Source: Mesotoga sp. BH458_6_3_2_1 | GTDB lineage: Bacteria > Thermotogota > Thermotogae > Petrotogales > Kosmotogaceae | Reading direction: 5' to 3' | DNA: 64,000 nucleotides | Assembly (NCBI RefSeq): GCF_003664995.1 | Contig: NZ_JFHL01000009.1 | Coordinates: forward strand, 1 to 64,000 | Shown here: in pieces, positions 1 to 64,000 of the stretch | Layout of the letters: every line of letters starts with the position of its first letter | Position numbering within the stretch: position 1 is the first letter of the stretch | The notes under the pieces: model-generated | The model's database searches: none | What the model saw: the letters and a program-made list of their open reading frames with translations, nothing else | Told to the model about the DNA's origin: nothing | Position numbers and translations under genes: made by a program

Positions 1-760
1 CCCGAAAAAGGTCCTGGTTGTACGCGAAAAATGGGACAGACCTCAGGAGAAATCGCAAGGCGCCGAAGATCGTCGGCGGACGCAAGGCCGGGAAGTACAT
101 CCCGGGACGCAGGGCTGGCAAAAATCATGCCAGGACGCAAGGCCCGCTTCGCGGGGAAAGATCCTCACTGCCAGTCTGCTAACGCAGGCCAGTCAGGCTC
201 CGCCTGGCCAGTCTCGCCTTCGGCGAGGCCAGTTCCGACTTCGTCGGGCAAACAAAGACCATTGAGAAAGAGCGTTGTGGAGAGGTTCGCTGCGCTCACG
301 AGAGAATTGAGAGAGAAGAAACCAGATTGGCGATGAAACTTACCCCGTCACATGCATCTCTTTCATCTCACCTTGTGACCAACGAAGAACAGATCCTTCC
401 TCTGGAACAAATAGCAATTTTTTTCCTCATTGACGTCTGCTCTTTTCGGAGAACGGTGGACCGTTGACGGATAACGTTGTCTTCACAGCGATCAGCGAAA
501 AGCGGTTCTTAGGTGTGAGATCCCGTGTAGGCCCATCACGGGATGACAGAAGAGGCGTTGAGCAAGTCAGCCTCTACGGTATGACAATTTCAGACGATTA
601 TGCAATTCTTTTGTAGGGGCGAATGGCCGTTCGCCCGAAAAAGGTCCTGGTTGGAATCTCTGCCTTTTACGCGAAAAAGGGACATACTATAGGAGCCGGT
701 CGGTCCCTATTTTCGCTCTCGTCCTCTCGTGAGCGCAACGAACGTCTCGATACGCTTTTT
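1..760. repeat. Composite dispersed repeat, copy 1 (hairpin array plus palindrome)
   Basis: This stretch shares blocks with 15885-16860, 23355-24540 and 39513-41290. It holds a hairpin array at 61-247, a conserved block at about 249-450, an almost perfect 20-bp palindrome at 617-636 (GGGCGAATGGCCGTTCGCCC), and an inverted repeat at 673-718 built on GCGAAAA and GGGAC arms. Open frames here, such as 31-336 and 623-829, run through the palindromes and have no ribosome binding sites, so I do not call them genes. It may be a mosaic of REP-like or MITE-like units. No transposase is present inside it. Confidence 0.85.
61..247. repeat. Array of eight short hairpins with two constant linkers
   Basis: Eight consecutive short inverted repeats: CGCCGA/TCGGCG (61-78), CCGGGA/TCCCGG (88-105), CTGGCA/TGCCAG (115-133), CCCGC/GCGGG (143-155), CTGC/GCAG (176-187), CAGGC/GCCTG (194-206), CTCGCC/GGCGAG (213-227), CCGAC/GTCGG (235-247). 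The first four are separated by GACGCAAGG or GACGCAGGG, and the last four by GCCAGT. The stems differ from each other while the linkers are constant. Function unknown. Confidence 0.85.
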
Positions 761-976
761 CTAGGCTGTTCAAAGAGTGCAGGCGATCTTTCACTTGTGA
801 AAGGAGCTCATCAGTTCTTCTTACATTAAGCCAAAATGCACCCTTCTGAACAATCAGCGATATTAAGTTTCATAATGGAACAAAATATAGTCGTTTCTTT
901 ACTGCAAACCAGTCGCTTATTCATGGATATTTGGACTTCCGGTTTATTCTCTACGGCTTATTCGTTTGCCACAGGT

Positions 977-1032
977 TTGGTTTTTCTTTTTTTCTTGTAT
1001 AAAGTGGAGTTGTGCTAGTTTCATACTGAAAC
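977..1032 (+). promoter_or_regulatory. Probable promoter and operator of the phosphoesterase operon
   Basis: A TATAAA -10 box lies at 998-1003 with a weak TTGGTT-type -35 near 977-982. The 15-bp palindrome GTTTCATACTGAAAC lies at 1018-1032, just after the expected transcription start, and a related copy, GTTTCATAATGGAAC, lies at 867-881. Both are followed by AAAATA. The palindrome is seen directly. Assigning it to the ROK regulator encoded two genes downstream is inference. Confidence 0.45.
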
Positions 1033-1110
1033 AAAATACTTCTACTCACTTTTCTGATGAAGCCCGCGGATTCTCGACTGAATAATATGAGTTTTAGGGA
1101 GGTGCTTTCA

Positions 1111-1932
1111 ATGGCAAGAACTATGTTAGTTTTGCTGGCTGTCTTGATGCTTTGCACATCGGCTTTTGCTTTGATAGAAGCAGAGCCGCTGTCGATTAAC
1201 ACTTCTGGTGTAGACAGAATGCCATGGGTCTTTGAAGACACTATCTATTTTGTTACCCAGAGCTACAACATCTATCAGGCAACCTGGAATGATGGAGACT
1301 GTGGTGAACCTGAACCGGTGAAGGGAGCTGTGAACTCCTCAGAGAATGAGATCAGCCCATGTGTTTTGAGAAACAACATCGGCGAACTTGTGATGTATTT
1401 TGGTAGATATACCGGTTCAGATAGGGATTACGACTTCTTCAGATCGGTTTTCGATGAAGGTAAGGGCGAATGGGGAGAACCCGAGGTTGTCCTGGAACTG
1501 AGTACAGAGATTCAAGACTGGAAAATTTGGGTAAACGGCGATGAAACAAAGGCCTACGTCACTACAAAGGGTGCCTTTGGTGGACTAGAACCAACAGGTG
1601 TGAGAGATATCTGGGTTTCCGAGAAGGAAAACGGCAAGTGGTCGACCCCTACAAAAGTAGATGAAGTGAACTCGAGTGGCAATGAATGGTCTGTCTTCGT
1701 CGACCCTGATGGAAAGATCTGGTTTGATTCATCGAGGGATGATTCCATAGGGGGTTACGATATCTATTTCTATGACCCCTCTACAGGAGAAATCGGACAT
1801 CCCGAGATGATGATTAACTCTTTCTACGATGAAAGAAGTCTGTGGACAGATGGCAAAATTATCGTATTCTCCACTGTTGACAGACCTAATGGTGTGGGTG
1901 GTTACGACATTTTCATGGCTGAACTGGAATAG
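1111..1932 (+). CDS. Exported PD40/WD40-like beta-propeller protein
   Basis: 273 residues. The chosen start at 1111 has GGGAGGTG eight bases upstream and gives a clean signal peptide (residues 1-20, ending TSAFA). An upstream in-frame ATG at 1057 would bury that signal. The mature part contains repeated TolB/PD40-like blades such as MPWVFEDTIYF, GGYDIYFYDP and ERSLWTDGKIIVFS. It is clearly paralogous to the N-terminal third of the giant protein at 12348-15821, which closes the same gene run. It probably acts outside the cytoplasmic membrane as a binding or scaffold protein. No catalytic motif is visible, so the exact role is unknown. Confidence 0.85.
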   Translation: MARTMLVLLAVLMLCTSAFALIEAEPLSINTSGVDRMPWVFEDTIYFVTQSYNIYQATWNDGDCGEPEPVKGAVNSSENEISPCVLRNNIGELVMYFGRYTGSDRDYDFFRSVFDEGKGEWGEPEVVLELSTEIQDWKIWVNGDETKAYVTTKGAFGGLEPTGVRDIWVSEKENGKWSTPTKVDEVNSSGNEWSVFVDPDGKIWFDSSRDDSIGGYDIYFYDPSTGEIGHPEMMINSFYDERSLWTDGKIIVFSTVDRPNGVGGYDIFMAELE

Positions 1933-1951
1933 AAACTTTCTCTTCTTTGTT

Positions 1952-1995
1952 GAGCCCGTTCATTGTCCTGGATGGTGGGCGGGCTCTCATTCAGA
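1952..1995 (+). terminator. Hairpin between the propeller gene and the ROK gene
   Basis: GAGCCCG (1952-1958) pairs with CGGGCTC (1980-1986) across a 21-nt loop. Only a short T-poor tail (TCATTC) follows, so it may attenuate transcription rather than fully terminate it, or it may protect an mRNA end. It also argues that the ROK gene starts downstream of 1986 rather than at the TTG at 1963. Confidence 0.4.
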
Positions 1996-2007
1996 TTTCG
2001 AGAGGTG

Positions 2008-3153
2008 ATGGCTTTGCGTTGTTTATCCAAGGCAGAAAAGGAAGTCTTCTTCGAGCTCTGGCGAAATAAAAATGGGTTGTCAAGAAAATCTATAGCCAAG
2101 GCCACGAATCTGAGCAAAGCCACTGTTTCCAGACTCTCTCAACAGCTTATAGAAAAGGGCTTTGTTCTTGACAGCACGCCGGTGCCCTCTGCTCACAAAG
2201 GCAGACCGTATTCGGTACTGAATGTGAACAACGGAGAGCTGCTTGTCGGCGGAGTTCACATACATTCGAAGACGATGAATATAGTTCTGGGAGACTTGTC
2301 AGGCAGAGTCAAGCATGTACGATCTCTGAATCATTCGAGAAGTGACGTTCTGGATAAGCTGTACGAAATACCGAAGATCATACGGAATGGTTTTGACGAA
2401 AATATCTCGTCAATACTTGTTTTCAGCATTGTGACACCGGGAATAGTTGACGAATCGACAGGGACTGTTGTTAAGAGCTTCTATACGCAGAGTGAAACGG
2501 TCAATCTTAAAAGGCTCGGCGACGAATGGGACACAACAATCGAAATAGAGAATGACGCTAACGCTTTGCTGGTTTCAGAAATGCTTCTCGGCTCTATTCC
2601 CTTAAGAGATGCTTTGTACATAGATAGAGAGTTTGGAGCTTCTCTAGTGCTTGATGGAAGGATTTTCAGAGGGCCGCATGGAGGTGCCGGAGAATTTGGT
2701 CACCTTCAGATCGATCCTTCCGGTCCTGAATGCTGGTGCGGCAAAAGGGGCTGTGTGGCTGCCTTTTTCGATCCCAAAAACCTGCACGACACGTTTTCCG
2801 GATTGGTACCGAACAGCAGTTTGAAATTGAACGATCCTTCCTTTCTGAAGTTCCTGAATGAACTGTATTCAAGAAACGACACAGAAGATTATGTGAGAGC
2901 TTTTCAGCAACTACTGGATAAACTCGCAGCAGCTGTTGCAAATGTTGTTGACTTGCTGGGGCTGGAAACAATAGTGCTTAACAGCCGCAATCCTTTCTTC
3001 TCAGACAAAGCAGTTGATTACCTTAGAAAGAGGGTTTTTGATATGTCCTTGGGCCATACTGAGCTCAAGATGATGATTCTTAAGGTTACTGAACAGAAGC
3101 TCCTTAGAACACCCCTTGCGGTTTCAATAGGGAGAATACTGGGAGTCTTTTAG
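2008..3153 (+). CDS. ROK-family transcriptional regulator
   Basis: 381 residues from the ATG at 2008. AGAGGTG abuts that codon, so the TTG at 2014 may be the true start. An N-terminal winged helix-turn-helix (about residues 8-60, containing RKSIAKATNLSKATVSRL) precedes a ROK domain with ENDANALL and the zinc motif CWCGKRGC. The phosphate-binding loop normally DxGGT reads GGVHIH, and the Glu usually following the last zinc Cys is Ala, so sugar kinase activity is unlikely and a sensor role is likely. The gene sits directly before the ABC importer (13 bp from the solute-binding protein) and probably controls this operon in response to an imported sugar or sugar phosphate. Confidence 0.88.
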   Translation: MALRCLSKAEKEVFFELWRNKNGLSRKSIAKATNLSKATVSRLSQQLIEKGFVLDSTPVPSAHKGRPYSVLNVNNGELLVGGVHIHSKTMNIVLGDLSGRVKHVRSLNHSRSDVLDKLYEIPKIIRNGFDENISSILVFSIVTPGIVDESTGTVVKSFYTQSETVNLKRLGDEWDTTIEIENDANALLVSEMLLGSIPLRDALYIDREFGASLVLDGRIFRGPHGGAGEFGHLQIDPSGPECWCGKRGCVAAFFDPKNLHDTFSGLVPNSSLKLNDPSFLKFLNELYSRNDTEDYVRAFQQLLDKLAAAVANVVDLLGLETIVLNSRNPFFSDKAVDYLRKRVFDMSLGHTELKMMILKVTEQKLLRTPLAVSIGRILGVF

Positions 3154-3165
3154 GAGGTGTGTTTT

Positions 3166-4410
3166 ATGAGAAAGCGAGTTCTTATACTTTTTATTGCCTC
3201 ATTGCTCTTGATCACTTCTGTAATTGCGAAAACAACTATCGTTCACTGGATGCACCATTCGCCAAGCAGAGCAATGATCATCATGGAAATGGCTTCTGAA
3301 TTCATGAAAGAAAACCCCGATGTAGAAATCAAGGTTCAGACAATACCGTATTCGGAGTATAAGACTAAGCTACTGGCTGCTCTGGCTGCTGGAAGTGGGC
3401 CAGATGTCGCCCAGATTCCGGCCACGGCGATGGAGGAGTTCTTCGGTTATGGATTGGTACAACCAATAACCGCCAGTGTTGCAACAGCCGAAGAGATGAG
3501 AGAGAAATGTATTGACGCGGCCATTGACAAGCTGATTATCGATGGTCAGCTGTACGGCTTTCCAACTGATGTTCAGACAATTGTTCTATTCTACAATCCA
3601 TATCTTTTCGAACAGGCAGGTCTCGATCCCGACAGCCCGCCTCAAACCTGGACCGAACTTTTGGAGTACGCGAAGAAGCTGACGGTTTGGGAAGGGAACA
3701 AAATGATTCAGTCCGGACTGGGAATCGAAGGCTATGAGCCCGTTATTGAGAGTTTCATGAGACAGGCGGGTGCAACGTTCTTGGTAAGCGATGAAGAAAT
3801 GAAAGTCGTTTATGAAGATGCTCAGCTCGAGGGCCTGAAATTCCTGACAGATGCAGTACTGGAACATAAAGTATATGTACCGGAATTTGGTTCGAGATGG
3901 ACGGGATTCAGACAGATAAAGGAAGCGATGGTATTCGGACATGGAGCAATGGTCGGTTCTTTCCAAGTCGGCGGGCATCCTGATCTTGTATTTAGAACTG
4001 CACTCCCTCCGGCACACCCCGAGACAGGAAATCGAAGCTCGGTTTTGACCAGCTGGGCACTCGTTCTCATGAGCGATTGCAGAACCCCTGAAATTGCTTC
4101 GGAATGGCTAGCGTTTATTAGCTCGCCCGAAGCCCAGAAACTGTGGTTCAAGGACACAGGAGAACTTCCTTCTTATTATAGTGTGATCAATGATCCTGAG
4201 TTTTCGGATGATCCTTTGTTGAGCCCGATTCTGGATTCACTGAATTACGCTGTTCCAACGTTCTCTGCGGGCTGGGGAAATCCGGCCGCTCTTCTCAGGG
4301 AGACGGCGTACAACAACGTGATCAACAAAGGCGCAGATCCTGAAGAAGCGCTCAAGAAGGCCTTAGACGAAATCAACCAGTACCTAGAAGAGACTTTTGG
4401 AATATTCTGA
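3166..4410 (+). CDS. ABC transporter, extracellular solute-binding protein (family 1)
   Basis: 414 residues. The start is placed at the ATG at 3166, six bases after a perfect AGGAGGTG. A signal peptide (about residues 1-22, ending SVIAK) leads into a type 1 sugar-binding fold: an early AMIIMEMASEFMKENPDVEI segment, then LLAALAAGSGPDVAQIP, with YNPYLFEQAGL and WTELLEYAKKL further on. Length fits the UgpB/MalE class. It delivers substrate to the two permeases that follow. Given the phosphoesterases downstream, a glycerol-phosphate-like, polyol or sugar substrate is plausible, but the sequence does not fix it. Confidence 0.9.
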   Translation: MRKRVLILFIASLLLITSVIAKTTIVHWMHHSPSRAMIIMEMASEFMKENPDVEIKVQTIPYSEYKTKLLAALAAGSGPDVAQIPATAMEEFFGYGLVQPITASVATAEEMREKCIDAAIDKLIIDGQLYGFPTDVQTIVLFYNPYLFEQAGLDPDSPPQTWTELLEYAKKLTVWEGNKMIQSGLGIEGYEPVIESFMRQAGATFLVSDEEMKVVYEDAQLEGLKFLTDAVLEHKVYVPEFGSRWTGFRQIKEAMVFGHGAMVGSFQVGGHPDLVFRTALPPAHPETGNRSSVLTSWALVLMSDCRTPEIASEWLAFISSPEAQKLWFKDTGELPSYYSVINDPEFSDDPLLSPILDSLNYAVPTFSAGWGNPAALLRETAYNNVINKGADPEEALKKALDEINQYLEETFGIF

Positions 4411-4455
4411 TCCTGGACCAGGGGCTGACGACAGGCCCGATGCGGAGGTCTTTCG

Positions 4456-5706
4456 ATGTTCGAGCTATCCAAGAATGTGTTGAGTAAAATCTTAATAGTT
4501 GTAGGCCTGTTCCTGATAATTATCTCTTTCTTCCTGCCCTATGCATCGGGAGAAGTTCAGCTCGGAGTTTTTGACTTCTCTTTTTGGGGAACAGTTAATC
4601 TCTTGTTCGTCTATATTGTTTTGGTCTGCCTTTTTGTGTTGTTCTTCGCGACTAGAAAGATCTCATTTCTACTGGGAACAGCTGTTTCTTTGTTAGTACT
4701 GAACATAACTGTCATTTTCATGAGAACCGAATGGCAGGAGGTTCTTAGATCTAAGTTCTTTCTCGATTTTTTGGGTGCTGCCGGTTACGGATGGTGGATT
4801 TCTTTGATCGGCAGCGCTGTGCTTCTCGTTGCCGTCGTGAGACTAATTCCGGACAAGAAGAGGGCTCCGTATCTCTTCATTCTGCCATCAATATTTGGAG
4901 TCTTCTTTCTCACTTTCTTCCCGGCAATGTTTGCTTTCTATATCTCGTTTCATAGGTGGAATATCCTCGTGCCGAACAAGCCATTTGTGGGGCTTGCAAA
5001 TTTCAGGAAAGCCTTTACCGACGAGTATTTTCTGAGATCACTCTGGATAAGTTTCAAATACGCTCTTGGCGTTATACCGACGAAAATCGTGATTTCCTTT
5101 TTCTTTGCCCTCCTCATATACTCTATCCCGAAATTCAAGAGCGTATTCAGGGTGATATATTTCCTCCCGGCTGTGACTTCTGTCGTTGCTATAAGCGTTA
5201 TTTGGACCTGGATATATCATCCGTATTACGGACTTGCGAATTATCTCATTAGCCTATTTGGAGCTGAACCGATAAACTGGTTGGGTAACCCGGAAATTGC
5301 CATCTGGTCCGTGGTTCTCGTTTCAGTTTGGAGATCCGTTGGATACAGCATAATAATCTTTCTGGCCGGATTGAACAACATACCGAGAATTATTCTGGAA
5401 GCCTCGGACATCGACGGAGCAACGCGCTGGCAAAAGGTCAAGAACATCATAATCCCGCTAATGAAGCCTTCACTGGTTTTTGTGTTCATAACTTCGACGA
5501 TCGGCGCGATTCAGGTTTTCACAGAGATATACATGATGACGGGAGGAAACGCCGATACGAAAACGGCCGTCTTCTACATCTGGCAGACTGGTTTCAATAA
5601 ATTGCAGATGGGGTACGCGAGTTCAATGTCGATCGTTCTGTTTGCAATAATCTTAGTGATTACTCTTATTCAGATGAGGGTCACAAAGATTTTCAAGGAG
5701 GAATGA
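4456..5706 (+). CDS. ABC sugar permease, MalF/UgpA type, with N-terminal membrane extension
   Basis: 416 residues, start ATG 4456 after GCGGAGGT. About 135 residues with roughly four hydrophobic segments precede the canonical permease start (RAPYLFILPSIFGVF). The binding-protein-dependent transport domain follows, with an EAA loop near residues 315-335 (EASDIDGATRWQKV) that would contact the ATPase. Standard members are about 290-310 residues, so the N-terminal extension is unusual, though MalF proteins also carry extra N-terminal helices. It partners with the next gene. No ATP-binding gene is in the operon, so a shared MsmX/UgpC-like ATPase is presumably encoded elsewhere. Confidence 0.9.
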   Translation: MFELSKNVLSKILIVVGLFLIIISFFLPYASGEVQLGVFDFSFWGTVNLLFVYIVLVCLFVLFFATRKISFLLGTAVSLLVLNITVIFMRTEWQEVLRSKFFLDFLGAAGYGWWISLIGSAVLLVAVVRLIPDKKRAPYLFILPSIFGVFFLTFFPAMFAFYISFHRWNILVPNKPFVGLANFRKAFTDEYFLRSLWISFKYALGVIPTKIVISFFFALLIYSIPKFKSVFRVIYFLPAVTSVVAISVIWTWIYHPYYGLANYLISLFGAEPINWLGNPEIAIWSVVLVSVWRSVGYSIIIFLAGLNNIPRIILEASDIDGATRWQKVKNIIIPLMKPSLVFVFITSTIGAIQVFTEIYMMTGGNADTKTAVFYIWQTGFNKLQMGYASSMSIVLFAIILVITLIQMRVTKIFKEE

Positions 5707-5708
5707 CC

Positions 5709-6545
5709 TTGAGATCTAAGAGGAAGACCGACCTTATTGTCCATTCTATTTCATACACGCTGTTAATAGCGTTCTCCATAATAATGATCATGCCTTTTGT
5801 ATGGATGATCTTGTCTACATTCAAAGACCAGAGTGAGCTGATGAGATTTCCCCCAAAATTCCTGCCTGACAAGTTCTCGCTGAAGAACTACGTTGAAGTA
5901 TTCAGTTCAGTTCCCTTCTTGAGGTATTATCTGAACAGTATACTTATAACTACCGTGGCTGTCACTCTCACATTGCTCACATCCAGTCTTGCCGGCTTTG
6001 CCTTTGCAAAATACAAGTTCAAAGGCAGAAACACTATTTTCAAGACTCTGCTCGGCGCGATGATGATTCCTTTTCCCGTCACCATAATCCCGCTGTATAT
6101 AATGATCTACAATCTGGGCCTTGTAGACACCTACTTGGCTCTGATCGTCACGGGTTCGGTAAGCATATTCGGGATCTTTCTGATGAGGCAATTCATTGTC
6201 ACTATCCCCGACGACCTGATAGATGCTGCCAGGATAGATGGGTGCTCCGAATTCCAGATTTTCAGAATCATTGTTATTCCAAACATAAGAGCGCCGCTCT
6301 CTGCTCTTGCAATCTTTTCCTTCATGGCGACCTGGAACGCTTTCTTGTGGCCTCTTCTGGTTGTTAACAATGACGAGCACAGGACTGTCCAGCTCGGAGT
6401 ACAGTATTTTACCCAGCGTTACGGCGATTTGATGCATCTTCAGATTACGGCAGCCGCAATGGCCGTTATACCGATAGTGGTGTTGTATCTCTTGTTGCAG
6501 AAGCAATTCATCGAGGGCATTACGATGACCGGTTTGAAGGGCTAG
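5709..6545 (+). CDS. ABC sugar permease, MalG/UgpE type
   Basis: 278 residues from TTG 5709, which has AAGGAGG about seven bases upstream. The ATG at 5703 overlaps the previous stop as ATGA but sits too close to that ribosome binding site. Six predicted membrane helices and a canonical EAA loop (DAARIDGCSEFQIFRIIVIP) mark a MalG-class permease. The C-terminal GITMTGLKG tail is typical of the family. It forms the heterodimeric channel with the preceding permease and is translationally coupled to it. Confidence 0.92.
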   Translation: MRSKRKTDLIVHSISYTLLIAFSIIMIMPFVWMILSTFKDQSELMRFPPKFLPDKFSLKNYVEVFSSVPFLRYYLNSILITTVAVTLTLLTSSLAGFAFAKYKFKGRNTIFKTLLGAMMIPFPVTIIPLYIMIYNLGLVDTYLALIVTGSVSIFGIFLMRQFIVTIPDDLIDAARIDGCSEFQIFRIIVIPNIRAPLSALAIFSFMATWNAFLWPLLVVNNDEHRTVQLGVQYFTQRYGDLMHLQITAAAMAVIPIVVLYLLLQKQFIEGITMTGLKG

Positions 6546-6559
6546 TAAGGAGTGATAAT

Positions 6560-7660
6560 ATGAAGAAGATCTTGACGTCTTTTTTCTTTATCCTATTCTT
6601 ATCTTCCGTCTTTCTTTCAATGGAAGCCAGTGGACCTGAGAATATCGTGATCTTGATTTGTGACGGGATGGGTTTTAACCATCTATATATATCGGAACTC
6701 GTAACGGGAGAAGCCATGGGAAGCCACAGTCCCGTAGTCAGTATCGGCAGAAACGAGGCTTTAGATAATCTTGTCACCGATTCCGCAGCAGCCGCAACCG
6801 CTATCTTTTCCGGTGTTAAGACAATTACTGGATATCTGGGAGTGAATGCATTAGGCGAAGAAGTGAATACTCTTGCAGATATCCTGAAGGAGCAGGGTTG
6901 GTGGCTCGGCTTGATCACGAATACACGTTACTACGACGCGACTCCGGCAGCCCTTTACGCTCACGCTCAAAGGAGGGAGACGGAAGTAATCACGGACTTT
7001 CTCATGGAAAGTCCTCTCGACTTGTTCTATGCCGGTGGTCTTGAGCAGCTGGGGATCAATCCCTTCACTCAGAAGCCGACTCCAAGAAGCAGAATACACG
7101 AACTGATTGCTAGCGGCTACAGGGTCCTCGGGCTGAATTTCGAAGAGCTCGGATCGCCGGAATTTGAAGAGCTGAAGGGGACCGTTGCATTTGTAACCAT
7201 GGGAGACAAGAGCTTTGAGAACGAACTGCTTCCAGGTGAACCCACTCTCCTCGAAATGGTCGATAGAGCTTTCGAAGTGTTCATGGCTGAAGAGAGAAGC
7301 AAGTTTCTGGTTATTGAAGCCGGCAGAATAGACGATGCTTCTCATGTAAACGATTCAGAGGCTGTGCTGGCAGAACTGAGCGCTTTCAGAGACGTGCTGT
7401 CTTATCTGCTTACCCGGTTGTCTCTGGACAGGGATCTATTGATCGTGCTTTCTGATCACGAGACGGGAGCGGTAGCGGTACCTTATGGCAAACCAGATGG
7501 CGACTTTTCTTTGAGCTGGTCCAGTAACGACCACACGGCCGCCTATGTACCCATAATCGCCTATGGGAAAGGATCGCAGGCCTTCTCAGGATTCTACCAT
7601 TTAGAGGAAATTCCTCGAAAGATCTGCGGACTATTGGATGTGATTGTATGCGGAGAGTAG
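6560..7660 (+). CDS. Alkaline phosphatase, exported
   Basis: 366 residues with a signal peptide (about 1-22, ending SMEA). The metal and nucleophile motifs of the alkaline phosphatase superfamily are visible: ICDGMGF (metal Asp), TDSAAAATA (nucleophilic Ser in the D-S-A-A context), LSDHETG and SNDHTA (metal His). It should hydrolyse phosphate monoesters outside the membrane. AAGGAG lies 7 bases before the ATG. It follows the permease by 14 bp, and its end overlaps the next gene, placing phosphate release next to uptake in one transcript. Confidence 0.9.
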   Translation: MKKILTSFFFILFLSSVFLSMEASGPENIVILICDGMGFNHLYISELVTGEAMGSHSPVVSIGRNEALDNLVTDSAAAATAIFSGVKTITGYLGVNALGEEVNTLADILKEQGWWLGLITNTRYYDATPAALYAHAQRRETEVITDFLMESPLDLFYAGGLEQLGINPFTQKPTPRSRIHELIASGYRVLGLNFEELGSPEFEELKGTVAFVTMGDKSFENELLPGEPTLLEMVDRAFEVFMAEERSKFLVIEAGRIDDASHVNDSEAVLAELSAFRDVLSYLLTRLSLDRDLLIVLSDHETGAVAVPYGKPDGDFSLSWSSNDHTAAYVPIIAYGKGSQAFSGFYHLEEIPRKICGLLDVIVCGE

Positions 7661-8415
7661 TGTTTTTCTTTTTGTTTCTGATATTGCTTGGAGGAACGCT
7701 GATGGGAACATCTTTGACTGTAATGACATACAACATAAGGCACGGATTGGGAATCGATGATGTCTTAGATTTCTCAAGAGTTCTCGAGACAATAAGGGGT
7801 GTGGATCCGGATATTCTCATCCTCAATGAAGTAGATCAGGAAAACCCAAGGAGTGCAGGACTGAGACAGGCAGAGATTGTTGCGGAAGAGCTCAACATGA
7901 GTTACTTCTTCAGTCTGGCAGAGGGCAAGAGCAACTACGGGAACGCTGTTCTCAGCAAATTCCCGATAAAGGCCGAATTTGGCTTCGTGCTTCCGAGACC
8001 TGAATGGATGCTTGCCGTGGATAGAGGATGTGCCGCAATAGTCACTGAGGTTGAGGGTCGGGATATCCTGGTTATGGGGACTCATCTCGGTCTTGGTGGA
8101 ATCATGGAAGTCCAGACAGAGCTCAGGAAGATCCTTGAGGTGTATCTTGAGTACGAAGAGATTCCGGCTATTATCGCCGGAGATCTTAACGCCGAATGGT
8201 ATGATCTCCAGTATGGTGTTCCTGAGTTTTTCGATCACTTTGGATCGGTGAACAATGAGCTCGGCAAGAGCCTTCACACAATCCCGGCAGATAGACCGGG
8301 CAAGCAGATTGATTATATCTTCGTGAATGACTATTTCGATATCATCGACGCATTTACCGTCGATTCGTACGCGTCAGATCATCTGCCCGTCGTTTCGAGG
8401 CTCGTCCTTAAATGA
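7648..8415 (+). CDS. Endonuclease/exonuclease/phosphatase-fold hydrolase, exported
   Basis: 255 residues. The N-terminus is hydrophobic (residues 4-22), indicating secretion or membrane anchoring. The fold's hallmark motifs occur in order: TYNIRHG, LNEVDQ (metal Glu), GTHLGLG, AGDLNAEW (catalytic Asp-x-Asn), DYIFVND and SDHLPVVS. Relatives include sphingomyelinases, inositol polyphosphate 5-phosphatases and nucleases. With neighbouring phosphatases and an importer, a phosphodiesterase or polyol-phosphatase role is more likely than DNA cleavage. The start overlaps the alkaline phosphatase by 13 bp and the stop overlaps the next start as ATGA. Confidence 0.88.
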   Translation: MRRVVFFFLFLILLGGTLMGTSLTVMTYNIRHGLGIDDVLDFSRVLETIRGVDPDILILNEVDQENPRSAGLRQAEIVAEELNMSYFFSLAEGKSNYGNAVLSKFPIKAEFGFVLPRPEWMLAVDRGCAAIVTEVEGRDILVMGTHLGLGGIMEVQTELRKILEVYLEYEEIPAIIAGDLNAEWYDLQYGVPEFFDHFGSVNNELGKSLHTIPADRPGKQIDYIFVNDYFDIIDAFTVDSYASDHLPVVSRLVLK

Positions 8416-9521
8416 AGAATATACCTCTTCTTTTCGTTACTATCGACTCACTCGGTCCTGAGGTTTTGAAGAGGGCCAGGACTCCTTTTTTGGATAGTGT
8501 TGCCGAGACCGGTTCAACGGTTAAGGATATGAGATCGTGTTTTCCCACGCTGACAACACCCATGATGAGCACCATTTTGACGGGCGTGTATCCCGAGAAA
8601 CACGGCATATTCTCTAACACTATCTTGAACAGAGAGGAGAAGAAAGTTGAGGGTAGACTCCGGGATCTCAGAAGACCTCCAGTGACAGATTGTCTGTACG
8701 AGAACAACTATAGTATTCTCTCGATACAGCATTTCATGCTTCAGGGAAGAAATGGGGTAAAGCACGTTCAGGTTGACGGAAATAGAAGCGGTGCCATCCG
8801 CAAGGCACTGAGAAGAGAGTTGAAGGAGGAGAAATATGACGCCATCTTTTGCCTTTATCAGTCTCTGGACAGTGCAGGGCACAAATACGGACCATTGCAC
8901 GCTAAGACGATAAGAGAACTAGAAGAGATAGACGACGAACTGGAGCTAGTAGTCGATTTTTTGGAAGAAACTATTGGAGAGTTTGCCATCGTCATCACTT
9001 CTGATCATTCAATGTCATTGGCTGACACTCCCACTGAGTTTGACCTGGGTGAAGTCATCACAAGCATCGGTCTCAAGGCAGAATTGGGTAAGGAGGGAAA
9101 GAGCGTTTCAAAAGAGACAGACGTTCTGATCCTAAAATACCCCACCGTAAACATCTACACTCTGACAGAAAAAGCAATAGACAGGACAGCTCTGCTCGTG
9201 GACGCTCTGAGGAAAATCAGTATAGTTGACAGAATCTATACAAAAGAAGAAATGAAGAAGCTGCATAACCCGGAATACGCCGACATAGCTTTTTGCTTGA
9301 AAAGAGGCTATTCAAACTCATTGAAGTCTAGAAGGCCCGGGTCCTTTTTTGGATATCACGGAACCTACCACGAGGAGCCCTCCGTGTTCATGTTTAGAGA
9401 TATTCACAAGACAAAGAACTGTATTGAGAGGGGTACATTAGTCGATATTGCACCAACAACTCTGGATTTACTGGGCATACAATCATCTGTCGATTTCGAT
9501 GGAATATCACTGAAGAAATGA
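8412..9521 (+). CDS. Alkaline phosphatase-superfamily phosphodiesterase (nucleotide pyrophosphatase-like)
   Basis: 369 residues, no signal peptide, so probably cytoplasmic. It matches the type I phosphodiesterase/nucleotide pyrophosphatase family: VTIDSLGPEVL (metal Asp), FPTLTTPMMSTILTG with the nucleophilic Thr, GVYPEKHGI, YQSLDSAGHKYGP (metal Asp/His), TSDHSM, and YHGTYHEEPSVFMF (late metal His). It likely hydrolyses phosphodiester or phosphonate bonds. It is translationally coupled to the gene before by a 4-bp overlap and lies 10 bp before a PHP gene. Confidence 0.87.
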   Translation: MKNIPLLFVTIDSLGPEVLKRARTPFLDSVAETGSTVKDMRSCFPTLTTPMMSTILTGVYPEKHGIFSNTILNREEKKVEGRLRDLRRPPVTDCLYENNYSILSIQHFMLQGRNGVKHVQVDGNRSGAIRKALRRELKEEKYDAIFCLYQSLDSAGHKYGPLHAKTIRELEEIDDELELVVDFLEETIGEFAIVITSDHSMSLADTPTEFDLGEVITSIGLKAELGKEGKSVSKETDVLILKYPTVNIYTLTEKAIDRTALLVDALRKISIVDRIYTKEEMKKLHNPEYADIAFCLKRGYSNSLKSRRPGSFFGYHGTYHEEPSVFMFRDIHKTKNCIERGTLVDIAPTTLDLLGIQSSVDFDGISLKK

Positions 9522-9531
9522 GGTTTGAAAA

Positions 9532-10296
9532 TTGATTCTGACAAAACTTGATTATCATCTGCACACAAGCTATTCAGACGGAGAGATGAGCTTCCCCCAG
9601 CTTCTTGAAGCTTTGGAAGGAAATGTGAATGTCTGTGGTGTGACCGATCACTTTGAGCTAAACCATCCATGCAGCATAGAATTCACAAAAGACTATCTAG
9701 AGGCCTTCGGGGCTTTCAAAGATAAGGCCCTAAGACTTGGCATCTCCGCTCATCTCGGCGTGGAGACCGGACTCGGAAAGAACGGCATACTATTACCCCA
9801 TATGATGAGTGAAATTGAGTACGTCATTGCGAGCCTTCATAGAGTTCCTCTACAGGGAGCAAGCAGTGAAGAATACTGGGAAGCTTACAAGAGCATTATT
9901 TCTGATAATGCGCGAAGAGGAGGCTTTCAGATTCTGGGACACGTCGAGGGCTATCTGCCGATTCTACCTTTTCTTGATCGCGATCCGGGATTCGACAAAA
10001 AAAGAGAGATTGAGCGGCAGATCATTGAAGAGTACTTCACGCTTGACTGGTACTCGCGATTGGCAAAGGATCTAGAGGTAAACGATATTGCACTTGAAAT
10101 ACACGAGCCATCAAAAACACCACGATTGGAAGTTCTGGATATTATGAAACGCTTCGGAGTTGCTTTCTCTTACGGAACCGATTCCCACATGCCTGAGCAA
10201 GTGTCGAAGAGAAGTTATCTGAAGAGAGTCATCCAGGAACTCGATCTGAAGGAAAGTGATTTTCTCGACATCGAGACGATTAGATCGAAAACATAG
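9532..10296 (+). CDS. PHP-domain phosphoesterase (histidinol-phosphatase-like)
   Basis: 254 residues from a TTG start with GAGGT seven bases upstream. Metal-ligand motifs of the PHP fold are in place: DYHLHTSYSDG, GVTDHFE, HLGVETGLG, ASLHRVP, GHVEGYL and a C-terminal GTDSH. Length fits HisK-type histidinol phosphatases, but no histidine genes are nearby, so a phosphate monoester of the imported compound is the more likely substrate. No export signal is visible, so it acts inside the cell. Confidence 0.87.
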   Translation: MILTKLDYHLHTSYSDGEMSFPQLLEALEGNVNVCGVTDHFELNHPCSIEFTKDYLEAFGAFKDKALRLGISAHLGVETGLGKNGILLPHMMSEIEYVIASLHRVPLQGASSEEYWEAYKSIISDNARRGGFQILGHVEGYLPILPFLDRDPGFDKKREIERQIIEEYFTLDWYSRLAKDLEVNDIALEIHEPSKTPRLEVLDIMKRFGVAFSYGTDSHMPEQVSKRSYLKRVIQELDLKESDFLDIETIRSKT

Positions 10297-10317
10297 AGTA
10301 TTTCAGGAGGAACCAGT

Positions 10318-11328
10318 ATGACAAACGTAGGTATTATCGGTTGTGGAATGATGGGTAGAGTCCATTCTATTGCATACACCGGTCTGGAGAACGTCAATGT
10401 GAAAGCCGTAGCGAGTCTCTCAAGAGAACAGACACTTGAATGTGCAAGACTCGCCTCTTCAAGAACATCTACAGTAGATGAGATACTTAACGATGAAGAA
10501 ATAGAGATAGTCAGCATCTGTACACCCACGGATACTCACAGAGACCTTGTGGTAGAAGCTGCAAGAAGCAAGAAGCACATCTTCTGCGAGAAACCAATAG
10601 CCCGCACTCTAGAAGACGCTCTGGAAATGGTTGAGGTTTGCAGGCAAAACGGTGTTTCGCTGGGTGTGGATCATGTAGTGAGATTCTTTGACTCTTACTC
10701 TAGGGCGAAGAGCCTTATTGAAGAGGGCACAATCGGAAAGGTAGTAATGGCAAGGCTTTATCGCGGAGGAGTCTTTCCAAAGCACGGCTGGAACAACTGG
10801 TTCGACGAACTCGGTAGAAGCGGTGGAGTTCTTCTTGATCTTTCCATTCACGACTTCGACTTCTTGAGAACGGTCCTGGGTGAAGTAGAGTCCATAACCG
10901 CAAGAAGCGTGAAAAACACTCCTTCCCATCCAGGCAGAAACAGAGACCATGCCTTAGCGATTCTTAAATTCGCGAACGGTTCGCTGGCTCACGTTGAGGG
11001 CAGCTGGGCAGAACCGGATAACGCACCTTCAAAATTCGCAACTTCTTTCGAATTCGTTGGTAGAGATGGAATGATAACCTACGATAGCGATGAGGATTTC
11101 ACTATGAGAGTCCAGACAGCCTCCAACGATTACCCGTCTTTCTCAAAGAGCACCCCCGCAGCCAATGATCCTTATGGATTACATATACAGAAGTTCATAG
11201 AAGCGGTGAGAGAAGAAAGAAAGGTCCCAGTCGATGGTACTGAGGCCATCGAGGCGCTAAAAATCTCCCTTGCAGCCAACAGATCTGCAGAAAGCGGAAG
11301 ACCTGTGAAGCTTCTGGAGGTGGTATAG
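10318..11328 (+). CDS. Gfo/Idh/MocA-family dehydrogenase
   Basis: 336 residues. The N-terminal NAD(P)-binding Rossmann motif is GIIGCGMMGRVHS, with the family signature EKPIART near residue 95 and the C-terminal substrate domain containing FDELGRSGGVLLDLSIHDFDF. Members oxidise sugars or cyclitols such as myo-inositol using NAD(P). AGGAGGA precedes the ATG. It is followed directly by a second, divergent paralogue, suggesting two consecutive redox steps (for example oxidation and epimerisation) on the dephosphorylated product. Confidence 0.9.
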   Translation: MTNVGIIGCGMMGRVHSIAYTGLENVNVKAVASLSREQTLECARLASSRTSTVDEILNDEEIEIVSICTPTDTHRDLVVEAARSKKHIFCEKPIARTLEDALEMVEVCRQNGVSLGVDHVVRFFDSYSRAKSLIEEGTIGKVVMARLYRGGVFPKHGWNNWFDELGRSGGVLLDLSIHDFDFLRTVLGEVESITARSVKNTPSHPGRNRDHALAILKFANGSLAHVEGSWAEPDNAPSKFATSFEFVGRDGMITYDSDEDFTMRVQTASNDYPSFSKSTPAANDPYGLHIQKFIEAVREERKVPVDGTEAIEALKISLAANRSAESGRPVKLLEVV

Positions 11329-12306
11329 GTGTTTAGGATAGGATTTCTCGGAATCGCACACACGCATGGATACAGTTACATAAGACAAATTCAATCTTTC
11401 TCAAATATGAGCGTCACAGGAGTATTCGATCGTGATGCAGACAAATCAAAAAAGGCCTCAGAACTATTCGGAACAAGAGCTTTTGAAGATCCTCTAGAGC
11501 TAATCGAAAACTCCGATGGGGTAGTAGTTACTTCCGAGAACTCATTCCATAAGAAATATGCGGAACTTGCCATGAACAAAGGCAGACACGTTCTGTGCGA
11601 AAAACCCATCGCCACAACCGAAGAAGACGCGAGATCGATGCTGCAAACGGCCAGAGAAAACAACGTTGTTTTTCAGATGGCCTTTCCCGTAAGATACGCT
11701 CCTTCTATTCAGCAAGCAAGAAAGGAAATTGAGACGGGCAAGCTTGGTAGAATTCTCTCGGTTTCGGCGACAAATCATGGAAGAATGCCAGGCGGATGGT
11801 TCGTAGATGAGAAGCTTTCCGGCGGAGGGGCGGTTATGGATCACACAGTTCACGTCGTGGATATTATCCGGTGGCTTCTAGATGTTGAGATTATCGAGGT
11901 ATCGGCCGAATATGGAAGACTCATTTACGACATCCCAGTTGAAGACTGTGGCCTTCTCCTGCTAAGTCTTTCCGACGATTCCTTCATGAGTCTCGATTGC
12001 AGCTGGTCAAGACCTGAAGCCTATCCTTACTGGGGAGATGTAACTCTCAATGTTGTCGGCACAGAGGGTACGCTGAGGATAAACGCCTTTGATGCGAAGC
12101 TGAAAGTCTTCTCAAACAAGAGAGGAGTCTTCTGGGAGAATTATGGAGACAGTTTCGACAGGGCACTAATTAAGGAATTCGCTGATTCTGTAATCGAGGA
12201 AAGAAAACCTTTGACCTCAGGAGAAGATGGACTTGAAGCTCTAAGAGTTGCTCTTGCAGCATATGAAAGCGGAAAGATAGGTCGTCCGGTTCAACTGAAT
12301 CATTAG
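11329..12306 (+). CDS. Gfo/Idh/MocA-family dehydrogenase, second paralogue
   Basis: 325 residues, GTG start immediately after the previous stop, with GGAGGTG inside the end of the previous gene. The nucleotide-binding loop is altered (GFLGIAHTHGYSY in place of GxGxxG), but the CEKPIATT signature and the substrate-domain pattern KLSGGGAVMDHTVHVVD are intact. The HTHG-type loop occurs in a known subset of this family. It probably acts on the same polyol or sugar as its neighbour. Confidence 0.88.
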   Translation: MFRIGFLGIAHTHGYSYIRQIQSFSNMSVTGVFDRDADKSKKASELFGTRAFEDPLELIENSDGVVVTSENSFHKKYAELAMNKGRHVLCEKPIATTEEDARSMLQTARENNVVFQMAFPVRYAPSIQQARKEIETGKLGRILSVSATNHGRMPGGWFVDEKLSGGGAVMDHTVHVVDIIRWLLDVEIIEVSAEYGRLIYDIPVEDCGLLLLSLSDDSFMSLDCSWSRPEAYPYWGDVTLNVVGTEGTLRINAFDAKLKVFSNKRGVFWENYGDSFDRALIKEFADSVIEERKPLTSGEDGLEALRVALAAYESGKIGRPVQLNH

Positions 12307-12347
12307 CAGCTCGCTGTTTTGAAAGACAATTAAAGGTGGTGGAAACT

Positions 12348-15300
12348 ATGAAAGGGAAAAGAATATTGATCATTTTGGCAATTGCGCTCGTGAGTATCAT
12401 GACTTTCGGTCAGATAGAAGTGGAGATGCTGCCATTTTGCTCGAGTGGAATAGAGAGGATGCCGTGGCTTCACGACGGCATTCTGTATTTCGTAGGGACA
12501 AACTACGATATTTACTACACAACACTTGAAAACGGAGAATGGGCAGAACCACAGTGGCTTCCAGGAGAAATCAACACGTCTGAGTACGAGATCAATCCCT
12601 GTGTGATAGAAAATGATGGAGTGTTGGTTATGTATTTTGGTAGATACTCGGCTGACACCGACTATGATTTCTACAGAGCGGTATTCGATGAAGAGAAGGG
12701 TGGCTGGACAGAAGGTACTCTAATAACTGAACTCAGCACGGACGTAAAAGAGTGGGATATCTGGGTGAATTCGGAAGAGACCGTAGTATATTTCACTTCG
12801 GAAGGCACTTTTGACGGAAAGGAACCTATCGGAGGAAGAGATATCTGGAGATCTGAATCAATCGACGGGAAATGGTCGTCGCCGGAGAATCCCAGCTTCC
12901 TTAACACCGGCGGCGATGAATGGTCGGTATTCGTTGCTCCTGATGGCTCCATATGGTTTGATTCGGCAAGGGATGACTCTATTGGAGGATATGACATTTA
13001 TCGCTGGGATCCTTACACCAGGAGTATCGAGCACACCGGAGAACATATCAACACATTTCTCGACGAAAGAAGTCTTTGGACCGACGGACAGATAATGTAC
13101 TTCTCGGCATTGAACAGACCCGATGGAGCAGGAAGCTACGACATCTTCACATTGTCATCTCCTCAGGAACCGGTAGCTGAGAAAGAACCAGTGGTCGAAC
13201 TCGTAGACCCAATAGCCATGTCTATCAATGATATTCGACAGAAATCCGAAGGCAGGTACTTGCTTCTAAACACCATCGTTGAGGTTGAAGGAATAGCGGT
13301 TGTAAGCTCAGGCCTCTGGCACGACTCGGCGAATTACTTCGCCCTAACAGACAAGAGCGCAGGCATTCTCATCTATGCTCAAGGTTTCAAGGAGCCGCTC
13401 GTAGAGAAAGGCGATCTTGTACGGGTGAAAGGTACTCTCTCCACGGTTGGATATACAACAGATGTAAACAGCCTTGTCATAAGACCGGCCTCTCCCGATG
13501 ACATTGAGATAATCAGGAAGGGAGAGACATTGCCCGATCCTGTGATCATCTTTACAGATTCTGCAAAGAGCCAGCTCATAAACCTTGAAGGTTCTTCGGT
13601 AATGATTTTCGGGAAGATAAGCGCTTACGACAACGAAACAATTTCCAGGGGTTTCTGGCTGACTGGACCTTCAGACCGTGATTTTGACAACGTATCGGCT
13701 GGAATGAAAGTGAAGTTCTATGACTATGCCGGCATAGACATATCTGCTCTAGGCGATGGAAGCTTCGTTGCAGTACAGGGAGTCCTGATCCAGGATAATG
13801 AAGGGGAGTTCTATGTCAGACCCACCATCGACGAAGACATTCGAGAGCACACAGAAAACAGGATCTTGTTCTTAACTACAATTGCAAGAAAGGACCTGCT
13901 CACTCCGACAGAGGAAGAACCTGAAACCACAAAGAAAGAAGAGTCGAGAGATCTCGTACTCCCTGAGAATGTGGAAGCCGTCACTTGGCAGCTATCGTCC
14001 GACAACGATTTCTTTTCTTCGAGCATTGCTGGAACGTCAAATGGAAAAGAAGTCTATGCCAGTCTTTACAAGGAAAAGGGAACAAGAACCAAAAACCATC
14101 CACCTGCAATCTATGAGCACATTCAGGGAAACATGTCAAGCAAGATACCCTTTCCGGGGGAAGCCGAATTTCCCTACCTCAAGGACAATACGCTGCTCTT
14201 TGCAGGAAGAATTCTGCCTGATGATCAAGACAGTGACTGGGATATATTTTCGTATGACACGTCAACAAAAGAGATAAAGACTCTGACATCGGAATCATAT
14301 GACCAGATTGAACCCGTAATCTCTCCCAAGAAGGACTTCTTGCTTTACTCGGAAAGAAGAGAAGGCAAATGGTTTGTTGTGAAACAGGATTTGTCGTCCG
14401 GTGAGAGGACGACTGTCGCTGAGAATGCGAGGTCACCTACATTATCCCCTACAGGAAACGATCTTGCTTTCCAGCAATGGAACGGAAAAGACTGGGACAT
14501 AGTGACCCTGAACATGAAAACCGGCAAGAAGACTGGGATTCTAAGCAGCTCATTCAATGAGTTTTCTCCCTTTTGGTCGCCTCACGGCACAAAGCTTGCA
14601 TTTATTGCCGATTACAGAGGAGAAGTAGAAGTGTTTATCATGGATCTCTTCGACTACACGATTACTGCAGCAACGATGGATATCTTCTTAACCACAAATC
14701 CATTCTGGCTCGATGAAAGCACATTGGGTTTCACAATGAAGACAAATCTTGGATGGAATATCGTTAAGACAAGCACCTCGCTGAAGGAAAAGCCTTCGTC
14801 TGAGAGTTCAGTTGAGGAATACCAATTCATTGTCTCTCCGAGATTTGCTTTCCCCTATCTAAGTGACAATCGCATCCTTGAAATACTAACAGAAGAAAGC
14901 TATTCACAAGAAAGAGCAAGACTGCTTAGCAAAGCCGGAAGCGCATATGAGTTGTCACAAATCGGTGAAAACACCTACATTATCCCGGATCGCATTCCCG
15001 AAGGCCTTTATTCGCTTGAGGTTTTCGCAGAGAACAACGGTCGTCTATACCATCAGCTGGAAGAACACTCCGTTCGAATCGGACACACGGATGACTCCTT
15101 CACAGTCATTCAGATTACTGACCTCCATCTCGATCTGCCGGGTAAACCCGAGAATATGCTCCTGTTCGAAAGACTTCTTAGTGAGATTCGTGAAGAAAGC
15201 CCCGATCTGATGCTAATAACAGGCGATCTTTCTAGCTCTGCCCTTGCATATACAACTGACTGGGAATTCATAAAGAAGAAGGTTCTTGAATACTGTGACT

Positions 15301-15821
15301 TTCCCGTATTTGCTGTGCCAGGGAATCACGATACTCAAAGATCCGGGAAGACTAGCGGGATCGAACTGTGGAAAGAGGTCTTTGGTCCTTGTTACTACAG
15401 CTTTCAATGGGGTTCCTGGCACTTCATGGGTCTAAATACGGCCGATTCAGATTACGGATTTGTGAGCGGCGTAGTTTCCGAAGAACAGATGAAATGGATA
15501 GCCGAAGAACTGACCAGAATTGGCTCTGGAAAGATCCTTCTTTTCGCCCATCACAACTTCTACGATGATCGATGGATCTTCTTCGAAGAAACTGCCCTGC
15601 GAAGAGAGATGCTAGAACTTTTCAGCACTAGCAGCGTCGCGCTGGCTCTTTTTGGTCATAGACATAGCGATGCGATAGACTATTCACTTAATACACTTGC
15701 CGTTACGACGAAGAGGGCAGTGGAAACTGACGGCACACTTGCGTACAGAAGAATAGTGGTGAAGGAAGGCCAAATCGTAGAACTGGTTGAAGTTGAGCCG
15801 AAGAGCTCGGTATTTTTCTAG
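12348..15821 (+). CDS. Giant exported propeller / OB-fold / metallophosphoesterase protein
   Basis: 1157 residues, start ATG 12348 after AAAGGTGGT. Order of parts: signal peptide (1-23); PD40-type beta-propeller paralogous to the protein at 1111-1932 (about 25-270); two OB-like nucleic-acid/ligand-binding modules (about 290-500, with VRVKGTLSTVGYTTDVNS); a second TolB-like propeller (about 550-840); and a C-terminal calcineurin-like phosphoesterase (about 915-1140) with ITDLHLD, ITGDLSS, VPGNHDTQ, FAHHNF and FGHRHSD metal motifs. It is probably an extracellular phosphoesterase with large substrate-binding modules, and it closes the operon 41 bp after the second dehydrogenase. Confidence 0.87.
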   Translation: MKGKRILIILAIALVSIMTFGQIEVEMLPFCSSGIERMPWLHDGILYFVGTNYDIYYTTLENGEWAEPQWLPGEINTSEYEINPCVIENDGVLVMYFGRYSADTDYDFYRAVFDEEKGGWTEGTLITELSTDVKEWDIWVNSEETVVYFTSEGTFDGKEPIGGRDIWRSESIDGKWSSPENPSFLNTGGDEWSVFVAPDGSIWFDSARDDSIGGYDIYRWDPYTRSIEHTGEHINTFLDERSLWTDGQIMYFSALNRPDGAGSYDIFTLSSPQEPVAEKEPVVELVDPIAMSINDIRQKSEGRYLLLNTIVEVEGIAVVSSGLWHDSANYFALTDKSAGILIYAQGFKEPLVEKGDLVRVKGTLSTVGYTTDVNSLVIRPASPDDIEIIRKGETLPDPVIIFTDSAKSQLINLEGSSVMIFGKISAYDNETISRGFWLTGPSDRDFDNVSAGMKVKFYDYAGIDISALGDGSFVAVQGVLIQDNEGEFYVRPTIDEDIREHTENRILFLTTIARKDLLTPTEEEPETTKKEESRDLVLPENVEAVTWQLSSDNDFFSSSIAGTSNGKEVYASLYKEKGTRTKNHPPAIYEHIQGNMSSKIPFPGEAEFPYLKDNTLLFAGRILPDDQDSDWDIFSYDTSTKEIKTLTSESYDQIEPVISPKKDFLLYSERREGKWFVVKQDLSSGERTTVAENARSPTLSPTGNDLAFQQWNGKDWDIVTLNMKTGKKTGILSSSFNEFSPFWSPHGTKLAFIADYRGEVEVFIMDLFDYTITAATMDIFLTTNPFWLDESTLGFTMKTNLGWNIVKTSTSLKEKPSSESSVEEYQFIVSPRFAFPYLSDNRILEILTEESYSQERARLLSKAGSAYELSQIGENTYIIPDRIPEGLYSLEVFAENNGRLYHQLEEHSVRIGHTDDSFTVIQITDLHLDLPGKPENMLLFERLLSEIREESPDLMLITGDLSSSALAYTTDWEFIKKKVLEYCDFPVFAVPGNHDTQRSGKTSGIELWKEVFGPCYYSFQWGSWHFMGLNTADSDYGFVSGVVSEEQMKWIAEELTRIGSGKILLFAHHNFYDDRWIFFEETALRREMLELFSTSSVALALFGHRHSDAIDYSLNTLAVTTKRAVETDGTLAYRRIVVKEGQIVELVEVEPKSSVFF

Positions 15822-15884
15822 AAGCTGCAAGTACCAAGATACAACTTGAATAATAAACGGTTATCCGTTATCGGTTACCCGTTC

Positions 15885-16860
15885 TCCGACAAGAGCACAT
15901 CTTAGTCGAAAAACGGAAGGAGCCGAAAAGCATCGGCGGACGCAAGACCGGTGAAGAACCTTTGTGGAAGTGAGGCCGCTTCGCAGGAGGCCTTTCAGGT
16001 CAGCCGTCACCGGTCCTCCGTCCTCCGACAAGAGCTGTAAGACGCAGTACTCCGAAGATTATCGGCGGACGCAAGGCCCTCTTCGCGGGGAAAGATCTTT
16101 AGAGCCAGTCTGCTAACGCAGGCCAGTCAGGCTCCGCCTGGCCAGTCTCGCCTTCGGCGAGGCCAGTTCCGACTGCGTCGGTCAAGCAAAGACCATTGAG
16201 AAAGAGCATTGTGGAGAGGTTCGCTGCGCTCACGAGAGAATTGAGAGAGAAGAAACCAGATTGGCGATGAAACTTACCCCGTCACATGCATCTCTTTCAT
16301 CTCACCTTGTGACCAACGAAGAACAGATCCTTCCTCTGGAACAAATAGCGATTTTTTCCTCATTGACGTCTGCTCTTCTCGGAGAACGGTGGACCGTTGA
16401 CGGACAACGTTCTCTTCACCAGCGTGCAGCGGATCTTACGGCGAGATTCCGTGCAGGCCCATCACTGGATAACAGAAGAGGCGTTGAGCAAGTTAGGCTT
16501 TACGGGATGACAATGTCAGACAATTATGCGATTCTTTTGTGGGGGCGAACGGCCGTTCGCCCGAAGGAGGTCTTGGTTGGAATCTCTGCCTTTTACGCGA
16601 ATTAAGGACTTTAGGAACATTTGGGAGCCAGTCTGCTAACGCAGGCCAGTCGCACTTCTAGCGGCTAGTCTTTGCTTCGCAAAGGACGGTTCCGCTTCGC
16701 GTGCAGAAAAGGCGCTAAGCGCTTAAAAGAGTCGCCTTTCGACCTTCGTCCAAGATCACGGACCCGTCCTTCGAAAAGATCAACCGAGAAGGATCATTTC
16801 GAGATGTTCACTGAGTTCACGAGAAGAATGAGATTCTGAGCAAGATCATTTCAGAATGAC
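15885..16860. repeat. Composite dispersed repeat, copy 2
   Basis: It contains the GACGCAAGG-type linker region (about 15930-16095), a GCCAGT-linked hairpin array at 16104-16181, the block also seen at 249-450, a perfect GGGCGAACGGCCGTTCGCCC palindrome at 16543-16562, and a second, divergent hairpin array at 16626-16730 (for example CTTTGC TTC GCAAAG at 16670-16684). The frame 16261-16605 lies wholly within the repeat and is not considered a gene. Confidence 0.85.
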
Positions 16861-17334
16861 ATGACCATGTGAACAACATGAACCAATGGAAGACTTTTGT
16901 CCCAGCGATTTGTACTCTGACGGGGTGCTGGAGCTGTCTCGTTTTTCCTTGTCATCAAGTGAAGACTGCTTTGATGTGCTCCTGTTCATGGCATTTACGC
17001 GGGATTTCACACTTAGGAACCGCTTTGCTCCGAGTGCTTTTGAGAGTCGTATAGCGGTTTCTTGATGCTAGACGCTGTGAAAAGCCCTGAACAGGACTCT
17101 CAAGGACTGAAAAGCACATGAAACTGCCTAATCGGTGATGGCAAAGAGTAGTCTATAATGTTGTCTGGCAGAGAGATTAGAGAAATGATCGCAGACATAA
17201 TAAATTCAATCGAAAGGATTGTGCCCTACGCAGTTGAGATTTCATACGATGAACTCATGATTGGCCGAAACAGATTGAGATTGGCTATTAGGAGCCAGTC
17301 TGGATACCTTTTGCGCTGTGAAGAAGGCAAAATG
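16861..17334. other. Intergenic stretch without a convincing gene
   Basis: A short open frame begins at 17158, but it reads through the terminator hairpin at 17338 and into the convergent gene, and it lacks a good ribosome binding site. Remnants of the repeat family (GGAGCCAGTC near 17290) are visible. I see nothing else. Confidence 0.5.
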
Positions 17335-17377
17335 AAACCGGCTCCCGCTACTGTTTCAGTTACTGGGAGCCGGTTTT
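17335..17377. terminator. Bidirectional intrinsic terminator
   Basis: CCGGCTCCC (17338-17346) pairs with GGGAGCCGG (17365-17373), with an inner ACTG TTT CAGT hairpin. AAA precedes and TTTT follows, so it can work on either strand. It lies 23 bp beyond the stop of the minus-strand metallophosphoesterase. Confidence 0.75.
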
Positions 17378-17395
17378 ATAATCAAGCTGGAGTCT

Positions 17396-18685
17396 TTATT
17401 TCTCTTCGGTATTGCTTATGGTTCCATCTGCATGGTACTCCATCAGGCGAACCTCTGTGAGCTGCTCGCCAGATTCGATAACCACAAAGCACCTTTCTAG
17501 ACCAATCAGATTTTCGTCAATCCAGGTACCGCTGTTGGCGTATACTTTTTCTTTGTCATAACCTTCTACATATCGATCTATGACAGGTACGTGCGAATGC
17601 CCGAAAACAACCACATCAACGGTCGGATCCAGATCAAAATACTGCTTAACAGCCTGTTTATCAAAGAAAGTATGGTCAACTGCACCCACAGTTGCTTCGG
17701 AATAAGGGTTCTTACTGGCCACTCTATTGTTCTGCTGAACTTCGTCCCAACGTCTTTGAGCGTTAGCGTATAACACGGCGCTTATCGAACCATCGTCCTG
17801 GACTGTAGGCATCAAATCGCTCAGAGAAAAATTGTTGTCGTATCCATTTACACCGACGTAAATGGCTTTTTCATCGAATTCAGCTTTGATGGGGAAGGTT
17901 GTCATTGCCCACAGCCATACACTGTAATACGTGTAGGCATTAACCTGATCCACATCTTCTTTTGAGGGAGCTTCAATCTTAGGGAACTCCTTCTGAGGTG
18001 CTGATTTGCCTTCCGCAACGGATGTAGATGCAATTCGTGTGAAGAAATAACCAGGAGGCAAAAACGAGGGATAATCGCCGGTTATTTCTTTGTTGGACAA
18101 TGTATCGGGTGCGCAGAAAGAGTCATAACGATGGCCGTGCTCAATGACAATCTCGGAGCGCACACCCGTGCGATAAGTTCCCAGACCGTCAACATCGCGA
18201 GCCTGGACAATCCCTGGGATCAAATTGGTAAGTGTTTCTTCGTCCAAGAGAAGGTCGTGATTGCCCGGAACATACGCAACAACAATGCCGCTTTGAATAA
18301 TCTTTTTGAATGCTGCAACAATCAAAGCGTTGTTTTCCGCAACCTGTTCGAAGAAAGCTCCCAAATCGTTATGGGGCTCATACGATATCGGAACGAACCA
18401 CTCGTCTAACATGTCTCCTGCAACAACAAGCTCGTCTATGTCGCTTATCACTAGTCGTTCGAGGAACTCAGCGATAAGGTCTTTGTTTTTCACAGTTTCG
18501 GAAAAACTGTCATCGACTCCTAGATGAAGATCACTGATAACAACTATCCTGTAGGCTTCATGAGTGGATTCCTTTTCCCATAAAGGCAGCGGTTCGATTT
18601 CTCTTACAAGACTTGCAGATCCCACCACAGACAAAGCAATCATTAGAACTAGTGTCAAAACGAATCTCACTCTAAATCCATGCAT
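17396..18685 (-). CDS. Exported calcineurin-like metallophosphoesterase
   Basis: 429 residues. The ATG at 18685 is chosen because GGGAGGAAT lies just upstream and it yields a signal peptide (MHGFRVRFVLTL to SVVGSAS). Motifs of the metallophosphoesterase fold follow: ISDLHLG, VAGDMLDEW, PGNHD, IEHGHRYD and GHSHVPV. The order resembles UDP-2,3-diacylglucosamine hydrolase (LpxH)-like enzymes, but it is longer and exported. It is monocistronic, with a TATAAT-like -10 at 18735-18740 on the minus strand and the strong terminator at 17335-17377. Substrate unknown. Confidence 0.87.
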   Translation of the reverse strand: MHGFRVRFVLTLVLMIALSVVGSASLVREIEPLPLWEKESTHEAYRIVVISDLHLGVDDSFSETVKNKDLIAEFLERLVISDIDELVVAGDMLDEWFVPISYEPHNDLGAFFEQVAENNALIVAAFKKIIQSGIVVAYVPGNHDLLLDEETLTNLIPGIVQARDVDGLGTYRTGVRSEIVIEHGHRYDSFCAPDTLSNKEITGDYPSFLPPGYFFTRIASTSVAEGKSAPQKEFPKIEAPSKEDVDQVNAYTYYSVWLWAMTTFPIKAEFDEKAIYVGVNGYDNNFSLSDLMPTVQDDGSISAVLYANAQRRWDEVQQNNRVASKNPYSEATVGAVDHTFFDKQAVKQYFDLDPTVDVVVFGHSHVPVIDRYVEGYDKEKVYANSGTWIDENLIGLERCFVVIESGEQLTEVRLMEYHADGTISNTEEK

Positions 18686-19181
18686 AGTATTCCTCCCATT
18701 TGGACGCGTCTGCTGAATATTAATCAAGCTCCTCATTATACGGCAAAAAGAGGGTGCATTTGTATCTAATCCAATTTATTATTCTTACGAATGAAGCATT
18801 CGTATACTTTTGTCGTACTTGTCCTTAGGCCCTTGGTGACAGACTCGATTTTTAACATTTTAGTAATGTACTTCTTTATTGAAGAGTAAGAAAATGTAAG
18901 TTACTGGATCCAAGGATGTCTTCGTCAGAATCTAGGCCGGGAAGACCATCCATGTAATTGAGAATCGCACCGCGAGAAAATATCGGTTTGCTGTAGCCAA
19001 AGGAGGTGAAGAGTCAATTTAATCGAAAAGCTATCGGAATTGCCTAAACGGCAAGTACTGGATGAAAGAAGCGAGAAACAGAAAGAGAAACATATTTTTA
19101 GCAGCACAGTCACTCTAGTGCATTCAACGCCGTAATTGCTTTCTTAGCGCCTACATGATTCTCTTCCTAGCAGTAAAGTGT
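18686..19181. other. Intergenic region with one GACAGACTCG element
   Basis: It holds the likely -10 (ATTATA on the plus strand, 18735-18740) of the minus-strand phosphoesterase gene and a copy of the GACAGACTC-type repeat at 18836-18868. No credible gene is seen. Confidence 0.5.
18836..18868 (+). repeat. GACAGACTCC-type dispersed element
   Basis: Begins GGTGACAGACTCGATTTTTA, a diverged member of the family seen at 23590, 33312, 36595, 36685, 36771, 40494, 47061 and 47430-47642. Unlike most copies, it is not directly 3' of a gene in the same orientation. Confidence 0.6.
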
Positions 19182-20198
19182 CTACAACGGTCCTGCAGAG
19201 TTCAGCTTTGACTGCAGTCTGATGATCCCATATCCTGATAACCACTCGACAGCGTCCTTCAAAGACTCTGATACTTTTCGCGGACAGTGACCTAGAATTC
19301 TTGAAGCCTTCTCATGAGAGTACCTGTAATTTCTGGTGAGCGTGTGAACTGTGTAGGGAGTGAAAGCAGCTTTCGTCTTCGAGATCATATAGTATAGTGT
19401 CGACATGGCCGAAAGTACGTAAGCTGTGGTGCTCTTCAGGAAAGCATCTACTTTCTTTCGACCGGTTAACTGATGAAGTATGTCGGTCAGCTCACGGATA
19501 GAGATCACTTCGCCGCCGAGAATGTAGACCTCTCCGGCCTTGGCCTTTATCGAGGCTTCTATCTCCGATCTCACTACATCTCGCACATCTACGAAATCGA
19601 AAGACCCCTCGATTCCTACTCTCAACTTGCCTGTTGCGAAGAGCCTTATCATGTTTCCCATTTCGGAAAGTTTGTAATCGAAAGGACCAATGATGCCAGT
19701 CGGGCAAAGTACGACGGCGTTCAGCCCTTCTCTTGCTGCCGTGAGGACGTTTAGCACAGCTTCCGCCTTGGATTTCCCGTAGACACCGCTTGTTCGAGCC
19801 GGGTTGAACGAGACGTTCTCATCTATCACGCTTCCCGGTTCTAGCTCGGTAAAGGCGTGGATGGAGCTCGTGTAGATTAACTTTCCCACATGCTTAACCT
19901 TGCAGGCATGGATAACGTTCTCCGTACCGCCTACGTTGACACTCCTCACTTGCTTTTTCATGGTTGGCATTATGGAAATTAATGCTGCCAGATGATAGAC
20001 GGTCTCTATTCCTTCACAGGCTTTGATCACGAAATCCCTGTCCCTAATATCGCCGCGAAGTATCTCTACTCTATCTAGTTTGAACATAGAGACATCTTCT
20101 CCGGGCAGGACAATTGCCCTTATTTTCTCGCCCCTATTAACTAACTCTCTGACTAGGACGTTACCGACGTGACCGCTCGCACCAGTTACAAGAATCAT
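19182..20198 (-). CDS. NAD-dependent epimerase/dehydratase, extended SDR family
   Basis: 338 residues. N-terminal Rossmann motif TGASGHVGNVLV, then the DIRDRDFV acidic region, the YHLAA segment, and the catalytic S...YGKSK (Tyr/Lys pair) near residues 124-143. The pattern fits dihydroflavonol-4-reductase or hydroxysteroid dehydrogenase-like SDRs acting on sugar, lipid or ketone substrates. GAGGTGAT precedes the ATG. It lies 11 bp downstream of a MarR gene in one operon, with an MMPL exporter divergent, so it may modify or detoxify a hydrophobic compound sensed by MarR. Confidence 0.88.
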   Translation of the reverse strand: MILVTGASGHVGNVLVRELVNRGEKIRAIVLPGEDVSMFKLDRVEILRGDIRDRDFVIKACEGIETVYHLAALISIMPTMKKQVRSVNVGGTENVIHACKVKHVGKLIYTSSIHAFTELEPGSVIDENVSFNPARTSGVYGKSKAEAVLNVLTAAREGLNAVVLCPTGIIGPFDYKLSEMGNMIRLFATGKLRVGIEGSFDFVDVRDVVRSEIEASIKAKAGEVYILGGEVISIRELTDILHQLTGRKKVDAFLKSTTAYVLSAMSTLYYMISKTKAAFTPYTVHTLTRNYRYSHEKASRILGHCPRKVSESLKDAVEWLSGYGIIRLQSKLNSAGPL

Positions 20199-20209
20199 GC
20201 CTTATCACC

Positions 20210-20680
20210 TCAGTTCTTGCCACCGGAGTCGATGAATTTCTCATCGACAACTATGCTAGTAATTCTCTCGAAACCATCGGTGATGATCGCGAGATCTTCG
20301 CTTCCAACGTTTCTAATGAACGTTGAGATCAACTTCGAGAAGTTGCCCAAAAAACTCTCGAAAAAGCTCTTGCCGCTATCTGTAAGGGTTATCATGATTA
20401 CTCTTCTATCTTCTTCTGAACGAATGCGGGCAAGCAACCCCTTTCTCTCCATGTCGTCCACAAGAACGGTGATATTGCTCTTCGTCATTGAGTATTCCTT
20501 TGCCAGCGAGGACATGCTCTCTGGACCTTTGAGTGCAACATATAACAAGATGTAAAGCTCTATTGTCTTCATCTCTTCGGCTTCTATGCTGAATGAGAAG
20601 AACTTGGTGAAGTTCCGGATCAGATCGAATACCGTTTCCAGAATCTTTTCCGGACTGATTTCATTGCCTTCCATAGTCAT
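20210..20680 (-). CDS. MarR-family transcriptional regulator
   Basis: 156 residues, ATG at 20680 with GGGAGGTG five bases upstream. Winged helix with SSLAKEYSMTKSNITVLVDDMERKGLLARIRSEEDRRVIMITLTDSGKSFF, the classic MarR recognition helix and wing. It leads the operon with the SDR gene and is divergent from an MMPL exporter, a common arrangement for MarR-controlled efflux. A TTGA-N4-TCAA palindrome overlaps its own -35 region (20719-20730), suggesting autorepression. Confidence 0.9.
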   Translation of the reverse strand: MTMEGNEISPEKILETVFDLIRNFTKFFSFSIEAEEMKTIELYILLYVALKGPESMSSLAKEYSMTKSNITVLVDDMERKGLLARIRSEEDRRVIMITLTDSGKSFFESFLGNFSKLISTFIRNVGSEDLAIITDGFERITSIVVDEKFIDSGGKN

Positions 20681-20700
20681 GTTGCACCTCCCATTTGACT

Positions 20701-20730
20701 ATTATAACAGTTAAAGTATTGAACGATCAA
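20701..20730 (-). promoter_or_regulatory. marR promoter with overlapping palindrome
   Basis: On the minus strand TTGATC (20730-20725) is followed after 18 bp by TATAAT (20706-20701). The palindrome TTGAACGATCAA at 20719-20730 overlaps the -35. A MarR operator there is inference. The divergent exporter promoter would have its -10 near 20774-20779 (TAGAAT). Confidence 0.55.
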
Positions 20731-20801
20731 CAAATTTTACTGTACATAAACATAACTTTTTCCGAGATAGTAGTAGAATTCTATCAAAGGGGGAGTTCAA
20801 A

Positions 20802-22889
20802 ATGATCAACCGTAAGATCTCCATATCTATAATCGCCCTGTTCACAATCATCACTGTAGTAATGGGGCTCTTTATCTTAAAAATGGAGATCAGCGTCTCC
20901 AGCGAATTCCTTCTGCCAGAGAAATCTCCTTCGAGAGAAAACATGAGAATGATGGAGAATCTTTTCGGAAGTGAGAAGCAGATTATCATTGTAGTCAAGA
21001 CGGACGGTCTTTTCAAGGAAGAGAACTCACTCAAGATCCATAACTTCCTCCAGAAACTCTCCTCGATCGAGGGAGTCGTTAGTTACAACTCCTATCAGGA
21101 TGCAGCGAAGGTTAGTCTGATTGGCGGCACTAACGTTGAGCCGTACTTCGTGGAAGGACTTCCTAATGACAATGTCGGCGAGATACTTAATAATCCACTC
21201 TATCTGGACAACCTTCTGAACGAGAAAGGCGAAGTTGCACTAATTCCGATAAATGTGACCGATGGTGCCGATGTGAAAAGGATTCTTGAAGTGGCCAACG
21301 ATTCGCTCGTAGGTATGGAGTTCTACGCCAGCGGTGAGCCAATAGTCGATCAAGAGCTTAACAGCTCCATACTGGCGCTTCTGGTGGTATATCCCCCCAT
21401 CCTCTTCGGACTAATCTGCTTCATATACTTTCTGAGGCTTGGAAGCGTCAGGGCGGCTGTCATTCCTTCGATTCTTTCAATCATTGCCGCTGTCTGGACT
21501 TACGGTTTTAGCGTAATGATCGGTTTGGATATAAACATTCTCACATCTACGGTCGGGCTCTTTATAGTTATAATCTCGTCGTCCTATGGACTCCATTTTG
21601 TAGACCGGTACATTACAAACAGGAGATTTCTTGAAAGAAGTATTGCGCTGAAACGCACAATACGCGAAGAGCTCATACCGGTATTTCTCTCGGCGCTTAC
21701 TACGGCGGTCGGTTTTCTGACATTCTTGGTGAGTAGCCTTGAGGCCTTCAGGCAACTGGGTATAATGGTCTCACTTGGGATCATGATGAGCTCGGCGCTT
21801 GTCTTGCTTATGCTTCCCGCTGCTCTCTATTTCATGGATCTCCCGGCAGTGAAGAGAAAGCTCAGGTTCAAAGGGCCAACACGAGAAAGAGCAATTAAGA
21901 TCGACAAGGTAGTACTTCTAGTGATAATAGTCTTTGCAGTCGTCTCACCCTTTCTCATTTCTAGAATAGAAAGGAACTTCGACCAGTTCGATTATTTCAG
22001 AAAGAGCTCCGAGATCGTGAAATCGGCCGAGACTATCAGAGAAGAGTTTGGATGGAACATGCCTTTTTACGTTATCCTTGACAAGAACAGCATCTACACC
22101 GGCGCCGATGCACAAATCATTTCGAACCTAATTTCCGACATAAACCAGCTAGAAGAGGTCAAGGGCGTTTCCTCTATAATGGATGTTTCCAGCGCGTTCA
22201 ACATTCCGCTGCCGATCCTACAGCTAGCGGCGCGCAGCGGAGATCTGCCTATTCAGCAGTACATGGTTGGAAACTCATTACGGCTACTGGTGAAGACACC
22301 TAATACCGATGCAGTAAGCTCGCAGCGTCTCGAAGATGATTTGAAGGAAATACTCGAGAAGTATCCCCAGTATTCTCCTTACGTAGCTTCTCCGTTGTTG
22401 ATAATATCCGGTGTAAACAACGAGATACTCGGTAGTCAGGTCAGTACAATACTGTGGGCCTTAGTAGTCATAACATTGCTCCTGATAATCGTTTTCAGGT
22501 CTTTCAAGCTGGCTTTGGTTTCTGTTCTGCCAATTGCCCTGTCTGTATTCTTCAATTTCTCTTACATGGCGATACTGGGTATTAGGCTGGAAATCTCGAC
22601 GGCAATAGTCGCTGGAATTCTTCTGGGAATGACAATAGATTATGCAATTCATCTGATCAATAGATTCATAGAGACTAAAGACATCTATAAGGCAAGAGAG
22701 GAAGTCAGACCAGCGGTACTCTCGAATACCATTGCACTTGCGGCGGGTTTCGCCACGCTTGTCTTTGCGCCCTTGAAACTCTTCTCAGGACTCGGACTGC
22801 TTCTTGCCATAGGAATGGTTACCGGCGCCATAGTCACTCTCACCCTCATTCCAACAATCATCAGCAAATGGAAGATGTCTAAGCATTGA
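20802..22889 (+). CDS. MMPL/RND-family exporter
   Basis: 695 residues with two homologous halves, each an N-terminal helix, an extracytoplasmic loop and a block of about five helices, giving about 12 membrane segments. Typical features are TSTVGLFIVIISSSYGLHFV in the first half and GILLGMTIDYAIHLINRF in the second, resembling the proton-relay helices of RND/SSD proteins. AAGGGGGAG precedes the ATG. Divergence from marR suggests export of a lipid, pigment or toxic hydrophobic compound under MarR control. HpnN- and YdfJ-like proteins are relatives. Confidence 0.88.
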   Translation: MINRKISISIIALFTIITVVMGLFILKMEISVSSEFLLPEKSPSRENMRMMENLFGSEKQIIIVVKTDGLFKEENSLKIHNFLQKLSSIEGVVSYNSYQDAAKVSLIGGTNVEPYFVEGLPNDNVGEILNNPLYLDNLLNEKGEVALIPINVTDGADVKRILEVANDSLVGMEFYASGEPIVDQELNSSILALLVVYPPILFGLICFIYFLRLGSVRAAVIPSILSIIAAVWTYGFSVMIGLDINILTSTVGLFIVIISSSYGLHFVDRYITNRRFLERSIALKRTIREELIPVFLSALTTAVGFLTFLVSSLEAFRQLGIMVSLGIMMSSALVLLMLPAALYFMDLPAVKRKLRFKGPTRERAIKIDKVVLLVIIVFAVVSPFLISRIERNFDQFDYFRKSSEIVKSAETIREEFGWNMPFYVILDKNSIYTGADAQIISNLISDINQLEEVKGVSSIMDVSSAFNIPLPILQLAARSGDLPIQQYMVGNSLRLLVKTPNTDAVSSQRLEDDLKEILEKYPQYSPYVASPLLIISGVNNEILGSQVSTILWALVVITLLLIIVFRSFKLALVSVLPIALSVFFNFSYMAILGIRLEISTAIVAGILLGMTIDYAIHLINRFIETKDIYKAREEVRPAVLSNTIALAAGFATLVFAPLKLFSGLGLLLAIGMVTGAIVTLTLIPTIISKWKMSKH

Positions 22890-23118
22890 TTCTTCTTACT
22901 AAGAAAGCGAGATGAGAATCAGTTTGAAGACGGACGGCTGTAGAGACTTTTTTGCAGGTCCGGGGTTCCGGGTTGGATAAGAAACTTTAGAACCAAAACC
23001 CTTCACTTTTTTTGCGGAAATGGACGAAGTAATATCACTGTTGCAGAAACTGTAGGCAGAATTAGTCACTTTCTGAGTAGAAATGCTAACATTGACTTGG
23101 TTGTTATTTTGTTTTTTT

Positions 23119-23158
23119 GAGAGCGGGTCTCTGGCAGGAGATCCGTTCTCGTTTTTTT
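23119..23158 (+). terminator. Intrinsic terminator
   Basis: A 12-bp stem (23119-23130 with 23139-23150, two G-U pairs, starting GAGAGCGG) is followed by seven Ts from 23152. It is about 230 bp beyond the MMPL stop and is the first strong terminator after it. Confidence 0.7.
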
Positions 23159-23354
23159 CTGCCCGATCCATGGCGAATCTCCTTCCTTTCTTAAGTGCAG
23201 TTCCAAGTTCCAGTTGTTAGTTGCAGGCAAAAGAGCCGACTGCATAATAAACGCTGACCGCTTTACGATGTAGAAAACGAAGGATCGGGTTAGAAGAGCG
23301 GGTTAGGAAATACGGGTAACTATGAGCGGGTCATAAGAAGCAGGTTTTGAAGTG

Positions 23355-24540
23355 GGAGATCCCGTGCAGAACCATCACGGGATGACAATTTCAGATGATT
23401 GTGCAGTTCTCTTGTAGGGGCGAACGGCCGTTCGCCCGAAAAAGGTCCTGGTTGGATTCTCTGCCTTTTACGCGAAAAATGGGACAGACCGTAGGAGCGT
23501 TTGGGAGCCAGTCTGCTAACAAAGGCCAGTCAGGCTCCGCCTGGCCAGTCTCGCCTACAGCGAGGCCAGTTCCGGCCATGCCGGTTTTTTTGTGACAGAC
23601 TCCATTATTTACATCTAGTTAACGTTTGCATGCTCATTCCAACATCTTCGTACCAGGCCAGTCATGCTTCTCGGAGAAATTAAACTCCGTTTTGATGTAA
23701 GGAACCGTCCTTGGTCCTTCGTCCCAGATCATGAACCCGTCCCTCGAAAGAGCAGTTCTTTGTTCCGGCACTTCGGGCCCAGGTTCTTGGTTAAGGAGCG
23801 TGAGAGAATAATAGAGATGGAGAGACGTATGAGAAGAACGAGATCCCGTGCAAACCCGCCAAACAGGATCCCGGAACAGGAGACCCAAACAGGAGCATTT
23901 TGGGGCAGGCTTATTGGGGCAGGTTCTACGGGATGACAATTTCAGATGATTGTGCAGTTCTCTTGTAGGGGCGAACGGCCGTTCGCCCGAAAAAGGTCCT
24001 GGTTGGATTCTCTGCCTTTTACGCGAAAAATGGGACAGACCGTAGGAACGTTTGGGAGCCAGTCTGCTAACAAAGGCCAGTCAGGCTCCGCCTGGCCAGT
24101 CTCGCCTACAGCGAGGCCAGTTCCGACTTCGTCGGGCAAGCAAAGACCATTGAGAAAGAGCGTTGTGGAGAGGTTCGCTGCGCTCACGAGAGAATTGAGA
24201 GAGAAGAGACCAGTAAGATTGGCGATTAAACTTACACCGTCACGTGCATCTCTTTGATCTCACTTTGACTAACCAAGAACAGATCCTTCCTCTGGAACAA
24301 AGAGCAATTTTTTCCTCATTGACGTCTGCTCTTCTCGGAGAACAGTGGACCGCCGACGGACAATGTTGTCTTCGCAGCGGTCAGCGCGTTTTCGTTCTTA
24401 AGCGTGCAGCGCATCTTACGGTGAGATCCCGTACAGACCCCCCAAACTGAACCTCCAATCACGATCCCTGAACAGGACCTTTTCAGGGCAGGCTCATTAA
24501 GGCAGCTCATTGGGGCAGGCTTTACGGGATAACAAACTGA
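23355..24540. repeat. Composite dispersed repeat, copies 3a and 3b
   Basis: A block of about 195 bp at 23385-23578 is repeated almost identically at 23936-24129 (offset 551). Each holds the perfect 20-bp palindrome (23418-23437 and 23969-23988) and a GCCAGT-linked hairpin array (23507-23584 and 24058-24136). In the first copy the last hairpin is CCGGC CAT GCCGG followed by seven Ts, a terminator-like variant. Between them lies a GACAGACTCC element at 23590-23620. Open frames in the block are repeat artefacts. Confidence 0.85.
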
Positions 24541-24948
24541 GTGGTACTAGGGGAAGCTATATGGGATGCTGATGCAGGAGAATGATGAGACAATTGGCGT
24601 TTCCGTGAAGCTGAGATTGTTCACCGCTCTTAAATGGGTTTCGAATCCTCCCTTGAGGTAGCTCATCATTACCCATAAGTTAGGGAGTAATCGAGAGATA
24701 TCATATGATGTCTCTTCTACCTTGACTGTATATGCTGTGTTAGGCTCTCAATGATTTTGATCTTAAATCCTCCCTTGAGGGAGGAGGGCCACAAAGTGCG
24801 GAGGGTGTACACTAATTCGCAACATCGAAATGTAAGATATCACAAGTGAGAAGAATCAAGTGGAACACAAATGCCCATTTCCCGATCAGAAGGAAAAGGC
24901 TTCATTCGTTAATGCAACATGGTTAGGAGTTTCGCCATTCTCTATTAG
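24541..24948. other. Intergenic stretch with AATCCTCCCTTGAGG motifs
   Basis: Two copies of AATCCTCCCTTGAGG occur (about 24649 and 24765), the second extending into the palindrome-like CCTCCCTTGAGGGAGG. No gene or tRNA cloverleaf could be assembled. Confidence 0.45.
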
Positions 24949-25338
24949 CTATGTTCTCTGTTCTTGTGCAATTTGCAGAAGCTTTTGTCTAATTTCCTCT
25001 ACGACGCCTTCAATGTTGTAACAAAAATCTCTTTCAGGCACGCGGATAACAATTGAGCTCAAGTTCTCAAGCTCTTTTCGTCTCTTTCTAACTTCATCGC
25101 CCCGTATGTAATGGGAGCTAGTGTCTACTTCAATTACAAGGCTCAATTCCTTGCAGAAGAAATCAACAATGTATCTTCCAATGCGCTTTTGTCTTATTAA
25201 TCTGTAGCCCGCGATCTGTTTTTTTGAGTCGTTGCCAGAAAAGCACTTCCGCAAGCGTTCCCACCCGCTCAAGCGGGGATATAAGATCAAGAGCAAGGAA
25301 GAGCAGGGTCTAGGGTTGTCGGGTCTGGGGTGTGGCAA
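24949..25338 (-). pseudogene. DUF559 (endonuclease-like) gene with disrupted 5' end
   Basis: The C-terminal 90 residues match DUF559 proteins of the very-short-patch-repair/restriction endonuclease fold: RLIRQKRIGRYIVDFFCKEL, then LVIEVDTSSHY (the active-site D...E.D pattern) and VIRVPERDFCYNIEGVV. The N-terminus is unlike the family. Its DNA is a copy of the CCCGCTCAAGCGGG-ATATAAGATCAAGAGC repeat also present at 40381-40410, and no ribosome binding site precedes a sensible start. It is best read as a gene whose 5' end was replaced by a dispersed repeat, though a functional shortened form cannot be excluded. Confidence 0.6.
25264..25300. repeat. CCCGCTCAAGCGGG dispersed hairpin element
   Basis: CCCGCT CA AGCGGG at 25264-25277 is followed by GATATAAGATCAAGAGC. 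A second copy with one more base pair is at 40382-40410, and a partial copy (AAGCGGGGACTTAAGATCA) lies near 25362. Confidence 0.7.
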
Positions 25339-25527
25339 TAGCGAAAGAGTGGTTCAGGCCCAAGCGGGGACTTAAGATCAATAATGTAGACATGCATAAG
25401 AAATCACGTCGATTTGATAGTGATAACCGATTATGGAACTAAGGAATAAGATGACGTAGGTAATGATAAGGTTCTCAAACGGGGATTTTGATTAAGAAGG
25501 GGTCACAAGTGACTCATAACAAGGATA

Positions 25528-25582
25528 TTGACAAAGTGAAGACTCGGAAGTATGATTAGTTGGAATAGTTATACTAGTAATA
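25528..25582 (+). promoter_or_regulatory. Promoter of the AbrB/ABC operon
   Basis: TTGACA (25528-25533), a 17-bp spacer and TATGAT (25551-25556) make a near-consensus promoter. A near-palindrome TTATACTAGTAATA (25569-25582) sits at the expected start of transcription and could be a site for the AbrB-like protein (inference). Confidence 0.7.
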
Positions 25583-25628
25583 CACATGGAACAACTCCGA
25601 ATCTGTTATCAGAAGGAGCGAATGTGTT

Positions 25629-25931
25629 ATGAAGGCAAAAAGTGAAACCAACGGAAAGTATATGGGTTCGGTTAAGGTCGGTCAGAAGGGACAGATTGTG
25701 ATCCCAAAAGATGTCAGAGATATGTTTGGGATTTCTCCTGGAGACACGCTGATACTTCTTGCGGATTCAGAGAAAGGCATTGCCATAGAAAGGTATGGCG
25801 TTTTCGACAGGATCGCTGACGCGATTTTATCAGGAAGAGCTAAAGAGGTTTATCCTGATTACAGCGAAGAGGACTCGATTAGATTCGCGAAAGCCGTGAA
25901 ATCGATCGATGATGAGGATGAAGAGAAATGA
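25629..25931 (+). CDS. AbrB/MazE-type (SpoVT-AbrB) DNA-binding protein
   Basis: 100 residues. The swapped-hairpin AbrB domain is at about residues 14-58 (VKVGQKGQIVIPKDVRDMF, then GISPGDTLILLAD). The C-terminal tail is acidic and could be a partner-binding or oligomerisation region. AAGGAG precedes the ATG by 11 bases. Its stop overlaps the next start as ATGA, so it is translationally coupled to an ABC exporter and likely its autoregulator. Such AbrB-ABC pairs are widespread in Firmicutes and Thermotogota. Confidence 0.9.
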   Translation: MKAKSETNGKYMGSVKVGQKGQIVIPKDVRDMFGISPGDTLILLADSEKGIAIERYGVFDRIADAILSGRAKEVYPDYSEEDSIRFAKAVKSIDDEDEEK

Positions 25932-26668
25932 CAGCGATCGAGACAAAGAGCTTGTCAAAGACATACAAAGTAACAAGAGCAGTGGAAGATCTCAATCTTA
26001 CGATTGAAAAAGGTGAGTTATTCGCCTTGCTAGGTGTCAACGGCGCGGGAAAGACTACTGCAATCAAAATGCTTTCCTGTCTCATAAAACCAACAAGTGG
26101 TGATGCTTTATTAATGGGAAATAGCGTTGTGACCTCTCCGCTTAAAGTCAAGGAAATCATAAACGTTTCGCCGCAAGAAACCGCCGTGGCCCCTAATCTT
26201 TCCGTGCGTGAGAACCTCGAACTGATGTGCGGGATCTATGGTTACGACTCGAAAAGGACACAACAGATGACAGACAAGGTAATTTCAGATTTCTCTCTTT
26301 CGGAAATTGAAAAGAGCAGAGCTCGAATTCTCTCGGGAGGTTGGCAGCGTAGGCTTTCCATAGCCATGGCTCTAATTACGGAACCGGAGATCCTCTTTCT
26401 TGATGAGCCAACTCTGGGTCTGGATGTGCTTGCACGCCGCGGACTATGGCGAATCATACAAGAGATGAAAGGGAGAATCACGATTCTCCTTACTACACAT
26501 TACCTTGAAGAAGCAGAGGCGCTGGCAGATAGAATAGCAATAATGTCTCGTGGAAGGCTGGTTGCCGTTGGAACTGCCGCTGAGCTTAAGGAACTGGCAA
26601 ATGCCAGTAGCTTTGAAGATGCATTCGTTGCGCTGTGCGAGGGAGAAAAGACCTATGAAAATGAGTAG
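25928..26668 (+). CDS. ABC-2 type exporter, ATP-binding protein
   Basis: 246 residues. Walker A (GVNGAGKTT, about residue 36), Q-loop region (VSPQETAV), signature LSGGWQRR, Walker B with catalytic Glu (ILFLDEPTLGLD) and the switch His (TTHYLEEAE) are all present, so it should be active. It belongs to the drug/antibiotic/lipid export (DrrA/NatA) class. It is coupled to the upstream AbrB gene (4-bp overlap) and the downstream permease (14-bp overlap). Confidence 0.93.
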   Translation: MTAIETKSLSKTYKVTRAVEDLNLTIEKGELFALLGVNGAGKTTAIKMLSCLIKPTSGDALLMGNSVVTSPLKVKEIINVSPQETAVAPNLSVRENLELMCGIYGYDSKRTQQMTDKVISDFSLSEIEKSRARILSGGWQRRLSIAMALITEPEILFLDEPTLGLDVLARRGLWRIIQEMKGRITILLTTHYLEEAEALADRIAIMSRGRLVAVGTAAELKELANASSFEDAFVALCEGEKTYENE

Positions 26669-27392
26669 TTTTGCGATTAGGAATGCAAAGGAGCTACTTA
26701 GAGATAAACTGAATCTGGCTTTCGGGATAGGTTTCCCAGTAATCGTTCTACTGATGCTTAGCTTGATTCAGTCTAATGTACCAGTAGAACTCTTCTCAAT
26801 CAAAAATCTAACTCCGGGTATAGCGGTCTTTGGCCTTTCTTTCATATCTTTGTTCTCGGGAATGATCATTGCGAAGGATCGTACAAGTTCCTTTATGTTG
26901 AGGCTTTTCACTTCCCCAATGAAAGCCAGAGACTATATACTTGGATATACTTTGCCATTAATCCCCATGTCGGCGCTGCAAATACTGGCTTGTTTCCTAG
27001 TAGCTGTACTACTGGGACTAGATGTCAGTATAAATATTCTTCTGACAGTCGTTGTGTTGATGCCGGCCGCACTAGTGAATATCGCGCTAGGATTGCTTTG
27101 TGGGAGCATTTTCACCGAGAAACAGGTCGGAGGGCTTTGCGGCGCGCTCCTTACCAATGGCTCTGCATGGCTTTCCGGCGCGTGGTTCCCTGTGGAGTTA
27201 GTCGGAGGAGCTTTCAAGGCCGTCGCAGAGGCTCTGCCTTTCATGCATGCTGTCAATGCCGGTAGACACGCTTTGAATGGTGAATACAACAGAATAATGC
27301 CGGAACTGGCATGGGTTATAGGCTATGCGTTTGTACTGATGGTTCTGGCAATCATCGCCTTCACTAAGAAGATGGAAAGCGATAACCCATGA
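26655..27392 (+). CDS. ABC-2 type exporter, permease
   Basis: 245 residues from ATG 26655, inside the end of the ATPase gene, with GGGAGA upstream. A frame continues upstream to 26550, but that part overlaps conserved ATPase sequence. About six hydrophobic segments, with the ABC-2 pattern including FTSPMKARDYILGYTLPL and the NGSAWLSGAWFPVELVGG segment, identify the membrane partner of the preceding ATPase. Substrate unknown. Drug, peptide or lipid export is typical. Confidence 0.9.
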   Translation: MKMSSFAIRNAKELLRDKLNLAFGIGFPVIVLLMLSLIQSNVPVELFSIKNLTPGIAVFGLSFISLFSGMIIAKDRTSSFMLRLFTSPMKARDYILGYTLPLIPMSALQILACFLVAVLLGLDVSINILLTVVVLMPAALVNIALGLLCGSIFTEKQVGGLCGALLTNGSAWLSGAWFPVELVGGAFKAVAEALPFMHAVNAGRHALNGEYNRIMPELAWVIGYAFVLMVLAIIAFTKKMESDNP

Positions 27393-28047
27393 ACACGTAT
27401 CTTTGTGAGCACTTTTTCTCTTTAGCAACGCTTACCGTAGAGTAGCTTGACGCCGCTTAAGACAACTTTGATCGTCTATGGTCCTCCGAAAAGACTGACA
27501 TCTACCCGGGAAGACGTTCTAAGTAGCACTGAACTGGTGAATTGGTCAATCGCTTCTATTCACCACGCTCCGGACTCCAGAACCAAAACCCGTTCTTAAT
27601 CAGCCGCTGTTTGAACTTGGTACAGCATCTCATGCTTGGCTTCCGCTTCCATTAGCTTGAACCGCAAACCTGCGGCTTCAAACGATGTCGACAGTTCAAT
27701 TCTTGATAAATGGACACGGGATGACAGTGTTTTGCAAATCTGTTATCACAACTCTGCTGACGCAGTCGTCAACTGCTTTCCTTTTCTTGCGCAAACATAA
27801 TTCTCGGCGCGAAGATTATTCTTAATATTGAAGCGGACAACGGATCGTGCCATCTCATCTGACTAATGAGAAAGACTCGCCAATATAAAGCTCCTCTGCA
27901 ACAGTTTTCCTCTGAATTAGTCTCAGACTATAGCTATCTAGTGCTCATGACGTCTGTGTGTTAACATTACATGAAGGTCCCCAAAGACGCTGGAACTGGT
28001 CAGTGATAGAATTGTTCAATTCGGAGTATCCGGGGAGGAAATCAATC
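27393..28047. other. Intergenic region, no gene seen
   Basis: About 650 bp with no credible coding sequence, terminator or known repeat block. The in-frame extension of the next gene to 27958 has no ribosome binding site. Confidence 0.5.
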
Positions 28048-28644
28048 TTGCTTTCAGAGAGTCAGTTTGAAGAAACCTTTGGCGGTGAACGCCGGAAGCA
28101 CAGCCCAATGCTTCTTTCTCCTGCTTTGCTCGTGGTAGATCTTCAGAACTACTTCACAGATAGAGAATCTCGAGCCTATTTGCAGGGAATCGAAGTAGTG
28201 GTATCAAATTCCGCCAGACTCATTGAAGGGTTCACGACCTTCGGCTTTCCGGTTGCTCTGACCGTTCACAGAGGTGGCTCGGAAATGATGATGCAGTGGT
28301 GGAGAAACACCGTTGAAGACAGCTGGGCGGTACCTCAATTTACAGGTCTCCCAATCTTCTATAAAGACACATACGATGCTTTTCATGAAACTGCTCTCGA
28401 CTCCTTTCTGAAAAGCTGGGGCGTGAATCAGCTCGCTATCTGTGGCGCTAGGACGCATCTGTGCTGCGAAACGACTGCGAGGTCAGCCTTCACGAACGGC
28501 TACGCGACAATGATGATAGAGGATGCATTATGTGACAAAGGGATAGACCGGCACATCTGTTCTCTCAAGAATCTTGCGAATGGCTTTTCTATGATATCTA
28601 GGACGGCTGAAATTCTGAACTTGCTCAAGGGACATCCCAAATGA
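28048..28644 (+). CDS. Isochorismatase-like cysteine hydrolase
   Basis: 198 residues from TTG 28048, seven bases after GGGGAGGAA. The family core is clear: ALLVVDLQNYF with the catalytic Asp near residue 28 and, near residue 135, ICGARTHLCCETTARSAF with the nucleophilic Cys. Homologues hydrolyse amides or vinyl ethers (nicotinamidase, isochorismatase, carbamoylases). The order with an FAD reductase (4-bp overlap) and an RlmN-like radical SAM gene implies a common pathway. Nicotinamide metabolism is one guess, but the substrate cannot be read from the sequence. Confidence 0.87.
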   Translation: MLSESQFEETFGGERRKHSPMLLSPALLVVDLQNYFTDRESRAYLQGIEVVVSNSARLIEGFTTFGFPVALTVHRGGSEMMMQWWRNTVEDSWAVPQFTGLPIFYKDTYDAFHETALDSFLKSWGVNQLAICGARTHLCCETTARSAFTNGYATMMIEDALCDKGIDRHICSLKNLANGFSMISRTAEILNLLKGHPK

Positions 28645-29435
28645 AAAAGATGGTTGGAGTTATCGGGGCCGGACCGGCCGGTGTCGCATCATCAATAATG
28701 TTGAAGAGATATGGAATTGATGTGCTTCTCTTCGAGCGAAGGAACGTGGGCGGGCTTCTCAATAACGCCTGGCGTGTGGAGAATATTCCTTTTCTTCAAC
28801 CTTCTGCGGGAGAGGATCTCTGTCACAAGCTAAAAGATCATCTTAGCCGAAATGGAATAGAGCTCATTCGTGAAGACGCAACGGCCATTCACGACAGAAC
28901 CATCTTGACGACTAAGGCAAGCTATGTAGTCGACTATTCAGTCGTTGCTACGGGCACGATGCCAAAAAGGCTTCCCGCCTTAGAGACGGATGCGAAAGTC
29001 GTATACGAATTTAGAGATATTCCGGACGGAACGTGTGCAGTTGCAGTCTACGGCGCAGGGGATATGGCCTTTGACGGAGCAATCAGGGCGAAGCTTACTG
29101 GAAGGAAAACGATGCTCTTTGCCAGAAGTAAATCTGTGAGAGCGATTGACGCACTAAGAGTGTCGGCCGAGAAGACCGGGGTCGAGTTGCACATGGCGGA
29201 ACCTATATTGCGAGTCGATGCGATAGACTCCCTCCTGATGATTACCACGCCGCAGGACGTCTACTACGCCGAGGTTCTGCTTGTCTGTATAGGAAGGGAG
29301 CCGGCGCTTCCCACAATCGATTCTCAGAGATATGAGATAATAGGCGATGCGAGGGGTGAAATATATAGACAGGCCTCAATTGCCGTTGGTGACGGAATTA
29401 GGACTGCTATGAGAATTGCTTCTCAGAGGTGGTGA
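28641..29435 (+). CDS. FAD/NAD(P)-binding oxidoreductase (thioredoxin reductase-like fold)
   Basis: 264 residues. FAD motif GVIGAGPAGVASS at the N-terminus, then GGLLNNAWRVENIP, a central second nucleotide motif AVYGAGDMAFDGA, and a C-terminal ATG-like VCIGREPALPT. The overall layout is that of thioredoxin reductase or ferredoxin-NADP reductase, but the redox CxxC pair of thioredoxin reductase is absent, so it probably passes electrons to something else, perhaps the radical SAM protein that follows. It overlaps the preceding hydrolase by 4 bp and lies 3 bp before the next gene. Confidence 0.87.
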   Translation: MKKMVGVIGAGPAGVASSIMLKRYGIDVLLFERRNVGGLLNNAWRVENIPFLQPSAGEDLCHKLKDHLSRNGIELIREDATAIHDRTILTTKASYVVDYSVVATGTMPKRLPALETDAKVVYEFRDIPDGTCAVAVYGAGDMAFDGAIRAKLTGRKTMLFARSKSVRAIDALRVSAEKTGVELHMAEPILRVDAIDSLLMITTPQDVYYAEVLLVCIGREPALPTIDSQRYEIIGDARGEIYRQASIAVGDGIRTAMRIASQRW

Positions 29436-29438
29436 GTC

Positions 29439-30428
29439 TTGAAGATAATTCAGAGTTTCGGCAAAGAAGAACTGGCGATCGTTCACACCGGAGAGACTTC
29501 GCAAGGTTCATGGGTTGAGTTCGTAGAGTCACTTCAACCGCCGCTTCCCAGAGAAGAGAAGTGGGTTTTGATCGTATCAACGATGGATGGTTGCCCGGTT
29601 AAATGCGCTTTCTGCGATGCAGGTGGAGTTTATAGGAGAAACCTGGGCAGTGAGGAGATGCTTGAACAGATAGACTATATGGTAAATAGAAGGTATAACT
29701 CAAGCATTGATGTGAAGAAATTCAAAGTCCAGTTTGCCAGGATAGGGGAGCCCTCTTTAAATCCTTCCGTTCTAGAGACACTTGAAGCGCTTCCGCTGAG
29801 GTATGACGCACCGGGACTTTTGCCTTCGATAAGCACAATCGCCCCTGCTGGTTCAAAGACTTTTTTCGAAAAGCTTTATTCTATTAAGGAAAGGCTTTAC
29901 ATAGGGAGGTTTCAACTTCAGTTCTCGATTCACTCCACAGACAAAGTCCAGCGAGATTTGCTGATTCCCTTCAGAAAATGGAGCCTTGAGCAGATAGCAG
30001 AATACGGATCGGGATTCTGTGGTACGAAGGATAGGAAGATCACTCTCAACTTCGCCCTCTCTACAGAATCCGTTGTTGATCATAATGTGATCTCTGCCAC
30101 CTTTGACCCGGAGAAGTTCCTGATTAAGATAACTCCGGTCAATCCGACGTACAGATCTCATGAAAAGGGATTGAAGTCTGCAGTCGAGGACAATGGCACT
30201 CTAACCAATCATTCAAGCTTACTCGAAGTCCTTCGAGAAAAGGGTTTCGATGTCATTGTGAGCGTGGGCGAACCTGAGGAGAACAAGATCGGCAGCAACT
30301 GCGGACTCTTCATTCGTAGACATCTTAACGGCTCTAAGGAAAACCCTGAGATGTATTCCTTAGTTAAACCGAATAACGATCCCAAATACCTTGACGAGAC
30401 TCAAAACAGTGACCAGACTCCATTTTAA
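29439..30428 (+). CDS. RlmN/Cfr-like radical SAM protein
   Basis: 329 residues, TTG start with GAGGTGGTGA upstream. The radical SAM cluster motif is C52-x3-C56-x2-C59 in GCPVKCAFCDAGG. RlmN landmarks follow: ARIGEPSLNP, SISTIAPAG, LQFSIHSTD, KITLNFALS, KITPVNPT, and Cys288 in SNCGLF, which aligns with the Cys that carries the methyl group in RlmN/Cfr. The N-terminal RNA-binding domain of RlmN (about 90 residues) is missing, so the target may not be 23S rRNA. The final gene of a three-gene operon; no close function is known to me. Confidence 0.85.
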   Translation: MKIIQSFGKEELAIVHTGETSQGSWVEFVESLQPPLPREEKWVLIVSTMDGCPVKCAFCDAGGVYRRNLGSEEMLEQIDYMVNRRYNSSIDVKKFKVQFARIGEPSLNPSVLETLEALPLRYDAPGLLPSISTIAPAGSKTFFEKLYSIKERLYIGRFQLQFSIHSTDKVQRDLLIPFRKWSLEQIAEYGSGFCGTKDRKITLNFALSTESVVDHNVISATFDPEKFLIKITPVNPTYRSHEKGLKSAVEDNGTLTNHSSLLEVLREKGFDVIVSVGEPEENKIGSNCGLFIRRHLNGSKENPEMYSLVKPNNDPKYLDETQNSDQTPF

Positions 30429-30872
30429 ACATACTAGCAACATTTCTTTCAGTCTGGTGAGAATGTATTCAGGTTCTTTTTAGTTAGTCGAAAGTCGGAA
30501 ACCGCTTATCGCTGAAAAAGACCACTCTCGGCTTTGCTTTGAACGCTTTAGTTCAGAATCAGAAGATATCTTATTCTTCTCCTGCAAAGACCCCAATCTC
30601 TCATATATTTACTGCTCGCCCTAAGTCTAGGATTTAGACCTTGGTAGAATAGCTCTACAGCTGAAATGTGTTCACGTGTTATCATCATGCCGACGCATGG
30701 GTAGGCACAGAGATATCAGCCAAGTTTCGCCAGTGATGTTTTCTGTTACAGAAAAGGCCTACCCAGACGGACATGTCATCTCTTTTTGGATGGTTTTGTA
30801 AGCTCACAAAAAGGTATATTTCAACTCAAAAACAGCGCGTTCGAACTGATGTCTCTTGCTTCTCTCTAGTTT
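30429..30872. other. Intergenic region with a possible structured RNA
   Basis: No gene. At 30699-30764 GGGTAGGC pairs with GCCTACCC and encloses a perfect TTTTCTG TTA CAGAAAA hairpin (30739-30755), leaving room for a third arm. No U-tract or known riboswitch consensus was recognised. Confidence 0.35.
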
Positions 30873-31121
30873 TCACCATTCAGTTCTCTTTCGTTTCCTG
30901 TATGCTACACTGAGCATTGCATAATAAGTTGTACAGAAGAGCGTAAAAATATAGACTCCAATGACGGCTAACCAGAGTTTCGGGTTGGATTGAAGGACTT
31001 CGCCTCTTGTTAACACACAATATGCAGTGTAAATGCTTGCGATTATCATACCAATCGTCAGGACAAGAAAAGAAATCTTCAAGTTCTTCAGTTGCCAAGT
31101 TCTTTTTGGAATGAACTTCAT
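30873..31121 (-). CDS. Small hypothetical membrane protein
   Basis: 82 residues with two hydrophobic segments (about 17-37 and 48-70) and basic ends (KFIPKRTW and YRKRKRTEW), the usual topology of a small inner-membrane protein. The ribosome binding site is weak (GGGGGTAACAGG). No family is recognised and it is isolated from other genes. The hydrophobic pattern supports it as real, but it could be a chance frame. Confidence 0.55.
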   Translation of the reverse strand: MKFIPKRTWQLKNLKISFLVLTIGMIIASIYTAYCVLTRGEVLQSNPKLWLAVIGVYIFTLFCTTYYAMLSVAYRKRKRTEW

Positions 31122-31614
31122 AACCTGTTACCCCCAAGGAATGTTTTGAATGAGAATCATCATACGTTCGATATCTTGCTGGGAGTATTATATCAATAAT
31201 GATGTAATCAGCAAACTACAGTAACTCTTAGCAAAGTTATATCAACCAGCTCCTATCATTCTGCGTTCTACAAACACAATAAAGCACTGCGAAAGTGTTG
31301 TGTTGAATCTCTGCGATTCGCTCAAGTCCAAAAAAAGATATGAGGCTTAGTTCTATCGACTCTTCGTTTAGTCTGCCATCTGAATGAAGAAACGATTACA
31401 GCAAATTAATTGTGAGGGTACATTCTGCAGCAAACATTGTAAGGGTTCAAGACTCATAGTTAATCGTTTGCTTAGTGTAAGAAACGCAGCGAGAAACCGG
31501 AAGGCAAACTAATTTCCTGCGTTTGGTTTAGAATTCGGTTTTCGGCGACTTACTCTTTGCGTGTTGAAGACTGAACCTTTTATAAGCCAGTCTGCCAATA
31601 GAAAAGCAGATGAG
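31122..31614. other. Intergenic region, no gene seen
   Basis: About 490 bp, AT-rich, with no credible coding frame, repeat block or hairpin-plus-T-tract. Confidence 0.45.
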
Positions 31615-32718
31615 TTATCGGCAAGATTTACTTTTCGAGTCACTGTGAGACAATGCGTAGCGAATTTCCGAGACTGTGTCTTCGAATGTTTTCAGCAGCT
31701 GGTTGTCATCAAGAGTGTTTAAAATCGTGTATCGATCTCTTATAGACCTCGCCAGTCTTAGGATCTCTGCGAATCTGTTACTGTCAAAGAGTTCTTCAGG
31801 CAAGAATGAAAAAAAGCCGATATCACAGAGAAGTTGAAGCGTTCTTTCGTATAGTTCGTCACCATATGCCTTCAGTATCACGCATGTGTAAAATCCAGTT
31901 TGATGGCCGTGAAGAAATGGCGCGCCAAAGACTACATCTGCCGCATGCGATAGCATGTGTTCTGAGCCGCTTGCGGACCGAGAATTGCCAGCATACTCCA
32001 TGGATATTCCGCTGGTAATGAGTGCATCAACCAGGGTCTCTACGAAATTCTCATTATCTATGCTTGCATCTTTGAAGTTTAGAAGACTCTTGTAGCTCAT
32101 TACGGACAGTATTCTTGAGAAGTAGTCGATTTGCTCTCCCGTTTGCTGTGTGGAAAGCTCCCAGTCGAGAATCGCGGTTATGTTTGAGATGACGTCGCCC
32201 AGGCCCGCGAAGAGATACTTCTTCGGGGCATCTGAGATAATCTTAGTATCCGCAAAGAGCGCAAATGGCATCCTGGCTCTCAAGCTGTCACTCCTGCCAT
32301 TGTCAAGTCTCACAGAGACAACAGGAGAACAGATTCCATCGTTTGAGGCGAGCGTAGGGAGCAGAATTATCGGGATATTGAGAATGTGACCGATAAATTT
32401 AACCGTATCTAGTACCGAACCTCCTCCTACACCAACGAGTGCATCCGGTTTTTCAGTGTGAATGATCTCAACAGTGGTCATTAGACGATTCAGATACGGC
32501 CTCTCTTGAACTAGAAAGAGAAAGTTGTTCTTTCGATGAGCTACTTCTTCTAACTCAGGAATGATATCAAGGATGTTCTCCTGGGTTGCAAAACACACTC
32601 TACCGAATCTCATCATCTCGAGAAAAGCTATCATTGCTTCCACGGCTTGGGGCTTTACAATTATGTATTTAGGTATGTATTTAGGGATTTCTATCGATCT
32701 TGTGGAGTGATCAGTCAT
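31615..32718 (-). CDS. Glycerol-1-phosphate dehydrogenase-like protein (AraM/EgsA family)
   Basis: 367 residues of the iron-dependent alcohol dehydrogenase superfamily. NAD-binding GVGGGSVLDTVKFI is near residue 98, LPTLASNDGICSPVVSV near 121, the metal region AGLGDVISNITAILDWEL near 170, and the family-specific GNSRSASGSEHMLSHA and HGHQTGFYT His ligands. This combination is that of sn-glycerol-1-phosphate dehydrogenase (archaeal EgsA, bacterial AraM), which reduces dihydroxyacetone phosphate. GAAGGTGA precedes the ATG. It is monocistronic and no ether-lipid or arabinose genes are close, so its physiological role here is open. Confidence 0.82.
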   Translation of the reverse strand: MTDHSTRSIEIPKYIPKYIIVKPQAVEAMIAFLEMMRFGRVCFATQENILDIIPELEEVAHRKNNFLFLVQERPYLNRLMTTVEIIHTEKPDALVGVGGGSVLDTVKFIGHILNIPIILLPTLASNDGICSPVVSVRLDNGRSDSLRARMPFALFADTKIISDAPKKYLFAGLGDVISNITAILDWELSTQQTGEQIDYFSRILSVMSYKSLLNFKDASIDNENFVETLVDALITSGISMEYAGNSRSASGSEHMLSHAADVVFGAPFLHGHQTGFYTCVILKAYGDELYERTLQLLCDIGFFSFLPEELFDSNRFAEILRLARSIRDRYTILNTLDDNQLLKTFEDTVSEIRYALSHSDSKSKSCR

Positions 32719-33364
32719 TATTCACCTTCAATGTCTCAGGATCTGTGATTAGTTCTTAAGCCAACAGTCAAGATTATTCTAACAGGAGGATAATTTAAGT
32801 TCATTTCGCAAATGATTATTTTTCACGATACTCTTTGTTTCGGTGACCGTCTTCGCTATCTTCATGATTTTCACACCAAAACGTGCAGACTGAGTAGACT
32901 GATTGGATCATCAAGAATACCTTGTAATTGCTTTGCAGCGGTAAGTCCATGAACTTCTCTGAGTCGAATATCCATAGACATAATGGAAAGCAGAAAATGA
33001 GGTTTCTCACAACTTAAGACCGACGCTTTTCTTCGAGTGAACGAGAGTGAAACTTTCCGAGGTGGTCTTTTCTGACCCCCTCTAAATATTGCAGAAAGAG
33101 ACACCGCTTCCCGAGCTATTGATTCACTATCATTTGGAAGGCCCTAGCAGATATTTATAAGCGGTTCCTAAAAGTTTCATTTGCTTCAGTCTCACCAACT
33201 GCCCTTAGCTTAGAACATGCAAGAAGGAAATTAAACTTCAGATGCCTCATTCACCAGTCACCGCTACTGCCAGAATTTATAGCGCTAGGGCGTAATCATT
33301 TTTCCGCGAAGTGTTAACGACATGTTAAAAATGGAGTCTGTCCCCCGAAAACATCGTCAACGGG
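32719..33364. other. Intergenic region with one GGGGACAGACTCC element
   Basis: About 645 bp without a credible gene. The element at 33312-33345 reads on the minus strand and starts 20 bp beyond the stop of the next minus-strand gene. Confidence 0.5.
33312..33345 (-). repeat. GGGGACAGACTCC element 3' of the McrB-N gene
   Basis: On the minus strand it begins GGGGGACAGACTCCATTTTT and ends near GTTAAC. It lies 20 bp after the stop of the gene at 33365-34498, in the same orientation as that gene. Confidence 0.7.
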
Positions 33365-34498
33365 TTAGGCTTTCTTTTTCCCTATGCTTCTGAAGGCTTC
33401 CTTGAAGTGATAACAGAAGCCTTTCTTTTCAGTGGCAGAGTGATATTTTGCCACGTGAGAGCTAAACTTTGCGGAAAGCGAGTCTATACTCTTTGAGAGT
33501 TTGTCGACCTTCTCATCTAGGTCTTTGAGCTTTTTCGCATCCAATTCGTCACCCTCTTTGATTGATTCAACTGAATCTCCAAGTGATTGGCCCTCCGCAG
33601 AAAGAGCAGCAGCTCGCGAGACTAACTCGGGACTATCGAGCGGGAAGAATCTCTTTCCTTCGACTATCTTGGATGAACAGATACCGGCTTTCTCAAGTTC
33701 ATCCAGGAACCCCTCCGTTTCATCGACTGGAAGGGCGCATCTTTCACTCACCTCTTGCAAGCTCAACGCGTAAAGGTCAACTGAGTGGTCATCAGTCGCT
33801 ACTTTTTTTGAAATGCTTTCATCTTCGTTTTTTTCTACTTCATCCATGAATTTGGCATTTGAGACTTGCGGAGCCGTCTCGTGTTCGGAGATGATATTCT
33901 TTATCTTTTCCTCCGGAGCCTCTGTCCCGATAATTACCTTCAACCTTTCATAAAGAGCGATTATTTGGAGCAAATCTCGCTTTAGAGTCTCGTTTCCGGG
34001 AATCATTCCCTTCTCATACTTCTTTCCATATATATGGCCCAGTTCATAAGCTACCCCTAATTCTCTGTCCGTTTTAAGAGATATCCTGTCATAGTCGAAA
34101 CGCTCTTCCTGGCCGAGTATTCTCCTGTAAGCTTCTGCTGCAGTGGCGATCTTTTCCTTTGCCTGTGCGCCATATGTGTCTTTGAAGAATAACCAGCCTT
34201 GATTAAGAGAGAGATAGACAGCCGACATGTCTGAAGTGAAGACGTACATTACAAAATAGCCGTGTGTAGGGGATTCCGTAATTTCCCTATCGAAGACACC
34301 GATCCATGGAATCTCTGCCCACTGGCCTTGTCCGGCAGAGGCAGATACCTTGAACTGATCAGGGTGTTCTGAGTCTACAATTCCCTGAATTCTGCTGCTT
34401 ACTTCGCCCCTCAAAAAATGCGCCAGTTTGTTCTTTGCAAACTCCTTTCTCTTCTCAATGAGATACCTGTCAAGAATCCTGGTGATAGCTTCCTGCAT
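33365..34498 (-). CDS. McrB N-terminal-domain (DUF3578) protein without GTPase
   Basis: 377 residues; AAGGAGGAC precedes the ATG. Residues about 25-180 match the MrcB-like N-terminal domain of type IV restriction proteins: the DQFKVSASAGQGQWAEIPWIGVFD core, then YFVMYVFTSDMSAVYLSLNQG and GAQAKEKI. The AAA+ GTPase of McrB is absent. Instead a linker, a possible winged-helix segment (LSLQEVSERCALPVDETEGFLDELEKAGI) and a C-terminal coiled coil (LKDLDEKVDKLSKSIDSL) follow. It may bind modified DNA and act as a sensor or regulator, possibly in defence. That is inference. Confidence 0.8.
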   Translation of the reverse strand: MQEAITRILDRYLIEKRKEFAKNKLAHFLRGEVSSRIQGIVDSEHPDQFKVSASAGQGQWAEIPWIGVFDREITESPTHGYFVMYVFTSDMSAVYLSLNQGWLFFKDTYGAQAKEKIATAAEAYRRILGQEERFDYDRISLKTDRELGVAYELGHIYGKKYEKGMIPGNETLKRDLLQIIALYERLKVIIGTEAPEEKIKNIISEHETAPQVSNAKFMDEVEKNEDESISKKVATDDHSVDLYALSLQEVSERCALPVDETEGFLDELEKAGICSSKIVEGKRFFPLDSPELVSRAAALSAEGQSLGDSVESIKEGDELDAKKLKDLDEKVDKLSKSIDSLSAKFSSHVAKYHSATEKKGFCYHFKEAFRSIGKKKA

Positions 34499-34733
34499 AA
34501 GTCCTCCTTGATAATAATCGCCCGCAGATGGAGCAATGATTTTTTTGAGAGACTATTCAACCAAACTAAGCCTATCACTGAAATTATTCCAATTCCAAAT
34601 AAAAGTGTGACTCTTACCACACGATGTTTTTCATTCATGACAAGGCCAGAGTATTTTTTCGGCAGAGCTTTGGTGACTCCTTTTTGAAGATTTGGGTGAT
34701 GACTATTGCACTTTTCTTTGCTATTATTTTCTC

Positions 34734-34751
34734 AGGCGGAGTGCTCCGCCT
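34734..34751. repeat. Palindrome at the 5' edge of the transposase gene
   Basis: AGGCGGAG TG CTCCGCCT is a perfect 8-bp stem with a 2-nt loop, 27 bp before the REP-associated transposase start. REP-associated transposases usually recognise such palindromes, so it may be its target or end. It could also simply be a terminator. Confidence 0.5.
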
Positions 34752-34778
34752 CTTCAATTTTCCACTCGAGGTGAGATG

Positions 34779-35693
34779 ATGCCTAGACATGCGAGGGTTG
34801 TTTTTGAGGGCGTGGCCCATCATATTACTCAGAGAGGGAACTACAGACAGAATATTTTCGAAGACGACTCAGACAGAAAGAGATATCTTCAACTCGTAGG
34901 TGAATACTCAGAGAAGTACAAGACAAAGATCTTCGCTTACTGCCTAATGACTAATCACGTTCACTTCATTGCGGCTCCTATGACGCCCGACTCACTGGCA
35001 CTGACATTTAAGTATGCGAACATGAGGTATTCAAAGTACTTCAACTTCAAGAACAAAATGTTGGGTCACTTATGGCAGGCAAGATTCTATTCCTGTCCTC
35101 TTTTTGGGAATCACGCAATTGAAGCGGTCAGATACGTTGAAAGAAACCCGGTGCGGGCCAACTTAGTAGGCATTCCATGGGAATATGAATGGTCGAGTGC
35201 TGCCGAACATGTCGGCCTCTCAGTTCTACAGTCTTCATCATCTGGTCCAAATTGTGGCTTGGTTCACAGCCGTCTTGAGAACGGATCGAAGAATCAAAAC
35301 CTGAAAAATGGTGTTGTTCAAGATACAAGAAGGACGATATCCAGAGCTAGTGATTCTTCCAACAACAGCGATCTCTCAAAGCAAGAAACGATTTCGACCG
35401 AGCAGGACATCCGAAAAGCATCAGTCGATTCGAATTCGGAGATTGCTAAACACACTGGATATGGAATTACTCTTTCCTCTCTCGAAGAACTCGGCCTGAA
35501 CTGGAATTCAGAAGGATGGAAAGAGTTTTTGGGTTATCCTGATGATGAAAGCTTTATCAAAGAAATGCGCAGCAGCACAATCTCGGGGAAGCCGTTCTTC
35601 TCTGAGGGGTTCGAACTTGAACTTGGAGAAAACACTGCCGCTTCAACAGCCAGAAAGAAGAGAGGAAGACCTCGCAAAGCCCCTCGGAATTGA
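34779..35693 (+). CDS. REP-associated tyrosine transposase (IS200-like, Y1)
   Basis: 304 residues from ATG 34779 (ATG 34776 also possible) with GAGGTGAG upstream. N-terminal MPRHARVVFEGVAHHITQRGN is the hallmark of this group. The HUH metal motif is NHVHF (about residue 61) and the catalytic Tyr is in AVRYVERNPVRANLV. The first 150 residues form the Y1 transposase domain. The C-terminal half is a long, Ser-rich, lower-complexity extension ending in KKRGRPRKAP, an AT-hook-like tail. Such single-copy transposases are linked to the spread of palindromic REP sequences, which abound in this window. Confidence 0.9.
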   Translation: MPRHARVVFEGVAHHITQRGNYRQNIFEDDSDRKRYLQLVGEYSEKYKTKIFAYCLMTNHVHFIAAPMTPDSLALTFKYANMRYSKYFNFKNKMLGHLWQARFYSCPLFGNHAIEAVRYVERNPVRANLVGIPWEYEWSSAAEHVGLSVLQSSSSGPNCGLVHSRLENGSKNQNLKNGVVQDTRRTISRASDSSNNSDLSKQETISTEQDIRKASVDSNSEIAKHTGYGITLSSLEELGLNWNSEGWKEFLGYPDDESFIKEMRSSTISGKPFFSEGFELELGENTAASTARKKRGRPRKAPRN

Positions 35694-35918
35694 ATGCAAC
35701 TAAACTCGATAAATGAAAGGCTACTTGCAGGAAAGCAACATTTTTGAGTTGCTGTTCTGAAGGAATGAGATGCTAGCCATGACCTCAAAGATTGCGATGA
35801 TGTTGATGATGGAGTCCCGAAAAGAAATGGGTGACAAGAAAAACGGAAACCATTGAACCAGAAGAGTCCCCTTTCCATCTAATTTAGAACAATACTAAAT
35901 ATGAAGGAGAGACTTTTC

Positions 35919-36578
35919 TTGAAGACTACAATAATGATTGCGGTGGGTATCATCGCGTTAGTGATAATAGTGTTCGGAGTAACCGGCACTCCAGACGATC
36001 CTTCTGCACCCGAAGTAATAGTAAAAGAATATGAGGGCATGAAGCTTGACGATCTCGACGCATTCAGGGAGAACTCTATCAAAGGTGTGCAGTATGTGAA
36101 TGTTGATGAGTATTCTCTGAAAATCGGCGGTCTTGTTGAGGCACCTTATTTTATGACTTATCCCCAGCTGCAGGAGCTACACCACATTCAGAAGCTAGTC
36201 ACGCTTCATTGTGTAGAAGGTTGGACGGCGAAGATGCTGTGGGAAGGAATTTCACTCGTCGACTTGATTGAGAAGGCGAGTCCACTGGGGCAGGTCACGA
36301 ACGTAATCTTTAAATCTACAGACGGATACACAACGAGCCTGACTCTGGAATACGTGCGCGAAAGAAACATAATAATCGCTGATAGACTTAATGGAATCGA
36401 GCTTCCTCCTGCCCAGGGGTTTCCTTTCATTGTAGTTGCGGAGGACAAATGGGGATATAAGTGGGCCCGATGGGTCGAAGAAATCGAGTTATCCGACGAC
36501 GACAAATACAGAGGCTATTGGGAAGAATACGGCTACAGCAAGGACGGAAGTCTAGACAAGCCCATGTTTGACAGATAA
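35919..36578 (+). CDS. Membrane-anchored molybdopterin-dependent oxidoreductase (sulfite oxidase-like)
   Basis: 219 residues from TTG 35919, which has AAGGAGAG ten bases upstream. The ATG at 35901 lies upstream of that site. An N-terminal anchor (IMIAVGIIALVIIVFG) precedes a Moco-binding domain: VTLHCVEGWTAKMLWEGISL near residue 93 contains the Mo-ligating Cys, with FKSTDGYTTSLTLEYV and PFIVVAEDKWGYKWARWV later. It resembles YedY/MsrP catalytic domains but is short. No heme partner or molybdopterin synthesis genes are nearby. It probably works on the outer face of the membrane; substrate unknown. Confidence 0.82.
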   Translation: MKTTIMIAVGIIALVIIVFGVTGTPDDPSAPEVIVKEYEGMKLDDLDAFRENSIKGVQYVNVDEYSLKIGGLVEAPYFMTYPQLQELHHIQKLVTLHCVEGWTAKMLWEGISLVDLIEKASPLGQVTNVIFKSTDGYTTSLTLEYVRERNIIIADRLNGIELPPAQGFPFIVVAEDKWGYKWARWVEEIELSDDDKYRGYWEEYGYSKDGSLDKPMFDR

Positions 36579-36594
36579 CTCACTTCTACTTCCG

Positions 36595-36810
36595 GGGACA
36601 GACTCCATTTTTTACATCTAGTTAACATCCACAAAATGCACTTATTGTCTCTTTAATAGGCCGTTTTAAGCTCTCTCCTATTTAGGGACAGACTCTAATA
36701 TTTACCTGTAGTTCACACTATCTACTTACATGAGAGCTATTACTCATTGAAAGCAGAAGATGTTCTCAGTGTTAAGTTTAACACAGTGTAAAAAAGGGAG
36801 TCTGTCCCGG
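36595..36810. repeat. Three GGGGACAGACTC-type elements
   Basis: Copies at 36595-36626 (plus; begins GGGGACAGACTCCATTTTTT, 16 bp after the molybdopterin gene stop), 36685-36716 (plus, diverged), and 36771-36810 (minus; ends 10 bp from the stop of the minus-strand DUF4180 gene). They fill the gap between two convergent genes. Confidence 0.75.
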
Positions 36811-36820
36811 AAGGAAGTAT

Positions 36821-37189
36821 TTATCTTTGAATGCTCTGACCGCTTAGTTTCTGGATGGCCTCCTCTTCTGTTGAAACGAAGAAGTTCTGGCTTCCCCGAT
36901 TGGACTCAAGAATAAAGGCATTCAGACTTCTGCTCTGGATACCGCTGAAATCGCCAACTATAGCGATCCTTAGTCTGTAGTTAGTCATCTTCTGAAGGAT
37001 TTCCCCGGCAAGACCCGTTTTGAGATTATAGAACTCTTCGGGAAAATGTTCTTTATTGAATACGAAGTTTGTGCAACCTTCGTAGACGTAGTCGGATATT
37101 CCGTCCAGCAAAGACTGCGCGTCTGCAAACGGCGCTTCGATTTCGTCAAATACACATATCTTACCTGTTTCCGAATCTATGATTCTCAT
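36821..37189 (-). CDS. DUF4180 domain-containing protein
   Basis: 122 residues covering the whole DUF4180 domain: an N-terminal beta strand region, the NFVFNKEHFPEEFYNLKTGLAGEILQKMTNYRLRIAIVGDF core and a C-terminal FFVSTEEEAIQKL. Function of the family is not known; members are small cytoplasmic proteins. A weak GGTGAG precedes the ATG. A plus-strand promoter for the next gene lies about 185 bp upstream of this start. Confidence 0.82.
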   Translation of the reverse strand: MRIIDSETGKICVFDEIEAPFADAQSLLDGISDYVYEGCTNFVFNKEHFPEEFYNLKTGLAGEILQKMTNYRLRIAIVGDFSGIQSRSLNAFILESNRGSQNFFVSTEEEAIQKLSGQSIQR

Positions 37190-37374
37190 TTGCTCACCAA
37201 CCTTTGTTGTATCTCGGTATATCTTATCAAAGAGTTAAAGACGAATCAAAATTCTCAACGAGTTTTTGATCCAGCATTGCATTTTGCAACTTCCGGAGAG
37301 GATCCAACCGAGGAAAGTCCACTTCAAAGGCGACCAAAGTTGGACGAGCATAAGATCACGATATTTGTGGTCAC

Positions 37375-37403
37375 TTGAGTGCTCGTGGGGTATACAATAT
37401 GAT
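37375..37403 (+). promoter_or_regulatory. Promoter of the exported protein gene at 37442
   Basis: TTGAGT (37375-37380), a 17-bp spacer and TATGAT (37398-37403), 39 bp before the start codon. Confidence 0.65.
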
Positions 37404-37441
37404 TCGAGAAGCGAAGACTAATTCATGGAGGATGAGTCGTG

Positions 37442-37993
37442 ATGAGAAAATTACTTACAGCATGTTTCTTGGCACTGGCAATTGGATTGTTCGCAAGACT
37501 TGAGATTCAATTACCGATTTTTTCTATGCCCCAAAGCGATTCGAAGAACGGAATCGCCGAAGTTTTTACGGATTTCTCTGAAGAGGATTTGACACTCCAG
37601 GTAACTGTTGTTTTCACCGATGAGGATTACCCGTGTCCAGTCATCGATTTCCTATATGATGTCTATCGGTACCTTAGATATGGCCGTATAGAAGACATAG
37701 AGACTTTCTACATAAGATTCGATTCAGGAGGGAAGATAATCGCTCTCGATTTCCCGGGCGTCTTTGCGGGCAACCACGCCTTTGAAGACACGAAGAATCT
37801 TCACGGGTCGGCAGTCCTGATGCCTAACGTAATAACATTTGTGGATGAAAGGCCCTTGATCTTCGTCAATACATGGAATCACATGTTCGGAGTAGTCCCG
37901 TCTTTTGACAGAGCAAATGAGATATTGCTATTGGACTATCTCGTCACTGAAGGCACCAGAAAGGACGCGGAACATAAATATTCATGGCACTAA
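37442..37993 (+). CDS. Hypothetical exported protein
   Basis: 183 residues from ATG 37442 (GTG 37439 also possible), nine bases after GGAGGA. A signal peptide is clear (RKLLTACFLALAIGLFA). The mature part has an acidic, beta-rich character with VFTDEDYPCPVIDFLYDVYRYLRYG and YIRFDSGGKIIALDFPGVFAG. I recognise no family. It has a good promoter of its own and no operon partners. Confidence 0.75.
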   Translation: MRKLLTACFLALAIGLFARLEIQLPIFSMPQSDSKNGIAEVFTDFSEEDLTLQVTVVFTDEDYPCPVIDFLYDVYRYLRYGRIEDIETFYIRFDSGGKIIALDFPGVFAGNHAFEDTKNLHGSAVLMPNVITFVDERPLIFVNTWNHMFGVVPSFDRANEILLLDYLVTEGTRKDAEHKYSWH

Positions 37994-38529
37994 TAGAGGA
38001 CTAAACTCAGGCTAAGCGCATCATTATTTTCCGGTGAATAGAATGTAGAGCTGGACAACACCATCGTGACCTGTGAAGAACTACTAGTTGTATATGAGTC
38101 CTTCATAAGATCGCGATGGAGTTGAGTCTTTAGCTTCCAGCGAGAACGAGTGACCTGCAAAGAGCTACAGAATAACGATATATCTACTTTGAACGTAGAT
38201 TCTTTGGCAGCACTCTAGGTAATTCACCCAGGAACAGCTGAGGAGCCTAAGAATGTCTCAAGTCAAGTAAGTCACGTTTGACTTGAAATAAGAACTCGGC
38301 GGGATTGTACCAAAGGCTTCACAGGTTTAATCCACAATCAGGTCCTTCATTTCTCAAAAGAGCAAACAGGGCAAACTAGAATCAAATCAATAATGCGTGG
38401 AATACTTTTTCTCGATAGTCTTGCGAATACTCCTTCGTTATCTTCTTTTTGCCACCCAGGTAGATTTATAATCATTCATTCGGAAGAAATCGAACGCCCA
38501 AATGAATAAAAAAGAATCCAGTTCAAGGG
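37994..38529. other. Intergenic region, no gene seen
   Basis: About 535 bp without a credible coding frame, terminator or recognisable repeat block. Confidence 0.45.
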
Positions 38530-39099
38530 ATGGAGATGAGAAAATTGGAAACGGACGCCTTTAAGAAGAAAAGGAATGAGATTAATGAACTCAACAATCT
38601 TGTAAAAACCTATTCAGAGAGAATAGAGGAAGATATAGTGCATCTAAAGCTTACCGGACCGACTATTACTAGACATGACGCGGAAAGAGCAATAGACACC
38701 CTTGAAGAGAAAACAAAATATCTGCCTCTAAAGAGAGACCTAGCTGTAGTTGTAGATTCCGAAAATGCCGACTTGCTGGATTTCCCGAAAAGGGTTAAGG
38801 AGTCAGTTAGGAAACAACTGATTCCCCTGCTTTGCTACGTTGATCTAGATCTGAGGCGGCTCTTTAGAGTCAGCGTTGCCCTAATGGTATTCGGTGTTAT
38901 AGCGATGGGGACAGCTTCACTGCTCACCGAGCTTTCTTTCAATCCCTATGCGCTTCACGAGATCCTTGTTATTGCAAGCTGGGTTTTCATATGGGCAGGC
39001 GTTGAGACTTTCTTCTTCGACAGGAGGAAACTGAAGAACAGGAAACACCATCTTCATCGAATCTACTTTGCAGAATTCATGAGTACAAATAACAAATGA
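38530..39099 (+). CDS. Hypothetical membrane protein with N-terminal coiled coil
   Basis: 189 residues. Residues 1-55 are charged and helical (KKKRNEINELNNLVKTYSERIEEDI), and two hydrophobic segments follow (about 118-135 and 145-162, VALMVFGVIAMGTASLL and ILVIASWVFIWAGVETFFF). The tail is strongly basic (RRKLKNRKHHLHR). CAAGGG precedes two possible starts, 38530 and 38536. Not recognised; the layout suggests a small membrane-tethered protein with a cytoplasmic N-domain. Confidence 0.72.
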   Translation: MEMRKLETDAFKKKRNEINELNNLVKTYSERIEEDIVHLKLTGPTITRHDAERAIDTLEEKTKYLPLKRDLAVVVDSENADLLDFPKRVKESVRKQLIPLLCYVDLDLRRLFRVSVALMVFGVIAMGTASLLTELSFNPYALHEILVIASWVFIWAGVETFFFDRRKLKNRKHHLHRIYFAEFMSTNNK

Positions 39100-39158
39100 G
39101 ACAATCAGGATTACGCTGTGACATGTGGCGTTTCTTCTAAATATGGAGGCGAATAATA

Positions 39159-39512
39159 ATGTCCAAGAAAATGCCGGTTGTGTACTGGGAAATCAATGCA
39201 TTGGATGGAGAATCACTTTCCGAGTTCTACGAGGAAGTCTTTGAGTGGGAGAACGAAGTTAGCGATACGGGATTTCATTCTTTCAAGAGCGGAGATCCAA
39301 AAGGTATAAACGGCGGCATATTCACCGGGAAAGGGGTGCTTCCGACTCATAGGGCACTGTACATTGAAGTCGAAGACATGAATGAGATTTTGCAGCGGGT
39401 TCAGGACCACGGTCAGGAAATACTTCAAGGCCCTTTCGAATCTGGTAATAATATTCTTGCCTTTTTCACTGATCCCGAAGGACACATGATTGGATTGATT
39501 CAGAGAAAGTGA
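39159..39512 (+). CDS. VOC-family (glyoxalase/bleomycin resistance) protein
   Basis: 117 residues, start ATG 39159 with GGAGG ten bases upstream. The two beta-alpha-beta-beta-beta modules of the fold are visible: VVYWEINALDGESLSEFYEEVFEWE, then HRALYIEVEDMNEILQRVQDHGQEI and the closing FFTDPEGHMIGLIQ, typical of the CFP32/27-kDa antigen-like branch. It is a single small cytoplasmic protein that may bind or transform a small molecule; the metal-ligand set is not complete enough to name a reaction. Confidence 0.87.
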   Translation: MSKKMPVVYWEINALDGESLSEFYEEVFEWENEVSDTGFHSFKSGDPKGINGGIFTGKGVLPTHRALYIEVEDMNEILQRVQDHGQEILQGPFESGNNILAFFTDPEGHMIGLIQRK

Positions 39513-41290
39513 GGCTCGCTGCGCAGGAAGCCCTCAGGTCAACTGTAAAAGGTCCGCCGTCCTCCGACAAGAGAGAGAGTTGCACGACGCAAGGCGCCGA
39601 AGATCATCGGCGGACACAAGGCCCGCTGCGCGGGGAAAGACCTTCATTGCCAGTGTGCTACGCACGCCAGTCAGGCTCCGCCTGGCCAGTCTCGCCTTCG
39701 GCGAGGCCAGTTCCGACTGCGTCGGTCAAGCAAAGACCATTGAGAAAGAGCATTGTGGAGAGGTTCGCTGCGCTCACGAGAGAATTGAGAGAGAAGAAAC
39801 CAGTAAGATTGGCGATGAAACTTACCCCGTCACATGCATCTCTTTGATCTACTTTGACTAACCAAGAACAGATCCTTCCTCTGGAACAAATAGCGATTTT
39901 TTCCTCATTGACGTCTGCTCTTTTCGGAGAACGGTGGACCGCCGACGGACAACGTTGTCTTCACTGCGACCAGCGGGTCTTAGCGCTAAGCCTGACTAGT
40001 TTCTACTGTAATAGATGGGGAAGTCAGGAACCCGTCAGTCCCCTATTCGAAATGCTACGGGATGATAATGTCAGACGATTATGCGATTCTTTTGTAGGGG
40101 CGAACGGCTGTTCGCCCGAAAAGGGTGTTGATTGGAATATCTGCCTTTTACGCGAAAAATGTGACAGACCGTAGGAGCATTTGGGAGCCAGTCTGCTAAC
40201 GCAGGCCAGTCACCTTCAGTACCGCTTTGCAGGCAAAGAACTGCTATTCACTCTAAAAAACACATTGACCGTCAACGGTAAACCGTTCTCTGAATTGAGG
40301 TAAATACCAATTCAAGTTTCATAAAGGGCGCACGGTTTGAGGCGTGCTTCAGAGCGCACACTCCCCACCGCAAGCGGTCCCCCCCGCTCAAGCGGGGATT
40401 TAAGATCAAGAGCATTAAGAGCGGTTATTCTTTATCCGTCAACGGTCATTCGTGAAAAACGGGACAGACCTTAGGAGCCGGTCAGTATTTTTCGGGACAG
40501 ACTCGATTATTTACATTTCGTAAACACACTTATAGCCCCACAATTCTAAGCGGAAGTGGACGGCTCCAGACTTCCGAGGGACTCTATTATTCGAATAGAC
40601 GTGGACAGGCGTCAGGAGCTCGTCAGTCCCCTATTCGGTTCCCTTATCAGTACTCTTTTGGGCGAACGGCCGTTCGCCCCTACAAGAAGTGTATGATTCT
40701 GAATTGGACCACTGATCAAGAGGATCGTCTACTGGCTCTTCACGTTCTTCCCGTGCAGCGTATCTTTTGCTCTTCTCGCTCGGAGTTTGGAGAATCGTTT
40801 ACAGTGAACCTGCAAACGTCTCCCGCCGGAGGCGAAACGGACGGGGACAGATGTCAGGAGTTCGTTAGTCTTCTATTCGAAATGCTACGGGATGACAATG
40901 TCAGACGATTATGCGATTCTTTTGTAGGGGCGAACGGCTGTTCGCCCGTGAGTGGATTTCAGTGCAGGCTCTACGAGATGACAGTAACGCTCAATTAGTG
41001 GATGATACCGCTTCACGTCATCCTGACAATGGTTTTGGTCAGGATCTGCTCTTTTGGGTTTCACGAAGCATGCACGCGAAAAATGGGACAGACGCTAAGG
41101 GCACGTCAGTCACTATTTTCGCTTACAGCGCTCAGCGGTTTTTGGTACGAGATCCCGCACAGGAGCACTGCGGGATGACAGTCCTTCGCGTCATCCTGGC
41201 ATGCTTCTGGCCAGGATCTCGGGTTCCCGCCAAAAATGGATCAAGCCATAGGAACAGAGCAGTCCCAATTTTCGCTCAGTCTCGGCTAGT
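39513..41290. repeat. Composite dispersed repeat, copies 4 and 5
   Basis: Contains the CGCCGA/TCGGCG-GACACAAGG region (39593-39640), a GCCAGT-linked hairpin array at 39649-39725, the palindrome with one mismatch at 40098-40117 and 40928-40947, the perfect palindrome at 40660-40679 in the opposite context, hairpin remnants at 40187-40238, a CCCCGCTCAAGCGGGG unit at 40382-40397, a GACAGACTC element at 40494-40527, and several GGGACAGAC/GTCAGTCCC inverted repeats. About 75 bp at 40040-40118 recur at 40870-40948. Open frames such as 39509-39847 and 40911-41420 are built from these repeats and are not genes. Confidence 0.85.
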
Positions 41291-41703
41291 GATAACTCTT
41301 CAAAGCGTTCAGCGGGACTCTGATCTTAAGGTTACAGCGGTTCTTACGATCGAGATGGTGAAACAAGTTCATGAGGAATTTATGAGCTCATTCGGAGGGC
41401 AAGGACCTAACCAGGAATAAAGAACCTGGACGAGTAGCGTCAAAGAACAATAGCCTTAGCGGAGGCGGGGGACCATCGACGCACTCTTCATTTTCAGACA
41501 GTGATAAAAGCGTTTCGCAGTTACGAGACTATAATAATTCTTCGTAGAGTTCTCTTCATGAACATCCTTTCAGGAAGAAAGGAACGGGCTTTCATCGGGT
41601 CACATTGAATTGCAAAGCTGGATGTGTCTCCTTGAGGCAAAAGATAAGGAGTCTGAGATGCTAGAATAAAACGAGCCTCTGGAGCTTGATTGGGGGAAAA
41701 GCT
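41291..41703. other. Intergenic region before the giant coiled-coil protein
   Basis: No gene and no clear promoter pair. A TAGAAT at 41662-41667 could serve as -10 but has no good -35. Confidence 0.4.
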
Positions 41704-44700
41704 GTGAAAATGATCTTTGTCTTTATTCTTATTCTGTGTGTATATCTTATTGCATTTTCAGGTGCGATCAACCTTACTGTCGAAGAGACTATGTCGCTTA
41801 CTGAGCTTAATAAATCATACAACGCAGCAATAGAGACTTTTGCAAAGAAAGCTGGTCTCTTGAGCTCGGGGGCAGATCACTTTGTGAATGCGCTCTATTC
41901 AAAGGATCCACTGCTGATTCGGTTTAGAGAAGATGTTAGAGAATCGATTGAGAGTATTGAAGAGGCTCGAATAAACGCTGTCGGTGAAGAGGAGATGTCA
42001 AAGCTTTTGCTGGCTTACCAGAGGGCGAAGCTTAGAGAAAATAAGCAACTGATGGCAATTGCCGAATCTTCGCTGTACAGTTCCATGGACTATGCTGTTG
42101 CAGAAGGATTGAAAAGTTCCCTGGCAACCGCAAAAAAAGTGATATCGGACTTTCTTTCTAACTGGAAAAGTATCCTTGAGCCGATTCTGAAGGGTGATTT
42201 CAAGGGAGTTCTTAAAAACGCAATTTTGCAGGTTATTGACTCCACATACAAGATAACTTTCATAGATCATGTCAAGACAAATTATGGAGCGACCGAACGT
42301 ATTGCAAACTACTGGTGGAAGTCTTACTTCGTAGATCCTTTCACACTCTCCGATGAGAAGAAGATGGTGGATGAGGTTCTGACAAGTGCTTCCGATGAGT
42401 TGAAAGAGAAGTTGAAAGAGAAACTGACAGAGAGGGTCAAGATCGAGATAATCTCGAAAGGAGAAGAATTGTCACATGAGGCTCTGGAGAAGACTGTGAA
42501 GGAGAAGGCAGAAGGCATATTGAAAAATCTCATCGAAACCCCCTCGTTGCTGATAGAGCTTTTCGCGAAGTACTATAACGTAGCAGAGTTTCAAATTATG
42601 TTCAATAATTTGGCCGTAAACGAAATAGGTTTCCTGAAAGAGATCAGGAGGGTTGTGGGCGAGGATATTGCGGAAATCGATAGATGCTATTTCGACAAAG
42701 CCTATTTTCTTCGAAGGCGGCGGCAATCTGATGACGGAGAGAATAAAGCCACAAAAGAGATCAGCGTAAACAGCGTGATAGTTGGGACAGAGAAAATAGT
42801 GCCGGAAGTAGTATCACAGAACGTTGAAGAAGCATTTGAGAACAAAGATCCTCTTACTTCTGTTGTGACTGTGGAGACCATTGAAGATGAAATTAAGGTT
42901 GTTGCTTCTCACTACGAATCAGAGGGAATTCCTTCATCACAGAAATCGATTGATCTCATCGAAGAGCTTTTCGTAAGACTTGAACTGGACGAGATTACAT
43001 CTGGAGTCTTCTATGAGGAGACACAAAGGATTCAGGACAATTATAATTCGGCCTTGAAGGCTTCAGTGTCGCAAATCTTCACAGAACTTGATCATCTAAG
43101 GGAAAGGGGAGAAATCTCGGTTCAAGAATACAACGATCGAAAGAGATCTGTGCAGGAAGAATCTGCAAATGAATGGGGCAATCTTGAATCATCTGTTGCA
43201 GAACTGCTCCGTACTATCGAAAACAACAAGGATGCTTTCGCTGAGAGTTTCAGACACATTTATGAAAAGATAGACGTGAAAGAAGAAATCGAAGCTATGA
43301 ACTCAGAGATTAGTGAACAGATTTCTGCTTATGTCGAACTTTACTCTCTTAGGACAGGAATAGCCACCGAAGGTTCTTGGTTTGCAGGCAGCAGTGATCT
43401 GATCCAAAGTTTCTGTGATAACAAGTCCGGTTTCGGAAGGGATTTCATGAAGAGGCTTTACTCCGATTCTCCTGAAGTGAAACTAATAGAGAGCGGTTGG
43501 ATTATTGAAGGTCTAGACTCTCTTCTGGGAAAAGAGATGGAAGCGACTTACAAGATCATTGATAGGACGACGGCAATCCAGGAGGAATTTGCCGATTTGT
43601 TTGGCGGAGTTCCCGCTTACTGCTATTCAGATAGTTTCGGAAACAATGAGTTCTCAGTGGAACTAAGTGTCTTTGAGTCGTCTGTTACCTCCTTACGTAA
43701 CAGGGCCCAAGCTCTTCTCGAGAAAAGAAATACTGTAGATGATTTGAAATATTTGCTTGAAGAGAAGACAACCATGACAGTCGCTTATCTGCAAGCCAGT
43801 CTTGTTCTTCAAAACGGAAAGCTTGACATTTTCACAACCTTTCTAGATGTCTTGATTCGCGACTTCGGCAATCTTGAGAAGGAATACCTTTCAAAATGGA
43901 CCGAAAAGATAGCAACCATGGTTGAAACTGTCGCTGATCTGTGGAAGCAAAGAATATCAGTTGAACAAGCCGAAGAGAGTTTAAGAATCGTTGCCGTATC
44001 GACTGATTCAGTTGAAGAGCGGTACTCTTCGTGGAATGAGCTTAGAAATGAGCTGTATGTTCTGAAGAGAGAGATAGACTACCTCGAAAATCACGGAGTT
44101 GCACAGCTGGATATCTCTGAAAAGGCTGTATCAAGTGAACTGCTCAGAAGTCTTATCTCTGAGAATGAGTCTCTCAAAGAGAGGGCAGAAGCTGTCAGCG
44201 CAGAATTTGAATTTTCAGTTATAAACGACGAGAGCTACGATTTGAAGTCTAGAATGGATGAGTTTACGGAAAGGATTACAGACTATGAGAAATACCCCGA
44301 CGATACAATATCCGGAAGTCTTGAACATTACATCCGCTACATGATACAAAATGCCTTGATTCAGAAATATGGAATGGCTCTTTCTCTCTCTCTCGATGGC
44401 CAACTTGTAAAGGGTCTGACTGCCGGCAATCTGGAGAAGTCTCTGAACCTGTGCAGTGAGTTCAGAGGCTTCTTAGAGAAGGTTACGAAGCGTGAAGAAG
44501 CTTCTGCTGCGGCGAATAGCAGTCTGAACAAGTCTTTGGACTCTCTTGAAGTTTGGTTAAGTGAAATTGAAGACAGCGGTGGTTCTACGACAGGCGAAAG
44601 AAAAGCTGAGCTTTTAACATTTCTTGACAGCTCAGTAGAAGAGGCAACGGAGATATTCAGGAGCTATGGTTTCATCTATTCGAGGTGGACGAATGAAAGA

Positions 44701-45618
44701 GAGGCAGAAATTCGAGAAAGAATTGAGAACCTAACAGTTCTAGAAAGCAATAATGCTTCCTGGGGGCAGGATGTAACAACGACTGATCTTGGAGTAATCG
44801 AAAGACCTTCGAACTTGATTCAGGGAGAGTTGATCTGGCTGGATGTCGCTGAAAGAGGTTACCCGTCGCAAAGGTTCTCAGTATCTTCGGATGGAAAGTA
44901 TTTGCTGATTGAAATGTCTAGGGGAAGTAATTATTCGACGAGATTCAGGATACTTGATCTTTCGACAGGTGAATTCGATATCTTTCCTCTTCCAGAAGAG
45001 GCTTTAAAGATTATTTCAACTGAACAGTATAGCTTCGACTGGGAAAGAGATGAAAGACTCTTGATATTCTCTTTTGCGGGAACTGTGATCGCCGTTGAAG
45101 TTTCAGGAGACTTTCAGGAGTTTTCTTACAACGTGATCGAAGGAATGGAATTCTTCGGTCACGATTTCACCGGAAAATATGGCCTGTTCCGCGAACCGAG
45201 AGGCGAACTGTATTTGCTGGACAATGAGACTTCATCAATGATCCAAATCGGAATAACATACTCGACCAATACACTCCAATGGCTTCAAGGTCAAGAGACT
45301 CTTTTCTTCGTAAATGGAAACGAGGAGATCGAATTATTCAGCACATCGAATGAAACTGCCTCTAAGCCGGGAACTTTCTTTGCTGCTTCTTCCTGTGCGG
45401 TCCTCCCAGGTGGCAAATGGCTTCTTTATGGCGATGCCTTCGAACTTAAGGCGCTTAGAGTAGAGAATGGCGAGATAATAAGCATGATGAAAATCCCAGA
45501 GTCGAACGAAGAGTTGATCGCCGGAGTATTCCCACTCAAGGGTAACAAAGCAGTATTGTTGTGGATGAAACATGACGAGAAATTTGACTATGGAGTTCAA
45601 GTATGCACTGTCGAATAA
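41704..45618 (+). CDS. Giant exported coiled-coil protein with C-terminal propeller-like domain
   Basis: 1304 residues from GTG 41704, six bases after GGGGGA, giving a signal sequence (MKMIFVFILILCVYLIAFSGA). Residues about 25-1030 are rich in Glu, Lys, Ser and Leu with long heptad-like helices (for example DELKEKLKEKLTERVKIEI and DHLRERGEISVQEYNDRK). The last about 270 residues are beta-rich and TolB/WD40-like (FSVSSDGKYLLIEMSRG, FRILDLSTGEFDIF, LPGGKWLLYGDAFELKAL). No catalytic motif is visible. It may be a surface or toga-associated scaffold. No homologue is recognised. Confidence 0.8.
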   Translation: MKMIFVFILILCVYLIAFSGAINLTVEETMSLTELNKSYNAAIETFAKKAGLLSSGADHFVNALYSKDPLLIRFREDVRESIESIEEARINAVGEEEMSKLLLAYQRAKLRENKQLMAIAESSLYSSMDYAVAEGLKSSLATAKKVISDFLSNWKSILEPILKGDFKGVLKNAILQVIDSTYKITFIDHVKTNYGATERIANYWWKSYFVDPFTLSDEKKMVDEVLTSASDELKEKLKEKLTERVKIEIISKGEELSHEALEKTVKEKAEGILKNLIETPSLLIELFAKYYNVAEFQIMFNNLAVNEIGFLKEIRRVVGEDIAEIDRCYFDKAYFLRRRRQSDDGENKATKEISVNSVIVGTEKIVPEVVSQNVEEAFENKDPLTSVVTVETIEDEIKVVASHYESEGIPSSQKSIDLIEELFVRLELDEITSGVFYEETQRIQDNYNSALKASVSQIFTELDHLRERGEISVQEYNDRKRSVQEESANEWGNLESSVAELLRTIENNKDAFAESFRHIYEKIDVKEEIEAMNSEISEQISAYVELYSLRTGIATEGSWFAGSSDLIQSFCDNKSGFGRDFMKRLYSDSPEVKLIESGWIIEGLDSLLGKEMEATYKIIDRTTAIQEEFADLFGGVPAYCYSDSFGNNEFSVELSVFESSVTSLRNRAQALLEKRNTVDDLKYLLEEKTTMTVAYLQASLVLQNGKLDIFTTFLDVLIRDFGNLEKEYLSKWTEKIATMVETVADLWKQRISVEQAEESLRIVAVSTDSVEERYSSWNELRNELYVLKREIDYLENHGVAQLDISEKAVSSELLRSLISENESLKERAEAVSAEFEFSVINDESYDLKSRMDEFTERITDYEKYPDDTISGSLEHYIRYMIQNALIQKYGMALSLSLDGQLVKGLTAGNLEKSLNLCSEFRGFLEKVTKREEASAAANSSLNKSLDSLEVWLSEIEDSGGSTTGERKAELLTFLDSSVEEATEIFRSYGFIYSRWTNEREAEIRERIENLTVLESNNASWGQDVTTTDLGVIERPSNLIQGELIWLDVAERGYPSQRFSVSSDGKYLLIEMSRGSNYSTRFRILDLSTGEFDIFPLPEEALKIISTEQYSFDWERDERLLIFSFAGTVIAVEVSGDFQEFSYNVIEGMEFFGHDFTGKYGLFREPRGELYLLDNETSSMIQIGITYSTNTLQWLQGQETLFFVNGNEEIELFSTSNETASKPGTFFAASSCAVLPGGKWLLYGDAFELKALRVENGEIISMMKIPESNEELIAGVFPLKGNKAVLLWMKHDEKFDYGVQVCTVE

Positions 45619-45987
45619 ACGACTCGAAGTGATTAAGACCACATTCATCTGGGTGAAGGATCAGTTCCAAGTAGTAAGTTTAGCTTCAGAGGAGCATTGA
45701 TAGCTGCGACTGTGAGTCGACTCAACTTTCACTGGAAAGTTGAGAGATGGGATGCTGAATCAAGTTCAGATGGCGAAAATGTTAGCGAATTTGGAGTACC
45801 ATAGACGGTCGAGAAACATCGTGAGGTTCCACGCTTTCTTGGTTTACAAACGTTCATCTCCAGGCCCCTGACGTCATAAGTGACTTTTCATAATCCTTTA
45901 TCTTCAAGAGACTCTTCTTCTTAGTCTGGCAACAAAGCGGGTGTATACTGAAAATGAAACCAAATCTTTATATAAGGGGTGAGAGCG
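45619..45987. other. Intergenic region with the promoter of the LysM-hydrolase gene
   Basis: No gene. An ACTTTC-ACTGGAAAGT inverted repeat is present near 45727-45743. TTAGTC (45921-45926), a 17-bp spacer and TATACT (45944-45949) form a plausible promoter 39 bp before the next start. Confidence 0.5.
45921..45949 (+). promoter_or_regulatory. Promoter of the LysM-hydrolase gene
   Basis: TTAGTC - 17 bp - TATACT. The -10 is preceded by TG, which may compensate for the weak -35. Confidence 0.5.
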
Positions 45988-46989
45988 TTGAAAGTGACGA
46001 GGAGAGTTTCTCTAGCCGTTCTTTTGGTTGTGCTTCTTGGTGGGATGCTTTTCGCAACGGGAAGCGAGTACACTGTTGTAAAGGGAGATACTCTATGGGA
46101 AATCGGAAAGGCCTATGGTGTCGACTGGAAGGAAATTGCCGAACTTAATGGAATCACTGATGAATTTGCGCTTCAGGTGGGAACTGTCTTGAAAATCCCC
46201 GCAGCATATACAGAAATATCCGTCATGATTCCCAATATCGATCATGAGATTCCCGCTGTTATCTGCATACCCAACGGTGACGGCCCATTTCCGTTAGTTG
46301 TTATGCTTCACGGAACAGGTTCTGATAAGAGTGAAGCCGGTGGAGGTTACCTGCTGGCGGCTCCAGCGCTCGCAGAGGCCGGTATTGCCAGCGTTCGCTT
46401 TGACTTCATAGGCAACGGCGAAAGTACTGCCGACTACATAAACTATAATTTCACCTCAGCCATAGACGACACGAATATCGCCTTTGCTTATGCGGCGAGT
46501 CTTCCAAGAGTGAATGGTCATCGGGCAGGGATAATGGGCTGGAGCCAGGGTGGAACAATCGCTTTGCTCGCGGCAGGTCAGAATCCCGCTTACAAGTCCG
46601 TTCTCTGCTGGGCCGGCGCTCCGGACCTGTCAGGAGTTGGAAGCTTAGAGGCGTACGAAATTGCAAAGCAGAATGGTTACTATGAGCTGACCTTTGACTG
46701 GAGAACACCTCTTAAGCTGGGGCTTCAGTGGTTTGATGAAGCCTATGGTACGGACGTTCTTCAGGTCTTCTCTAACTCAAGCGCACCAGTGCTTGCTATC
46801 AATGGTGCGGAGGACACAACAGTCGATCCCGTCAATGCCAGGAGAATCGTCGATGCTTCTAGAAATTCTGAATCAAAGGTTCTTCTAATTGAGGGCGCAG
46901 ATCATACATTCAACATATTCACAGGCGATATGACTGCCTTCAATCAGCTCATTGAAGCTACAGTCGACTGGTTCGATAAAACACTCTAG
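45988..46989 (+). CDS. LysM-domain alpha/beta hydrolase, exported
   Basis: 333 residues from TTG 45988 with AAGGGGTGAG upstream; GTG 45979 is an alternative. Signal peptide (residues 1-23, GGMLFATG), then one LysM peptidoglycan-binding module (YTVVKGDTLWEIGKAYGV to VGTVLKIP, about 25-72), then an alpha/beta hydrolase: oxyanion VVMLHGTGSD, nucleophile elbow GWSQGG, acid in NGAEDTTV and His in GADHTF. It is probably a cell-wall-attached esterase or peptidase. The LysM-hydrolase fusion is uncommon. It is monocistronic with its own promoter and terminator. Confidence 0.88.
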   Translation: MKVTRRVSLAVLLVVLLGGMLFATGSEYTVVKGDTLWEIGKAYGVDWKEIAELNGITDEFALQVGTVLKIPAAYTEISVMIPNIDHEIPAVICIPNGDGPFPLVVMLHGTGSDKSEAGGGYLLAAPALAEAGIASVRFDFIGNGESTADYINYNFTSAIDDTNIAFAYAASLPRVNGHRAGIMGWSQGGTIALLAAGQNPAYKSVLCWAGAPDLSGVGSLEAYEIAKQNGYYELTFDWRTPLKLGLQWFDEAYGTDVLQVFSNSSAPVLAINGAEDTTVDPVNARRIVDASRNSESKVLLIEGADHTFNIFTGDMTAFNQLIEATVDWFDKTL

Positions 46990-47032
46990 GAATTTCACCG
47001 AACTAAAAAGCTTCTATATAGCGCAAAAAAGA

Positions 47033-47056
47033 GGAAGCCCATCGGGGCTTCCTTTT
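47033..47056 (+). terminator. Intrinsic terminator of the LysM-hydrolase gene
   Basis: GGAAGCCC (47033-47040), loop ATCG, GGGCTTCC (47045-47052), then TTTT. A GGGGACAGACTCC element begins 5 bp further on. Confidence 0.85.
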
Positions 47057-47060
47057 GCCT

Positions 47061-47092
47061 GGGGACAGACTCCATTATTTACATTTCCGCAA
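47061..47092 (+). repeat. GGGGACAGACTCC element 3' of the LysM-hydrolase gene
   Basis: Begins GGGGACAGACTCCATTATTT, directly after the terminator and in the same orientation as the gene. Confidence 0.75.
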
Positions 47093-47267
47093 CATTATTG
47101 CTCAAGGGAACAAGCGATTCACAGTTGATCATAAACCGAAAACGTTTTAATGCAAGAGTCACCCAAATGCTTCCCCCAAAAAGAGGAAGACTCCCTCAAT
47201 TCTCTGAAGACGGTGAAAAGCAATCTCAAAGAAGAATAACTGTACTTACAGATGAGGGGTGATTCTC

Positions 47268-47444
47268 ATGGCAAAAGGATACCCTCAACATGGGAATGGC
47301 TTCATCAAGAAGGTCTATGCATCTAATGAATTTGCTCTTACACCACTGTGGCAGCTACTTTCAGAACTTATTTTAAACAAAGAAGGGAAAAACTGTCTAG
47401 TCATGACAAGAGAAAAGCTCTTAGCAAATGTTAACTATATGTAA
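47268..47444 (+). CDS. Small hypothetical ORF ending in a repeat
   Basis: 58 residues from ATG 47268 with GAGGGGTGA eight bases upstream. It begins MAKGYPQHGNGFIKKVYASN and ends inside the GTTAACTATATG part of the adjoining repeat. The ribosome binding site is good, but no family is recognised. It may be the 5' remnant of a gene truncated by the repeat, or a chance frame. Confidence 0.3.
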   Translation: MAKGYPQHGNGFIKKVYASNEFALTPLWQLLSELILNKEGKNCLVMTREKLLANVNYM

Positions 47445-47650
47445 AAAATGGAGTCTGTCCCCAAAGAAGGGATAGCTTGAAATGCGCTATTACAGCGACA
47501 ATAAGCGCATTGTTTTAATGTTAACTAGATGTAATAAATGGAGTCTGTCCCCAAAGAAGGGATAGCTTGAAATGCGCTATTACAGCGACAATAATCGCAT
47601 TGTTTTAATGTTAACTAGATGTAATAAATGGAGTCTGTCCCCAAAGGAGG
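47430..47650 (-). repeat. 90-bp tandem repeat of the GGGGACAGACTCC element
   Basis: Two full units (47430-47519, 47520-47609) and a partial third (47610-47650). Each starts with the element (minus-strand GGGGACAGACTCCATTTATT, ending GTTAAC) and carries a GCGCTATTACAGCGACAATA hairpin region whose AATGCGC/GCGCATT stem is intact in unit 1 and mutated in unit 2. The array ends about 10 bp from the stop of lysA, which reads in the same direction as the element. Confidence 0.85.
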
Positions 47651-47659
47651 GGGATTGGG

Positions 47660-48787
47660 TTACATTTTGACATTTGTGAAGAGCTCTTCGATGCTTTGTC
47701 TTCGGCGGATGAGTTTTTCAGAGTCTCCGTCGACGAGCACTTCCGCGGGCAAGGGCATTCCATTGTAGTTGTTTGCCATGGAAAAACCGTAGGCGCCAGC
47801 GTTTTCGAAAACGATTGCTGTTCCCGGTATGGGCACCTCTATCTTTCTGCTTCTTGCGAGGATGTCTCCGCTTTCGCAGAGAGGGCCAACAACATCCGCT
47901 GTAACGCTCTTGCTTGTTCCTGAAAGCACCTGTATTCTGTGATGGGCATCATAAAGTACCGGCCTTATCAAAGCGTTCATACCGGCATCGGTCACGACGA
48001 AAATCTTCTCAGAAGGTTTCACACTTACCACGGTGGTCACCAGATATCCAGCAGGACCAATTATGTATCTTCCGAGCTCGGAAATTAGCTTTCCTTCAAA
48101 ATCGGAAAACAGTTTCGCAATGCCTTTCTGAAGCTTTTCTATATCAAGTTCTTCACCTTCGTAGTCGATACCCCAGCCACCGCCAAGGTCAATGTACTTG
48201 AAACCGAATTCCTTGGCACACTCAAGTGCCTTTGAATATGCGTCTAAAAAGGGTTCAACATCAGTTATCTGCGATCCAATATGGAGATGCAGGCCGTCAA
48301 TTCTATCGGCCACGCCCTCAACCTTCTCTATAGGAACACCGAATTTATGAGCCCTCAGCCCTGTAGATATATGTGGATGGGTTCTCGCATCGACATCGGG
48401 ATTGACTCTCAGGAGCTTTTTCACGTCAACACCATCCCATAGAGGGAGTTCCTGCAACGAGTCAACACAGACAATGTCCAGTCCCTGGTTGGTGAAATGA
48501 ACAATATCCTCATGAGTCTTGCCGTTACCGTTCCAGAGGATTCGCTTCATACCGGCCATTTTGGACGCTAGTAGCTCTCCCCTGGATACAACGTCTGCGC
48601 CTATTTCCTGTTCCGCCATGATCTTTAGAAGTGAAGGATTGTTGTTGGCCTTTAAGGCAAAGACAATCTCGGCATCGAGACCCTCGAAGACCTTCTTGGC
48701 TTTGGCAATTCTCTTTCTAATCTTTTGAGCATCATATACATAAAGGGGAGTACCGAATTCATTTGCGAGTTTCTGAAAATCAATCAT
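47660..48787 (-). CDS. lysA: Diaminopimelate decarboxylase
   Basis: 375 residues, ATG 48787 five bases after GGAGGT. It decarboxylates meso-diaminopimelate to L-lysine. PLP Lys is in VFALKANNN (about residue 45), the phosphate-binding glycines in DLGGGWGIDY, the substrate Cys/Glu loop in PLCESGDI, and the C-terminal NAGAYGFSMANNYNG completes the group IV decarboxylase active site. Last gene of the lysine operon. Its stop is followed by the GGGGACAGACTCC tandem array rather than a classical terminator. Confidence 0.95.
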   Translation of the reverse strand: MIDFQKLANEFGTPLYVYDAQKIRKRIAKAKKVFEGLDAEIVFALKANNNPSLLKIMAEQEIGADVVSRGELLASKMAGMKRILWNGNGKTHEDIVHFTNQGLDIVCVDSLQELPLWDGVDVKKLLRVNPDVDARTHPHISTGLRAHKFGVPIEKVEGVADRIDGLHLHIGSQITDVEPFLDAYSKALECAKEFGFKYIDLGGGWGIDYEGEELDIEKLQKGIAKLFSDFEGKLISELGRYIIGPAGYLVTTVVSVKPSEKIFVVTDAGMNALIRPVLYDAHHRIQVLSGTSKSVTADVVGPLCESGDILARSRKIEVPIPGTAIVFENAGAYGFSMANNYNGMPLPAEVLVDGDSEKLIRRRQSIEELFTNVKM

Positions 48788-48788
48788 C

Positions 48789-49892
48789 TCAACCTCCAAA
48801 ATCGAGCCTTTCCGTGATCTCGTTTATCTCTTCGATCGTAATATTTAGGGCCGGCAAGAACCTTATTCGCCCACCTGTGACATTGAGAAGCACCCTTCTT
48901 TCAAAGGCCAGGGATTTCACCTTGTCCGGATCTTCTGTTGATACTCCTATCATCAGACCCATCCCGCTCACTTCTTTTACCCAGGGAAGCCTCTTCAGGT
49001 TCTCCATCAGCTGTGCCCCACATATTCTAACACTTTCTAGAAGGTCGTAATTCATTCTTGACACAACGGAGAGTCCTGCAGCAAGACTGATGGGATTTGG
49101 AGCAAACGTCGACCCGTGATCTCCCAGGGCAAATGGCGATAATCCTCTAAAAACAACCGCTCCCAGCGGCAGGCCCCCGCCAACCGCTTTCCCCAGTATA
49201 ACCATGTCAGGTTCAATTTCGTAATTGTGATAACCGAAGTATTCACCGGTCCTGCACAGACCGCTCTGAATCTCATCGGCAACTACGAGAAAGCCCTTGT
49301 CTCTTCTGAGCCCTTCTATAGTTCGAACAAGATCGGCAGGATAAGGCAAGACTCCGCTGTTGCCCTGTATCGTCTCTACGAAAACGGCAGCGATTTCTTC
49401 TTCTCTCACTGCCCTTTCGAAATCTTCCACTCGTTTGGGCAGAAAGAGGACATCTTGAAGGAGGGGTTCGAAGGGTTTGCGGAGTTTCTCACTGTGTGTA
49501 AGAGAAAGAGCACCCATGGTTCTGCCGTGGAAATTGCCTTCGAATGAGACAAGTTTCCCACTCCTGAGTTTTCTCACGGCCTTGATTGCAGCTTCTGTAG
49601 CCTCCGTACCGGAGTTTGAGAAGTAAACTTCACCTTTAGAGCATGAGAAATGAAGGAGTTTTTCACTTAGAGAAATGGCATCCTCATCGATAAAGTAGTT
49701 CGAAGTGTGGGAGAAGCGCTTGATCTTCGAGGTAACAGCTTCTACTGTTGCAACATCTGAGTGGCCAAAAGCAAGGACCCCAATTCCGGCGAATGTATCC
49801 AGGAACTCTCCCTGCTCTGTTTTTATGTTTATTCCATGTGCACTGACAATTCTAAGAGGAAAAGGTGAATAAACTCTCGAAATCATGCTCAT
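48789..49892 (-). CDS. Class III aminotransferase (ArgD-like), probable N-acetyl-LL-DAP aminotransferase
   Basis: 367 residues from ATG 49892; an in-frame ATG at 49913 would overlap lysC further. The PLP Lys is in VILGKAVGGGLPLGAVVF, with the conserved FSNSGTEATEAAIKAVR and VADEIQSGLCRTGEYF motifs of the acetylornithine/ornithine aminotransferase family. In the acetylase route of lysine synthesis an aminotransferase acts after DapH, and the position between lysC and lysA suggests that role. An ArgD-type enzyme serving both arginine and lysine synthesis is possible. Confidence 0.85.
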   Translation of the reverse strand: MSMISRVYSPFPLRIVSAHGINIKTEQGEFLDTFAGIGVLAFGHSDVATVEAVTSKIKRFSHTSNYFIDEDAISLSEKLLHFSCSKGEVYFSNSGTEATEAAIKAVRKLRSGKLVSFEGNFHGRTMGALSLTHSEKLRKPFEPLLQDVLFLPKRVEDFERAVREEEIAAVFVETIQGNSGVLPYPADLVRTIEGLRRDKGFLVVADEIQSGLCRTGEYFGYHNYEIEPDMVILGKAVGGGLPLGAVVFRGLSPFALGDHGSTFAPNPISLAAGLSVVSRMNYDLLESVRICGAQLMENLKRLPWVKEVSGMGLMIGVSTEDPDKVKSLAFERRVLLNVTGGRIRFLPALNITIEEINEITERLDFGG

Positions 49893-49896
49893 CAAC

Positions 49897-51096
49897 TCAC
49901 AATTCGAACTCATCGAGCAGAGCCTTCAAGGCTGTGCTTGCCTGAGATTTGGGAACGAGAACGGAAATCTTGATCTCTGAAGTAGTCGTGGCAATGATTT
50001 TTACTCCTGCTTTCCCCAGTGCAAGGAAAAAACGGGCAGCCACACCGGAGCTAGACCTCATCCCGACGCCCACTGTCGATATCTTCGCTACATCTTCATC
50101 TATTGCAAGTTCCCAGTTATCCACATCGACCAGCACATTCTCGATAGTCCTCTTTATTGCGGCTGGACTGGCTGAGATAACCGTAAATGCTAGATGAATG
50201 TAGCCGTTGTCGTTGACTATGGATATCATATCCACGTTGAAACTCGATCCGGCTACCGCCTGGAAGATCTTGCTGATTATCTCGGTGTTGCCGGGGAGTT
50301 TGTTAATCGCAATCTTTAGCTGGTTCGTGTCTATTGTCGCCCCGGTCACTACAGGCTGTTCAAGCCATTCGGGAAGCCTGTTCACTACTCTCGTACCCCC
50401 TTCTTCGCTGAAAGAAGACAAACAGAGGATCTCTACGTTGTACTTCTTCGCTATTTCAACGGATCTCGAATGGAGGACTTTTGCCCCCAAAGCGGCCATT
50501 TCAAGCATCTCGTCGTAAGTAATGTACTCCAGCTTTCGAGCATCTTTGTGAAGCTTGGGATCGCAGGTATAAACGCCTGCCACATCGCTGAATATCTCAC
50601 ATGGGACCCCTGCCTTGGCCGCAATGGCGACTGCAGATGTGTCCGAGCCCCCCCGGCCTAAAGTAGTGAGATTTCCCTCGGTATCGACGCCTTGAAAGCC
50701 GGTGACAACTATTGCGTCATGATCCTCAAGCTCGCTGTAGATCTTGTCGAGATTCAGGTCTGCAATTCTTGCATTGCCGAAATCCCCTACCGTCGTTATA
50801 TCAAGCTGTAAAGCGTTGTGAGAGATAGATTTCACGCCCATTCGTATGAGAACTATCGAAAGAAGAGCTGCAGACATCTGTTCGCCTGTCGAAAGCAGCA
50901 TCGCTAGTTCTCTGGGATCAGGTTCCTCAGAGAGGTTTTCGGCGAGAGATATCAGGTCGTTCGTGGTCTTTCCCATTGCAGAGACTACCACGATCACCTT
51001 CTCGCCAGAATCGACACGTCCCTTGATTCTCTCTGCAACGTTCCGAATTCTTTCGGAATTCGCGACCGATGACCCTCCGTACTTTTGAACGAGCAT
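49897..51096 (-). CDS. lysC: Aspartate kinase
   Basis: 399 residues. It phosphorylates aspartate in the first step of the pathway. N-terminal kinase signature VQKYGGSSVANSERI, then LLSTGEQMSAALL and TTLGRGGSDTSAVAIAAKAG; the C-terminal half has two ACT domains (ISIVNDNGYIHLAF and VGVGMRSSSGVAARFF), the usual site of lysine/threonine feedback. GGGAGAAC precedes the ATG. It follows dapH with no gap. Confidence 0.95.
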   Translation of the reverse strand: MLVQKYGGSSVANSERIRNVAERIKGRVDSGEKVIVVVSAMGKTTNDLISLAENLSEEPDPRELAMLLSTGEQMSAALLSIVLIRMGVKSISHNALQLDITTVGDFGNARIADLNLDKIYSELEDHDAIVVTGFQGVDTEGNLTTLGRGGSDTSAVAIAAKAGVPCEIFSDVAGVYTCDPKLHKDARKLEYITYDEMLEMAALGAKVLHSRSVEIAKKYNVEILCLSSFSEEGGTRVVNRLPEWLEQPVVTGATIDTNQLKIAINKLPGNTEIISKIFQAVAGSSFNVDMISIVNDNGYIHLAFTVISASPAAIKRTIENVLVDVDNWELAIDEDVAKISTVGVGMRSSSGVAARFFLALGKAGVKIIATTTSEIKISVLVPKSQASTALKALLDEFEL

Positions 51097-51804
51097 CTAG
51101 TTCTCCCTTATCTCACGAAGTTCTTTAACGAGATTCGTCTTGCTTGCAGTCTTCTCGTCGAACTGCTTTATGACCTTCGCGGGCATTCCTGCAGCAACCG
51201 AAAAAGGCGGAACATCCTTAGTTACCACCGCTCCGGCCCCTATGACCGAATTCGTACCAATCCTCACTCCTTCGAGGATAACGGCATTGGCTCCCACAAG
51301 CACATTGTCTTCTATAATCACCGGTGTCGCGCTAGGGGGCTCCACAACGCCAGCGACAACGGCTCCAGCTCCTATGTGACAATCGGCTCCAATTATTGCC
51401 CTGCCCCCGACTACTACGTTCATATCTATCATGGTTCCTTTGCCAATCACTGCACCGACATTGAGAACAGCTCCCATCATTATGACCGCGTTGTCTCCAA
51501 TTTCAACCAGATCGCGAATAATCGCTCCCGGTTCGATTCGCGCCCTATACTTCGTTAGATCCGCGAGGGGAAGGGCTGAGTTTCGTGCCCTGATTTCAAT
51601 GCGGTAGCCAATAATCTTGTCTCTGTTTGCCTCGATTACTCCGTTGATATCTTTCAGATCGCCAAAGAGAATCCCAAAGTCTTTGCCTCCGACGAACTCT
51701 ACACCCTCAGTTGAAAGGTCGTCCAGCTCCCCGGAGATGTAGCATTTCGCAGGGGTCTTCTTCTTCGAGTCTCTTATCATCTTTATTATCATTTCTGCGT
51801 CCAT
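51097..51804 (-). CDS. dapH: Tetrahydrodipicolinate N-acetyltransferase
   Basis: 235 residues. The N-terminal DapH domain (residues 1-85, with [20 protein letters not shown]) is followed by left-handed beta-helix hexapeptide repeats ([20 protein letters not shown] and similar, about 100-190) and the ISGxP-type C-terminal cap. Presence of the DapH N-terminal domain separates it from succinyl-type DapD and commits the operon to the acetylase pathway. AAGGAGG precedes the ATG. It overlaps dapB by 16 bp. Confidence 0.93.
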
Positions 51805-52436
51805 TTAATGACCTCCTCAAAGGAGTAAAACCCCTTTTCTTTATTGGTACAGAACTGAGCTGCCGTTAGCGCCCCGATCGCGAATACTTTGCGGGAGATC
51901 GCTCTGTGAGTTATCTCGATAACTTCTCCATCATTAGCAAAGAAGAGAGTATGATCTCCTGGAACTCCCCCGGCCCTCACAGAGTGAATTGGCAAGTCTC
52001 TTCCGGTAGATTCCTTCAGCATTAAAGCGGTACCTGAAGGCGCGTCTTTCTTCGCACTGTGGTGTACTTCAATTATCTCGCCTTCGAAGCCTTCAAATAG
52101 AGTCGAAAACTCCTTGAGGATCATTCTCAGCAGGTTTATGCCTATAGAGAAATTGAAGCTTTGAACTACAGGGACCTTTTCGGCAAGCTTCTCCAGATCT
52201 GAAATGTCAGATTGACGAAGAGCAGTCGTCCCAATGACCAGACCTGCGCCAAATTGATCTGTCAGATCGATTGTGGTTTTCAAAACTTCACGATTCGAGA
52301 AATCAATGATAACCTCTGGTTCGCCATGTCTAAAGATACCTTCATCATTAACTTCTAGAACGAGTTCGTGGTCTCTAAATACTTCAATAACTTCTTCTCC
52401 CATCCGCCCCGAAGAGCCAACAACTCCATACTTCAC
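51789..52436 (-). CDS. dapB: 4-hydroxy-tetrahydrodipicolinate reductase
   Basis: 215 residues, at the short end for the family as in Thermotoga. NAD(P)-binding [13 protein letters not shown] at the N-terminus, VIGTTALR, then the substrate motif [16 protein letters not shown] with the catalytic His/Lys pair. It reduces the DapA product. It overlaps both neighbours (4 bp with dapA, 16 bp with dapH), consistent with coupled translation. Confidence 0.95.
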
Positions 52437-53314
52437 AGCACACCACTCTCTTTCATAGCCCTTTCGACAACCGTTCGATTCGCATCGGAGAGGTCGTAAA
52501 GAGGCAAGCGAAGTTCATTCCGACAATATCCCATTAAGCTCAGGGCATACTTAACGGGTATGGGATTCGATTCGACAAAGAATGCTTTCATAATCGGGAG
52601 AAGCTCTAGATGCAAGTCCCTGGCACTCTCGAGGTCGCCGCCGAGAATAGACCGGATCATCGAAGAAGTCTTCAAAGGGGCAGCGTTAGAAATAACAGAG
52701 ATTACACCGTCGCCGCCACTACTGCAGAGATGAAAGGCCTGATCGTCGTTTCCCGACCAAACCTTGAGATCAGAATGATTTGCCTTCAACCTGGAAAGAA
52801 GGTAGTCAACATTATACTGGTCTCCACTTGCCTCTTTCACTCCGACAATGTTATCGAAATCCAGACACCTGATAATCGTATCAGGAAGCATGTTGGTTCC
52901 CGTTCTTCCCGGAACGTTGTAAATTATCACAGGTCCTTGTACACGTGTCGCTATCTCTCCAAAGTGCCTGTAAAGACCTTCCTGGGTTGGTTTGTTGTAA
53001 TAGGGGACCACTACCAGTACGCCATCGGCACCCTCATCGAACGCTTTTGTTGACATCTCGACGGTCTTTTCCGTCGAATTGGTGCCCGTCCCCACAATCA
53101 CCGGCACAGTCCCATTTGCCTCATTAACGGTTATCTTTATCAGTTGAGTACGTTCAAAATCACTTATCGTTGGGGATTCCCCGGTCGTCCCAAGGACTAT
53201 AAGCGCCTCAATTCTGTTCTCAAGCTGGAATCTAATGAACCTCCCGAATGCATCGAAATCTACATCGCCGTCCTTGAAAGGTGTTATAACCGCAGTTCCA
53301 GTTCCTCTGAACAT
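52433..53314 (-). CDS. dapA: 4-hydroxy-tetrahydrodipicolinate synthase
   Basis: 293 residues. TIM-barrel aldolase with GTGTAVITPFKDG at the start, LGTTGESPTIS (substrate binding), VVVPYYNKPTQEGLYRHF with the conserved Tyr region, IIYNVPGRTGTNM with the proton-relay Tyr, and VGVKEASGD with the Schiff-base Lys. It condenses pyruvate with aspartate semialdehyde. The start lies 31 bp inside the end of dapF, with AGGAGGAGGTG upstream. Confidence 0.96.
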   Translation of the reverse strand: MFRGTGTAVITPFKDGDVDFDAFGRFIRFQLENRIEALIVLGTTGESPTISDFERTQLIKITVNEANGTVPVIVGTGTNSTEKTVEMSTKAFDEGADGVLVVVPYYNKPTQEGLYRHFGEIATRVQGPVIIYNVPGRTGTNMLPDTIIRCLDFDNIVGVKEASGDQYNVDYLLSRLKANHSDLKVWSGNDDQAFHLCSSGGDGVISVISNAAPLKTSSMIRSILGGDLESARDLHLELLPIMKAFFVESNPIPVKYALSLMGYCRNELRLPLYDLSDANRTVVERAMKESGVL

Positions 53315-53997
53315 TTCTCTACACCTCCTCCTAGAAAGGCAGCCCCATCTCTGAAGATGACAGTAAGAACGCCTCCATTGGCCTGCAATACTATCTTCTC
53401 ACTGCCCGTCCTTCTGCTTTGAATCCATGCAACTGCTGTCGCACCGCTGCCACAGGCGCCCGTCTCTGCTTCGACTCCTCTTTCAAAGGTTCTTATTCTA
53501 AGCGTACCGTCTTCCAGGACGTTGAAGACGTCTATATTTGTGTCGTACAGGTGCCTGAGAGGAAGAAGTGCGTTCCAGTCGATATCCTGCGTGTCCCCCT
53601 CTATCACAAGATGAGGCACGCCGACAACTACAATCTCTCCGCGAAATTCTTCCTCCTCGAAACTTCCAAGGAATTTAGGCGATGGCATCCTCACGCTGAC
53701 ATCATCATCCACAACGCCCAATAGACTTCCCGAATAAGAGGAAAACTCGACCTTATCTCGGGCTTCTTTTTCGTGAATAAAGTGTACGAAAGTCCTGGCT
53801 CCGTTTCCGCAAAAGGCAGCCCTATGACCATCACGATTGAAGTAATCCATGAAGTCTCTTTCCACAAAGATCGCACCATCTCTGTCGTTAACGTACTTGA
53901 GAACGAGATCGCGCTTCCCTTCATCGCTCAGCTTCGTATCTCTCGAATCGACTACAAGAAACGTGTTTCCAGTCGCAGAGTAAAATGCACCTTTCAT
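53284..53997 (-). CDS. dapF: Diaminopimelate epimerase
   Basis: 237 residues, shorter than the usual 270-280. The two catalytic Cys are present: AAFCGNGARTF (about residue 72) and ETGACGSGATAVAW (about residue 182), as is the substrate motif GVPHLVI. It interconverts LL- and meso-diaminopimelate for lysine and peptidoglycan. It starts one base after asd ends, and its 3' end overlaps dapA by 31 bp. Confidence 0.93.
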   Translation of the reverse strand: MKGAFYSATGNTFLVVDSRDTKLSDEGKRDLVLKYVNDRDGAIFVERDFMDYFNRDGHRAAFCGNGARTFVHFIHEKEARDKVEFSSYSGSLLGVVDDDVSVRMPSPKFLGSFEEEEFRGEIVVVGVPHLVIEGDTQDIDWNALLPLRHLYDTNIDVFNVLEDGTLRIRTFERGVEAETGACGSGATAVAWIQSRRTGSEKIVLQANGGVLTVIFRDGAAFLGGGVEKCSEELELRL

Positions 53998-53998
53998 C

Positions 53999-54964
53999 TC
54001 AAGTACCTCCCAAATGAGTTTTCATGATTCTTATTGCATTTGTTGCCGCTCCCACCCGAATGTTGTCGGCTATGTTCCAGAAAAGGAAACGGTTGTCGTC
54101 AAAGCCTCTCAGACGCGACACGAACACTAGATCTGAACCGGCTACTTCGATTGGGGTCAGTCTTTCTTCGCTGTAAACTACGTCTTCTGAAGACTCTATC
54201 TCTCTTATAAGATCCTCCAGTGAAAAGGGGCGGACCGTCTCACAGAAGACGGATTCAGAATGGCCGTAAGCAACAGGGACCCTAACAGTCGTAGGCCAGA
54301 CAGATATCGAATCGTCTCTGAAGATCTTTCGAGTTTCGTGAACCATCTTCATCTCTTCGGTAGAAAAGTTTGAATACAGCAAATCCCCGATTACGGGAAC
54401 GACATTTCTGTGTATCTGTCTCACAAAGACCGAAGGCCGAATGTCGCCCCTCTCCTGCTCTTCAAGCTCTGCTATTCCCTTGTTGCCCGCCCCTGAAACA
54501 GCCTGATATGTAGAGACTACAATTGTCTTTATCCCGTAGCTCTTGTGTATTCCGCTGAGGGAAAGAACCATCTGTATGGTCGAACAGTTTGGGTTCGCAA
54601 CAATACCGCAGTATCCCTTCAGAAGATCCCCGTTGATCTCGGGTACTACAAGCGGAATCTCTGCGTCACTTCTGAAAGCAGATGAGTTGTCTATAACGAC
54701 GGCTCCTCTTTCCGCGGCTATTGGCGCATATTGCTTCGAAACGGAAGCTCCGGCCGAGAACAGAACATAATCGTAGCCTTTATCGAAGGAAGCCTCGCGA
54801 AGCTCCTTGACTTCCAGATCCCTGGACTCAAACTTGAAATGCTTTCCTTCACTGCGCTTCGAGGCAAGTAAATCAATCACTTTCGGTGAGATCTTCTCCT
54901 CTTCCAGCTTCCTTAACATCATTCGGCCTACTTCCCCGGTAGCGCCAACTATTGCAAGTCGCAC
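53999..54964 (-). CDS. asd: Aspartate-semialdehyde dehydrogenase
   Basis: 321 residues from a GTG start, five to six bases after GGAGGTGG. NADP-binding GATGEVGRMML, the catalytic Cys in IVANPNCSTIQM (about residue 125) and the His of RVPVAYGHSESVF are in place. It reduces aspartyl phosphate to the semialdehyde. It is the first gene of the lysine operon, under the lysine riboswitch and terminator at 54979-55212. Confidence 0.95.
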   Translation of the reverse strand: MRLAIVGATGEVGRMMLRKLEEEKISPKVIDLLASKRSEGKHFKFESRDLEVKELREASFDKGYDYVLFSAGASVSKQYAPIAAERGAVVIDNSSAFRSDAEIPLVVPEINGDLLKGYCGIVANPNCSTIQMVLSLSGIHKSYGIKTIVVSTYQAVSGAGNKGIAELEEQERGDIRPSVFVRQIHRNVVPVIGDLLYSNFSTEEMKMVHETRKIFRDDSISVWPTTVRVPVAYGHSESVFCETVRPFSLEDLIREIESSEDVVYSEERLTPIEVAGSDLVFVSRLRGFDDNRFLFWNIADNIRVGAATNAIRIMKTHLGGT

Positions 54965-54978
54965 TTAACCACCTCCTG

Positions 54979-55018
54979 AAAAAAAGAAAAAGTGTTCCCG
55001 AAGAAAACGGGAACACTT
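54979..55018 (-). terminator. Riboswitch-controlled intrinsic terminator
   Basis: On the minus strand AGTGTTCCCG pairs with CGGGAACACT (54991-55000 with 55008-55017), followed by a T-rich tract (54979-54990). It lies between the lysine aptamer and the asd ribosome binding site, the expected expression platform. Confidence 0.9.
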
Positions 55019-55045
55019 CAATGGTTTGAAATAATGTCCTATTCC

Positions 55046-55212
55046 AAACCCACCGGCTCTCCACGCATTCTTCGTGACAGTCATACAGGTCTTTCCTGTA
55101 TGCCCAGAAGTCGGTCGCTGGGGCTTCCGCCTTCTTCGGCACCCTCGCCTTTCGATCCGTTCCAATCCCCTGATGAACGTCTACTGATCTCGGGTGCTCC
55201 TCCGTTGGGTAA
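55046..55212 (-). promoter_or_regulatory. Lysine riboswitch (L-box)
   Basis: Read on the minus strand, conserved L-box blocks appear in order: GAGGAGCACCCGAGATCAGT, GACGTTCATCAGGGGA, AAAGGCGAGGGTGCCGAAG, a CATACAGG/CCTGTATG arm, ACTGTCAC, and GTGGAGAGCCG. The closing helix P1 pairs ACCCAACGG with CCGGTGGGT. The blocks closely resemble the Thermotoga asd lysine riboswitch. Lysine binding should favour the terminator at 54979-55018 and turn off the operon. Confidence 0.92.
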
Positions 55213-55222
55213 CTTTCGATTG

Positions 55223-55249
55223 ATTATATCACGCTGCTATTCTGATCAA
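55223..55249 (-). promoter_or_regulatory. Promoter of the lysine operon
   Basis: Minus-strand TTGATC (55249-55244), 15-bp spacer, TATAAT (55228-55223), about 12 bp before the riboswitch P1 helix. Confidence 0.65.
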
Positions 55250-55356
55250 GGCCCACTATGAAAACAACACGTAAATTGATCATCTCATTTGCGGTTATCG
55301 TTCTATCTTCTTCTCTCACCTGAAGAAGAAATGAGGGCTCGGCAATCTAAGACGCT

Positions 55357-57162
55357 CTAGAAGCCTCCCGTTCCTCCCCCGCCTCCTCCTCCGCCGGAGC
55401 CTCCGCCGCTAAAACCTCCCCCACCAGAACCACTGCTGGATGCAGACGAGGCGGCTCTTGTAAGACCGGTAAAGGAACTGACGGCGTATGCCGTGACAGG
55501 ATAGTAGATATACGGATGCCTGCTCTGTTCTCTCCAGACATCTTCCGGGACTATCTTGTTTAGGTTCTTCCTCACGGTATCGGCAATTCCGAGGGCCGTT
55601 GCAAATACGAGATACTCTTCCCACAGGATAATAGATTCAGGGGGCTTCTCATTTAGCAAGGAGTAATCCTCCAGGTACTTCTTCAAGCCAAGCCACCGTA
55701 GATAGAAAAGCCTCCCGTCTTTCGTCCATCTTCCGAATACATCCTTCGGCATGAAAATCACAACCCAGCTAACTATCCAGATCCCTCCAAAGAATGCGTA
55801 GGAGAAGAGTCGCATTGGTGAAAGATCAGATTTTGAATAGAAGAAAAGTAGGATGATGCAGACAACGAGCATCAGGAAGGAGTAGCCCTTGGCAATCGCA
55901 TTGCCTTTGAGGTCAATCAAGTGCATTCTTCTGACAGTATCGTTGACCTTATTCTTGTATTTTGAGAATTCGCTGGTAAAGAGACGGGCCTTTGATTGCT
56001 TCTTCGTAACCTGCTTCTTCACGGCAGTAAAATCAAACACATCTCCTTCGTCGTATTTGTCAAGAAAAGAGAGGAAGGCAGCTTCGGTAGGGCGTAGCTT
56101 TGAGTTGTCTCGATTCTTTATAATTATTCCTTCGACTTTTTCGCCCTTTCCTTTCTGAAAATCGATAAGTTCCTTTCTATACAACTCCATAATTGTTGAG
56201 CCTATTCCGTCGTTGTCTACCATTCCAGCCATGTTCCTTACTGCCGCGTTTATTACGTCGGGAGCATCGCCTGTTGGTAAGTCTCTCTCATACTCTGCAT
56301 AATAGCCAATATCTATCTCTCGCCCGAATTTCCTGTGCGCAACTATCAACACAAATGGTGTCAAGAAACCTACCACTATTGGAATTATCCACTTTCCAAA
56401 GAGAACCGTTGTCTCTGCCTTTCTTTCGGCTCCTTCTATGAAGTTCTGATCGAAGGCTCCACCTAGAGCGATGTTTCTCATGTTCATCGCATTTGCTTGT
56501 TCCTTTGGAATGACTGCCCTGAACTCGACGTATGTCCAAGGTGGAATGTTCGTTGCTCTCAAATCAAACACGTTTCCACTACGATCTAACTCAACAGGGG
56601 GATGTGTATAGAACTCCAGTATATCTAACTCTTGAGGGAATATTACTCTCGCAGTAATTTCGCCGACCCAACTGCTCGTGTCCTCACCCCAGATTTTTCT
56701 GAAGATCTGAGCGATGTCTGTTCCCGCTTCGACAGCTCTACGAACGGTGTACTTGTAAGTAACGCTTACTCTTTCCTCTCCTTTGACCGGAGTAACACTA
56801 GAAGAGTTATACGGAACAAACCAGATCCTAACCGATCTGGCATTTTCATCACCCATGGATTCTATGTATTTGATCTCCTTGCCCACAGCAGTAACTTCAA
56901 TAGAGCTGTACTGACTTCCTGCCCTGTCGGCAGGCAGCTCTCTGTAAATTCCTCTGTAAGCTTTGTTGAATTTGTAATCGATAGTCTCGGTAACTGTCAG
57001 GAGACCGTTCTGGTCTATCTCCATCAAGACATTCGCCTTCTCGATCGATGTTATGGACGAAAAAGAATCAGCAATTCCGTCACTGAAGATCAGTATCGCC
57101 ACTGCCCACGTAATTACACCAACTATGATACCCGCGATGACCCTAAAGACGATCTTCTTCAC
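55357..57162 (-). CDS. DUF2207 family membrane protein
   Basis: 601 residues from GTG 57162 with GGGAGGTGG upstream. N-terminal membrane segment or signal (about 8-28), then the extracytoplasmic DUF2207 domain (VLMEIDQNGLLTVTETIDYK, RGIYRELP), a central membrane helix (about 245-270), a cytoplasmic region, two more helices (about 430-475), and a very glycine-rich C-terminus (GSGGGGFSGGGSGGGG) typical of the family. Function unknown; often in envelope-related contexts. It is divergent from a TetR-regulated radical SAM gene. Confidence 0.9.
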   Translation of the reverse strand: MKKIVFRVIAGIIVGVITWAVAILIFSDGIADSFSSITSIEKANVLMEIDQNGLLTVTETIDYKFNKAYRGIYRELPADRAGSQYSSIEVTAVGKEIKYIESMGDENARSVRIWFVPYNSSSVTPVKGEERVSVTYKYTVRRAVEAGTDIAQIFRKIWGEDTSSWVGEITARVIFPQELDILEFYTHPPVELDRSGNVFDLRATNIPPWTYVEFRAVIPKEQANAMNMRNIALGGAFDQNFIEGAERKAETTVLFGKWIIPIVVGFLTPFVLIVAHRKFGREIDIGYYAEYERDLPTGDAPDVINAAVRNMAGMVDNDGIGSTIMELYRKELIDFQKGKGEKVEGIIIKNRDNSKLRPTEAAFLSFLDKYDEGDVFDFTAVKKQVTKKQSKARLFTSEFSKYKNKVNDTVRRMHLIDLKGNAIAKGYSFLMLVVCIILLFFYSKSDLSPMRLFSYAFFGGIWIVSWVVIFMPKDVFGRWTKDGRLFYLRWLGLKKYLEDYSLLNEKPPESIILWEEYLVFATALGIADTVRKNLNKIVPEDVWREQSRHPYIYYPVTAYAVSSFTGLTRAASSASSSGSGGGGFSGGGSGGGGGGGGTGGF

Positions 57163-57302
57163 TCAGCGCCACCTCCCTTTATTGCATTTTACACTATCGT
57201 ACCTAGATTAATTGGAATGAGCTGGCCTGCGTCAGCAGACTGTGCACGTTACAGAATATTGGTACAAAAGACAATGAAGTGTAGCATTGAAGGTTTAGTA
57301 TT

Positions 57303-57316
57303 TTACCGACCGGTAA
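57303..57316 (+). promoter_or_regulatory. TetR-type operator upstream of the radical SAM gene
   Basis: TTACCGACCGGTAA is a perfect 6-bp inverted repeat with a 2-bp centre, closely resembling known TetR-family operators built on ACCGACCGGT. It is 27 bp before the radical SAM start, and a TetR-family gene ends the same operon, so autorepression is likely. Confidence 0.7.
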
Positions 57317-57342
57317 GTAAAAATCTATTGGGGGTGTTATTC

Positions 57343-58788
57343 ATGGGTATTGTAGAAAGCATGAAGGCTTCAATGCTGAGACAGGCAGGGAAGTATGTGG
57401 GTTCACTCGTCAGAAATTCTTCAACTGAAAACATCGGAAGGCTCTTTGGCACAGTTGCGGCTCTGACGAAGGAGCCGACAAAGAGTGGATTGAAAAAACT
57501 GACTCAGATGGCAAAGGAAGAGCATCCAATGATCGTTTCCTGGCAGAATGTCTTTAAGAGATCCAGTCCAAAGGCAGTTGAAAAGGCTATGACAAATCTC
57601 GTTGTCAATGAGTTCGCCCTTGGCGAGAAGATTCGTCAGGAGAAGATGCTCGAGCACGAAGTTGTAATTCCCAAGCTCGTAGTAATAAGCCCAACTTACG
57701 CTTGTAATCTAAACTGTGTCGGTTGTTATGCTGGTCTCTACGGTAGAAAGTACCAGCTTTCAAAGGAAGAGGTCAGTTCTATAATCCGGCAGGCAAATGA
57801 ACTGGGGATTTACTTCTTCATCATCACCGGCGGTGAGCCGTTTGTATGGCCGCATCTTCTCGAGATCTTCGAGGAGTTCAACGATTCTTACTTCCAGGTC
57901 TACACCAATGGTACTCTAATTACAAAAGAAGTGGCACAGAAATTGGCTGAACTCGGCAATGCCACTTTTGCAGTCTCCGTTGAAGGTTTCGAAGGCGAGA
58001 CCGACTGGAGAAGAGGACGCGGTGTTTTCCAGAAAATTAAGCAGGCTTGGGCAAATCTGCGAGAAGCCGGAGTCATTTACGGTACTTCGGTTACCGCAAC
58101 CAGACTGAATCACGAAGTAATGATGAAGGACGAGTTCTGGCAGTTCTTGAAGGATGAAGGCGTATCTTACGCCTGGGTCTTCCAGTTTATGCCAGTGGGC
58201 ATGAATCCTTCGATGGATCTCGTACCGACGCCTGAACAGAGGTACGAGCGATTCTTCAAGACTGAGCAAGAGAGGCTTGGCGGAGACTTTGCATTCGTTG
58301 CAGATTTCTGGAATCACGGATTCCTTACGAATGGCTGTCTTGCAGCCGGCGCAAAGTATTTACACGTTAATGCAAAGGGTTACGTTGAACCTTGTGTCTT
58401 CCAGCAGTTTGCGGTTGACAGTATAAGAGAGAAGAGTCTTCTAGAGATTTTGAAGTCTCCGTTCTTCACGGCATACAAGAGAATGGTGCCCTACAGCAAT
58501 AATCTCTTCAGACCCTGTCCGATCATTGACAATCCCAAGGTTCTCAGAGCCATGGTGAACAAGTTCAATGCGATCCCACAGCATGATGGAAGCGAAAACG
58601 TTGTCACAGAGCTTGCCGGACAGCTTGATGAACTTGCAGCCGGCTGGAAGGAATACGCCGATAAACTGTACTACGAGGAAGGCTTTGCCGAGACCCACCC
58701 GGCCCACAGAGGGGTTTACGATTTCGATGTTAGAATGAGAAAGTACGCTAACAACGAAGAAAAGCTTGCTATAGACAAAAAACCTTGA
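57343..58788 (+). CDS. Radical SAM protein with SPASM-like C-terminal region
   Basis: 481 residues from ATG 57343 after GGGGGTG. An open frame extends far upstream to 56632, but that part is antisense to the DUF2207 gene. Cluster motif C121-x3-C125-x2-C128 in CNLNCVGC, GGEPFVWP and YTNGTLI mark the radical SAM core. C-terminal Cys residues in TNGCLAAGAKYLHVNAKGYVEPCVF resemble SPASM/twitch auxiliary-cluster proteins. About 100 helical residues precede the core. It is likely repressed by the downstream TetR protein. Substrate unknown. Confidence 0.87.
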   Translation: MGIVESMKASMLRQAGKYVGSLVRNSSTENIGRLFGTVAALTKEPTKSGLKKLTQMAKEEHPMIVSWQNVFKRSSPKAVEKAMTNLVVNEFALGEKIRQEKMLEHEVVIPKLVVISPTYACNLNCVGCYAGLYGRKYQLSKEEVSSIIRQANELGIYFFIITGGEPFVWPHLLEIFEEFNDSYFQVYTNGTLITKEVAQKLAELGNATFAVSVEGFEGETDWRRGRGVFQKIKQAWANLREAGVIYGTSVTATRLNHEVMMKDEFWQFLKDEGVSYAWVFQFMPVGMNPSMDLVPTPEQRYERFFKTEQERLGGDFAFVADFWNHGFLTNGCLAAGAKYLHVNAKGYVEPCVFQQFAVDSIREKSLLEILKSPFFTAYKRMVPYSNNLFRPCPIIDNPKVLRAMVNKFNAIPQHDGSENVVTELAGQLDELAAGWKEYADKLYYEEGFAETHPAHRGVYDFDVRMRKYANNEEKLAIDKKP

Positions 58789-58795
58789 GGGGACG

Positions 58796-59374
58796 GTGGA
58801 TCCGGTGCGAGCGAAATTGTCTTCTAGAGAGAGGATTATAAAAGCCGCCCGGAAGGCCTTTGCGGAAAGAGGTCACGACGGCGTAAGCATGTCTGAGATT
58901 GCCCAGATGGCTGGGGTGAAAAAGGCCTTAATATACTATTACTTCCCCAGCAAAGAGGACTTATTTTATGAAGTCTGGCAATACTCGATAGACGAACTTG
59001 AAGATCATGTCTTTTCGGAAACCAGAAATGAAAATGTTTATGTGTCGAAGCTCAAGAGGATTCTCAGATCGTACATTGATTTCATAACCAATAAGAATGA
59101 GATCAAGAAGATCATGGATCAGGAGAGGGCGAACCTTAGCAGGGAGGACAATGAATCCTGGAAGAGGGTAAGAGACAGGTACCAGCTTCTGAAGGAGAAG
59201 CTGTCCTCAGCGATAGACGAAGCAAAGAACGCTCAGGAGATTTCTAAAGACGTGGATCCCGACAGCGCTGCAGACCTCATATTGAATGGTTTCAGCGTAA
59301 CGGAAGACCCGAACGGGCTAGAAAGTATTAGAGAGATAATCTGGAGGGGCTTGGTCAGCAACTCCGGTGAATGA
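58796..59374 (+). CDS. TetR-family transcriptional regulator
   Basis: 192 residues from GTG 58796 (GTG 58805 also possible), behind GAGGGG. Helix-turn-helix SERGHDGVSMSEIAQMAGVKKALIYYYFPSKEDLF-type sequence at residues 20-60 is canonical; the C-terminal ligand domain is helical and diverse. It lies 7 bp after the radical SAM gene and most likely binds the palindrome at 57303-57316. The ligand is unknown. Confidence 0.92.
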   Translation: MDPVRAKLSSRERIIKAARKAFAERGHDGVSMSEIAQMAGVKKALIYYYFPSKEDLFYEVWQYSIDELEDHVFSETRNENVYVSKLKRILRSYIDFITNKNEIKKIMDQERANLSREDNESWKRVRDRYQLLKEKLSSAIDEAKNAQEISKDVDPDSAADLILNGFSVTEDPNGLESIREIIWRGLVSNSGE

Positions 59375-59386
59375 ACCCGATAGTCG

Positions 59387-59417
59387 ATGAGAGGGACTTG
59401 GTCCCTCTCATTTTTTT
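59387..59417. terminator. Bidirectional terminator overlapping the RpiR stop codon
   Basis: ATGAGAGGGAC (59387-59397), loop TTG, GTCCCTCTCAT (59401-59411), then seven Ts for the plus strand. The minus-strand RpiR gene's TGA stop (59408-59410) lies within the stem. The A-rich flank on that side (its Lys codons) means it mainly terminates the plus-strand TetR operon. Confidence 0.85.
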
Positions 59418-60244
59418 ATTCCTCTTCTCTTGAAATCAAGAACTTCTCGAAATCTCGAGTACCTTTCTTCGAACCTTCCGCCTGAGATTTGGAGAAACTT
59501 CATGTACAGCACATCTACAATCATCAGCTGGACGATTCGAGTGACGAGGCCGCCTTCTGGAAATACCAGTTTCGAGTAATAGCTTTCCAGGTTGATGCTC
59601 GAATAATTGCTTAGCTTCGATCCGGCAGGAGTTATCGTAACCACAGAGGCCCCAGCCTTCTTTGAAAATCTCAAGGCATCCATAAGGTCAACGGAACTTC
59701 CTGTACTTGAAATGGCGACTACTGCAGAATTACTTTCCAGACTGTAAGCAGAGATCATCTGCTCGTACCCATTTTCGATGAGCTGTACTCTCTTCCCACT
59801 TTGAAGCATCTTTAGATAGAGGTCGTGCCCGGCGATAGCGTCAAAGCCAAAGGCATAGATGTCAATTATTTGAGACGAGGAGAGAACTCTTGCTGCCTCT
59901 TCTATTACTTCCTCGCTAACTCGACTATAGGCCTCTCTGATTGTCGTTGAAACGAGTTCATCATATGCTTCTAAGTCTTCGATCAACACGGATGACTTTT
60001 CCCTCTGGACCAGTATGTTGAGCTCACTTGCGATCGCCAACTTCAGTTGCGAATAGCCGGTGAACCCGAGCTTCTTAGCAGCCTTAACGATCATCGACGG
60101 GGAGATCTCAAGTCGAGCTGCCAACTCATGAATTGAGAATTCCAGAGATTGCTCCGGATTATTTATAACGAAGCTTACAATCTTTTCTTCCGTCTCGGTC
60201 AGTAGATGAAGTGCTTCGTTGTAGGACTGCAGAAGGCTACTCAT
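59408..60244 (-). CDS. RpiR/MurR-family transcriptional regulator
   Basis: 278 residues. N-terminal helix-turn-helix (about 20-75: FSIHELAARLEISPSMIVKAAKKLGFTGYSQLK) and a C-terminal SIS sugar-phosphate-binding domain (about 125-255: DIYAFGFDAIAGHDLYLKM, VVAISSTGSSVDLMDAL, VTITPAGSKL). Members sense phosphosugars. It overlaps the BMP-binding protein gene by 8 bp and shares its promoter, so it probably autoregulates through the palindrome at 61264-61279. Confidence 0.92.
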   Translation of the reverse strand: MSSLLQSYNEALHLLTETEEKIVSFVINNPEQSLEFSIHELAARLEISPSMIVKAAKKLGFTGYSQLKLAIASELNILVQREKSSVLIEDLEAYDELVSTTIREAYSRVSEEVIEEAARVLSSSQIIDIYAFGFDAIAGHDLYLKMLQSGKRVQLIENGYEQMISAYSLESNSAVVAISSTGSSVDLMDALRFSKKAGASVVTITPAGSKLSNYSSINLESYYSKLVFPEGGLVTRIVQLMIVDVLYMKFLQISGGRFEERYSRFREVLDFKRRGIKK

Positions 60245-61226
60245 TATCAGCGGGAATTCCCTTCTCCTTCACTCTCTCAAACCAGTTAGCGAGCTCGCTT
60301 CGAATCTCTTCCGGAACATTGGACAGAAAGTTAGGATCATCGTGTGTATAATCTATCATTCCGTCGGAAATCCCGACCCTCTTTGAACTGCCAAACGGCA
60401 GCTGCCCTTTGCTTGCCTGGATTATTGTCTCCTTCACAAGGAGATCTATATGCTTCAGAAAGCTCGCCAATATAACAGTGGGATTCATCGATATGAGATT
60501 TGAGTCGACCGTAATCACATACTTACCCCTGACAGATGCCTCCTCAATCACTCCAACGCCGCTTCCTCCGGCAATTGAAAGAATTACGTCCACACCTGCA
60601 TCAAACTGTTTTGCAGCCAGCTCGCTCCCTCTCGAAGGGTCGGACCAGCTTCCAACAATGCCGAAAAGTACATCAATCGAGGGATCGACAGTCGCCACTC
60701 CCTTCTCGAACGAAGGCCTCATCACATTGGTCATTGCGGGGTACGTATCCCCTGCAACGAGTCCAACCATCTTCTCCTTGTTTGCTCCAGGCATCCGACT
60801 AGAAGTGACAAGACCGGCAAAGATCCCGGCTAGAAAGGTCATCTCATCATCTTTAAACGCGACTGAATATGTATTTGGAGGTGAGTTCTCAATCATTCCG
60901 TCAAGAAGCGCAAACTTCTGATTAGGGAACATATCGGCAACGCGTCTCACACTTGCCGGCATTCCCTCCGTAAAAGTCATAAGAAGATCATACTTGTTCA
61001 GAGCAGCGAGACTGGTTAGAATAGATTCCCATTTTGACTGGTTGTATCCACCTTCGACGATCTTAATCTCGATCTCCTCAGACTCAATTTCGAGGGCACC
61101 CTTCTGAACGAGCTCATAGATCGCGTTTCCGCCGATTTCACCCGTGATTAGAATGGCAACGCTGAATTTGGCGCCTGCGAGAGTGGCAATCATAACCATC
61201 AGCAAAAGCAAGAATAGTCTTTTCAT
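60237..61226 (-). CDS. BMP-family substrate-binding lipoprotein-like protein
   Basis: 329 residues with a signal peptide (RLFLLLLMVMIATLAGA). The Bmp/Med periplasmic-binding fold is evident: VAILITGEIGGNAIYELVQKG, FALLDGMIENSPPNTYSVAF, GLVAGDTYPAMTNVM, and VDVILSIAGGSGVGVIEEA. Family members bind purine nucleosides or similar ligands for ABC uptake. No Cys lipobox is visible. Permease and ATPase genes are absent nearby; only an RpiR regulator accompanies it, so it may be a solitary receptor or use a transporter encoded elsewhere. Confidence 0.9.
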   Translation of the reverse strand: MKRLFLLLLMVMIATLAGAKFSVAILITGEIGGNAIYELVQKGALEIESEEIEIKIVEGGYNQSKWESILTSLAALNKYDLLMTFTEGMPASVRRVADMFPNQKFALLDGMIENSPPNTYSVAFKDDEMTFLAGIFAGLVTSSRMPGANKEKMVGLVAGDTYPAMTNVMRPSFEKGVATVDPSIDVLFGIVGSWSDPSRGSELAAKQFDAGVDVILSIAGGSGVGVIEEASVRGKYVITVDSNLISMNPTVILASFLKHIDLLVKETIIQASKGQLPFGSSKRVGISDGMIDYTHDDPNFLSNVPEEIRSELANWFERVKEKGIPADNE

Positions 61227-61259
61227 CTTTTCACGCTCCCAAAAATCTCCTATGAATAG

Positions 61260-61288
61260 ATTATAGTTCTTTCGAACTAAATTCTCAA
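61260..61288 (-). promoter_or_regulatory. BMP-rpiR promoter with palindromic operator in the spacer
   Basis: Minus-strand TTGAGA (61288-61283), a 17-bp spacer, TATAAT (61265-61260). The spacer holds TAGTTC TTTC GAACTA (61264-61279), a perfect 6-bp inverted repeat well placed to block RNA polymerase. Confidence 0.72.
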
Positions 61289-61316
61289 GAGCGAGAATAA
61301 TATTCCTGATATCGTC

Positions 61317-62393
61317 TCACATTGTGGGTGATGAGTCCGGGGTAGGCTTCTTCATGACGAAGCCGTCGTACTGGTTGATGTTCTGATCAAGGAGCTTTAC
61401 CATCTCAGTAGCGTCTATAAGCCAGTGCAGCGAAAAACCTTCGACAAGCTCGGCGACTCGGCCTCTGATTTCCTCAAGATCCTGACCGGCCATATATGAA
61501 TGATAAGCATAAGACCATACGTGAGGGGTTCTTGGGCTGGATAGTTCGATTCTCTCCAAGTCGTCGGAAGCCAAGATAGAGTAAACCTCAGCATAATCAC
61601 CAGGGCTATCCACTTGCCACCCGTTTTCCGTCCATCTGAAGAAGCGTTTGAAGACGGATAATTCTGTCGCTTCATGGGCCTTCACCATGTGATCGTCAAC
61701 AACCATGAGCTCTGCAACTCCATCGCAGTCAAGATCTATGACATTATTCGTTCTCTTTGGATCTATTGCCACTGTCAATGAGTAAACTTTGGTGTCGATT
61801 ACGGTAATATAGTAGGCTCCCAGGGGTGCAGAGTAATCATCGGTAAGAAATCTGAATATTGTGGTCTTCTGTCCGGGGTAGGGCACATCGTGGACAATAA
61901 CGGGTGTCATTATCGTCTTGCCCGCAAGAGTATCTACTACGACCCCCTCCTTGTAGAACTTGACAACATCTGAGATGCCCATTACGGGATCACCAGACTG
62001 AAACTCGAACGTGACTCTCCCTGGAAGAAGCCCACTGGTGTATTCCTCGTACTTCCACAGTGCCGTACTTTCGAGAGTCTCTCTATCAAGGGAAGAAGCG
62101 TCGACTGTCACATTAGGCGTTTCCACCTCGGTCAGATTGCCCGTGCTTGCCGGAGTGGGAGGAATTGGTAGAGAAGGCGTGATTTCTTCTGCGGGATTCT
62201 CATCGAAGAAGCCGTCAAGATTGAAGAGATCGTCAAAAGAATCCATAGCAAGAATCTCTAGTGCCATATCTTCGAAAGAATTCGTGACAGTAGCATCAGA
62301 AGAGTCTGAATTATCGCTGTTCCCCGCCAGACTTGTAATTGTTATAAGGACGAACATCATAAAAGATAAATAGTGAAATAAATGCCTTCTCAT
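61317..62393 (-). CDS. Hypothetical exported protein
   Basis: 358 residues from ATG 62393 after GGGTGATT; TTG 62402 is too close to that site. Signal peptide (MRRHLFHYLSFMMFVLITITSLAG), a low-complexity Ser/Asp/Pro-rich stretch (about 25-110), then a beta-rich domain with TTIFRFLTDDYSAPLGAYYI and VIDLDCDGVAELMVVDDHM, the latter resembling a calcium-loop-like FG-GAP element (inference). A minus-strand TATAAT lies at 62422-62417. No family recognised. Confidence 0.8.
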   Translation of the reverse strand: MRRHLFHYLSFMMFVLITITSLAGNSDNSDSSDATVTNSFEDMALEILAMDSFDDLFNLDGFFDENPAEEITPSLPIPPTPASTGNLTEVETPNVTVDASSLDRETLESTALWKYEEYTSGLLPGRVTFEFQSGDPVMGISDVVKFYKEGVVVDTLAGKTIMTPVIVHDVPYPGQKTTIFRFLTDDYSAPLGAYYITVIDTKVYSLTVAIDPKRTNNVIDLDCDGVAELMVVDDHMVKAHEATELSVFKRFFRWTENGWQVDSPGDYAEVYSILASDDLERIELSSPRTPHVWSYAYHSYMAGQDLEEIRGRVAELVEGFSLHWLIDATEMVKLLDQNINQYDGFVMKKPTPDSSPTM

Positions 62394-62764
62394 ACTGTCC
62401 AATCACCCACATGGCAATTATACGCTATTTTCAGAAACACGAAGCTCATGTTTTGGGGCAGCAAAGACTGGAAGTCCTTCGTTCCAAAGCAAAATCGGTT
62501 CATCGTTTCCAGTTAAGATCAAGAACCAATAGCAAGACGTCGAATCACGGCCCAAAGTGACGGGTAGTAACTCTCCTCGGATAGCCTAACATCGTCATTC
62601 CGGGCTTGACCAGGAATCTCTCATTAAAGCTGTGGAGATTGTATATGATAACGCTTCTGAAGGGAAAGAGTATCTTCTTTCAAGAACGAAAAACTGCTCT
62701 TCATTATCGGTTACCATTAAGAACCAAGAGTAAGATGCCGCATAGATCGTTATGGATCATAGAC

Positions 62765-62794
62765 TTTTCAAAAGACCCCAATGTGTAGTATGAT
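62765..62794 (+). promoter_or_regulatory. Possible promoter of the leader peptide/rsgA unit
   Basis: TTTTCA (62765-62770), an 18-bp spacer, TATGAT (62789-62794), about 28 bp before the leader ORF start. Confidence 0.45.
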
Positions 62795-62822
62795 TAGTTG
62801 TTCTATGAAGGAGGTGGTGTTC

Positions 62823-62897
62823 ATGGTAGATAACTTCGATGATTTCTTTAACCCCATGGGTTCTTACACCGCGCTTCTTCTGGAATCTAATTGCTGA
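62823..62897 (+). CDS. 24-residue leader peptide or small peptide upstream of rsgA
   Basis: A 24-codon ORF that begins MVDNFDDFF, contains NPMGSY and ends LLLESNC before TGA. It follows an exceptionally strong ribosome binding site (AAGGAGGTGGTG at 62808-62819). Codons 11-17 form the 5' arm of a long terminator stem whose 3' arm is at 62928-62944. This suggests a translated leader controlling rsgA, or a free-standing small peptide gene with its own terminator. I know of no described homologue, and the ORF is short, so the coding call rests on the ribosome binding site and position. Confidence 0.55.
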   Translation: MVDNFDDFFNPMGSYTALLLESNC

Positions 62898-62951
62898 AAG
62901 GCAATTTATTCCGATTATTCGACCACGGCGGTAAGAACCCGTGGTTTTTTT
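62854..62951 (+). terminator. Long-loop intrinsic terminator/attenuator upstream of rsgA
   Basis: CCATGGGTTCTTAC (62854-62867) pairs with GTAAGAACCCGTGG (62931-62944), extended after a 2-nt bulge by CGC/GCG. A run of seven Ts follows (62945-62951). The large loop contains a smaller TTGC/GCAA hairpin over the leader stop codon. It is 38 bp before the rsgA start. Confidence 0.8.
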
Positions 62952-62988
62952 CTTTCTTTAAACCAACTCGAATAATTGGAGGTAAATC

Positions 62989-63882
62989 ATGAATGGTGAG
63001 GTAACTAATGTTCAGAAAGGCATGATAGAAGTAAGATCTGAGTCAGGCGAATTCTTTCGCTGTCTTCTAAGAGGAAAGCTTCTTCAAAAGGAAAGAACAG
63101 AAAAGAACGTTGTTGCCGTTGGCGACAGGGTGTTTTTCGAAAAGCTTCAGAAGGACCAGGGAATAATTACCGAGGTTCTTCCCCGTGACAAATGTCTTGT
63201 CAGGAAAGGGGCAGGCAAAAAAGGGAGACATCTCCATCAGGTTATCGCCGCAAACGTCGATCAGGTTATTATTGTCGTGGCGATAAAGGATCCCCCTTAC
63301 CATAAGAGCTTGATCGAAAGGTACATTACTGCAGCGAGAGGTTCGGATCTTGACGTCATAATTGTTTTCAACAAAGATGACCTGGGCCTATCTGAAGAAA
63401 CGAAAGCAGACATCCAGAAATATCGTGATCTTGGATACCGGGTCTTTCTTACGAGTACCTTCTCCGGAACTGGCATAGAAGAGGTCAACTCGGCTCTTCA
63501 GGGGAGGTCTTCGGTGCTGGCAGGAAGTTCCGGTGTCGGAAAATCCTCTCTAGTGAACGCGATTTGCAGTTCAAACGTTAAAACCGGCGAAGTAAGTGAC
63601 TCCACACACAAGGGGAAGCATACAACCACTTCCTCTCAGGTGCATCTTCTTCCTTATGGAGGGAGAATTATTGATGTTCCCGGAATGAGAGAGTTTGCAA
63701 TAAGTGGAACGGAAGGTCTTGACGAAGCATTTGATGATATAGTGGAACTTTCCGCAAAGTGCAGGTTCAGAGACTGCACCCACACCGTCGAGCCGGGATG
63801 CGCGGTTCGCGAGGCTGTAGCCAACGGAATTCTCGACAAAAGAAGACTTCGAAACTACCTGAAAATTAAGACTGAAGAGTAA
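62989..63882 (+). CDS. rsgA: Ribosome small subunit-dependent GTPase A
   Basis: 297 residues, ATG with GGAGGTAAATC upstream. An N-terminal OB domain (1-75) is followed by the circularly permuted GTPase: G4 (FNKDD, about 126) precedes G1 (AGSSGVGKSSL, about 180) and G3 (DVPGM), with the switch segment STHKGKHTTT. The C-terminal zinc site is CRFRDCTHTVEPGC. It assists late maturation of the 30S subunit and is stimulated by ribosome binding. Transcription may pass through the attenuator-like structure just upstream. Confidence 0.95.
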   Translation: MNGEVTNVQKGMIEVRSESGEFFRCLLRGKLLQKERTEKNVVAVGDRVFFEKLQKDQGIITEVLPRDKCLVRKGAGKKGRHLHQVIAANVDQVIIVVAIKDPPYHKSLIERYITAARGSDLDVIIVFNKDDLGLSEETKADIQKYRDLGYRVFLTSTFSGTGIEEVNSALQGRSSVLAGSSGVGKSSLVNAICSSNVKTGEVSDSTHKGKHTTTSSQVHLLPYGGRIIDVPGMREFAISGTEGLDEAFDDIVELSAKCRFRDCTHTVEPGCAVREAVANGILDKRRLRNYLKIKTEE

Positions 63883-63883
63883 G

Positions 63884-63905
63884 GCCCCGGTTCTCCGGGG
63901 CTTTT
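63884..63905 (+). terminator. Intrinsic terminator of rsgA
   Basis: GCCCCGG (63884-63890), loop TTCT, CCGGGGC (63895-63901), then TTTT, directly after the stop codon. Confidence 0.9.
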
Positions 63906-64000
63906 CTTTCGTTCTATGTAATACCGTAAACAGCGGTCACTTTGTCATCTCGGCAGATGCTTTAGGAAGTTACTCGCTTTGCTCTCCCCAAAAGAAGCAT

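Follow-up and report, generated by a model that had tools for sequence, protein, structure and literature searches.

Strings of different hairpins behind a constant GCCAGT linker in the intergenic DNA of Mesotoga-type bacteria

For BIMEs, a role as gyrase, nucleoid-protein or replication-related sites has been proposed, CRISPR arrays have constant repeats of about 20-40 bp between which the spacers are unrelated, and RNAs that titrate proteins are typically made of many hairpins with constant unpaired linkers. Palindromic repeats are also described for Mesotoga: according to the accessible part of Di Nocera et al. (PMC3733652), a CGTC-3 REP family occurs in Mesotoga prima and head-to-tail REP dimers are negligible, and in the accessible part of PMC12306157 the palindromes of M. 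prima are counted by RepRanger. In DNA, GNA and GNNA loops closed by C-G form extraordinarily stable, nuclease-resistant mini-hairpins (PMC4686876). Here we analysed a stretch of 64,000 nucleotides from Mesotoga sp. BH458_6_3_2_1 (the window), which carries near its start a series of hairpins that reverses the usual bacterial palindromic repeat, the linker being fixed and the stems variable. We found no description of GCCAGT strings in the open-access papers that were searched, and the accessible parts of PMC3733652 and PMC12306157 describe no GCCAGT linker family.

The array at 61-247 and related strings in the window

Reading the sequence directly, we located eight perfect hairpins in 61-247 on the + strand. 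Hairpins 1-4 (61-78, 88-105, 115-133 and 143-155) form the block A string (61..155), in which GACGCARGG lies between the hairpins and the spacers are, in order, GACGCAAGG, GACGCAGGG and GACGCAAGG. Block B (170..247) is a string of four GCCAGT-tagged hairpins, namely CTGC-TAAC-GCAG (176-187), CAGGC-TCC-GCCTG (194-206), CTCGCC-TTC-GGCGAG (213-227) and the terminal CCGAC-TTC-GTCGG (235-247), and each of these hairpins 5-8 has GCCAGT(T) as its 5' neighbour. The first-pass annotation had described eight hairpins that follow each other without gaps; all eight are real, but the 14-bp non-hairpin junction GAAAGATCCTCACT (156..169, +), followed by GCCAGT, separates hairpins 4 and 5. A similar junction was present in other copies.

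Perfect local hairpins that do not overlap cover 43 bp of the array; in 2000 dinucleotide shuffles they covered 13.6 bp on average (sd 6.0) and never more than 39. The minimum free energy of the array folded as a whole was ordinary relative to shuffles (z -0.94 and -1.20), because GC-rich shuffles pair at long range too, and global folding is therefore the wrong test for such strings. The trailing segment GCAAACAAAGACCATTGAGAAAGAGC... (248..500, +) is conserved and recurs behind other strings; it was rejected by eye as coding, with no conserved frame and a T-run whose length varies among copies.

Further strings were found on the + strand of the window. A second full copy (16050..16181) consists of one block A hairpin, CCCTCTTCGCGGG and a GCCAGT string of four hairpins, and block A hairpins with a GCCAGT string of four hairpins also lie at 39586..39725. 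The GCCAGT string at 16627..16650 is partly decayed, the one at 23507..23584 stands behind a half REP (GGGACAGACCGTAGGAGC) and has partly broken stems, the one at 24058..24135 is its close duplicate, and a short one behind a half REP is at 40187..40210.

Other elements were also seen. The ATCCCGTG...CACGGGATGACA palindromes, at 520-548 of the window and in many other places, resemble the M. prima CGTC-3 REPs as far as the accessible part of their description goes. A separate REP lies at 661-716 of the window, where it reads GCGAAAAAGGGACA...GGTCCCTATTTTCGC, and in the L068 7339-8202 flanks, and flanks one RAYT gene; several hairpin strings follow on its left half, as though they stood in for the right one. 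The palindromic module GTAGGGGCGAAYGGCCGTTCGCCCGAA (617-640 of the window) recurs in many islands. A second string type, AAAAGGCGA-GAATCA-TCGCC, GAAGGC, ACCAC, CTCAGCT, CACTG, has the same order at several loci (L062 398-531 on the - strand, L083, L085, L090, L119 and L120), and the copies in L083 and L090 seem closer to each other than their flanks, which are 76% identical. A lysine riboswitch (RF00168, 82 bits) at 55046-55212 on the - strand is the sole above-threshold Rfam match in the window.

Occurrence in the genome and in relatives

The search for GCCAGT-spaced pairs suggested by the first-pass annotation was run as GCCAGT-N10-22-GCCAGT and matched this genome 142 times, whereas the reversed pattern matched 3 times; 82% of the enclosed segments were perfect hairpins, against 2% in shuffled sequence. 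A near-identical pattern with N8-24 gave 17 matches in the window where 0.05 were expected. The same annotation had staked its claim on an excess of self-complementary segments over shuffled sequence, and this excess was recovered in every well-sampled genome: when an enclosed segment was scored as a hairpin if it had a stem of at least 4 bp, hairpins made up 69-87% of the segments, against about 2% after shuffling. The constant linker with variable palindromes is thus a property of the whole genome, of the genus and of its sister genus. Two other linkers obey the same rule as GCCAGT. In 528 kb of this genome, GACGCARKG formed 52 pairs, 44 of them enclosing hairpins (reversed control 1), and GAAGTGAKG formed 70 pairs, 57 of them enclosing hairpins (reversed control 0). 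The contrast drawn earlier with ordinary REPs, which have one or two conserved palindromes, also stands, and instead of one or a few stem types repeated per genome we counted 22 stems in 120 units here and 25 stems in 51 units in G033.

The strings are short, intergenic and dispersed, about a hundred in number, in Mesotoga-type bacteria. A scan of the phylum (103 genomes) showed an excess of GCCAGT pairs only in this genus and in genus g5 of the same family. Six further members of the genus have the excess (G024, G025, G026, G028, G029 and G031), G023 and G027 have GCCAGT pairs at background level only, and G030, with 7 pairs against 1 in the control, is doubtful. In g5 the tag GCCAGT is kept and the stem set is almost entirely different, including CCGCC, CGCCC, CCGAG, CTGGC, ACGATC and ACCC; G032 has a few Mesotoga-type units, on one contig. 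When one exact unit was scanned against the genome collection, the sole match was a Kosmotogaceae MAG. The packaging signal considered in the first-pass annotation found no backing, since phage and plasmid searches for the string gave no match and the viral pattern scans were empty except for two matches that lack the hairpin mosaic, lie in other sequence and look like chance.

Loops, turnover and possible origin

Most perfect units follow the loop rule C(TNC)G or C(TNNC)G irrespective of the stem. In triloop units the closing pair was C-G in 179/184, the first base T in 177/184 and the third base C in 166/184, with the middle base free, and 41-42 of the 44 tetraloop units read C(TNNC)G. Some units, mainly those of block A and many in g5, have longer loops and fall outside the rule. 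The complementary strand of the rule-following loops reads c(GNA)g or c(GNNA)g, and mainly because these loops match the published mini-hairpin DNA, single-stranded DNA would be the form that is selected or recognised. DNA and RNA energy tables barely separated the strands, and these triloops get no bonus in them.

The same stem twice in one GCCAGT string was found in 0 of 478 pairs, where 25.6 were expected from permutation within genome and position, and by the same measure block A had 2 repeated-stem pairs in 363 against 17.2 expected. When each distinct neighbour pair was counted once, the results were 0/55 (expected 2.2, P 0.10) and 0/32 (expected 1.3, P 0.25), so the raw counts speak strongly for a no-repeat rule, but it loses significance when shared ancestry is taken out. 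Ancestry explains much of it, and slippage collapse of identical neighbours would explain the remaining deficit.

Orthologous places in different genomes retain the tags, whereas whole hairpins have been exchanged or lost as units. At L066/L116 the linkers occupy the same positions and a private variant, GCAAGT, is retained, but three hairpins are changed, two of them entirely; at L088/L095 three units are absent and the deletion ends near GGCCAGT repeats; at L073/L094 and L077/L122 hairpins are exchanged. Some strings persist at orthologous places though the flanks are only 76-79% identical. The islands around the strings turn over fast and the flanks are mosaics of other repeats, and a systematic search for empty sites gave mosaics only, with no clean insertion site with target duplication. 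Synteny with relatives is broken at repeat-rich intergenic islands (15875 and 36598 in the window; L111, L115 and L112), and several contigs begin or terminate inside such islands.

The repeat is therefore real and unusual: the linker and the shape are conserved and the sequence is variable, with a constant tag, a variable yet self-complementary stem, a constrained loop and units in head-to-tail order. We put a probability of roughly one half on the reading that the strings are BIME/REP-like intergenic DNA repeats, in which a constant tag and a shape-defined mini-hairpin act as single-stranded DNA. In each unit an unpaired GCCAGT would precede a short, perfect palindrome in which a C-G pair closes a 3- or 4-base loop. 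While the DNA is being replicated or repaired, a protein that responds to the tag and the hairpin shape, and not to the stem letters, would read the unit in its single-stranded form. Such recognition of shape would let stems drift by compensated steps or move between strings, and slippage between direct repeats would collapse strings with two identical neighbours, so that lasting strings would carry all-different stems. As a guess, the most plausible past or present mobiliser would be a RAYT-type HUH tyrosine transposase. A bolder version can be put forward only tentatively, namely a repeat class that has its identity in linker and hairpin shape and not in sequence, its strings being made of mini-hairpins that all differ, taken from a genome-specific dictionary and swapped as cassettes from string to string by a dedicated single-stranded-DNA enzyme.

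Two Y1 (RAYT-like) genes are present in this genome, one in the window (34692..35693, +; 333 aa, PF01797 match 1.4e-14 at 34812-35144) and one on contig 7. The window gene is a possible but unproven partner of the strings. Strings adjoin a RAYT directly only at the contig 7 gene and its G028 orthologue, and in both the string is directly behind the 3' REP; the contig 7 gene is flanked by another REP (GGGACAGAC...GTCAGTCCC). The PF01797 (Y1 transposase) profile search gave no match in five string-bearing genomes (G024, G025, G031, G032 and G033), so strings can persist without a resident RAYT. G033 has only apparent RAYT fragments, seen by eye in the flank of one string as a start and a later piece; at L144 8000-8677 in genus g5, two apparent pieces of a RAYT gene, with repeat sequence between them, lie beside a seven-hairpin string. 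That a tyrosine transposase propagates the strings is unproven; transposition or hairpin copying, as proposed before, may be involved and agrees with the unit-by-unit swapping and deletion.

The strings could also be a passive product, in which template-switch (quasi-palindrome) correction would keep the palindromes and slippage or recombination at short repeats would reshuffle them, without a recognising protein or a function. Exact module mosaics, unit deletions ending near direct repeats, 28 stems that are compensated one-pair variants of common stems and many decayed copies all speak for such an origin, but it leaves unexplained why a 6-base linker survives between genera while the stems are replaced, and why the loops keep T and C with a free middle base, and we hold it to be possible with the odds against it.

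A structured RNA, one of the possibilities named in the first-pass annotation, would be a CsrB-like sponge presenting single-stranded GCCAGU (or ACUGGC), or an mRNA 3'-end stabiliser, and appears unlikely. The layout of the strings resembles a protein-titrating RNA, and strings lie somewhat oftener behind a gene on the same strand (44 of 72 cases, 44 vs 28), but there are about a hundred scattered copies and not a single gene, no Rfam family scored above the gathering score near the array (weak matches were far below threshold), and string direction was unrelated to the coding strand (rho -0.06, n=94 loci; 87/171 on the majority coding strand). Distinct stems with a single mismatch had A-C more often than G-T (29 vs 14, p 0.03) and there was no G·U excess on the + strand, which argues against a + strand RNA because RNA would give the reverse. 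Read from the opposite strand, the A-C excess is one of G-U and would suit an antisense transcript, but the minus-strand tetraloops are mostly not GNRA.

Strings within one stretch share direction in 29 of 39 stretches, against 15.5 expected. Plain per-locus GC skew is dominated by gene direction, so third-position skew corrected for gene strand was used, and direction followed it with rho 0.34 (p 0.0026; 53/77 loci concordant), a weak correlation over non-independent loci, with the leading strand not fixed by dnaA/16S positions. Replichore polarity from contig order alone was rejected, as string directions in G025 are mixed over the full list. A host chromosome element, such as a gyrase, nucleoid-protein or replication-related site, would suit the weak replication-strand polarity and the orthologous persistence of some strings, but is improbable given the missing excess in two members of the genus and the fast turnover of hairpins and neighbouring modules.

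Comparison with known systems

Because repeat searches depend on conserved sequence, they easily overlook a repeat in which nothing but a 6-base linker and the hairpin shape is conserved. In the strings, compensatory changes and swaps of palindrome units are recorded naturally and can be counted, and it becomes testable how palindromic repeats spread in bacteria and why their tags outlast the stems. Through the loop rule, a single-stranded DNA motif known mainly from chemistry is connected with a repeat in genomes.

Like CGTC-tagged REPs, as described in the accessible part of PMC3733652, the strings are made of short palindromes between genes, each with an unpaired tag on one side, have no known dedicated transposase and show alternative complementary stem residues. 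Unlike these REPs, they have stems of 4-7 bp against 8-9 bp, many stems per genome and a head-to-tail order, and the tag is GCCAGT and not the unpaired GTAG or CGTC of the REP superfamily; the block A linker GACGC, however, gives GCGTC when read in reverse complement and is possibly a degenerate form of the CGTC tag. With RAYT-mobilised GTAG REPs and BIMEs the strings share the unit of tag and hairpin, the intergenic mosaics of recurring palindromes and conserved spacers, and RAYT genes in some string genomes and beside some strings, but here the tag is constant and the palindrome variable, and the contig 7 RAYT is flanked by a different REP. Constant and variable segments alternate as regularly as in CRISPR arrays, but the constant part has only 6-9 bases and the variable parts are self-complementary and reused between strings. 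CsrB/RsmZ sponge RNAs are likewise hairpin series with a repeated unpaired motif, whereas the strings are about a hundred dispersed copies known here from DNA sequence alone. On the complementary strand, most units have the C-G closed GNA/GNNA loop of d(GCGAAGC)-type mini-hairpin DNA (PMC4686876), which is known as a chemical motif, whereas the strings are a genomic repeat.
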